Both the position numbers and the translations under genes were made by a program. DNA of 32,458 bases from assembly GCA_028281705.1 (NCBI GenBank), contig JANQJH010000017.1, positions 1 to 32,458 on the forward strand, written 5' to 3'. The notes under the pieces were generated by a model. The model did no database searches. It worked only from the letters and a program-made list of their open reading frames with translations, and was not told the DNA's origin. Below, piece by piece: positions 1 through 32,458 of this stretch (its first letter is position 1; each line of letters begins with the position of its first letter). Origin of the DNA: Verrucomicrobiales bacterium. GTDB taxonomy: Bacteria; Verrucomicrobiota; Verrucomicrobiia; Verrucomicrobiales; DEV007.

Positions 1-130
1 CACCCCCCTCTCAGAAACGTCGTCCTCACCCACGGTCGGTGAACCAGGATTTTCGGATGTGACCTACGAGGACACAGTCGATGTGGCGACGGGCACGCCG
101 CGTTTTGGCAAGCTGCTCTTTACCGAATAG
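1..130 (+). CDS. C-terminal end of a probable exported protein (partial)
   Basis: The frame beginning at base 2 is open from the left edge to a TAG at 128-130 and encodes about 42 residues ending in PRFGKLLFTE. The final segment resembles the last strand of the beta module that closes other exported proteins in this window, for example FFRLRVFED at the end of the gene at 2080-3081 and FFRVRVVDPD at the end of 12576-13619. It is therefore probably the tail of another secreted protein whose body lies outside the window. No function can be given. The gene at 228 follows 97 bases later on the same strand. Confidence 0.55.
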   Translation, partial: TPLSETSSSPTVGEPGFSDVTYEDTVDVATGTPRFGKLLFTE

Positions 131-227
131 CCTGGCTTTTTCCTCGACTGGCAAGTTCGCTTCGATTTTGAGAACATCACTGAAAACGACCTCCTCTCAC
201 TCACTTATCATTCACTCATTCACTCTC

Positions 228-881
228 ATGATTTCATCCATTCATTGCACGGTTCGCGACTGTTGGCGGGTGTCTTGTGCCGTGCTTGTCCTCGGCCTTC
301 CCCTACCGGCCATGGCGGGATTGATCACGGTGGACGTTTCCGCGGGGCTCGGGGAGCGTTACTTTGCTGCCGAGGGCGGTGGGACCGCTCTTGTGGACGG
401 CGAGCTCGTCCGTGTCGGAACCTTCCCTGCCGCGTTCGATTTTGCGGGTGCGGGGAGCGATATCGCGACGCTCAACGCAGGGTTCACGGAGTTTGCCACG
501 TTTACGGTGACCACGTTATTTACGGAGGGCGGGCGGTTTTCCGGAAGCTTACAGGCGGACGATGCTGGATTCGCGGGCGAGAAGATCTATCTCTGGGCCT
601 TTGACACGACGACGGATGCGCCACCCAATGCCGGCTTCACTGATGTCAATCGGCATGGCATTTTCACGAGCGACGATTCCGCTTGGGTATTCCCCGACTC
701 GACGAATCCACCGACCACCACGATTGTGAGCACGAACGAGGCCAACATGGCCTTTGCCGACGGCTTGATTAGCGGGTCCGGCGGGACGGGATTTCTGGCT
801 GTTCCGGAACCGTCGGGTTTCTTTTTATCCCTCATCCCATTTTCCATGCTGTGGTCCGCCTCACGGAGACGCCGACTGTAG
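228..881 (+). CDS. PEP-CTERM sorting-domain exported protein
   Basis: This 217-residue protein has an N-terminal signal sequence (hydrophobic stretch ending in LPLPAMAG) and a C-terminal PEP-CTERM signal: VPEPSG, then a hydrophobic stretch, then the basic tail SRRRRL. In other bacteria such proteins are processed at the membrane by an exosortase; none is in this window. The ATG at 228 was chosen because the signal peptide begins there; the longer frame from 81 adds 49 unlikely residues. The body (residues about 30-190) is homologous to the protein at 2080-3081: both have a G-G-x-A-L start, an E/G-G-R-F segment, a Y-L/W-W segment followed by TTD or TTTD, and an FP-ending motif. Function is unknown; the protein is probably attached to the cell surface or to exopolysaccharide. 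Confidence 0.8.
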   Translation: MISSIHCTVRDCWRVSCAVLVLGLPLPAMAGLITVDVSAGLGERYFAAEGGGTALVDGELVRVGTFPAAFDFAGAGSDIATLNAGFTEFATFTVTTLFTEGGRFSGSLQADDAGFAGEKIYLWAFDTTTDAPPNAGFTDVNRHGIFTSDDSAWVFPDSTNPPTTTIVSTNEANMAFADGLISGSGGTGFLAVPEPSGFFLSLIPFSMLWSASRRRRL

Positions 882-987
882 GGGATGATGCGTTAAGGTT
901 TCTCTGGTAAACTCTTTTTCTCAATCTGATTATTCTCATCGCTGGTTTCGCCTTCACCTGAGTTCATCCGCGTCTCGTTTCTCTTTT

Positions 988-2013
988 ATGAAAAGCAAAG
1001 CTATGCTCCTGCCGGGCCTTTCTTTGGGGCTGTTCCTCTTCAACGATCCTGCACCTGTGGAGGGCGGAATTTCTGTGGCACTTGAGTCGGAGACCCTCGG
1101 TTCCGCTCAGGTCACGATTGCCGGCAACGGTGGTAGTGGGGAGAAACTGTCGTTCATCGCACTACAGTTGATTTGTCAGGGGTCCGCCAGGGGAACCCTG
1201 ACGGCGGTTGGTACCAATTCTCTTACGGATGCCGCGGCCAGTACCAAGTGGGCAGACGATCAGTTCAACGGAGCCAACGGTAGCTTTTTTGTGGAGATCA
1301 CGTCAGGTGTGGCCGTGGGTGCCACTTCGGACATCACGGATACGACGGGTACCGGCGTGCTCACCACGGTGGATGATTTGAGCGCTCTGGCATCTCCGCC
1401 GGTGGCTACCGATTCCTACTTTGTGCGTCCCCACGTGACTCTAGCCAAACTGCTGCCCGGAGGGGGCGGGTTGAACACCGATGGCGATGTCAACGTGGCC
1501 GACAACGTTCTGGTGTCACTCGCCAACGGAACCGTGGAAACCTTTTATCACGATGGCTCCAATTGGATTCTCAGTGGGCCCGAATCGAATGCCGACGATG
1601 AAACGGTCATGCCGGAGCAGGGATTGGTGATCCGCAGACGTCAGGCTTCAAGCGCCGATCTCAATTTCTTTGGCGTGGCCAAGGAAGGCATTTCCGTGGT
1701 TCCAATCGAAACGGGCTACAATCTTGTGGGGGCGCTCCGTGCGGCGGCCGCCATCTCCTTGGACAACTTGGGACTTGAAGGAAAGCTGACGTCGGGTCTG
1801 AATGCCAGCGACGCGGACAACCTTCTCATCATTGAAGCGAACGGTGCCGTTTCCCGTTATTTCTATCTCACGGGTGGGGGAGGGAACCCGGCGGACGGCT
1901 GGTATGATCTGGGTTACAACCCCGCGGGAAGTGTGACTATTGCGCCGGGAAGCGCTTTTTATATACTTCGCAAGTCCGGCGGTCCCTTCAATTGGACGCT
2001 CTCGGCCCAGTAA
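988..2013 (+). CDS. Exported protein resembling the TIGR02597 family
   Basis: The protein has 341 residues and a signal peptide at about residues 1-27. Two similar halves can be seen: an N-terminal half with NVADNVLVSLANGTVETFY, DGSNWILSG and a QGLVIRRRQ segment, and a C-terminal half with DADNLLIIEANGAVSRYFY, GWYDLGYNP and PGSAFYILRKSG. This alternation of a D/N-x-L segment, an aromatic tyrosine strand, a W-x-x segment and a G-x-x-I/V-x-R-R/K turn recalls TIGR02597 proteins, which are known mainly from Verrucomicrobiota and have no assigned function. The family assignment is from memory of its pattern and is moderate. The gene is preceded by the PEP-CTERM gene and followed at 66 bases by its homologue, so the three may be co-expressed. 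Confidence 0.6.
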   Translation: MKSKAMLLPGLSLGLFLFNDPAPVEGGISVALESETLGSAQVTIAGNGGSGEKLSFIALQLICQGSARGTLTAVGTNSLTDAAASTKWADDQFNGANGSFFVEITSGVAVGATSDITDTTGTGVLTTVDDLSALASPPVATDSYFVRPHVTLAKLLPGGGGLNTDGDVNVADNVLVSLANGTVETFYHDGSNWILSGPESNADDETVMPEQGLVIRRRQASSADLNFFGVAKEGISVVPIETGYNLVGALRAAAAISLDNLGLEGKLTSGLNASDADNLLIIEANGAVSRYFYLTGGGGNPADGWYDLGYNPAGSVTIAPGSAFYILRKSGGPFNWTLSAQ

Positions 2014-2079
2014 GATCTCTCCCTTCCCGCACGCTCACGTCTCACCCCACACTCCTTAAGCCTTTGCCCAATCTCAGCA

Positions 2080-3081
2080 GTGGGTCCTTGCGCAGGAAAG
2101 TGGATCCCTCGCTACTGCCGATCGGTTCTCTTGCTTCTCGCGGTGGTGTGGCCGGTGAGGGTGTGGTGTGCCACCAGTGTTTCCTATTCGACGCCACGCA
2201 GCTTGCCTTTTGTGGCTGATGCTGGTGGCGCGGCCCTACCCATTGGCAATGAGGTGCGCCTCGGTTACTTTGATGATGGATTCCAGGTGGCAGTGGAAGC
2301 GGATGACCTAACGGCTTTGCAGGCGGCCTGGCATCAGTACGACGGCACGACCATCGGCACGAACATCATGGAGCCGGGCCGGTTTGGCACCACGGCGGTG
2401 AAATCGGATGCCAGCTTCGATGGTAAGAAGGCCTATTGGTGGATATTGAAAACCACCGATAACACGCTGGCTGCGGCGGATTTCTCCAACGTCGTCGAGT
2501 ATGGGCTTTTTAGCGGTGAGGAATGGGAATTTCCCGTTCTCGGTACGCCGCCGCCTGGAGCGTCTGTGACCTTCAACACGGGGACCACTCCCAAGGGCGT
2601 GACCGAAGCGATTCACGGGAGTGTGGAAAATGATCGACTCAAGCTTGAGGCCAATGACAGTTTTGTCGAGATCCTGACGTATGCACTTTGGGCCGCCGAT
2701 CCCGGCGTCTTTTCCCCGGGGACGCCGGATGCCGATCGACTGGAATCGGCCAATCCGGATGGCGATGAGCTGACGAATCTAGAAGAATTCTACCATGGAT
2801 CGGACCCTCTTGCGGTCGATATCTCCCCGATCGCTGGTTCCGTGGTGAGTGAAGACGGTGTAGACACACCGTATTTCGAGCTGGTCTTTGCTCGGAGGAG
2901 GCATGTGCAAGGCGTGGAGCACGAGGTGGAAATGTCCGCTCATCTTCAATCTTGGGAATCGGCCATTCCCGTATCTGAGACTGTCACGGTGGAGGATGAG
3001 GAATTCGAGACCGTGCGCATACACCTTCAGGTTTCTGGTGCGGCGCGTCACTTTTTTCGTTTGCGTGTTTTTGAAGATTGA
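2080..3081 (+). CDS. Secreted protein with type-3-like calcium repeat
   Basis: This frame encodes up to 333 residues with a hydrophobic signal (SVLLLLAVVWPVRVWCA) at about residues 15-31. The start is uncertain: GTG at 2080 is the furthest upstream plausible start and no Shine-Dalgarno sequence precedes it; TTG or GTG codons inside the signal are alternatives. The first two thirds are homologous to the PEP-CTERM protein at 228-881. This protein instead carries an acidic thrombospondin-type-3/dockerin-like loop (NPDGDELTNLEEFYHGSDP) near residue 225, then a C-terminal beta module ending in FFRLRVFED. The same C-terminal arrangement occurs in the proteins at 12576-13619 and 29949-32458. Function is unknown; calcium binding is inferred from the acidic loop. 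Confidence 0.7.
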   Translation: MGPCAGKWIPRYCRSVLLLLAVVWPVRVWCATSVSYSTPRSLPFVADAGGAALPIGNEVRLGYFDDGFQVAVEADDLTALQAAWHQYDGTTIGTNIMEPGRFGTTAVKSDASFDGKKAYWWILKTTDNTLAAADFSNVVEYGLFSGEEWEFPVLGTPPPGASVTFNTGTTPKGVTEAIHGSVENDRLKLEANDSFVEILTYALWAADPGVFSPGTPDADRLESANPDGDELTNLEEFYHGSDPLAVDISPIAGSVVSEDGVDTPYFELVFARRRHVQGVEHEVEMSAHLQSWESAIPVSETVTVEDEEFETVRIHLQVSGAARHFFRLRVFED

Positions 3082-3281
3082 CGCGGATGTCGTTGCCAAG
3101 AGCTCCCGTTTCCTTTCCTCGTTCCCGCGACTGAAGTGGTTCATCGCGTTGCGGCCCGCCGGAATTCCAGCACCGATGATAAGATCAAAGGAGGGGCCGT
3201 AGTACGATACTTGAGACAGATTCTGAAGGAAAGCTGTCGAACCCCTATACGTTGGTGAGCTGGATCGATCTATTAATCGAA

Positions 3282-4610
3282 CTATTCGAGAAGCTCCCGA
3301 AGATGGAAATCGCTCAGGCTCCCCAAGTTGTGCTGGATCCACACTTCCGCCTCTTCTCGATCTCGTTCGAGCCAATCTTCGAGTCCGGCACCAAGGCCGC
3401 GCTCCCGGAGTTCTTCGCTGTCGATATCTGACGCCCAGATGACGGCCGCCTCCGGATCGGAATCTCTGAGGGTGGAGGCGAAGAGGGACACGGCGTGATC
3501 GCGCGAAGCCCCTCGGGGAAGCTTCCCAATCCATACGGAGGCTTCGTGTAGGTCCTTGCCCGCCCATTCCCTGGCTACGATCGAAAGCGCCTGCTCTCGA
3601 GCTGGCCCCTCCGGCAGCGATTCGGCGAGAGCGGCCGCTTTAGGCGGATCGTAGCGCGCAGTCCCTCGCGCCATCCCCGATAGGAACATCGCCTTCTCCG
3701 ATTCTGGAAGCCCCATTGCGAGTTGAATTCCCGCATCGTAGTCGTTGAGCGAAACCGAGCGACCAAGTTCCCGAAACGTTCTCTGGGATTGGAATTCGGT
3801 CGGCAGCGAAAGCAGGTAGTCGAGTGCAGCATTGGGATCGGAGTGGCGGCCCCAGTTGGAAACGATGGCTTGCATTCCCTCCACCAAAGATTCGCCCTCA
3901 CGATTTTCCAGAGTCCACTTCGCCGCCTGTTCGGGATCGGAGATCGCCAGCATGTGGATCGCCTGATCAATCCATTGATCTCTCTCCTTGGGATCCTCCA
4001 GTGAGCTGGCGTGATTCAGAGCACCCATGGGGTCTGCTCGGGCCAACATGCCCAACATGGCTTTCTCATGGTGGTGAGCAATCCCTCTCTTCTCAACGTA
4101 GGCGAGCGCCTCGTTGGGATCCAGCGATGTCCAGGTATCCAGTGCCTGGTATACCGCGAGCCCTCTCAGGTGGCGGCTCCTCAGAGATTCGCTGGCTCGC
4201 AAAGCCGCGACCGGTGCAAACTCGGCCCATCTTGAAAATAGGTGTCTCAAAGCGAATTCGCGATCGAGATTGGGCTGCGCGAGTATGAGATCCAGAGCAT
4301 CTGGCAGGGCGTCTTGCGGTAAGCCATAGACGGCACTCCTTAACCTCCAGTCTTCTCTGGGATGCCTTCCGGCTTTCGCGGAGATCCTCAGAGACGACGC
4401 AAGATGTCGCAGGGCCTCGGGTGCGGAGATTCTTGCCGGGAATTGAACAGGATTGCTTACCGCCGTTGTAACGCTTGAGGTCCGATGCAAGCTCTGATCT
4501 GTTTCGTTCGCGTTCCCTGACCCGATAAGGCGACTAACAGTGATTCCAAGGGCGAGTCCCGCGCAAACGGCCATCACTTGAAGGATCCGACGAAGGTTCG
4601 GATTCATCAT
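3282..4610 (-). CDS. Membrane-anchored helical-repeat protein, coupled to the ECF sigma gene
   Basis: A 442-residue protein with a short cytoplasmic N-terminus, a single membrane segment at about residues 8-28 (start ATG at 4610-4608) and a C-terminal part made of degenerate helical repeats of about 30-33 residues. Visible repeat cores include WAEFAPVAALRASESL, WTSLDPNEALAYVEK, DPEQAAKWTLE, RYDPPKAAALAESLPEG and SDPEAAVIWASDI; the typical core is W-x-x-x-D-P-x-x-A-x-x-W/A. Its ATG overlaps the TGA of the upstream sigma factor gene (ATGA), so the two are probably translationally coupled, and the upstream gene carries the same repeats. The repeat region is predicted to be outside the cytoplasm. 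It may be a partner or sensor of the sigma factor (inference). Confidence 0.75.
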   Translation of the reverse strand: MMNPNLRRILQVMAVCAGLALGITVSRLIGSGNANETDQSLHRTSSVTTAVSNPVQFPARISAPEALRHLASSLRISAKAGRHPREDWRLRSAVYGLPQDALPDALDLILAQPNLDREFALRHLFSRWAEFAPVAALRASESLRSRHLRGLAVYQALDTWTSLDPNEALAYVEKRGIAHHHEKAMLGMLARADPMGALNHASSLEDPKERDQWIDQAIHMLAISDPEQAAKWTLENREGESLVEGMQAIVSNWGRHSDPNAALDYLLSLPTEFQSQRTFRELGRSVSLNDYDAGIQLAMGLPESEKAMFLSGMARGTARYDPPKAAALAESLPEGPAREQALSIVAREWAGKDLHEASVWIGKLPRGASRDHAVSLFASTLRDSDPEAAVIWASDIDSEELRERGLGAGLEDWLERDREEAEVWIQHNLGSLSDFHLRELLE

Positions 4611-6562
4611 TCGGTCCCCTTGCTCAAGATTTTCGCCCGCAGCTGTTCAGGCACATCACTCGATGTCCGAATCCATTTCGCTGCTGTTTCGCTGTCTCTT
4701 TTCAGCCATCCGCTGGCCAAGCGCTTGGTGGCCTCATTACGAATGTTCTCATCCGCGATGAGTCCGATCAGCTCGCCTATCACCGTTCCGGCTCCCGGTT
4801 CGTTGGAGAGCCTGCCTCCATCGTCGAACCCGATCGCCATCCCAGCGATGAAATTGTCCCTGTTGTCTCCTACTGGCACTTTGGCCACGATGCCTCTTGC
4901 GACGTCGACGCTGGGAATCGCCACGGCAAATTTCTTAAGCATTTCGGGCGATCGCATCGCATCGGGCATTTCCAACATGCGCTCGAGAGCCAGCGCAGGA
5001 TCTGAAAATGCCCAGCTAGCAAAGACCTTCGCGAGAACAGTCTGTTGGTGGTAGCCAGTGAAGAACTCGTTCGCGTGGTTGAAGGCTTGCGCGGGATCCG
5101 ACCATGCGACCTGTTCAATCGCATTCTCCAACCATTGGTCACGTCTGGCATCGTCGTTCAACCGTCGAAGCCACTCGATCGCTCCGGCGGCATCGCGTCC
5201 CCTCCAATGCAACATGATGTCATCGAGCCGTCGATCCCGTCCTTCGATCTGAGAGAGGTCCATCGCTTCGTCCGCGGCGCCCTGGGGATCCTGGTCTGCC
5301 CTCCCGCGCCAATACATGTCCTCGAGGTTCGAACGGCGACTTCCTTCTTTCAGACCCTGGATGAATGTTTGGGCCGAACTTGGATCCTGAGCGACCCACG
5401 CGGCGACGGCACCATGTGTACCCCCGTCCCGATATCTTGGGTTCAGCAGTCCTTCCGCCTTGTTGAGTGCTTCGATGGGATCGAATTCAGCCCACCTCGT
5501 AAACAAGGCGTGACCCAATCCGTACCCCATATGGAATCCCGGTTTTTCAGGCAGCACGCGGAGAGCCCTGGGCAACTCCTCAAGGCTAAGTCCGAGAAGA
5601 AACTCGCAGATGTCCGCCTCAGCGTGGAGAGGATTCGAATGCGCGCCGAGCTTTTTAATCGTCCTCGCAATCTCCCGCTCACTTCTTCCAACGATAGGTT
5701 TTGAAACGGATGACGCCTGGGTTGCCGTGCCCTCCGCTCGCGAGAGGGCTGTTGGATTTGCCGCCGCGCCCGAATCATCCAGCGAGCCTCCAGTAGCGGT
5801 GCGATGTTGCTCCACAACACCTATCCCGATTGGCAGAAGAAAGGCGCAGAAGGAAACGGCGGCAGTCGTTTTGAATGGAGACATGATACTAACAATTGGG
5901 GGATAGATTGAGCCGCCGGTAGAGACTGCGGCGACGGCTTGCGACGTGCTGGCCACGAGCCGGGGGGATATTTCCGATGCAAGTGTTGCGCTTAGTCCGG
6001 CTCCCAGGACGGGCACGGAGACGGTAGCGCCCTCTCGCCTGAGAATGTCACTCAGCTTCTTCAGCGCACGCGATACTCGCATGCGACACGCATCTTCCGA
6101 TCTGTTGGTCATCTCACCCATCGACCGGAAGCTTCGCTCCTCGTAGAAACGCAGGAGGATCACTTGCCGGTCAGCTGAGGGTAGCGCATCGATCGCCTTA
6201 TCCAGTGAGGGAAGAATTTCACTCCAGGACTCCTCGGTCTCGGCGTGGTGATGATCCTGGGAATGTTGAAGAAACTCAGACATCTTTTTTCGCTCTCGCG
6301 CCTCCGTTCGGTTCATGTTGGCGGACTGTAGGACTGCGGTGCGGTGCAGCCATGAAGCAAGGTTGTAGGGTTCGCGCATGCGTTCAGCCCTCTGCGCCAG
6401 GAGCAGAAACACAGACTGCATCACTTCCTCGGCGAGTGCTCGTCGGCCCGTGCAGCGCAGAGCGGTCCCGAGGACAAGGCCTCCGTACTTCTCAACAATG
6501 GCTGCGAAGTCCTCGTCACCTCTGGACTTAACGAATCGTTGGAGAAGCTGTTTGTCGGTCAT
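4607..6562 (-). CDS. ECF sigma-70 factor fused to a membrane segment and helical repeats
   Basis: This 651-residue protein begins with a complete ECF sigma factor. Region 2 is at about residues 5-85 (RFVKSRGDEDFAAIVEKY, ALAEEVMQSVFLLLAQ, ASWLHRTAV) and region 4 at about 120-177 (IDALPSADRQVILLRFYEE, a helix-turn-helix, then VSRALKKLSDILRREG). A low-complexity Ala/Ser segment follows, then a hydrophobic membrane segment at about 232-250 (SFCAFLLPIGIGVV), then about 400 residues of repeats with cores such as WAEFDPIEALNKAE, WVAQDPSSAQTFIQ, DPQGAADEAMDL and WSDPAQAFNHANEF. The ATG at 6562 is preferred over TTG at 6571. ECF factors with long membrane-crossing C-terminal extensions are known in PVC bacteria. 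The layout suggests that signal sensing and promoter recognition share one polypeptide. Confidence 0.85.
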   Translation of the reverse strand: MTDKQLLQRFVKSRGDEDFAAIVEKYGGLVLGTALRCTGRRALAEEVMQSVFLLLAQRAERMREPYNLASWLHRTAVLQSANMNRTEARERKKMSEFLQHSQDHHHAETEESWSEILPSLDKAIDALPSADRQVILLRFYEERSFRSMGEMTNRSEDACRMRVSRALKKLSDILRREGATVSVPVLGAGLSATLASEISPRLVASTSQAVAAVSTGGSIYPPIVSIMSPFKTTAAVSFCAFLLPIGIGVVEQHRTATGGSLDDSGAAANPTALSRAEGTATQASSVSKPIVGRSEREIARTIKKLGAHSNPLHAEADICEFLLGLSLEELPRALRVLPEKPGFHMGYGLGHALFTRWAEFDPIEALNKAEGLLNPRYRDGGTHGAVAAWVAQDPSSAQTFIQGLKEGSRRSNLEDMYWRGRADQDPQGAADEAMDLSQIEGRDRRLDDIMLHWRGRDAAGAIEWLRRLNDDARRDQWLENAIEQVAWSDPAQAFNHANEFFTGYHQQTVLAKVFASWAFSDPALALERMLEMPDAMRSPEMLKKFAVAIPSVDVARGIVAKVPVGDNRDNFIAGMAIGFDDGGRLSNEPGAGTVIGELIGLIADENIRNEATKRLASGWLKRDSETAAKWIRTSSDVPEQLRAKILSKGTE

Positions 6563-6641
6563 CGGGCGCAAACCATCTGGGGTGCATTAGATGATGTTCA
6601 GATACTCGAATAACCGAACATAGATTTTGGGTCCTGGTATG

Positions 6642-7658
6642 CTAATCCGAACCGCCTCGACGACTCAGGAAAGCATCCTCAGCGTCGTAGTTTGGACGCT
6701 TTGCCTCGTCAGCCATCTCAAGCTCCCACTCCACGGTCTGCTCGATGCCCGCCTGTAGGGAAAAAGCTTCCTCGAAGCCGAGAATTTCTCTGATTTTTTG
6801 GTTGTCCGTCGCGAGCTCGTAGTTCCAATCGTACGGATGCCGCAGAGCCTCCGGGAGTTCCGGGTCGTCCACGGTCACGATCTTCCCCGTCCACCCGACA
6901 ACCTTCGCGATTTCTGCCATCCAATCTTTCTCGGACTGCAGCCTGGTGTCGCCGACATTGAAGATTTCACCTGCGGCAGAGGGGTTTGTGACAGCAAGCG
7001 CTATGGCTGCCGCAATGTTCTCGGAGTAACTACGGCTCCAGTGCCAGCCGGCGTGACCTTTGCTGATTACAATTGCCGGGCGTTTGTCCACCATCGGGAT
7101 TAGGTAGGGGAGGAGGCGATGGTGTTTGTCCCCCGGTCCGTATACCATTGGAAGCCGTAGCACCGTCGCGGGAAGATCGGCAGCAGTGAGTACGGTCCTC
7201 TCGACGAGGATTTTCTCATAGTCCTCACGGCAGTCCAACTCGAGTTCTGATCCTCGGTAGGGATAGAACGTTTCTCGCAAGGGTGCCGTTTCTCTCAGTG
7301 GTATTGGATCAGGCGGCGCCGTTGCGTTCCCATTGACACCGGCAAAGTTGCGGTAGACGTCGCAGCTTGAGAGCACGACCAACCGTCCGGCGAGTCCTCG
7401 AAACGTCTCTACGAGATCAAGAGCGTGCCTCTCGGTGTATGGAATGACGTCGAGCACGGCATCGGGGGCGAATCGTCGGAAGGCTTGGAGGGATTCCGAT
7501 AGGGCATTGCGGTCGCCCAGAATCTCCTCAGCCCCACCGGGCAAATCAGCCTCCGTTTGACCGCGATGGAAAATGGCGACTTCATGGCCTTTCTCCATCA
7601 GCATCCTCACGATGTGAGGTCCGAGAAATCCGGTTGCTCCGATCGCCAGAATCTTCAT
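6642..7658 (-). CDS. NAD-dependent epimerase/dehydratase family protein
   Basis: A 338-residue extended SDR-type protein. The N-terminal Rossmann motif is MKILAIGATGFLGPHIVRML, with the glycine pattern G-A-T-G-F-L-G typical of the family. Further family features are a VVLSSCDVY strand (the serine and tyrosine region), LPATVLRLPMVYGPGD and EIFNVGDTRLQSEKDW. The usual YxxxK catalytic motif is not obvious; the nearest candidate is YEKILVE, with a different spacing. The ATG at 7658 is chosen because the nucleotide-binding strand starts there and a GGTGGG sequence precedes it; the frame upstream codes for unlikely residues. The substrate is probably a nucleotide sugar or related compound but cannot be told. 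The gene lies 79 bases upstream of the sigma factor gene on the same strand. Confidence 0.85.
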   Translation of the reverse strand: MKILAIGATGFLGPHIVRMLMEKGHEVAIFHRGQTEADLPGGAEEILGDRNALSESLQAFRRFAPDAVLDVIPYTERHALDLVETFRGLAGRLVVLSSCDVYRNFAGVNGNATAPPDPIPLRETAPLRETFYPYRGSELELDCREDYEKILVERTVLTAADLPATVLRLPMVYGPGDKHHRLLPYLIPMVDKRPAIVISKGHAGWHWSRSYSENIAAAIALAVTNPSAAGEIFNVGDTRLQSEKDWMAEIAKVVGWTGKIVTVDDPELPEALRHPYDWNYELATDNQKIREILGFEEAFSLQAGIEQTVEWELEMADEAKRPNYDAEDAFLSRRGGSD

Positions 7659-8230
7659 CCCACCCAATGGTTGACCGGGATTGCGACGTTCCCAGGAGAG
7701 GAAGCATGCCGCCGGAGCTGGTCCTGGAAGAGTTCCCGAAACGCACTCGGGTCTCTCGCGATCGACACGGCCTGGATCTGTTGTTTTGGTTCCATTCGAT
7801 GATCGATCAAAGATCTTTAGAGATGATGTCCGAGGCCCCGTACAATCGAACATCGTTTTTCGAGGAATCGTGCACCAACCGGAATTCTTGGACACGGACC
7901 AACCGCGTTTGTCGAATTCGTCGAGAATATGAAATCGGAACTGATTGGATCGAATTGTTCGGTTTTGATGGGACTGAATGCGATGACGCTATTCAATTAC
8001 GCGATGAGCGGTTGCATGGAGTGATTCGCCTGGGACGACAGCGAATATCATTGGGATCCTGGACTGAAAGTTCGGCCATGATGATATTGCGAACATGAGT
8101 CTACAAGCGGAGTCGCTATCTGCCGGAGGTCATCTTCAAGATTGGGGTGCTTCCAATCAGCCGAGGGACTGAAGTCCTCCCACATTCTAGAAAGTGGCAG
8201 GGACTTTAGTCCCTTTGCTATTTCGGAGTG
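7659..8230. other. Gene-poor stretch with one doubtful small ORF
   Basis: About 570 bases between the epimerase start and the end of the gene at 8231. On the plus strand an ORF of 130 codons starts at ATG 7706 and ends at TGA 8098. It is preceded by a good Shine-Dalgarno-like AGGAGAGGAAG, but the product resembles no family I know and its composition is not convincing. It may be chance, the remnant of a mobile gene, or a real small gene. The right end holds the inverted repeat at 8164-8214. Confidence 0.4.
8164..8214. repeat. REP-like imperfect inverted repeat, possible terminator
   Basis: The arms at 8164-8183 and 8194-8214 are nearly complementary (AGGGACTGAAGTCC against the reverse of GGACTTTAGTCCCT, then CCCAC/GTGG), separated by a 10-base A/T-rich loop. 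Each arm is itself nearly palindromic (GGACTGAAGTCC and GGACTTTAGTCC). The element lies 17 bases beyond the end of the minus-strand gene at 8231-9121, so it could end that transcript. The nested palindromes also resemble REP/RAYT-type repeats common in some PVC genomes. I saw no second copy in this window. Confidence 0.55.
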
Positions 8231-9121
8231 TCAACTACCGTGAATGTGGTCACGCAACGGGGATTGCTCAAGCGATTGAAGCCAGTTATCGGCGCTTGCG
8301 GCATCTTTCCAGGACCACTGAGACAGCGCGAAAGGCAAATAGAATTCTGTAAGTGCTTGATCTTGAGATTCGTGCTGCAGCCAGGTGAGTACCCTTTGGG
8401 GCTCTCGTTGGAGGGCTCGGCCAATGAGAGCCTCGAACTGCGTGTCGTCCACGCTTGCCCGCACACCGAAGGCGCTGCCCTGGGCGATCGCTGCGGCAAA
8501 TCCTCCCGATTCAAAGACGTGCCACATGGATGCCAGTTGCGCCGCACGGGCGATATCGCTCCGAGAATCCTGGGTCAGGGGCTCGAGAAACGCCAGGGGC
8601 GACTCAATCAGACCTGACGTACCAAGAGCGCTCTCCAAGAGATACCCAAGCATGCTGTGACGAGCATCGAGATCGCCGCTCCCGGCGAGCCGGTCCAGCC
8701 ATGCGGTTACCGCATCCGAACTCTCGTGACGAATGACCTCTTCGAACAGAACGGCGGCCAGGCCTTCACGTTCATCGAAGAGCCATTGGGCCTGCGAATC
8801 CAAGATTGCGGCGGCCTCCTCCCGATCTGATTGGGCCACGGCCAAGAAATGGATCGCGCGTTGGCGCGGGGTGAGGTCGTCAAGCGAAGCATGACCACGG
8901 TTTAGCGGCGTGCTTGACGGAGTGAGACTGGCATCTCTCTCATGGTGATCTTCCACGTACTCGGCGTGAGTGGTGTCCGCTACCTGTCGTTGATCTGGCC
9001 TCTGCTTCTCCCGATTGCGCAGAGAACCGACCGAAAACTCGGAAAGCGTGATGTAGATCGAGACGCCCACGAAGGCAGTGAGCGAGATGATGATGGCTCT
9101 GGTGGAAAATGACAGTTTCAT
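8231..9121 (-). CDS. Membrane-anchored protein with degenerate helical repeats
   Basis: A 296-residue protein with one N-terminal membrane segment (about residues 8-26: RAIIISLTAFVGVSIYITL) and a mainly helical extracytoplasmic part. Segments such as LSQWSWKDAASADNWLQSLE near the C-terminus match the W-x-x-x-D-x-x-x-A-x-x-W-L core of the larger repeat proteins at 3282-6562 and 20467-24456, so it is a short, divergent member of that group. The start ATG at 9121 is chosen because the membrane segment begins just after it; upstream codons belong to the preceding terminator and gene. It follows the lactonase-type gene on the same strand after 94 bases that contain a hairpin. Function is unknown. 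Confidence 0.7.
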   Translation of the reverse strand: MKLSFSTRAIIISLTAFVGVSIYITLSEFSVGSLRNREKQRPDQRQVADTTHAEYVEDHHERDASLTPSSTPLNRGHASLDDLTPRQRAIHFLAVAQSDREEAAAILDSQAQWLFDEREGLAAVLFEEVIRHESSDAVTAWLDRLAGSGDLDARHSMLGYLLESALGTSGLIESPLAFLEPLTQDSRSDIARAAQLASMWHVFESGGFAAAIAQGSAFGVRASVDDTQFEALIGRALQREPQRVLTWLQHESQDQALTEFYLPFALSQWSWKDAASADNWLQSLEQSPLRDHIHGS

Positions 9122-9146
9122 GAGAGTGAAGTGTTGGCACTCCAAA

Positions 9147-9175
9147 GGGGAAGCCCTCGCATCGAGAGCTTCCCC
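9147..9175 (-). terminator. Hairpin downstream of the lactonase-type gene
   Basis: Read on the minus strand, GGGGAAGC pairs with GCTTCCCC, continuing inward through a G-T pair and CTCG/CGAG to a 3-base loop: a stem of about 13 pairs. It is followed by only a short T run (TTT). It lies 41 bases after the stop of the gene at 9216, so a factor-independent terminator or an attenuating structure before the next gene is likely. Confidence 0.6.
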
Positions 9176-9215
9176 AGGTGGGGTTGGGGGTTGAGGGAAA
9201 AAGAGGGGAAGGGAG

Positions 9216-10583
9216 TTAGAAGGAAATGATACCTTGTGTGTTCTGCTGCGGTAGAATGTCTTTGATCTCTTGCAGCAATGTGAGGGATCCGCCTTCGTTG
9301 ACTTTGAAGACGCCGACGGTCCCGGCCAACCCGTAGAGCTGGTAGACATACGCACCATCGGAGCTGATATCAAGATCGACCCAGCCGTCGGTGTTGGCGA
9401 AGGCTTCTGCGGGGACGTCCGAGTTCGGGCCATTGCCGGCTGCGGCGACCTGCTCCAACACGGAGATCTCTCCCTCATTGAAGCTGAAGGTAGACAGCGT
9501 GGCCTCCAGGGCATTCGACACCCAGAAGTAATCTTGATCCTTGGAGAACACGAGCCAGCATGCGGTGCGCTCACCATCGGTGAAGCTATCGCCAGTGATG
9601 ACGTCGAGATTGACGGGCACAAGCTGCCGATCGGGATTAATCTCCCAGGTAGACACCGAACCGGTCTGCAATTCAGGGAAGGCTGGCGGGGCGCCGTCAG
9701 GGCGGAACTCACGTGCTTCGGTGACGACCACGAACTGGCGTCCATTCTCCTCCACGATCTCGAAGCCGATACCGGAGGGCAGATTGCGGCCCTCCGCATT
9801 GCCGGGAAGCGTCGAGGTGCCGGTGGACAGGGGTTGCCGCGAGACGCGGCCGAAGCGATTGACGCCGTAGAGCACGATTTCGTCGGTGCTGCCACTCGCA
9901 AGAGCCGACGATCCGGCGTTGATGGAACTCACGACAAGACTGCGTCCGTCTGGAGAGAAACGCACGGCGGAAGGTCGGTTGCCCAGCAGGCGGAAGGTGC
10001 TAACCAGAGGAATAAGCCGGCCTCGGCGGGTCAAGTAATAACCCATGAGACTGCCTTCTTGATCCGGCTCACCGGCGAATTCGCCGTCGGCATCAATGTT
10101 CGTCACGTAGACAATGTTTCCGTAAACGGCGATGCTGTTCGGACCGACACCAAAGGTGAAGGCTTCACTTGTGCGAGTGAGGCTGTGGTCACGGTTGATG
10201 CGAAAGGCGGTTAGCGTGCTGCTGCCGGCATTGACCGCGAGCAGGTAACGTTCGTCCGGACTGTGTTCGAGGGCGTACGCCGAGATGAGAGGGTCGAGTC
10301 CTTCACCACCGTCGAAGGCGGCGCCTTCACCGCCGGTGGCGAACGAACCGATCAATGATAGGGTGCCGTCTTCGCGGCGTCCGTAAGCGACCACGGTGTT
10401 GGCGGCCTCGCCATTTGCCATGGCATAAACAGCGCCCTCGAAGTTGCGGTCGGTGCGTGTGGCGCCGAAGTCTGCCAGCAGTCTGAGGAAGGCATCATTG
10501 GATGCCTGAGCGTGTGAGAGTGCGGGGATCGCGAGGTTGCCAGTTAGCGCAAGGAGGAGGGCTAGACGCGTTGATTTTTTCAT
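9216..10583 (-). CDS. Exported lactonase-type beta-propeller protein
   Basis: This 455-residue protein has a clear signal peptide (MKKSTRLALLLALTGNLAIP, cleavage likely near SHA-QA). The rest is a seven-bladed-propeller-like sequence of the lactonase/6-phosphogluconolactonase type (PF10282-like): repeated strands such as VVAYGRREDGTLSLIGSF, LEHSPDERYLLAVNAGSSTL, SAVRFSPDGRSLVVSSI, YFWVSNALEATLSTFSF and VGVFKVNEGGSLTLLQEI. Cytoplasmic members hydrolyse 6-phosphogluconolactone; exported members mostly have unknown activity. Enzymatic activity is therefore uncertain. It may be co-transcribed with the membrane protein at 8231-9121. It is divergent from the small gene at 10881, sharing a 297-base upstream region. 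Confidence 0.8.
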   Translation of the reverse strand: MKKSTRLALLLALTGNLAIPALSHAQASNDAFLRLLADFGATRTDRNFEGAVYAMANGEAANTVVAYGRREDGTLSLIGSFATGGEGAAFDGGEGLDPLISAYALEHSPDERYLLAVNAGSSTLTAFRINRDHSLTRTSEAFTFGVGPNSIAVYGNIVYVTNIDADGEFAGEPDQEGSLMGYYLTRRGRLIPLVSTFRLLGNRPSAVRFSPDGRSLVVSSINAGSSALASGSTDEIVLYGVNRFGRVSRQPLSTGTSTLPGNAEGRNLPSGIGFEIVEENGRQFVVVTEAREFRPDGAPPAFPELQTGSVSTWEINPDRQLVPVNLDVITGDSFTDGERTACWLVFSKDQDYFWVSNALEATLSTFSFNEGEISVLEQVAAAGNGPNSDVPAEAFANTDGWVDLDISSDGAYVYQLYGLAGTVGVFKVNEGGSLTLLQEIKDILPQQNTQGIISF

Positions 10584-10880
10584 GGAAGTGGGGGTTGGAG
10601 TATTTGGTTTTAGTTAGCTAAGTTTGGGGTATCGCTAGAACTGTTTTGTTTTGGTGTCAGCGACGCCAAGGTGAACCCGAAGTTTCCGAGTTATTCCAAA
10701 TTAACCTGGTTTGCTCAGAGCCTGGCCTGAGGATTGCCAAGGAGCTGTTCCTGGATGCATGTTCATCCTGTTGGGCGCGTCGATTGGACTAACAATGCTG
10801 TCGTGCGTTGAGGATCATGTTCCGGAGCTCTCTTTGGGGAATAAAACGAGCCCTTGGGTGTCCCGTCACTGCAGACCCAC
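10584..10880. other. Divergent intergenic region
   Basis: About 300 bases separate the minus-strand lactonase-type gene from the plus-strand anti-sigma/ECF cluster. Promoters for both sides should lie here, but I could not identify a convincing -35/-10 pair, an operator or a terminator. Confidence 0.5.
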
Positions 10881-11117
10881 ATGATGATTGATACACCGGA
10901 GATCCTGGATGCCTTTCGGCATGACATTCCCTTGAGCGAATCTCAGCTCCACGGGGTCTTGGATTTCGTCTGGAATAATCCCGAACTCAAAGAGTCCTTT
11001 CTTCGAGAGCGCGCCTGGGATCGCATGTTGGCGGATGCCTTCGCGGAGATCTCTGTCCCGCCAAGGCTGAATGCCCAGATCCTGCAGAACTACGCGAAGA
11101 CACGCCCGCATGACTAG
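10881..11117 (+). CDS. Small protein resembling the N-terminal domain of the downstream anti-sigma-like protein
   Basis: A 78-residue soluble, acidic, helical protein starting at ATG 10881 (alternative starts are GTG 10859 and TTG 10854). Its core (WNNPELKESFLRERAWDRML, then EISVPPRLNAQILQNYAKTR) aligns with residues about 30-75 of the membrane protein at 11703-12509 (DKHSDVAEWFECEKARDEDF, then EIEIPEGLEESILRFANRE). It thus looks like a free copy of the cytoplasmic, presumably sigma-binding, domain without a membrane anchor. Its last codons overlap the start of the ECF gene (ATG at 11110, stop at 11115-11117), which suggests translational coupling. A role as a soluble anti-sigma or accessory regulator is inference. 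Confidence 0.65.
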   Translation: MMIDTPEILDAFRHDIPLSESQLHGVLDFVWNNPELKESFLRERAWDRMLADAFAEISVPPRLNAQILQNYAKTRPHD

Positions 11118-11676
11118 TACCACTCATCCAACAACAATTGATACCGGGCTTCTAGTCCGCCCAACCAACACCCAGACGATGGCAGAATCGAATGTGGAAT
11201 TCGAGCGGGTTGTTTCCGCCTACTATCAGGACCTCTATAGGTTCGCTTACAGCCTTGCAGGGAACGAGGCGGATGCAGTCGACCTCACTCAGCAAGCCTT
11301 CTACCGCTACGCGCGGAAAGGAGACACGATTCGCGACGTCTCCAAGACCAAGAGCTGGCTCTTTCGCACGCTGAAGAATGAGTTTCTCAATCAAGCGCGA
11401 CGTCAGCAACGGTTTCAGCACGTCGAAATTGACGATGCTGAAAGCGAACTTCCACAGGAGGAGGCGCAGCCAGGTCGGAGCATCGACCAGAAAATGGCGC
11501 TCCACGCCTTGAACCAGGTCGATGAGAACTATCGAGTTGCCGTGGCGTTGTTCTACATGAGGGGACTCGCCTACCGCGAGATCGCCGATGTGCTGGAGGT
11601 GCCCATCGGGACCGTGATGTCCCGCATTTCCCGTGGCAAAGCCCAGCTCAAGCAGGCGCTGGGCGATCAATGTTAA
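11110..11676 (+). CDS. ECF RNA polymerase sigma factor
   Basis: A 188-residue ECF sigma factor. Region 2 is visible as VVSAYYQDLYRFAYSLAGN, EADAVDLTQQAFYRYARKG and SKTKSWLFRTLKNEFLNQAR; region 4 as ALNQVDENYRVAVALFYMRG, LAYREIADVLEVPIGTVMSR and ISRGKAQLKQAL, which contains the helix-turn-helix. The ATG at 11110 overlaps the upstream small gene by 8 bases; an internal ATG at 11179 just before the first helix is an alternative. The membrane protein that follows is the likely anti-sigma factor. The group to which the ECF belongs and its target promoters cannot be told from the window. Confidence 0.92.
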   Translation: MTSTTHPTTIDTGLLVRPTNTQTMAESNVEFERVVSAYYQDLYRFAYSLAGNEADAVDLTQQAFYRYARKGDTIRDVSKTKSWLFRTLKNEFLNQARRQQRFQHVEIDDAESELPQEEAQPGRSIDQKMALHALNQVDENYRVAVALFYMRGLAYREIADVLEVPIGTVMSRISRGKAQLKQALGDQC

Positions 11677-11702
11677 CCCTCTTACCGGCCCCAATCACCA
11701 CC

Positions 11703-12509
11703 ATGACGAAAGATCACATGAAGGCGACCCTCGCTTGCTACCGAGAGCACAGTGTGGACGAAAATTTCCCCCACTTTCGAGAAGCACTTGCGCAACTCGA
11801 CAAGCATTCCGACGTGGCAGAATGGTTCGAATGCGAGAAAGCCAGAGACGAGGATTTCAGTGGAGCCTTGAATGAGATTGAGATCCCCGAGGGGCTCGAG
11901 GAATCCATCCTACGCTTTGCCAACCGCGAAGAATCCGATGGCGTCGAAAGTGGCCGGGTGATTCGGCCTGCCCTTGCCATGTGGAAGCGCACCGCCTGGA
12001 TGTCTGCAGCGGCATTGATCATCGTTGCGGCGTCGCTAGTGAAGTACTTTGCCTTCCCTCCTCCGGTCGTTTTTGATCGAACCGAGTTCAGTCACGTAGA
12101 CGCATTTCGCGAAGATATGGGATATTTTGCCAGTCAACGCTTTGTGCTCGATCACACAACCAAGGATCTTTCGAATGCCAAAATGTGGCTGGAGGAACGC
12201 GGCCACCCTGTGTATGCGAAGACGCCGGACGCCATCGTCAATTACCGTGGTATGGGTTGCAAATCCTTTCAGTGGGGCGATCACCACGTGAGTCTGGTTT
12301 GCTTCGAGAAGGATAACAAAGAGCTCGTCCATCTCTTTGTCATCGAGCGGGAGGGTCTTGACGGGTCCATTCACGAGGCGGAGGATCTTTCTCGAATGTT
12401 AGTCAAACACGAGCGCGAAACCGGCGGGTGGTACGACGATGAGCATGTTTACGTGCTCGTGGGTTCGGAACCAGGCGTCGAAATTGGCGAAATCCTCCGG
12501 GAAATATAG
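11703..12509 (+). CDS. Membrane anti-sigma-like protein
   Basis: A 268-residue protein (279 if ATG 11670, which overlaps the sigma stop, is used). It has a cytoplasmic N-terminal helical domain of about 90 residues, one membrane segment (about residues 96-117: WMSAAALIIVAASLVKYFAF) and a C-terminal domain outside the cytoplasm. This topology and its place directly after an ECF gene indicate an anti-sigma factor. The N-terminal domain has no HxxxCxxC motif, so it is not of the zinc-binding type. The outer domain contains GMGCKSFQWGDHHVSLVCFE, with two cysteines and a pattern seen in outer domains of other anti-sigma proteins. The two cysteines could be redox-responsive (inference). The next gene is the UxxU protein. 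Confidence 0.8.
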   Translation: MTKDHMKATLACYREHSVDENFPHFREALAQLDKHSDVAEWFECEKARDEDFSGALNEIEIPEGLEESILRFANREESDGVESGRVIRPALAMWKRTAWMSAAALIIVAASLVKYFAFPPPVVFDRTEFSHVDAFREDMGYFASQRFVLDHTTKDLSNAKMWLEERGHPVYAKTPDAIVNYRGMGCKSFQWGDHHVSLVCFEKDNKELVHLFVIEREGLDGSIHEAEDLSRMLVKHERETGGWYDDEHVYVLVGSEPGVEIGEILREI

Positions 12510-12575
12510 TTAGCCGTTTCAATACGGAATAAGATCATCCCGCGAGTGTCCTCTCAGTGTGACCTCACCAAGACA

Positions 12576-13619
12576 ATGAAATTGAAATGCTTTCTCAATA
12601 CGGTCCTTGCAACGCTTGCTCTCACAACGGCCGTTTCTGCCCAAGAACTTCCAGTCGGCTCAACCGCAAGAAATGTAGAGTTTGCGCTCTTTGAGAGCGG
12701 GCTTATGAATTCACAGTTGAGCAACTTCTCCGGACAGATCATCGCGCTCTATTACTACACGCCCTGGTGACCGGTCTGAGGAACAGCTGGCCGCCAGTTT
12801 GGCGGCGAAATTGCAGAATACTATCAGGAGGCTTCCCGTGGAACCAATGTGTCTCGCAATGATCAAAGCGTGCCTATTACCTTCATTGCGTTGGGAATTG
12901 AGCCAAATGGGTTCGATTCTAGTGTCGCCAGCTTTGCGGAGAATATCAGCTTCAATCATGCCGGTCTCGACTTAGTCGATGATGGGGGTAGGCGATCTCA
13001 GATTCGCAATGGTTTCGCACACTTTTCCGGTGAGCCTGCGGAGAGAACTCCGGGCCAAGTAAGCATCAACGAACGGCGCCGCTTTGTCATTCTCGACGGT
13101 CAACCTGGACCGAATCAATGGGAAGTGCTCTACATTGCGAACGACTTCTCACGGCGGGATACTGAGAGTGTCAGAGCCATCATCGACGCCGTGTCACCTT
13201 CGGGCGATGGGGGCAATTCCACACCGGCGCCGGATCTCTCGATGCTGGACAGTGACGACGATGGATTGAACGATGCCTTCGAATTGAGTCACGGATTGGA
13301 TCCCGAGGACGCTTCCGATCGAGACGGAGACGCCGATGGTGATGGCCTGTCAAACATTCAGGAATTCCTCGCCGGGACCTCGCCGAGCGATCCGGAATCG
13401 AGACTAACAATAACCGATGTGCGGGCTTCAGATGCGGAAATTGGCCTGCGTTGGGAAAGCGTTCCCGGTGTCACCTATCAAGTGGAGGCGGCTGAGAACT
13501 TGGATGCAGAGGTGTGGGACATCGCAATGAATGTCGTCGCCGAGGGAGAGCGCGCGGAAGCTGTCCTTGATCGCGATTCGAGGCAGTTCTTTAGAGTCCG
13601 TGTTGTGGATCCAGACTGA
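12576..13619 (+). CDS. Exported thioredoxin-like selenoprotein with a UxxU motif (two in-frame TGA codons)
   Basis: Read through TGA at 12768-12770 and 12777-12779, the frame gives 347 residues. A signal peptide (residues 1-22, ending VSA) is followed by a redoxin domain: VGSTARNVEFALFESG, LSNFSGQIIALYYYTPW, then U65-P-V-U68, GTAGRQFGGEIAEYYQEA, VPITFIALGIEPNG and QWEVLYIAN. Thioredoxin-like proteins have W-C-x-x-C exactly here, so both cysteines are replaced by probable selenocysteines. No frameshift occurs and similarity continues downstream. Residues about 224-272 are acidic type-3 repeats (DSDDDGLNDAFELSHGLDP; DRDGDADGDGLSNIQEF), then a C-terminal beta module ending FFRVRVVDPD. A hairpin at 12790-12806 is a candidate SECIS. 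Without recoding, translation would end after 64 residues. The product should be a secreted thiol/selenol oxidoreductase. The alternative is a pseudogene with two nonsense mutations. Confidence 0.85.
12790..12806 (+). promoter_or_regulatory. Candidate bacterial SECIS hairpin for both TGA codons
   Basis: GCCGCC (12790-12795) pairs perfectly with GGCGGC (12801-12806) around the 5-base loop AGTTT. The loop begins 16 bases after the second TGA and 25 bases after the first. Described bacterial SECIS elements have a short stem-loop inside the coding sequence roughly 16-37 bases after the UGA, with a G among the first two loop bases; all these points hold. One hairpin may serve both codons. Confidence 0.7.
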
Positions 13620-13729
13620 TTTTGGGGTGGGTTTTTAAGGCGGATTCCCACGGCGGTCGCACGGGGCGGATTGAAGAGCTTTTTGTCTAGCAAGTAGGCC
13701 TTGCGTTGTGGCAGAACTGCAAGAGGATC

Positions 13730-16147
13730 ATGCAAAGACAACCCCGACGCATCGCCTTATTTGTCCTCATCGCGCTTGCGAGTTCTCTAGCGACGTCGTT
13801 TGCTGAGGGAGAGGGCAGGCCAAACATCATCTTGATCATGGCCGACGACATCGGCGTTGAAGGGATCGGTTGTTACGGTGGAACGAGCTACAAGACGCCT
13901 GCCCTTGATCGGTTGGCCGCGCAGGGGATCCGGTTCACCCATGCGTACGCCCAGCCGCTCTGCACGAATACGCGCGTCCAGTTGATGACCGGCTTGTATA
14001 ACAACCGGAATTGGCGCTATTTTGGAACACTGGATCCGAAAGCGAAGACGATCGGGCACTACATGCAGGATGCGGGGTACCGCACCTGCATCGCGGGCAA
14101 ATGGCAGTTGCAGAGTTACGATCCGCCAAGCTATCCCGGCGCCCACTTGCGTCGTGGCAAGGGGATGAAGGTCTCTGATGCGGGGTTCGATGAGTACAGC
14201 TTGTTTCATTCGTGGCACACGGAGGACAAGGGCTCACGATTTGCCGATCCGACCATCTATGAGAACGGCGAGCTCTTACAAGAACTCAAAGGGAAGTACG
14301 GGCCAGACCATTGGGTCGAATTCATCAACGAGTTCATCAGTCGAGAGAAGGACGATGACCAACCCTTCTTCGTATACTACGCGATGGCACTACCCCACCG
14401 CCCGTTCGTGCCCACGCCGGACAGCGCCGATTGGTTAGACGAGGCGGCGCATGCAACTGAGGACCCACGTCATTTCCCGGACATGGTGGAGTACATGGAC
14501 AAGTGCGTCGGTCGTGTCGTTCGGCACGTCGACGACCTGGGGCTTGGTGACAACACCTTGGTGATTTTCTATAGTGACAACGGCACCCACCGGAAGATCA
14601 CTTCGGAGACAAAGACTGGCCCGGTGATCGGCGGCAAGGGGCGCACCACGGATGCGGGGACGCATGTGCCCCTGATGGCTCGATGGACGGGGAAGATCGA
14701 GGTGGGGCTCAACGAGAACCTTGTGGATTCGACCGATTTCTTACCGACGGTCATGGAAGCAGCGAGGCGACCGATTCCCGGCGAGGCAAACCTCGACGGG
14801 ATCAGCTTCTATCGTCAGTTGTTAGGCGAGTCGGATCGCGTTCGCCCATGGGTGTTCTGTCACTACGATCCGCGTCCAGGATGGGATAAGGATCAGTTCA
14901 GGAAGATACGTTTCGCGCGGGGCAGGCGGTACAAGCTCTACGGCGACGGAAAGCTCTACGACGTTCCGAATGACAAACTGGAACAGCGACCGATCCTCGC
15001 CTCCGCCGCCTCTGTAGAGACACGGCAGGTACGCCAGCGGCTGGCTGAGGTGCCGAAGGCGATGCCTAACCCAGACCCGGCGCCGCGGGATGGCGATCCT
15101 AACGAATCCGAGCAACGATTGTATTTGGCTGCGGGCGGCCAACTCTCCGTCTATGAAGTCAATAAGGAGAGTGGCGAACTGTCTCTTCTTCAGGAACTTC
15201 CACTCGACGGCGCAGGGCCGTTCACCTTTGCTCCGAATCGCAAGTTGATGTACGCCGTGGCCAAGACATCGGGATCGCCCGCGATTGCGTCGCTGAATAT
15301 TGGGGAGGGCGGCAAGCTCGAGCTTGTCTATCAGGCGAAGGTCAAATCCCAGCCCGGCTATCTGATGACGGACAACAACGGCGAGTTCCTGGCGGGAAAC
15401 CACTATGGGCCGGGCAAGGCGACCATCTGGAAAATCGACCCGATTTACCGCGGTGTTGCCACTCAAGAGTTGGCGCTCGAAACGAAGGCGCACAGTGCGG
15501 TCTTCTCACCGGACAATCACTGGCTACTCGTCCCGGCGACGGGACCCAATAAGGTCTTTGTCAACCACTTCACGGCGCAGGTTGGGACCTCCGAACCTAA
15601 CGATCCACCCTTCGTCAGTGGTCCCACGGGCGAAGACGAGGCTCGGCAACCGCGGCACCTGATCTTCCATCCCAACCTGTCCATCGCCTACACGACTAAC
15701 GAGCGCGAAGAGCCCGGCGTGGGCGTTTGGCAATGGGATACGGAAAGAGGGACCCTGACGCCCATGCAGAATATCGTGACTCAACCAAAGGGCTTCGATG
15801 GCAGCATCACCACGGCCGACCTTCACATGACTCCGGATGCCCGATTCTTGTACGTGTCCAATCGAGACATTTCCCAACGTGGCTCGCCTGCCGGGGAAGA
15901 CAGCATCGTTGGTTTTGGCGTCGATCCTCAGACAGGACACTTGAAGTTGCTTGGGCACTACCCATGTGAGCGCGTTCCCAGATCATTCACCATCGATAAG
16001 CTGGGCAAGTTTTTGTACGTTGCCGGTCAGGGCGATGCCCGGCTGGGTGCGTATCGGATCGAGGAGTCCGGTGCCCTGAAGAAGATCAAGCAGTATGAGG
16101 TGGGCAAAGGCCCAATCTGGATTGAAACGCTGTCGATTCTTGAGTGA
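13730..16147 (+). CDS. Exported sulfatase fused to a lactonase-type beta-propeller
   Basis: An 805-residue protein with a signal peptide (about residues 1-26). Residues about 30-440 form an arylsulfatase-type (S1 family) domain: metal-binding PNIILIMADD (D39, D40), active-site segment LCTNTRVQLMTG (C78), AGKWQLQSY, DNTLVIFYSDNGTH and the following G-K-G-R segment. The active-site box is C-T-N-T-R, so the usual proline or alanine of C-x-P/A-x-R is replaced by asparagine. Residues about 465-805 are a propeller like 6-phosphogluconolactonase (PF10282-like): EQRLYLAAGGQLSVYEV, FHPNLSIAYTTNE, TTADLHMTPDARFLYVSNR and GKFLYVAGQGDARLGAYRI. The ATG at 13730, preceded by AAGAGG, is preferred over TTG 13706. 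Sulfate removal from a polysaccharide or small molecule is likely; the role of the propeller is unknown. Confidence 0.88.
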   Translation: MQRQPRRIALFVLIALASSLATSFAEGEGRPNIILIMADDIGVEGIGCYGGTSYKTPALDRLAAQGIRFTHAYAQPLCTNTRVQLMTGLYNNRNWRYFGTLDPKAKTIGHYMQDAGYRTCIAGKWQLQSYDPPSYPGAHLRRGKGMKVSDAGFDEYSLFHSWHTEDKGSRFADPTIYENGELLQELKGKYGPDHWVEFINEFISREKDDDQPFFVYYAMALPHRPFVPTPDSADWLDEAAHATEDPRHFPDMVEYMDKCVGRVVRHVDDLGLGDNTLVIFYSDNGTHRKITSETKTGPVIGGKGRTTDAGTHVPLMARWTGKIEVGLNENLVDSTDFLPTVMEAARRPIPGEANLDGISFYRQLLGESDRVRPWVFCHYDPRPGWDKDQFRKIRFARGRRYKLYGDGKLYDVPNDKLEQRPILASAASVETRQVRQRLAEVPKAMPNPDPAPRDGDPNESEQRLYLAAGGQLSVYEVNKESGELSLLQELPLDGAGPFTFAPNRKLMYAVAKTSGSPAIASLNIGEGGKLELVYQAKVKSQPGYLMTDNNGEFLAGNHYGPGKATIWKIDPIYRGVATQELALETKAHSAVFSPDNHWLLVPATGPNKVFVNHFTAQVGTSEPNDPPFVSGPTGEDEARQPRHLIFHPNLSIAYTTNEREEPGVGVWQWDTERGTLTPMQNIVTQPKGFDGSITTADLHMTPDARFLYVSNRDISQRGSPAGEDSIVGFGVDPQTGHLKLLGHYPCERVPRSFTIDKLGKFLYVAGQGDARLGAYRIEESGALKKIKQYEVGKGPIWIETLSILE

Positions 16148-16224
16148 GCGGGGATCAAGAACGACACCTCCGGGGAGAACTGGTGGTTTAATGACAGGGT
16201 GAGTACATCGGGAGAACGTTCCTT

Positions 16225-17985
16225 TTACCCGTCCAAACGCGTCAACAGCATGAGGCGGAAGTCCATCACCTGGGAACCGGGCATCGTCAATGCGCGGAGT
16301 TTCAGCGCGCCCTTACCACGTTCCAGTTCGATGTTGCCCAGCGTCATGCGATTGAAGTCTTTCACGTAGGATTCGATGCGTTCGAAGCGGTCGTGTTCCA
16401 TCCCGGTCAGGGGCGGATCGTGGGGTTCGGTGATCTTGCCGGTCAGGACATGGTCGTTGAAGCTCAGCTCAACGGTGGAACCGATGTCCGCTTTCGGGCA
16501 GGTGTAGAAGATTTCCACCTGGTAAGTTCCGCTTTTCCCAACTTCGCAGTCCCAGGTGATGAAGTCTTCGAGATCCGTCCAATTGAGGAAGAAGGAGTCG
16601 TTGGGAAAGCGATTGGAACGTTTGATGTTTCCATGGGCAATGCCGTCGCGAGCCGGGATCTGTGTGCGCTTCGCATTCGGGTGTCCGATGATGAATGGGC
16701 GCTTATCGAAGTCCTTGCCATGGGTGGACAACATCTCGGAGCGGAATTTGTCCGCGACCTGCTTCAGGTTCTCAGCCACTTCGGGTGCGTCGCTGTTGAT
16801 CGGCTTTTGCTGACCTGGGTCCCGGGGAATGTCGTAGAGCCTGCCCTCGTGATCGAGGCGATACTGCTGGGTACGGACGGAAACTCGGTCCCTCCAGTGA
16901 TGGACAAAGGTCCGGTCGTTCCAGTTCTCGGCCGTTCCCAGGAGCAATGGCGCGACACTGATGCCGTCAAGCGGCTTGGTGGATCCCACTTCGATCTCAG
17001 CCATCTCGGCCAGTGTCGGCAGCAGATCCATGACCGAGCTGATCTGGGGAATCTTGGTGCCGGCTTTGATCTTGGCGGGCCAGCGGACGAAAAGCGGGGA
17101 GCGCACGCCACCTTCATCCGTGGAACCTTTGCGGCCGCGCATGCCGCCGTTGTAGCGATTGCCGTTGGGTCCATTGTCGCAGAAATAGAGGACGATCGTA
17201 TTGTCGGCCAAGTTCAATTCATCGAGCTTGGCCAACAGGCGTCCGACGTTCCAATCGATGTTCTCACACATGGCGAAGGCGGCCCGGGCATGCTCCAGGT
17301 ATTTGGGCTGCAACTTGGGATGGTCCGGCGGCAGCTTCATGTCCTTGAATTTGTTCCACCAACGATCGGGTACCTGCATGGGCGAGTGCGGTGTGTTGTA
17401 GGGCAGATAGACGAAGAACGGCTCGTCCTGATGTTTCTCAATGTACGCCATGGCCCGCTCGGTGAAGTCGTCGATGACGAAGCCCTTGCCGTTGACCAGT
17501 TGGTTGTTGTGCTCGAGCAGCGGGCTGAAGTAATTGCCCCAGTGACCTGAACAGAAGCCGTAGAACTCATCGAAGCCGCGCGCGTTGGGATGATACGGGT
17601 ACTGCATGCCGCTGTGCCATTTGCCAAAGGCGGCTGTCCGGTAACCCGCCCGCTTGAACACTTGGCTGATCATCGTCTCGTCGGGATTGATCCGCTCCCC
17701 ACCCGCCGAAGTGCTGTAGACCCCGGTGCGCACAAAGTGACGACCGGTCAAGAATTCAGCTCGCGTCGGCGAACACACCGGGCTGACGAAGAAACGATCG
17801 AATTGCGCTCCCTCCTTCGCCAGGCCGTCGATATTTGGCGTGCTCAGAGCCGTGTTGCCGTGGATGCTGAGGTCGCCCCAGCCTTGATCGTCTGTCAGAA
17901 TGGCGATGATGTTCGGACGATCCGCAGCTTGCGCTGTAACTAGCGACAAGACGGCCAGCATCAGAATGGCATACCGTTTCTTCAT
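16225..17985 (-). CDS. Exported arylsulfatase-type sulfatase
   Basis: A 586-residue sulfatase with a signal peptide (MKKRYAILMLAVLSLVTAQA). Visible features are the metal ligands in NIIAILTDDQGWGD (D32, D33), the formylglycine box VCSPTRAEFLTGRH (C71-S-P-T-R), the FGKWHSG lysine-histidine segment, FFVYLPYNTPHSPMQVP, and TIVLYFCDNGPNG followed by MRGRKGSTDEGGVRSPL. The C71 residue needs conversion to formylglycine by a maturase that is not in the window. About 130 C-terminal residues form a beta-rich domain (FITWDCEVGKSGTYQVEIFY), possibly carbohydrate-binding. It lies 56 bases after the second sulfatase gene on the same strand, so the two are probably one operon. The substrate is probably a sulfated polysaccharide but cannot be specified. 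Confidence 0.92.
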   Translation of the reverse strand: MKKRYAILMLAVLSLVTAQAADRPNIIAILTDDQGWGDLSIHGNTALSTPNIDGLAKEGAQFDRFFVSPVCSPTRAEFLTGRHFVRTGVYSTSAGGERINPDETMISQVFKRAGYRTAAFGKWHSGMQYPYHPNARGFDEFYGFCSGHWGNYFSPLLEHNNQLVNGKGFVIDDFTERAMAYIEKHQDEPFFVYLPYNTPHSPMQVPDRWWNKFKDMKLPPDHPKLQPKYLEHARAAFAMCENIDWNVGRLLAKLDELNLADNTIVLYFCDNGPNGNRYNGGMRGRKGSTDEGGVRSPLFVRWPAKIKAGTKIPQISSVMDLLPTLAEMAEIEVGSTKPLDGISVAPLLLGTAENWNDRTFVHHWRDRVSVRTQQYRLDHEGRLYDIPRDPGQQKPINSDAPEVAENLKQVADKFRSEMLSTHGKDFDKRPFIIGHPNAKRTQIPARDGIAHGNIKRSNRFPNDSFFLNWTDLEDFITWDCEVGKSGTYQVEIFYTCPKADIGSTVELSFNDHVLTGKITEPHDPPLTGMEHDRFERIESYVKDFNRMTLGNIELERGKGALKLRALTMPGSQVMDFRLMLLTRLDG

Positions 17986-18041
17986 GTGTTCTGTTTGGTC
18001 ATTTGGTCGATTGGAATCTTTTCTCTAGCGATCATTCTCTC

Positions 18042-19799
18042 TTATAATTTCGCCGCTTCCGTGCTTGTCGTCACGATAAGCTGGTAGGCTCCGATCTCTT
18101 TCCCGCCCTCGTGCCGAATGGCCTCAAGCCTAACTTCGCCCTTCGACATGTTGACGCCGTCGAAGCGGACGCGACCTGCTTTGGAGGTTTTCTGAAAAAC
18201 TTGATCACCCACTTTCAGGCTGACCGTGGCTTCGTCGCCCGTCACCACGGTGGGATGAAAAATGACTTCGATCTGCGCCGTCACCGGCACGGCAGCTTCG
18301 ACGACCCAGTGGCCCATGGCGCCCGCCCCCCAAGTGGTGCCGAGCCAGTCCTGGCGAGTCAAGGCGGTGGGGTTCTCGTGCGCCGTCCCAATGATCACTC
18401 GGGGTGGGGCATAGTTGTCAGGGCGCGTGCTCGAGACGTCGGCAAACCACGCCTCGTAGTCCTTCTTCAGGCGAGCCAGCACCTCTGGCCGTTGGCTGGC
18501 GAGGTTCTTCCCTTCCTTCGGATCGTCCTTGAGATTGTAGAGTTCAAATTGCGGATCGCCGTCGAAGCGCTCCTTCCCGAAGCCGGAGGCGTGGAGCAAT
18601 TTCCAGTCTCCATGCCGCAGCATGAAGTGATGATAGCGCTGCGCCGAGGTGCCGCGGTGGGATTGGATCACGATCTGCCGGTCCGGCCACTCCGTCGACT
18701 GCGGTGCGGTGAGTAGCCCGAGAAAACTGCGGCCGTCGAGTGCATGAGGGCCTGCTTTGGCACCGCAAGCTTCGAGGATCGTCGGCATGACATCGATGTG
18801 CGCCGTTAGCGCGTCCGCCTTCGTGCCCGCCGGGATTTTGGCAGGCCAGTGCAACCAGAAGGGCGAGCGGATGCCGCCCTCGTGAACGTTGGACTTCATC
18901 CCGCGCATTTCGCCGACGTATCGCATCGTGTTCGGGCCATTGTCGTTCATCCGAATGACCATGGTGTTCTTTAGAAGCCCGTTCTTTGTCAGGTGCGTCA
19001 CGAGGCGGCCAACGTTTTGATCTTCGTTCGTGATCATGGCGGCAATGCGTGCCAGTTGATCCTGTACTTGCGCCTTGCGTTCGCCCTTGGGTGGACGGGC
19101 TTGAAGCACCGTGAGGTCCTTGGTCATGTAGTGCTGGCGCAGTTCCTCCGGCACGTCGTGGTAGGGGCCGTGCGGCGCATTCGTCGGTAGGTAGACGAAA
19201 AATGGTTTTCCCGTCCCATCGCCGATGAATTCGAGCGCGGCGTCGAAGTAGACATCCGTGCAGAATCCTTTTGTTTTCACCGCTGCCCCGGTTTCATCAA
19301 AAAGAATGGGGTCCGTGTAGCGTCGCTCGTTCTCCAGCGGCTCTGAGGGCTGTGCGAGACCGCCGCCGCGATGCATGAGGACCTCGTCGAATCCCTGATC
19401 CTGAGGCCGCATGGGATAACAATCACCCAAATGCCACTTTCCGAAAAGCCCGGTTCGGTAGCCGGCCTCCTTCAGCGCCTCCGCCAGCGTGAACTCGTCC
19501 GGATCCATCATCGAGCGGCCCAGCCACGTGTCGATGCAGCGCGTCCTTTGGTTGTAGCGCCCCGTCATGAGCGACGCGCGCGTCGGCGAGCAAACCGGGC
19601 TGACGTAAAAGGTCGTCAGGCTGCCGCTGTTCGCCGCCAAGGCATCGATGTTAGGCGTCTCGATCAGAGAGTTGCCATGGATCCCGAAATCTCCGATTCC
19701 CTGGTCATCGGTCATCATGAGGATCACGTTGGGGGCATCATTCGCTCCTGCGAGCTGGGAAGTGGCGAGGAGGGATAGGAGGACGGCAAGGTGTCGCAT
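18042..19799 (-). CDS. Exported arylsulfatase-type sulfatase
   Basis: A 585-residue sulfatase with a signal peptide ending near LAGAND. It has NVILMMTDDQGIGDFG (D31, D32), the active-site box VCSPTRASLMTGRY (C70), FGKWHLGDCYPMRPQDQGFD, FFVYLPTNAPHGPYH, and VIRMNDNGPNTMRYV followed by MRGMKSNVHEGGIRSPF. As in its downstream neighbour, a C-terminal beta-rich extension (GHWVVEAAVPVTAQIEVIF and following) comes after the catalytic domain. The sequence is close to, but clearly distinct from, that of 16225-17985, so the pair may act on related substrates. It is the first gene of the putative two-gene operon; the promoter should lie in the region holding the CotH remnant upstream. Confidence 0.92.
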   Translation of the reverse strand: MRHLAVLLSLLATSQLAGANDAPNVILMMTDDQGIGDFGIHGNSLIETPNIDALAANSGSLTTFYVSPVCSPTRASLMTGRYNQRTRCIDTWLGRSMMDPDEFTLAEALKEAGYRTGLFGKWHLGDCYPMRPQDQGFDEVLMHRGGGLAQPSEPLENERRYTDPILFDETGAAVKTKGFCTDVYFDAALEFIGDGTGKPFFVYLPTNAPHGPYHDVPEELRQHYMTKDLTVLQARPPKGERKAQVQDQLARIAAMITNEDQNVGRLVTHLTKNGLLKNTMVIRMNDNGPNTMRYVGEMRGMKSNVHEGGIRSPFWLHWPAKIPAGTKADALTAHIDVMPTILEACGAKAGPHALDGRSFLGLLTAPQSTEWPDRQIVIQSHRGTSAQRYHHFMLRHGDWKLLHASGFGKERFDGDPQFELYNLKDDPKEGKNLASQRPEVLARLKKDYEAWFADVSSTRPDNYAPPRVIIGTAHENPTALTRQDWLGTTWGAGAMGHWVVEAAVPVTAQIEVIFHPTVVTGDEATVSLKVGDQVFQKTSKAGRVRFDGVNMSKGEVRLEAIRHEGGKEIGAYQLIVTTSTEAAKL

Positions 19800-19979
19800 G
19801 CCGTTTCCTAGATCGGATCGCCCGGCTGGAAAAGACCAAAAACTCAGCTTCGGCGTGGAGGGTGGACCCCGGCCGTTTCTGTGCCGCCAAAACGATCAGA
19901 TGGACGGCGAAGGTGTTGCCTTGGGAAGGCCACTGAACATGCTCTGGGCGCCAACTCGCTAAGGCGCTTCGGTAACGAG

Positions 19980-20350
19980 CACCCTGAGTCGTCATCGCCG
20001 TAGGTGATCTCTGCGATGAGGGCGCCACTGCGGCGAGGAGGCGTAGTGTTTCTCCTCCGTTGGCGAGACGGCCTTGGAACTGTCCCAGAATGCGCCCTCC
20101 GCTGGGGTAGGCCGTTTGCACCGCCACGGGACCATTCTCCAGGCCAACGCCGAACGGTCCTGGCATTGATGCCCATTCATTTCCGCCGAGCATCCATGCT
20201 TCGGCCGGCGCCTCGCCACTGGCGTCGAGTTGCCACTGGTCGTCCGGCTCGATGAGCGGCAGCATTTCCTCGAGTGGATGGGCAAACTCAAGTACCTGAG
20301 CCCGAAAGATCCTGGTCCCTTCGTCATGCGTCGGCTGACAAAGGTCGAGT
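19980..20350 (-). pseudogene. Remnant of a CotH/lamin-tail type protein
   Basis: On the minus strand one frame reads [51 protein letters not shown] and then AYPSGGRILGQFQGRLANGG, nearly the same as AYPSGGRVLGQFQGRLNNGG in the lamin-tail domain of the gene at 29949-32458. After ETLRLLAA a single base missing relative to that gene (CACTGCGG versus CACTGGCGG) shifts the frame, and similarity continues as GALIAEITYGDD in the next frame. No complete gene can be assembled, so this is a decayed fragment. Confidence 0.7.
19991..20113. repeat. Duplicated DNA segment, copy 1
   Basis: This 123-base segment (GTCATCGCCGTAGG to GCTGGGGTAGGCC) is close to identical to 30459-30582, differing by scattered substitutions and one missing base. 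It is the DNA basis of the CotH/lamin-tail remnant. Confidence 0.85.
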
Positions 20351-20466
20351 AGAGCAACACCTGCGCGACCTCTATGGGGTCGAGCCCTCCATCGCCGACG
20401 ACTTGCCTGAGGAGGTCTTCGGTGAAGGCTATCTCAATTCGCTCTCTCCATTGCGACCAGAGTGAT

Positions 20467-22275
20467 CTAATCGAGCCCCAGTTGTCGCAATTCACTGACG
20501 GCTTTTTCGACACCCGCTGGATCGGAATGGTTCCAGGTCTCAGACAACGCAGTCATCGCTCTCGAGCGTGCTTTCGAATCTTCGATGGATTTGACCCATT
20601 CGAAGGCGGATTCTGGATCAATGTAACGGAGCCGATCAACCAAGGCGCTGGTTCCTCGATCCCGCGAGGCGGAGGGAGGCAGTCCATTGAGCCAGGACTC
20701 CGCACTGGCAATATCAAAGCGTGTCCAATTGTTGACCAGGTTTTGCACGGCATAGGCCCGCTCATCGCCTTCGTCCAAGGCGCTGACCCAATCGGCAGCC
20801 GCGGTGGGATCGCGCGATGCCCACGAAGCCACCAAATGTTGGGTGGCTGATACTCTGGAGTCGCCTGGAGGAAAGCTGGCAAGTATCTCTGAAGTGAGAC
20901 CGGGATCGGATTTGGCAAGACCTCTGGCCAAGCCGGCCAAGGCGGCCTCTTCCGCTTCACTCGAGAGCTTCGCAAGCAATTCTCTGGAGGCCGGAAGATC
21001 GTCGGTGGCGAGAGAGTGGAACATGCTAAGGACGCCTCTCTGGTCCTTGAAAGCACCAGCGTCGTTTAGCATGTCGAAATGTTTCAAGAGTAGGTCGGGA
21101 GCGATGGACTGCCGAGTTCGTTTCGCAATAATACTCTCCAGGACTTCGGGAACCCAATCCTCGTTCAGTGAAAGGAAGGCGTCAGGATCTTTCTTGATGA
21201 ACTGAGTTCCGATCTCTACGAGCATGGACCTGATACCTTCAGAGTTTTCTGACATGTTTTCCAGGTACCCCAGGGCACCTTCGAGCGAATCCTCCGATGC
21301 GGCCAAGTACCCGATCATGTGTCCTAACGATGCCTCGGTTTTGGCGTTGTTTTGAATCCACTCGAGGGCCATGTCGCGATCATTCTTCGCCCATCGGGTG
21401 AAGACATCTCTGGAGTAGCGGTCGCGACTCCAACCGGCCGGCATACTCGCCAAGAACGATGCGGCGGCTTGAGGATCTTTGTCCGGCCAGGATTTGTAGA
21501 GGGCTGAAATGAGGCCCCTTTCGCTAGCGGCATTGGGTGTCCGCGTGATCCAGTCGACAGCGTCTTCAAATGAATCCGCCAGCCACGACTCGAAAACGTC
21601 TCTATAGATGGAACTGAGATCATAAAACGGTAACGAAATTCCTTTGATTCGCTCCATGGCGTTCTCGGGATCGGTCTCTGACCATTTCGTCAACACCGTT
21701 GTGTAGAGCGTTCTCTTGTCGCGTTCCGCTCCGGTGGCATGGCGTTCGACTAATGATAGTGCCTTTTCGATGTCTGCTTCCACGAGCTTGAGTGCGCACG
21801 CTTTGAGGACGTCGTTGTTGCGGTCCGTCGAGCGGAGAAGCTCCTCGATCTTGGCATCCAATTCGTCACCGACGATCCCTCTCAAGAGTAGATCCATCGC
21901 CCGGGCGACGATTTTCGGATCACTCAAGCCGGCCATGGGATCGAGAACTGCCAACCGATCGAGTAGAACCTCGCGGGCTAGTGCACGCAACGGGCGGAAC
22001 TGAACTCTTCTATCCAATTCATCCAATATGGAGAGAAGCCGCGGCGCACTCGTGAAAGAAGACCACTGGACGATCTGGCGGAGCTGACTCTTGTAGTCAG
22101 TCACGACCATGTCGTCTTCGAGTTGATCCTCTAAGATCGACGTGTTCGGATCGGGCGATCGCTCGTGGGTGAGTGAGGGATCACTGGTTTCTCTTGAGAC
22201 GCCTCCCACAATCCAGCCGGCGACCAAGCCGAGCGAGAGTGCGACGATGACTCCAATCATACGTTGCCTGTTCAT
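20467..22275 (-). CDS. Membrane-anchored helical-repeat protein
   Basis: A 602-residue protein with a very short cytoplasmic tail, one membrane segment at about residues 6-25 (MIGVIVALSLGLVAGWIVGG), and about 570 residues of helical repeats outside the cytoplasm. Cores include WSETDPENAMERIKG, WLADSFEDAVDWITRTP, WPDKDPQAAASFLASMP, WAKNDRDMALEWIQNN, WASRDPTAAADWVSALDEG, WTRFDIASAESWLNGLPP and YIDPESAFEWVKSIED, spaced about 33 residues apart. It is a paralogue of the proteins at 3282-6562 and 22288-24456. It follows the latter by 12 bases and is surely co-transcribed with it. The repeats probably form a superhelical binding scaffold; the ligand is unknown. Confidence 0.8.
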   Translation of the reverse strand: MNRQRMIGVIVALSLGLVAGWIVGGVSRETSDPSLTHERSPDPNTSILEDQLEDDMVVTDYKSQLRQIVQWSSFTSAPRLLSILDELDRRVQFRPLRALAREVLLDRLAVLDPMAGLSDPKIVARAMDLLLRGIVGDELDAKIEELLRSTDRNNDVLKACALKLVEADIEKALSLVERHATGAERDKRTLYTTVLTKWSETDPENAMERIKGISLPFYDLSSIYRDVFESWLADSFEDAVDWITRTPNAASERGLISALYKSWPDKDPQAAASFLASMPAGWSRDRYSRDVFTRWAKNDRDMALEWIQNNAKTEASLGHMIGYLAASEDSLEGALGYLENMSENSEGIRSMLVEIGTQFIKKDPDAFLSLNEDWVPEVLESIIAKRTRQSIAPDLLLKHFDMLNDAGAFKDQRGVLSMFHSLATDDLPASRELLAKLSSEAEEAALAGLARGLAKSDPGLTSEILASFPPGDSRVSATQHLVASWASRDPTAAADWVSALDEGDERAYAVQNLVNNWTRFDIASAESWLNGLPPSASRDRGTSALVDRLRYIDPESAFEWVKSIEDSKARSRAMTALSETWNHSDPAGVEKAVSELRQLGLD

Positions 22276-22287
22276 TGTCTTTCTTTG

Positions 22288-24456
22288 TTATTCGGGGGAG
22301 TCGAGTGATTGGATCCATGCCGTTTGTTCGGATGGCGAAAGAGATGAGGATTCGATCGCCTCCCTGGCTGCGATGGGATCGCTAGTGGCCCAGTGACGTA
22401 GAACCTTCTTGGCCAGATCCTCGCGCGTCGCCGCGGAATGGGCCGCGAGTGCCCAGTTGAATGCTGAATCGTAATCCGCCTTGGGATCGAGAGCGCTCTC
22501 GTTTCCATGTTCGGGAGCGAGGACTTCGATCAGCGTGGAGATCGCCCCATCACGCGCCTCGCTTGCCGGGAGATCGCCAATCCAGACCGAAGCGCTGTAG
22601 ACATCCTGGGTCGCCCACTGCTCAGCCAGTTTCTCATAGGCTTCGACGGGAGCCTCCGAGGCATTGGAGCCAAGCCACTGCGCGGCTTTAGCGGGGTCGG
22701 AACTCGCCCAATTCCGGACGGCACTGACTGTCAATTGGTCGCGTTGTTTCCCTGCCGGAATCCGGTGGAGTTCGGCGGCGACGCCAGCGGGATGGTTCTT
22801 CAGTGGTCTGGACAACATGTTGGAGATGCTGGATGTGGTTAGGCCACCGTTGGAATTAACCGCTGCATTGGTGTAGTCGGCACTAACACTACCGAGCCAG
22901 TCAAGCGCCGCTCCGACGTCGTTCTCTCCGATGGTTTCGACCGCCGTTGATACCAAATGCTTTCGCCGGAAATCCTGGGGAAGTTCCCGAGCATACTCGG
23001 CGGCGGTTTCAGGATCATTTTCCGCCCAGGCGCTTAGCATGGCCCTTACGATAGGATCCGGCTCGGACCCGGTTTCAACAGGTTGCTCTCTAATCCAGTT
23101 CTGAGCTTCTCTAGGATCGCTTTGAAACCAGGAAGAGACCGCTGGCTCTATCGCTTCACGTGCGAAGGATGCCCAATGTTCGTCATTGAGTTTTTCCGCA
23201 CGCTCGATGGCACTTCGTGGATCAGTCTTCGCAAGATATTTCAGAGCATCTTCGATGAGCGGTTTCAAGTCATGATCATCGTAAACGGTTCCCGATCCGC
23301 CACCGAGGCCCGGCGTTTCCGTGCGATAGCCATGAATCGGATTGCGCAATGGCAGATGCCAACCGATTTCATCAATCAATGCGATGGCAGCTTCCGGATC
23401 GGATTTCATCAATCGTTGTCCAACGGCACTCAAGGCCGCGATTTTCTCAAAGCCATCGAGATTCGCTTTCGACCATGCGAGGGCGCCTTCGACGTCTTTC
23501 TCGGCCCACGCGACCGCGAGAGTGATTGTGTGTTTTGCCCTGGAGCGTTCCGCTGGGAGAGCCATCATCCGGGCGGCGCTGCCTTGAGGGTCCTCCTTGA
23601 TCAGGCTCTCGATGATGGCATCTTGCAGATCGGCTCTCTCGGAAGGCTTGTCGAGACGGCGCACCCACACCAAGGCGGCTTCCGGATCTCGCTTGGCCCA
23701 TTGCAGCGCGATCTTCTCCGCGGCTACAGGATAGTTAGGGTTATCTCCAGCGTTGCGTTCCAGGAAGGCGACCGCCCGCTGAGGATCGTTTGTCGCCGCC
23801 AGAGCTTCGGCAATGATCGTCAGAGGGTCGTCGTCAGCCTCCCATTCCCGGTCTCGATTGGATTGGTAGGTGTCCACGGCCAGACCGATATCGCTCTCAA
23901 GCATCACCTTGATCACTTCAACAAGTGCGCGAACGCCCTCCTCGTTTTCTGCCGCCACGCGGGCCTCTCCCGGATCGTGACTAGCCCAGGCGCCAAGGGT
24001 TAGGCTCAGCCTGTCAAATTCGCGGCGGTGATCTTCGGCTTCGGCTACCTTGCGAGAGAAATCGATGGCTCCATCCGCGTCGGAATGGGTCCAGGCCAGC
24101 ATGGTGGCGGACCAGACGATCTCAGTATCCCAAGTCCCATCTTCTACGATGGCAGCCATCAATCCCGCGGTCTCGTCAGAAGAGCATGATGAGAGGAAGC
24201 CTGCGAGTCTCACATGAAACTGCGCTCTTGGTCCGGCAAAGATATCGTCGAGCCCCCAGGAAATCTCGCTCACCTCAGGTTCAATCTCCTGTCGAGTCAT
24301 GGGAATATCTGAACGAATCTCTTTTGATTCCGATGAGAGACGTTCTAGCGGTATCGCTAGACGCATCGAATAGCCAACGAGGACAGCGAAGAAAAATCCT
24401 CCAATGAGCCGCCGTCTCCATTTAGGCGTCCAATCGTTGTTGTTTATCGCTAGCAT
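22288..24456 (-). CDS. Large membrane-anchored helical-repeat protein
   Basis: A 722-residue protein, first of a two-gene operon. The ATG at 24456 is used; TTG 24534 would add 26 residues. A cytoplasmic tail with WTPKWRRR precedes a membrane segment at about residues 19-37 (LIGGFFFAVLVGYSMRLAI). The outer part has repeats with cores such as WTHSDADGAIDFSRKV, WASHDPGEARVAAENEEG, WAKRDPEAALVWVRRLD, WAEKDVEGALAWSKANLDG, WAENDPETAAEYARELP and WASSDPAKAAQWLGS, ending near the C-terminus with HWATSDPIAAREAIE. A W-A-x-x-D-P-x-x-A consensus is clear. No enzyme motif was seen. There is no sigma domain here, unlike 4607-6562, so the repeat domain evidently exists both fused and free. Confidence 0.8.
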   Translation of the reverse strand: MLAINNNDWTPKWRRRLIGGFFFAVLVGYSMRLAIPLERLSSESKEIRSDIPMTRQEIEPEVSEISWGLDDIFAGPRAQFHVRLAGFLSSCSSDETAGLMAAIVEDGTWDTEIVWSATMLAWTHSDADGAIDFSRKVAEAEDHRREFDRLSLTLGAWASHDPGEARVAAENEEGVRALVEVIKVMLESDIGLAVDTYQSNRDREWEADDDPLTIIAEALAATNDPQRAVAFLERNAGDNPNYPVAAEKIALQWAKRDPEAALVWVRRLDKPSERADLQDAIIESLIKEDPQGSAARMMALPAERSRAKHTITLAVAWAEKDVEGALAWSKANLDGFEKIAALSAVGQRLMKSDPEAAIALIDEIGWHLPLRNPIHGYRTETPGLGGGSGTVYDDHDLKPLIEDALKYLAKTDPRSAIERAEKLNDEHWASFAREAIEPAVSSWFQSDPREAQNWIREQPVETGSEPDPIVRAMLSAWAENDPETAAEYARELPQDFRRKHLVSTAVETIGENDVGAALDWLGSVSADYTNAAVNSNGGLTTSSISNMLSRPLKNHPAGVAAELHRIPAGKQRDQLTVSAVRNWASSDPAKAAQWLGSNASEAPVEAYEKLAEQWATQDVYSASVWIGDLPASEARDGAISTLIEVLAPEHGNESALDPKADYDSAFNWALAAHSAATREDLAKKVLRHWATSDPIAAREAIESSSLSPSEQTAWIQSLDSPE

Positions 24457-25009
24457 AGCAACTTTGTCTGTTTGTAGGTGTGTCTCCTCAGTCAAGGTCG
24501 ACCGTTCACGAATTGGAGATCTGAGTTGCTCCAAGTTCGGTAATCTATCTTGACGCGAGTATCGGCTTGCACCATGATGTTATTGTATGATTGTATTAAC
24601 TCATTAACACACAACATAGCTAAGGTCAAAAACTTGGCGCATCCTTGGAAAAGTATCTGGTGCCGCAGACTCCGTGCCAACTGGTGTCTTGGACATAAGC
24701 TGCTATAAGTAAGGTGATTATGATCAATCTGGGTTGAGCGTTCAGTCCGGCAGTGGGGCGGGTCCGTCCGTATGCGAACATCAGTTGCCAGCGCGCGGTT
24801 TTCCGGTCGATTTCTTGCATTCTTTTTACAATTCGGAGTGATTTGGGCATTGGGCACAAAATAGTTCCTGCCGGGCTCCGAATCTCGGGCCGGCGCTTCC
24901 CGGCAGAGAATGCTCGAATCAAACTCGATCGGCTCGATCCATCAGTTCCCTATGGACGCTCTCCTCGTTCAAGCTCGACATCGACCACGCGATTTCATAT
25001 AGTTTTGTT
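24457..25009. other. Divergent intergenic region, partly A/T-rich
   Basis: The 553 bases between the divergently transcribed genes at 24456 and 25010 hold no convincing gene. Bases 24570-24625 are unusually A/T-rich for this window and are a likely promoter region for the minus-strand operon, but no -35/-10 pair with good spacing could be fixed. Short ORFs here have no recognisable product. Confidence 0.5.
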
Positions 25010-26572
25010 ATGAACGCTGTCATACGTTGCGTCTGCCTATTTTTTCTCGTTCTCACAGAGGTCCAAGAGGCCGCGGGACAAGGAGAGCTCAGTCCGGAGC
25101 TGCCTGGCATTCTCGATCTCACTCAAGCCAAGAGTCCCGATGAGATTCAAGCGTTGTTCTATGACTACATATGGAAATCCTTCATCGCGATTAGCTGGCC
25201 CAACGAAGAGCTAGAGCTATCTGGCGATGGGAAGAGAATCATTGCCGGCACGCGAGGAACTCCCGACACCAGCAAAAGCATCTTAGATCAGACGGGAAAT
25301 ACAGCGGACGGCATGGCCTTCGCCGTTTGGGAAACCTACAAGGAACCTGAAGAAGTTTTTCTCTATCCCGATCAATGGAAGAACTATCCTGACTGGAATT
25401 CGCCCCGGCCTCTCCCCGCCAAGCTCGTCCAAACTGGTAATGATCCCATGAGGTATCGCGAACTTTTTCGATATTCGAAGAATTTCGGGGAATATGCTAC
25501 CGACATTAACCAGCCCTACTTCTTTGATGCCGCCACCGGACCTCTCGTTGATTGGCGGGGCAACTATGTTCGCTACGAGGTCGCGATTAACCGGTCTTTT
25601 TTCGAGTATATCAAATACCACAAGTATTACGATGCGAGCACGCAAATTGCTGCCGTTGAAGAAACGATCAAACATGTGCCCACGCCGGAACAGCGGAGAG
25701 ATCCCAGCGCACCAAGGCCAGGATTCAAGCGCCCACCCTACGGAGGGGAATCTTATTTGCAGCCGGATGATCCGGGCATGATTGATGTGAAGGCCGCCTG
25801 GCGTGTTCTCGAAGAAGAGGACCACCATGATCGCTATCTGCATCGGCGAATTGTACGTAATGACGCGGGAGGTTCGCATCTAATGGGCTTGGTTGCCCTT
25901 CACATTTTGCGCTACACACATATCAAGAGCCTCCATCCGAAAACAGGCGAGCCTAAGACGAAAAGAGGCTATGTCGCTGCGACATTCGAGCAGGTTGACA
26001 ATGTTGCCATCAAGAAGCCAGGCGGCAACCCTCCCAAACATCCGACCTTTAATCTTGGTCATGATGGCGACCCCATTCAGAATGAATTTGGATTCAAAGG
26101 ATCGATTCCTCAGATCATCAAGCCGCCAGACAACGAGAATCCTCCGAAGCTGAATCTCATTCCCATTTTTCGAGCTAGGTCACAAACGTTGAGCCCCGCG
26201 ATCAACGATTTAAACCGGGACTATCAGGATAAGCTCGCGCCTTCGGTATATCAATATTACGAATTGATCGGAACGCAAAACAAGCATCCAGGATACACTA
26301 TTTACCAACCTATCCCGTCGGATTCCTCGAATGTTTTCGAGGGGCTTGATCTAAACGGCCATCAAGGACCCACTACCGGAGTTTATACGAACACCAACAA
26401 TCTAGTGAACACCGCATTGGAATCTTACACGCAGAAAAATTTTAGCTGCATTCTTTGTCATGTTCGCGCTCGGCCACAGGGTGTGCCGGAATCGGCCTGG
26501 GAAGAGGATTACTTCAAGACCCTCACCTTCCTCCTCAATTCAGCCCATAAACCGTCAGATAAAGGAGAATGA
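25010..26572 (+). CDS. Exported cytochrome c-like protein with one heme motif
   Basis: A 520-residue protein with a signal peptide (cleavage probably near residue 23, AAG-QG). Most of it has no family I can name; it is rich in aromatic residues, with segments such as YDYIWKSFIAISWPN, GMAFAVWETYKEPEEVF and MGLVALHILRYTHIK. Near the C-terminus a single heme-binding CxxCH motif is present (NFSCILCHVRA, C480, C483, H484). A large exported protein with one C-terminal heme c is likely. A distal heme ligand cannot be assigned. The pathway is unknown; it is the first of a run of exported, possibly redox-active proteins on this strand. Confidence 0.7.
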   Translation: MNAVIRCVCLFFLVLTEVQEAAGQGELSPELPGILDLTQAKSPDEIQALFYDYIWKSFIAISWPNEELELSGDGKRIIAGTRGTPDTSKSILDQTGNTADGMAFAVWETYKEPEEVFLYPDQWKNYPDWNSPRPLPAKLVQTGNDPMRYRELFRYSKNFGEYATDINQPYFFDAATGPLVDWRGNYVRYEVAINRSFFEYIKYHKYYDASTQIAAVEETIKHVPTPEQRRDPSAPRPGFKRPPYGGESYLQPDDPGMIDVKAAWRVLEEEDHHDRYLHRRIVRNDAGGSHLMGLVALHILRYTHIKSLHPKTGEPKTKRGYVAATFEQVDNVAIKKPGGNPPKHPTFNLGHDGDPIQNEFGFKGSIPQIIKPPDNENPPKLNLIPIFRARSQTLSPAINDLNRDYQDKLAPSVYQYYELIGTQNKHPGYTIYQPIPSDSSNVFEGLDLNGHQGPTTGVYTNTNNLVNTALESYTQKNFSCILCHVRARPQGVPESAWEEDYFKTLTFLLNSAHKPSDKGE

Positions 26573-26894
26573 CCATTGAGAATTCTGTTACGTCCGCAAG
26601 TTGGGAATCTAACATTGTTGGTCGTCACGGCGACGCCAGGAGAAACGTAGTTACAGCGCATTGTCCGATTTCTCCAAATCCGGACAAACAATCTGGCCAA
26701 GAATCGAACTGCATCGCATTTGGTCGCGCCTTTCGTGAATTCGAACCGATTTATTTGTCTTCTGGCGGTAGCGATCGTATAGACTACGGCCGAGTATCAA
26801 TCCGTGGCCCCAGAACGTCTGATGGCGATTCGCGCTACTGAGGCTGCCTTCCGATCTGGCAGAAATCAATGCTAAGAGCTGAAACGGAAATTTC
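26573..26894. other. Intergenic region without a convincing gene
   Basis: The 322 bases between the cytochrome-like gene and the next gene contain a 90-codon ORF from ATG 26569 that overlaps the upstream stop (ATGA), but its product looks random and has no family resemblance. No terminator or promoter was recognised. Confidence 0.45.
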
Positions 26895-28586
26895 ATGAAA
26901 AAAAGAAAAACGATCGTTCTGATTTCGGTTTGGTTCCTCTTGAGTTGGAGTCGATCTGTGGCTGACACCAACATCACTTTCCGAGTGATGGACAAAGAGT
27001 TGAGCACTCCATTGGTGGACGCTCGAATCGAGTTGGAGATGTCCGGATTATCTGAGGACCAAGCGGTGGAAAACGGATCGACGGATCGCGAGGGATATTT
27101 CCGCTCGTCATCAACGTTGGAAAGCGGAGAAGCTGCGATGATTACAGTTCGGAAGCCCGGGTACGTACCGTGGCGGTTCAGCTATCGCGAGGACGGTGGG
27201 CGTCAATTCATTGGGCGGGGAGAGGAGGTCGCGGTGCCGGCTTGCAGACCGATCGGCGGAGTCGTGGTGGACGAGAACGGAACTCCAATTCCCGAGGTGA
27301 AGGTGGCGCTGAGCATCCCGCAATCCCTCGCCGGCCCGCGCATTCCTGCATCTGACTTAGCGGCGACAGCTTCGTTGTCCGGCGAATGGAAGTCCGATGC
27401 TGTTCCAGCGGACGTGCGCTACATTCGAGTGGAGGTTCAGCATCCGGATTTCAAGATGCTCGGCGGCAAACCTGAAGACTTGTCCGTCGAAGCCCTTCAG
27501 GCGCTAAAATCCGTCGTTCGCATGAAGGGTCTCTGTCGCCTCAAGGGAATCGTTGTGGATCCAGCAGGAACTCCGATCGCGGGAGCAAAAGTGATTGTCG
27601 GAGGTGAGTGGGGTGTGAGGACGTGGGACGATAATCCGTCTGTGGAAACGCAATCCACGGGCAGTTTCCAGTTGGATCTACTCAACGTCGGTAAACGCAT
27701 GTTAGTCGCTGAAGCGGATTCCTGGGCGCCCGCCACACTCATGCTAGATATCCGCAAGGGGATGGAACCAGTGGAAATCCGACTGAAGGCACCTTCGACG
27801 ATTTCTTTAAGAATCACGGACACGGAGGAGAAGCCGATCGCCAACGCGGCCGTTTCTGTTTGGGAGTGGGAAAACTACACTCATCCGGGTTGGGAGTTCC
27901 GATCTGATGCGGAGGGACGAGTTGTCTGGACGACGGCGCCGGAAGGTGTCGTGTCGATCAATGTGAGCAAGCCCGGATATATCAGACGGCGACATATCCC
28001 GGTAGGCGCTGGCCCGGAGGAGCACGTCATCAAGTTGGATCCAGAACCCCGCCCCACCGGCATCGCAACCGACGCTACGAAGGGCACGGAGGGGCCGCTC
28101 CAGCGTGCTGTAGCCATGCCCTTGCCAGGTGGGAATTTGAAAAACCTGGCGAAAGCCGTTCCGGATCCCGGGGAACCCAATGAGAAACGTCGGCTGACCG
28201 GGAGCATGAAAGCGATTCCGCTCAATCGGGAGGCGGGCGGAGCCTTTGCGCTGGTTATTCGGCTTCGCCTGCTCGACGGCCACCATGTCTACCCGATGGG
28301 CGATCCCGATGAGAATCCGGCGGCGACGACGCTTAAGCTCGATCTGCCGGAGGGATTCGAACCGAAGGGAGATTGGGTGGCGTCGGACGCCGTCAAGAAA
28401 GCCGGAACACCTGTCTACAGGGATGAGGTCGTTTTTGGCAGAGCCATCCAACTACCGAAAGGTGCCGTGGCTGTAGGCAAAACGCTAGAATGCAGAATCG
28501 GTTACCAGATTTGCAATGATTCCGTCTGCTGGCCACCCGCCGAACTTCCACTGGAGACGATACTGGAGATTCAAGAAGATAAATAA
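26895..28586 (+). CDS. Secreted protein with carboxypeptidase-regulatory-like domains and a DsbD-alpha-like C-terminal domain
   Basis: A 563-residue protein with a signal peptide (about residues 1-24). The N-terminal 380 residues contain three or more Ig-like carboxypeptidase-regulatory-type domains, each with a G-x-V/I-V-D-x-x-G-T-P-I core (GGVVVDENGTPIPEVKVAL; LKGIVVDPAGTPIAGAKVIV; DTEEKPIANAAVSVWEW). The last 120 residues resemble the N-terminal (alpha) domain of the thiol:disulfide interchange protein DsbD: LRLLDGHHVYPMGDPDENP, TTLKLDLPEGFEP and GYQICNDSVCWPPAELPLE, with two cysteines in C-N-D-S-V-C. In DsbD this domain passes electrons to outer-membrane-side partners. No membrane or thioredoxin domain is attached here. 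The next gene, 57 bases on, is the UxC protein, so the two may be partners (inference). Confidence 0.72.
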   Translation: MKKRKTIVLISVWFLLSWSRSVADTNITFRVMDKELSTPLVDARIELEMSGLSEDQAVENGSTDREGYFRSSSTLESGEAAMITVRKPGYVPWRFSYREDGGRQFIGRGEEVAVPACRPIGGVVVDENGTPIPEVKVALSIPQSLAGPRIPASDLAATASLSGEWKSDAVPADVRYIRVEVQHPDFKMLGGKPEDLSVEALQALKSVVRMKGLCRLKGIVVDPAGTPIAGAKVIVGGEWGVRTWDDNPSVETQSTGSFQLDLLNVGKRMLVAEADSWAPATLMLDIRKGMEPVEIRLKAPSTISLRITDTEEKPIANAAVSVWEWENYTHPGWEFRSDAEGRVVWTTAPEGVVSINVSKPGYIRRRHIPVGAGPEEHVIKLDPEPRPTGIATDATKGTEGPLQRAVAMPLPGGNLKNLAKAVPDPGEPNEKRRLTGSMKAIPLNREAGGAFALVIRLRLLDGHHVYPMGDPDENPAATTLKLDLPEGFEPKGDWVASDAVKKAGTPVYRDEVVFGRAIQLPKGAVAVGKTLECRIGYQICNDSVCWPPAELPLETILEIQEDK

Positions 28587-28643
28587 CGAGCGTTGCTGCT
28601 GGGTCGGTTCGACCTGGCGGTGGTGCCGATAACCGAAAGACCT

Positions 28644-29942
28644 ATGAAGCCATCACATGTTCTGAAAATAATCGCCATCTTCCTACTAATGGGTGTCCCA
28701 TCTGGTGATGCCGCGGACCTCGACCGATTGAAGCTGCTCTATGTAGGTGACTCCGAAAGCGCCCGGGCTCAAGAGTTTACGGGCTTTCTGGAGATGAACG
28801 TCGGTTCGGTCGAGTTCGCATCGAGGGAGAATTTTCAGCCGCAGCGAGCAAAGGGATTCGACGTGGTGCTTCTAGATTGGCCGCAGTCGTCGGAAGCTCG
28901 GCTAGAACGGGGAATGGGCAGCCCGCTGGGAACTCGATCCACCTGGAACAAGCCAACGGTGCTGCTGGGGAGCGCGGGACTCAATCTCGCCGTGGCGTGG
29001 AGCCTTCGCGGTGGATCCGGGTGAGCATGCCTCTATCCATTCGCGTACGGGCTACGCGAGCACATCGTTTTCGACCGACCGTTCTCAATCGACACATCCG
29101 CCGTCATCCAGCGAGCCACGCCGACCGCGTTCAAATCGGCGGTCCCTGATCCGAGAGTCGAGATGCTTCCCTTGGTGAGACAGCTCCAGCGGCGATGGGA
29201 CGCGGGTTGGTGTACCTACACGGACGGATTTGATAACAATCCCGATGTTGAAGTTTTCAGTGGCGGCGAGAACGAAAAAACGGCGACGGCCGCCGCGCTC
29301 TGGCGACAAGGAAACCTGCTACATTTTGGGTTCGAACAGTCGCCCGCAGAAATGAATGAAATCGGCCAGAAGTTGCTGTTGAACTGCATCGCCTATATCA
29401 GTCGATTCACGGAAGACCGCCCCATTGCCGTCACTCCGTCCGTTTTCGGCGGCACGGTCGCCTATCCTCGAACGTATCTCGATCGGCGCCTCAAAGACAA
29501 AGGCGACGTGGACGCTGCTTGGCGATTCTTGAGCGCGAAGACCCAGGACAAACTGGTGACCTTGGAAAAGGAGGAAGTACGCCAGTGGTACGCGGAGAAC
29601 CGGCCCTACCTACATCCGGACGAGAGTCAGAAATTGGAGGTGGATGTGGAAGCGAAACTGCTGGGCGCTCCGATCGATGATTTAGAGTTCTTTTCCAAGA
29701 CGGTCGCCGCATTGAGCGATTCAACTCTATCCGAATCGGCGAAACGACTTCTTCGTCGATACGGACCGGAAGAAACCCATGGACTGAAATCGGCGAAGGA
29801 ATGGCAGGAATGGGTGCGGGCACACCGCCTGTATCTCTTCTTTTCCGATCAAGGAGACTATCGCTGGTATGTCGATCCGCTAGCGAAAAAGCGCGGCGTT
29901 CCTTCAGTTGAACTCCGGGGGTCCGCGAGGGCGTCGGATTGA
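28644..29942 (+). CDS. Exported probable selenoprotein with one in-frame TGA (U-A-C motif)
   Basis: Read through TGA at 29022-29024, the frame gives 432 residues. The ATG at 28644 opens a signal peptide (MKPSHVLKIIAIFLLMGVP, cleavage near DAA). Segments such as LKLLYVGDSESARAQEF, GFDVVLLDWPQ and KPTVLLGSAGLNLAVAW look like a Rossmann-type, glutamine-amidotransferase/ThuA-like fold. U127 lies in GGSG-U-ACLYPFAYGLREH; the rest (GWCTYTDGFDNNPDVEVFSG, LLHFGFEQSP, LLLNCIAYISRF) continues without frameshift for 305 residues. A cysteine in place of U would give a C-x-C motif. A strong hairpin follows at 29040-29060. The C-terminal 170 residues are charged and helical. Without recoding the gene would be read as two fragments. 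Function is unknown; a redox role is inferred from U-x-C and from the DsbD-alpha-like neighbour. Confidence 0.82.
29040..29060 (+). promoter_or_regulatory. Candidate bacterial SECIS hairpin
   Basis: TCGCGTA (29041-29047) pairs perfectly with TACGCGA (29053-29059) around the 5-base loop CGGGC; a T-G pair at 29040/29060 adds one more. The loop begins 23 bases after the TGA and has G at its second position. This matches the general description of bacterial SECIS elements and parallels the hairpin at 12790-12806. The stem lies in the codons for F-A-Y-G-L-R-E. Confidence 0.75.
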
Positions 29943-29948
29943 AGTTGG

Positions 29949-32458
29949 TTATAGTGGATCCGCAATGAGAGTTCTCAGCCGAATGAAAACCTGGTGGCCA
30001 CGCTCCTCGCTTTCGTCTTTATAGGAGACAATCACGCGGCCGTTTTCATTCACAGTGCTTACGACCTTGAAGGTTTCTACGGCACTCCACTGCACGAGAT
30101 CCGGGGAAACCTCCAGAGAGATCTGAAGATCAGTCGCTCCGGCGCGTTTGGTGATTCTCAAGGTGCCGTCGGGCATGAAGCGGGGCAGCGTGTGCGCGGA
30201 GTTTTCCTCCGGATGCCCGCCCAAGGCGTACTCCATGAGGTTGGTCAGGCCGTCGCCATCCTCGTCGCCGTCATCGTCGGTGATGCCGTGGGATTGTTTC
30301 CAAGAGGCGTAGTCGATGGGCGTCGCCGTATCGGGCGTACCCGTGCCCGGACTGCCTCCCTCTTCCGGGCTCACCGTCCAGCTGGCGGCCTCATTGGTGT
30401 CGCCACTGACATAAACCAGGCTGCGCCCGCCGCCGTCGGCGTCCGCGGGCCAGGGTTCGTCATCGCCGTAGGTGATTTCTGCGATGAGGGCGCCACTGGC
30501 GGCGAGGAGGCGGAGCGTTTCTCCTCCGTTGTTGAGACGGCCTTGGAACTGCCCCAAAACGCGCCCCCCGCTGGGGTAGGCCTCGGTAAATGCCGCACTG
30601 TCCTGGACGAGGACGGCGCGTTCGCCCGGTTCGAGGGTGAGGTCGTCGAAGGTGAAAACGACGCCATCATCGAAGCGCGTGCCTTCAAGGAGCACCGTGG
30701 CATCACTGCGATTCCACAGTTCGATGAACTCCGTTGGGGTGTTGTCCGCTGGATGATAATGAATCTCTGAGATAGTCAGATTGTCGCTCCTAGCAAAAAC
30801 CTCAGTCGCCGTTCCGGTGACGGTGATGCTTGCCGTCCCAACGGGTTCGTCCCGGAGGTTGAAGGCCTCCAGGCGAATGGCATTGGCTCCGACCGTGACG
30901 GGGATATCCAGGGACCAACTGGAGGCGTTGCGCCAGGTCAGGGGCAGGGAAAAGGACTCATTCTGGAGACGGATTTCATCGACATCGATCCACCCGCGTC
31001 CTTGCAAAGTCACCAAGGGTTGATCCGTGGAGAAATCATCACCGCCGTTGGTGGTAATGGCGAAGTCGACCGGGTCGGGCAATTGGTTGCGGGCGAAGTT
31101 CGCGCGGGACCGGACATAGCTGGTCACACTGTTCAAGTTGCTGCGAAAGAGAGATCCGTAGTGTCTCGCCCATCGGTCAACGTAATCTTCGTTGTAGACG
31201 GAGTCTAGCATGTCAAGAAGGTGGCCGTGAAAACGCCGTAAGTTCGCCGGGCGTTCCAGGAGGAGGGGAATGGTCACTTCCGTACCGTTGTTGTTTCGTT
31301 TGCCGATCAGGGGGGAACTGGAAGCGAGGCGCCAGGCGCGGTCGAAGTCCCAGGGGAGGGCCAGCAGACGGTCGTCCTCTGCGCGATGATAGAGGCGGAG
31401 GTTGTGTTCCCACAGACGGGTGTAGAAATCGTCGTTGCCATTGAGCGCCATCATGGCAAAGGCCCGCGTCCACTGGTCGATGTCAAAGGCAGCCTCCGTG
31501 GCGGCATCGAAAGCGAGTTCCTCCTCCATGGCGCGAGCGGCTCTGACAATGGCCCCATACTGATCGCGGTCGCGGCCGCTTCGGATTTGAAAGCCCCAGC
31601 GGTAGGCCTCCTTGTCATCGCCCATGACGCGGAAGTCGTAGCGGCCGTTGTCGTGGGTGTAGGGGAAGGGGCGTTTGGGCGATTCCGGGCGCCCGTCGAG
31701 CGTGGCCTGTGGCGTGTAGAGCAGTTCCAGATTGAAGACAGTGCCCTCACTGGCATTGTCGAAAGTGCCCCGCAGGAAGGGCCCCGAGGTGCGTCCCATG
31801 AGGAGGAGGACGCGGCCGGTGAAGCTTGGCTGGTCAAAGTCGAGCTGCACGACATCGTTGTAGTAGCTCGGCAGCTTGCCGCCTGCGGCGTAGAACAAGT
31901 GTTGGGCCACGATCTCGCCCTTGCCGGGATCGCGCTCCAGGGAGACCGTTTCATGCACGCCGCGAAACGGATGTTCGGGGTCGAAGCGAACGTTGAGGCC
32001 CTGGAAGGGAGTGTTGTTTCTCGCCCAGGCACTACCCTTCAAGCGGATGCCGACGTTGTGATAGGCGATGTCCTTGTAGATCACGGTGCCGCCGATGCGG
32101 TCGTTGCTCATGCGGTTGGCATCCTCGAAGAGGAAATCGCGATCTTTCTTCTCCATGAGTACGCGAAAGCGATGGGGGCCATCCTCCAATTCCGCATCAT
32201 CCACGACTTCATACATGGCACGGGCATCCGGGCCTTCGCGGGGAAAGAAATTCGTGTTGCCCAAGGTGTCCGTGGCGGTCACGTGAATTCTAACCAAGTC
32301 ATCAACCGGTCTTCCCGGAATCGTCGCCGCGTAGAGATCATCTTCCTCCTGCTGCATGTCGATCACGTGTGTGCCGCCGGAGAAGAGGGTGCCGCCGTTG
32401 ATGGCGTAGGTGAGGGTGAGGGAATCGATCCCGTCCGGATCGGAGGCGCGAACCCGCA
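29949..32458 (-). CDS. CotH-kinase and lamin-tail domain protein (5' end outside window)
   Basis: The frame is open to the right edge (codons upstream of GTG 32366 read RVRASDPDGIDSLTLTYAI), so the N-terminus is missing. The visible 835 residues comprise a preceding beta domain, then a CotH-type kinase-like domain (IYKDIAYHNVGIRLKGSAW, LNVRFDPEHPFRG, GNDDFYTRLWEHNLRLYHR, LLALPWDFDRAW), an Ig-like segment, a lamin-tail domain (ISEIHYHPADNTPTEFIEL through AYPSGGRVLGQFQGRLNNGG), an acidic type-3-like repeat (DGDEDGDGLTNLMEYALGG) and a C-terminal beta module. CotH of Bacillus phosphorylates spore-coat protein; exported members in Verrucomicrobiota have no known substrate. It is convergent with the UxC gene, with 6 bases between the stops. 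A decayed relative lies at 19980-20350. Confidence 0.88.
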   Translation of the reverse strand, partial: RVRASDPDGIDSLTLTYAINGGTLFSGGTHVIDMQQEEDDLYAATIPGRPVDDLVRIHVTATDTLGNTNFFPREGPDARAMYEVVDDAELEDGPHRFRVLMEKKDRDFLFEDANRMSNDRIGGTVIYKDIAYHNVGIRLKGSAWARNNTPFQGLNVRFDPEHPFRGVHETVSLERDPGKGEIVAQHLFYAAGGKLPSYYNDVVQLDFDQPSFTGRVLLLMGRTSGPFLRGTFDNASEGTVFNLELLYTPQATLDGRPESPKRPFPYTHDNGRYDFRVMGDDKEAYRWGFQIRSGRDRDQYGAIVRAARAMEEELAFDAATEAAFDIDQWTRAFAMMALNGNDDFYTRLWEHNLRLYHRAEDDRLLALPWDFDRAWRLASSSPLIGKRNNNGTEVTIPLLLERPANLRRFHGHLLDMLDSVYNEDYVDRWARHYGSLFRSNLNSVTSYVRSRANFARNQLPDPVDFAITTNGGDDFSTDQPLVTLQGRGWIDVDEIRLQNESFSLPLTWRNASSWSLDIPVTVGANAIRLEAFNLRDEPVGTASITVTGTATEVFARSDNLTISEIHYHPADNTPTEFIELWNRSDATVLLEGTRFDDGVVFTFDDLTLEPGERAVLVQDSAAFTEAYPSGGRVLGQFQGRLNNGGETLRLLAASGALIAEITYGDDEPWPADADGGGRSLVYVSGDTNEAASWTVSPEEGGSPGTGTPDTATPIDYASWKQSHGITDDDGDEDGDGLTNLMEYALGGHPEENSAHTLPRFMPDGTLRITKRAGATDLQISLEVSPDLVQWSAVETFKVVSTVNENGRVIVSYKDESEERGHQVFIRLRTLIADPL
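30459..30582. repeat. Duplicated DNA segment, copy 2
   Basis: This part of the lamin-tail coding sequence is nearly identical to 19991-20113; it has one more base, which keeps its frame intact. The two copies lie in the same orientation about 10.5 kb apart. Confidence 0.85.

Follow-up and report, generated by a model that had tools for sequence, protein, structure and literature searches.

The DNA analysed here is a stretch of 32,458 nucleotides from a Verrucomicrobiales bacterium (contig JANQJH010000017.1), referred to as the window. In it, a frame for a thioredoxin-like protein is crossed by two TGA codons at the positions of the catalytic cysteines, and the question arises whether these codons are read as selenocysteine (Sec, U) or are the marks of a broken gene. 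A previous sequence-only reading had favored a double-Sec active site, arguing that random decay would not place the same codon on both sites and leave the rest of the frame open. We consider, with a probability of around 0.9, that 12576-13619 is a selenoprotein gene with UGAs on both catalytic cysteine positions and one shared SECIS element at 12790-12806. The double-Sec interpretation is supported by relatives with cysteine, by the presence of selA, selB and selD and by a conserved hairpin, with tRNA-Sec as the gap.

Results

A Frame With Two Internal TGA Codons

The read-through frame (12576..13619, + strand) comprises 348 codons including the terminal TGA, and its only stops are codon 65 (12768), codon 68 (12777) and codon 348 (13617), all of them TGA; exactly two internal TGAs in an otherwise open frame had been claimed, and this proved correct. 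UGA1 (12768..12770) and UGA2 (12777..12779) lie in the context YYYTPW-U-PV-U-GTAG, as previously described, and would encode Sec65 and Sec68, positions 1 and 2 of a UxxU motif. The third TGA (13617..13619) is read as the stop, and since the gene itself terminates on this codon, UGA still works as a stop in it.

Residues 1-22 (MKLKCFLNTVLATLALTTAVSA; 12576..12641) are predicted to form a signal peptide, with a basic start, a hydrophobic core and an A-x-A-type site when the translation is read by eye. The only TGC/TGT codon of the gene is codon 5, within this predicted signal peptide, and the mature protein would therefore be devoid of cysteine. The thioredoxin/TlpA-like domain follows (residues 23-213, 12642..13214), and then acidic repeats of the thrombospondin type-3-like (bacterial TSP3) kind (residues 225-275, 13248..13400). 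These type-3 repeats had also been pointed out, and they are indeed visible in the sequence, in two stretches matched by Pfam TSP3_bac, although the score of 19.2 bits is under the Pfam cut-off of 25. The C-terminal module (RLTITDV...LRWESVPGVTYQVEAAENL...FFRVRVV; 13401..13616) resembles the C-termini of other proteins of the genus with different N-terminal parts, in many matches that span only residues 220-345 approximately, and judging from this distribution it is probably a module of secreted proteins.

A predicted model of the domain, with Sec modelled as Cys, had a pLDDT of 96.5 and a pTM of 0.92, and its structure matches were DsbE/ResA/TlpA-type structures (3gl3, 1su9, 2ls5) and peroxiredoxins, in line with a predicted thioredoxin/TlpA-like fold. 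One arginine, directly before the central strand, is invariant in the 29 aligned members of the family described below, and none of the 29 has a proline at this place, which corresponds to the cis-Pro position according to the alignment. Two TlpA-like relatives (L106 and L168) read I-P-H where the family has Arg-Arg. An arginine before the central strand is typical of peroxiredoxins.

Upstream on the same strand there is a gene for an ECF-type sigma factor (11071..11676; Pfam Sigma70_r2 2.1e-13, Sigma70_r4_2 3.6e-12), overlapped by a gene for a possible anti-sigma-like membrane protein (11670..12509) that ends 66 bases before the Sec gene; the latter had an NCBIfam anti-sigma match under cut-off (E 0.038) and no match in the Pfam search. 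No such pair was seen beside eight other family members (ORFs inspected by eye, first 70 residues), so that genomic context gives no role and a function deduced from these neighbors was rejected. On the other side, the window contains an 813-residue frame (13706-16147, + strand) fusing a sulfatase and a lactonase-type seven-bladed propeller.

Exchange of Selenocysteine and Cysteine Among Relatives

Of the eight best protein-database matches, one was a fragment of the window and the other seven were outside proteins with lengths of 228-254 or 256 residues. According to their protein records, all seven begin past the motif, where gene callers that ran into in-frame stops would be expected to place the start. 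At the DNA level, 74 genomes of the window's family were searched in six frames, with up to 28 candidates scored per genome. Each of the four genomes of the genus (the window's genome, G000, and its congeners G050, G051 and G052) contained further members, and most of these had exactly two TGAs. In the order, a profile was run against 386 genomes drawn from a larger group, with up to eight candidates scored per genome, and gave additional members with two, one or no TGA. The numbers of members are lower bounds, given the few candidates scored in each genome. Not counted as family were TlpA-like sequences in G278, G292, G346, G353 and G056, with WCGPC where the motif could be read, a partial match without the motif in G214, G051:C74 (WCPPC) and G050:C540, where no motif was found. 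In a draw from the phylum, five of 387 genomes matched at E 1e-8, including G000 and G157; the other three gave partial TlpA-like matches with WCGPC/WCPFC and were left out.

The motif was read in 31 members from the genus and the order. UxxU was found in 18 (10 from the genus and 8 from the rest of the order), UxxC in 8 (2 and 6), CxxC in 5 (0 and 5) and CxxU in none. The Cys-x-x-Cys that homologues had been expected to carry at the TGA positions is thus present in five of the 31. Position 1 is TGA in 26 members and TGC/TGT in five, and position 2 is TGA in 18 and TGC/TGT in 13. The 26 TGA-bearing members are distributed over 18 genomes, and their TGAs always fall on these one or two codons: at position 1 all of them have TGA, and at position 2 eight have Cys. 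The window's genome has at least five such genes, four with UxxU and one with UxxC. A search for the pattern PWUxxU/C gave 50, 21, 48 and 34 matches in G000, G050, G051 and G052, respectively, versus 9, 5, 7 and 8 with the reversed pattern. All 12 known members of the genus were among the matches listed, and the rest, counted as pattern matches, may include further members. A scan of the contigs of the window's genome gave 17 loci whose best segments fell nearly all on the TSP3/C-terminal part, and these were set aside.

Some members depart from the general layout. In two of them with UxxU, L062 (16197 region) and L065 (4705 region), the redox domain is separated from the C-terminal module by long modules of GYRF-x-W-x-G-type repeats, which in L062 are accompanied by an extended Glu-Pro tract. 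L067 has an additional TAG downstream, and L070 (G050:C57, ~2412-2935, - strand) is a decayed copy in which PW-U-PF-U-G is intact and a frameshift and a TAA interrupt the reading frame; SelA, SelB, SelD and tRNA-Sec all remain in its genome. A small membrane-protein gene next to L070 resembles one located upstream of the UxxU gene of L062. L067 and L070 were counted among the 31 members and excluded from the alignment (A5) and the tree.

On the tree of the remaining 29 members, at least six changes among UxxU, UxxC and CxxC are needed, which indicates that Sec and Cys replace one another in the family. The clearest case is that of L087 and L088 (CxxC), near-identical to L091 (UxxC): L088 (G356) and L091 (G234) share 292 of 317 residues and differ at site 1 in TGC versus TGA, with a dN/dS of 0.13 before the site and 0.25 after it. 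In two UxxU pairs, dN/dS past the TGAs was 0.09 (L092/L095) and 0.11 (L096/L098), revealing purifying selection on the sequence beyond them. For the window gene and its nearest relatives, values upstream of the TGAs were 0.24 and 0.18, and downstream of them synonymous sites are saturated.

A Conserved Hairpin Behind the TGA Codons

A predicted bacterial SECIS hairpin is located at 12790..12806 (+ strand), where 12790-12795 would pair with 12801-12806 around the loop 12796-12800 (AGUUU). With numbering that starts at the T of UGA1, the stem joins bases 23-28 to bases 34-39, and the five-base loop, mostly AGUUU or AGGUU in the family, starts 25 nt from UGA1 and 16 nt from UGA2. All six pairs are formed in the window, and the minimum-energy fold is this hairpin. 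Among the 26 TGA-bearing members, 84.0% of the 156 cells (six pairs in each member) are paired, compared with 59.9% in shuffles (0/500 as high), and the covariation score was 0.663 versus 0.213 in shuffles (0/500 as high), with versions of the hairpin slid along the alignment reaching at most 0.281. There was no excess of pairs changed on both sides (5 versus 4.3 in shuffles, 221/500). Since the hairpin lies within coding sequence, synonymous codon recoding was used as a control: 131 of 156 pairs were observed against 82.9 (s.d. 4.9) expected, and none of 5000 recodings was as high. In the five CxxC members, 11 of 30 pairs were formed versus 11.6 expected, that is, with no excess of pairing. 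Pair 27-35 is present in L091 and is broken in L087/L088 by a synonymous difference in an Arg codon (CGG/CGC). The hairpin is conserved beyond the needs of the protein and is under selection of its own, which answers in the affirmative the question of a SECIS-like element behind the TGAs.

According to the available text of PMC13188914, the bacterial SECIS model there has a loop of 3-9 nt, a stem of 4-16 bp, a G in the first two loop positions, a spacing of 16-37 nt and an energy of -7.5 kcal/mol or lower. The window hairpin falls within these values, with its AGUUU loop at 25/16 nt, a 6-bp stem and -14.2 kcal/mol over the scanned stretch, and the energy limit was missed by L069 (-5.5 kcal/mol) and L096 (-7.1 kcal/mol) over the same stretch. 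Folding of single sequences was not decisive as proof of a SECIS: the hairpin regions of the 12 genus members, folded one by one, were not clearly more stable than shuffles (z from -2.10 to 0.88; -1.16 in the window). A generic scan was mixed: its best uninterrupted hairpin coincided in position with that of the family in 19 of 26 TGA-bearing members and in none of the five CxxC members; the seven TGA-bearing members in which it did not were L062a, L066a, L066b, L069, L091, L105 and L107. An Rfam scan of the window gave no match at the gathering threshold. The SECIS was thus decided solely by covariation and synonymous recoding.

Selenocysteine Machinery

A search for selA, selB and selD had been suggested, and all three are encoded in the window's genome, with SelA (493.1 bits), SelB (265 bits, truncated by a contig end) and SelD (364.3 bits) over cut-off; the same three proteins scored over cut-off in each of the four genus genomes. 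In the window's genome (L151, G000:C92) and in G051 (L152, G051:C23), SelD contains an in-frame TGA in KTC-G-U-AAKIDP, the site where Sec-containing SelD proteins carry Sec, and from its sequence it is likely a selenoprotein itself. In G050 and G052, SelD is part of a longer frame of around 795 residues without TGA.

The outcome for tRNA-Sec was mixed. In the window's assembly (678 contigs, 91% complete) none was over cut-off, the best matches being other tRNAs. In G050 and G051 it was over cut-off, with ARAGORN agreeing on a tRNA-Sec(UCA), and it was not found in G052; it is therefore present in two of the three congeners. The joint absence of selB and tRNA-Sec had been named as evidence against Sec: selB is present and only the tRNA is missing, from an incomplete assembly. 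The window's assembly lacks a close counterpart of the gene that adjoins tRNA-Sec in G051, which is weakly consistent with a stretch lost from the assembly. The counterparts of this gene in G050 and G052 sit on other contigs, the one in G050 not on that of tRNA-Sec.

SelB was over cut-off in 17 of the 18 genomes with TGA-bearing members and in 3 of the 11 other matched genomes (Fisher p 0.0003, relatedness ignored). When only strong family matches were considered, the figures were 17/18 versus 2/5 genomes (p 0.02, in a small sample and also ignoring relatedness). The exception is G336, which has a UxxU member and no SelB over cut-off in an assembly that is 88% complete.

A Second Candidate Gene in the Window

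Another frame of the window (28593-29942, + strand), with the gene itself placed at 28644-29942, has a single in-frame TGA at 29022-29024, in the context GGSG-U-AC-LYP, and all 12 homologues aligned, out of 120 listed, have Cys at that position (GGSGCTCLxP). On the basis of this alignment, it is likely a second selenoprotein gene. A candidate hairpin (29041-29059, + strand), with a CGGGC loop 23 nt after the UGA, was not more stable than shuffles (z 0.34). The gene matched no Pfam family at E 1 and is absent from the three congeners. One homologue, P0149, begins just past the site, as if cut at the stop, and another, P0056, is fused to DsbD_N; the next gene upstream in the window (26895-28586) ends in a DsbD_N-like part. 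In addition, two distinct ORFs of the window (~19738-20265 and 30371-30706, - strand) share the stretch AYPSGGR-x-LGQFQGRL-x-NGGETLRLLAA, a repetition that suggests a partial duplication.

Discussion

Alternative Readings of the TGA Codons

It could be argued that the gene is a pseudogene or contains sequencing errors, the two TGAs being a result of decay. The source assembly is fragmented, with its 678 contigs, and broken copies do exist in the family, as the frameshift and TAA of L070 in G050 and the TAG of L067 illustrate. However, the same codons are TGA in all 26 TGA-bearing members, protein identity and low dN/dS persist beyond them and the hairpin is under its own selection. For the family as a whole, decay and sequencing errors are rejected because the TGAs are kept across 18 genomes, which bears out the previous argument against random decay, and for the window gene we regard them as very improbable. 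There is a similarly slim chance that UGA is read here as a different amino acid, such as Cys by a selC-like tRNA-Cys(UCA), or Trp. Relatives do carry Cys at these positions, tRNA-Sec is absent from the window's assembly, and Cys-charged selC-like tRNAs are known elsewhere. On the other hand, SelA, SelB and SelD are present, ARAGORN finds an ordinary tRNA-Sec(UCA) in two congeners, the SECIS-type hairpin covaries with the TGAs and the gene also terminates on UGA. This last fact leads us to discard a reassignment of UGA throughout.

Somewhat less remote, and still unlikely, is that only UGA1 encodes Sec and that UGA2 often or always acts as a stop, so that a product of 67 residues, or a regulatory mechanism based on early termination, would result. 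Eight of the 26 TGA-bearing members have Cys at position 2, whereas position 1 is TGA in all of them, and whether a member has UxxU or UxxC, its hairpin lies 25 nt from UGA1, as if placed for that codon. Nevertheless, the 16 nt between UGA2 and the loop are within the 16-37 nt range in the available text of the published model, UxxU is the commonest state, and UGA2 is followed by a long, conserved frame that shows purifying selection in the UxxU pairs L092/L095 and L096/L098 (dN/dS 0.09-0.11). An internal start at GTG 12849, from which gene callers would annotate a short secreted protein of 256 residues lacking the active site, matches an ORF permitted by table 11, and the nearest database proteins are cut likewise. 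Its product, however, would be left with half of the conserved domain and no signal peptide, and the sequence before the TGAs shows conservation at the protein level (dN/dS 0.18-0.24 to the nearest relatives), which makes this start hardly credible.

Proposed Mechanism and Meaning

If the gene encodes a protein with two Sec residues, as we favor, SelB with Sec-tRNA would bind the hairpin at 12790-12806 and serve UGA1 and then UGA2, so that a single shared SECIS would lead to the decoding of both as selenocysteine, and the protein would be exported. Since position 1 is Sec in every TGA-bearing member and position 2 varies, Sec65 would attack as the nucleophile and Sec68 would resolve. The oxidised state would be an internal Sec65-Sec68 diselenide, the only internal oxidised form available to a mature protein without cysteine, and selenium would confer speed and resistance to over-oxidation. 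Within the selenoprotein reading, our best guess, at about even odds, is that the protein acts as an extracytoplasmic TlpA/ResA-like thiol or peroxide oxidoreductase.

For the family as a whole, we lean toward a picture in which a lineage of Verrucomicrobiota has multi-copy, exported, all-selenium U-x-x-U proteins whose secreted scaffolds are modular and contain TSP3 or repeat domains, where one SECIS directs the insertion of Sec at two codons separated by six bases and close relatives switch between UxxU, UxxC and CxxC. The first Sec would be fixed and the second optional, which would make the diselenide a tunable rather than a fixed feature. If this is true, an exported multi-copy family joins the small set of proteins with a pair of seleniums in the active site, and provides a compact example of a single bacterial SECIS hairpin for two UGA codons; a diselenide active site in an exported enzyme would be rare. 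There would also be a natural series of UxxU, UxxC and CxxC versions of one domain, some of them nearly identical, with which what the second selenium buys becomes directly testable. Automatic annotation halves such genes, as the nearest database proteins, all beginning past the motif, illustrate.

Comparison With Known Systems

The extracytoplasmic thioredoxins of the ResA/TlpA/DsbE type are similar to the window protein in predicted fold, probable export and the W-x-x-x context of the active site, but the family has Sec for Cys and, in 29 of 29 aligned members, no proline before the central strand (I-P-H in L106 and L168). The window protein also has UxxU in a predicted thioredoxin-like fold, as in SelL, a family with a thioredoxin-like fold and a diselenide bond that is present also in marine bacteria. 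Eukaryotic SECIS elements sit in the 3' UTR. By its description in the available text of PMC3316567, where Shchedrina et al. 2007 (doi 10.1073/pnas.0703448104) is cited, SelL has two Sec residues, two residues apart, served by one SECIS, and no multidomain architecture with TSP3 is attributed to it there.

Prx-like thiol:disulfide oxidoreductase selenoproteins (PF00578, AhpC-TSA) with UxxC/UxxU have been reported in the available text of PMC9312934 and PMC13188914. As in the family, their active site is of the thioredoxin type, the first position being Sec and the second either Sec or Cys, and the UxxC/UxxU redox motif is found in 26 of the 31 members. The window domain scored 19.5 bits with AhpC-TSA, below the curated cut-off of 26, and 12 of 29 members matched at E 0.01 or better; because of this score, the domain is compared with PF00578 and not filed under it. 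Unlike those proteins, the branch of the window is verrucomicrobial and linked to the Sec machinery, and has a signal peptide, TSP3 repeats and a C-terminal module; with respect to the TlpA-like relatives in this comparison, it has Arg-Arg where those have Pro. The Prx-like 2 family of the GOS data, from marine bacteria, also contains UxxU sequences, but it has low similarity to pfam04592 (SelP N-terminal), as stated in the available text of PMC2398784; no Pfam match to pfam04592 was found in the window protein at E 10 or better.

The sequence-only reading had called an exported UxxU protein with such repeats poorly described. As regards UxxU itself this does not hold, since it is already known from SelL and from Prx-like (PF00578) oxidoreductases. 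As regards the exported TSP3 architecture the claim stands, no description of such a UxxU family having been found in our searches of the open-licence literature. As far as our searches show, what is new within that literature is this exported TSP3 architecture, together with the presence of several copies per genome and the close series of UxxU, UxxC and CxxC relatives.
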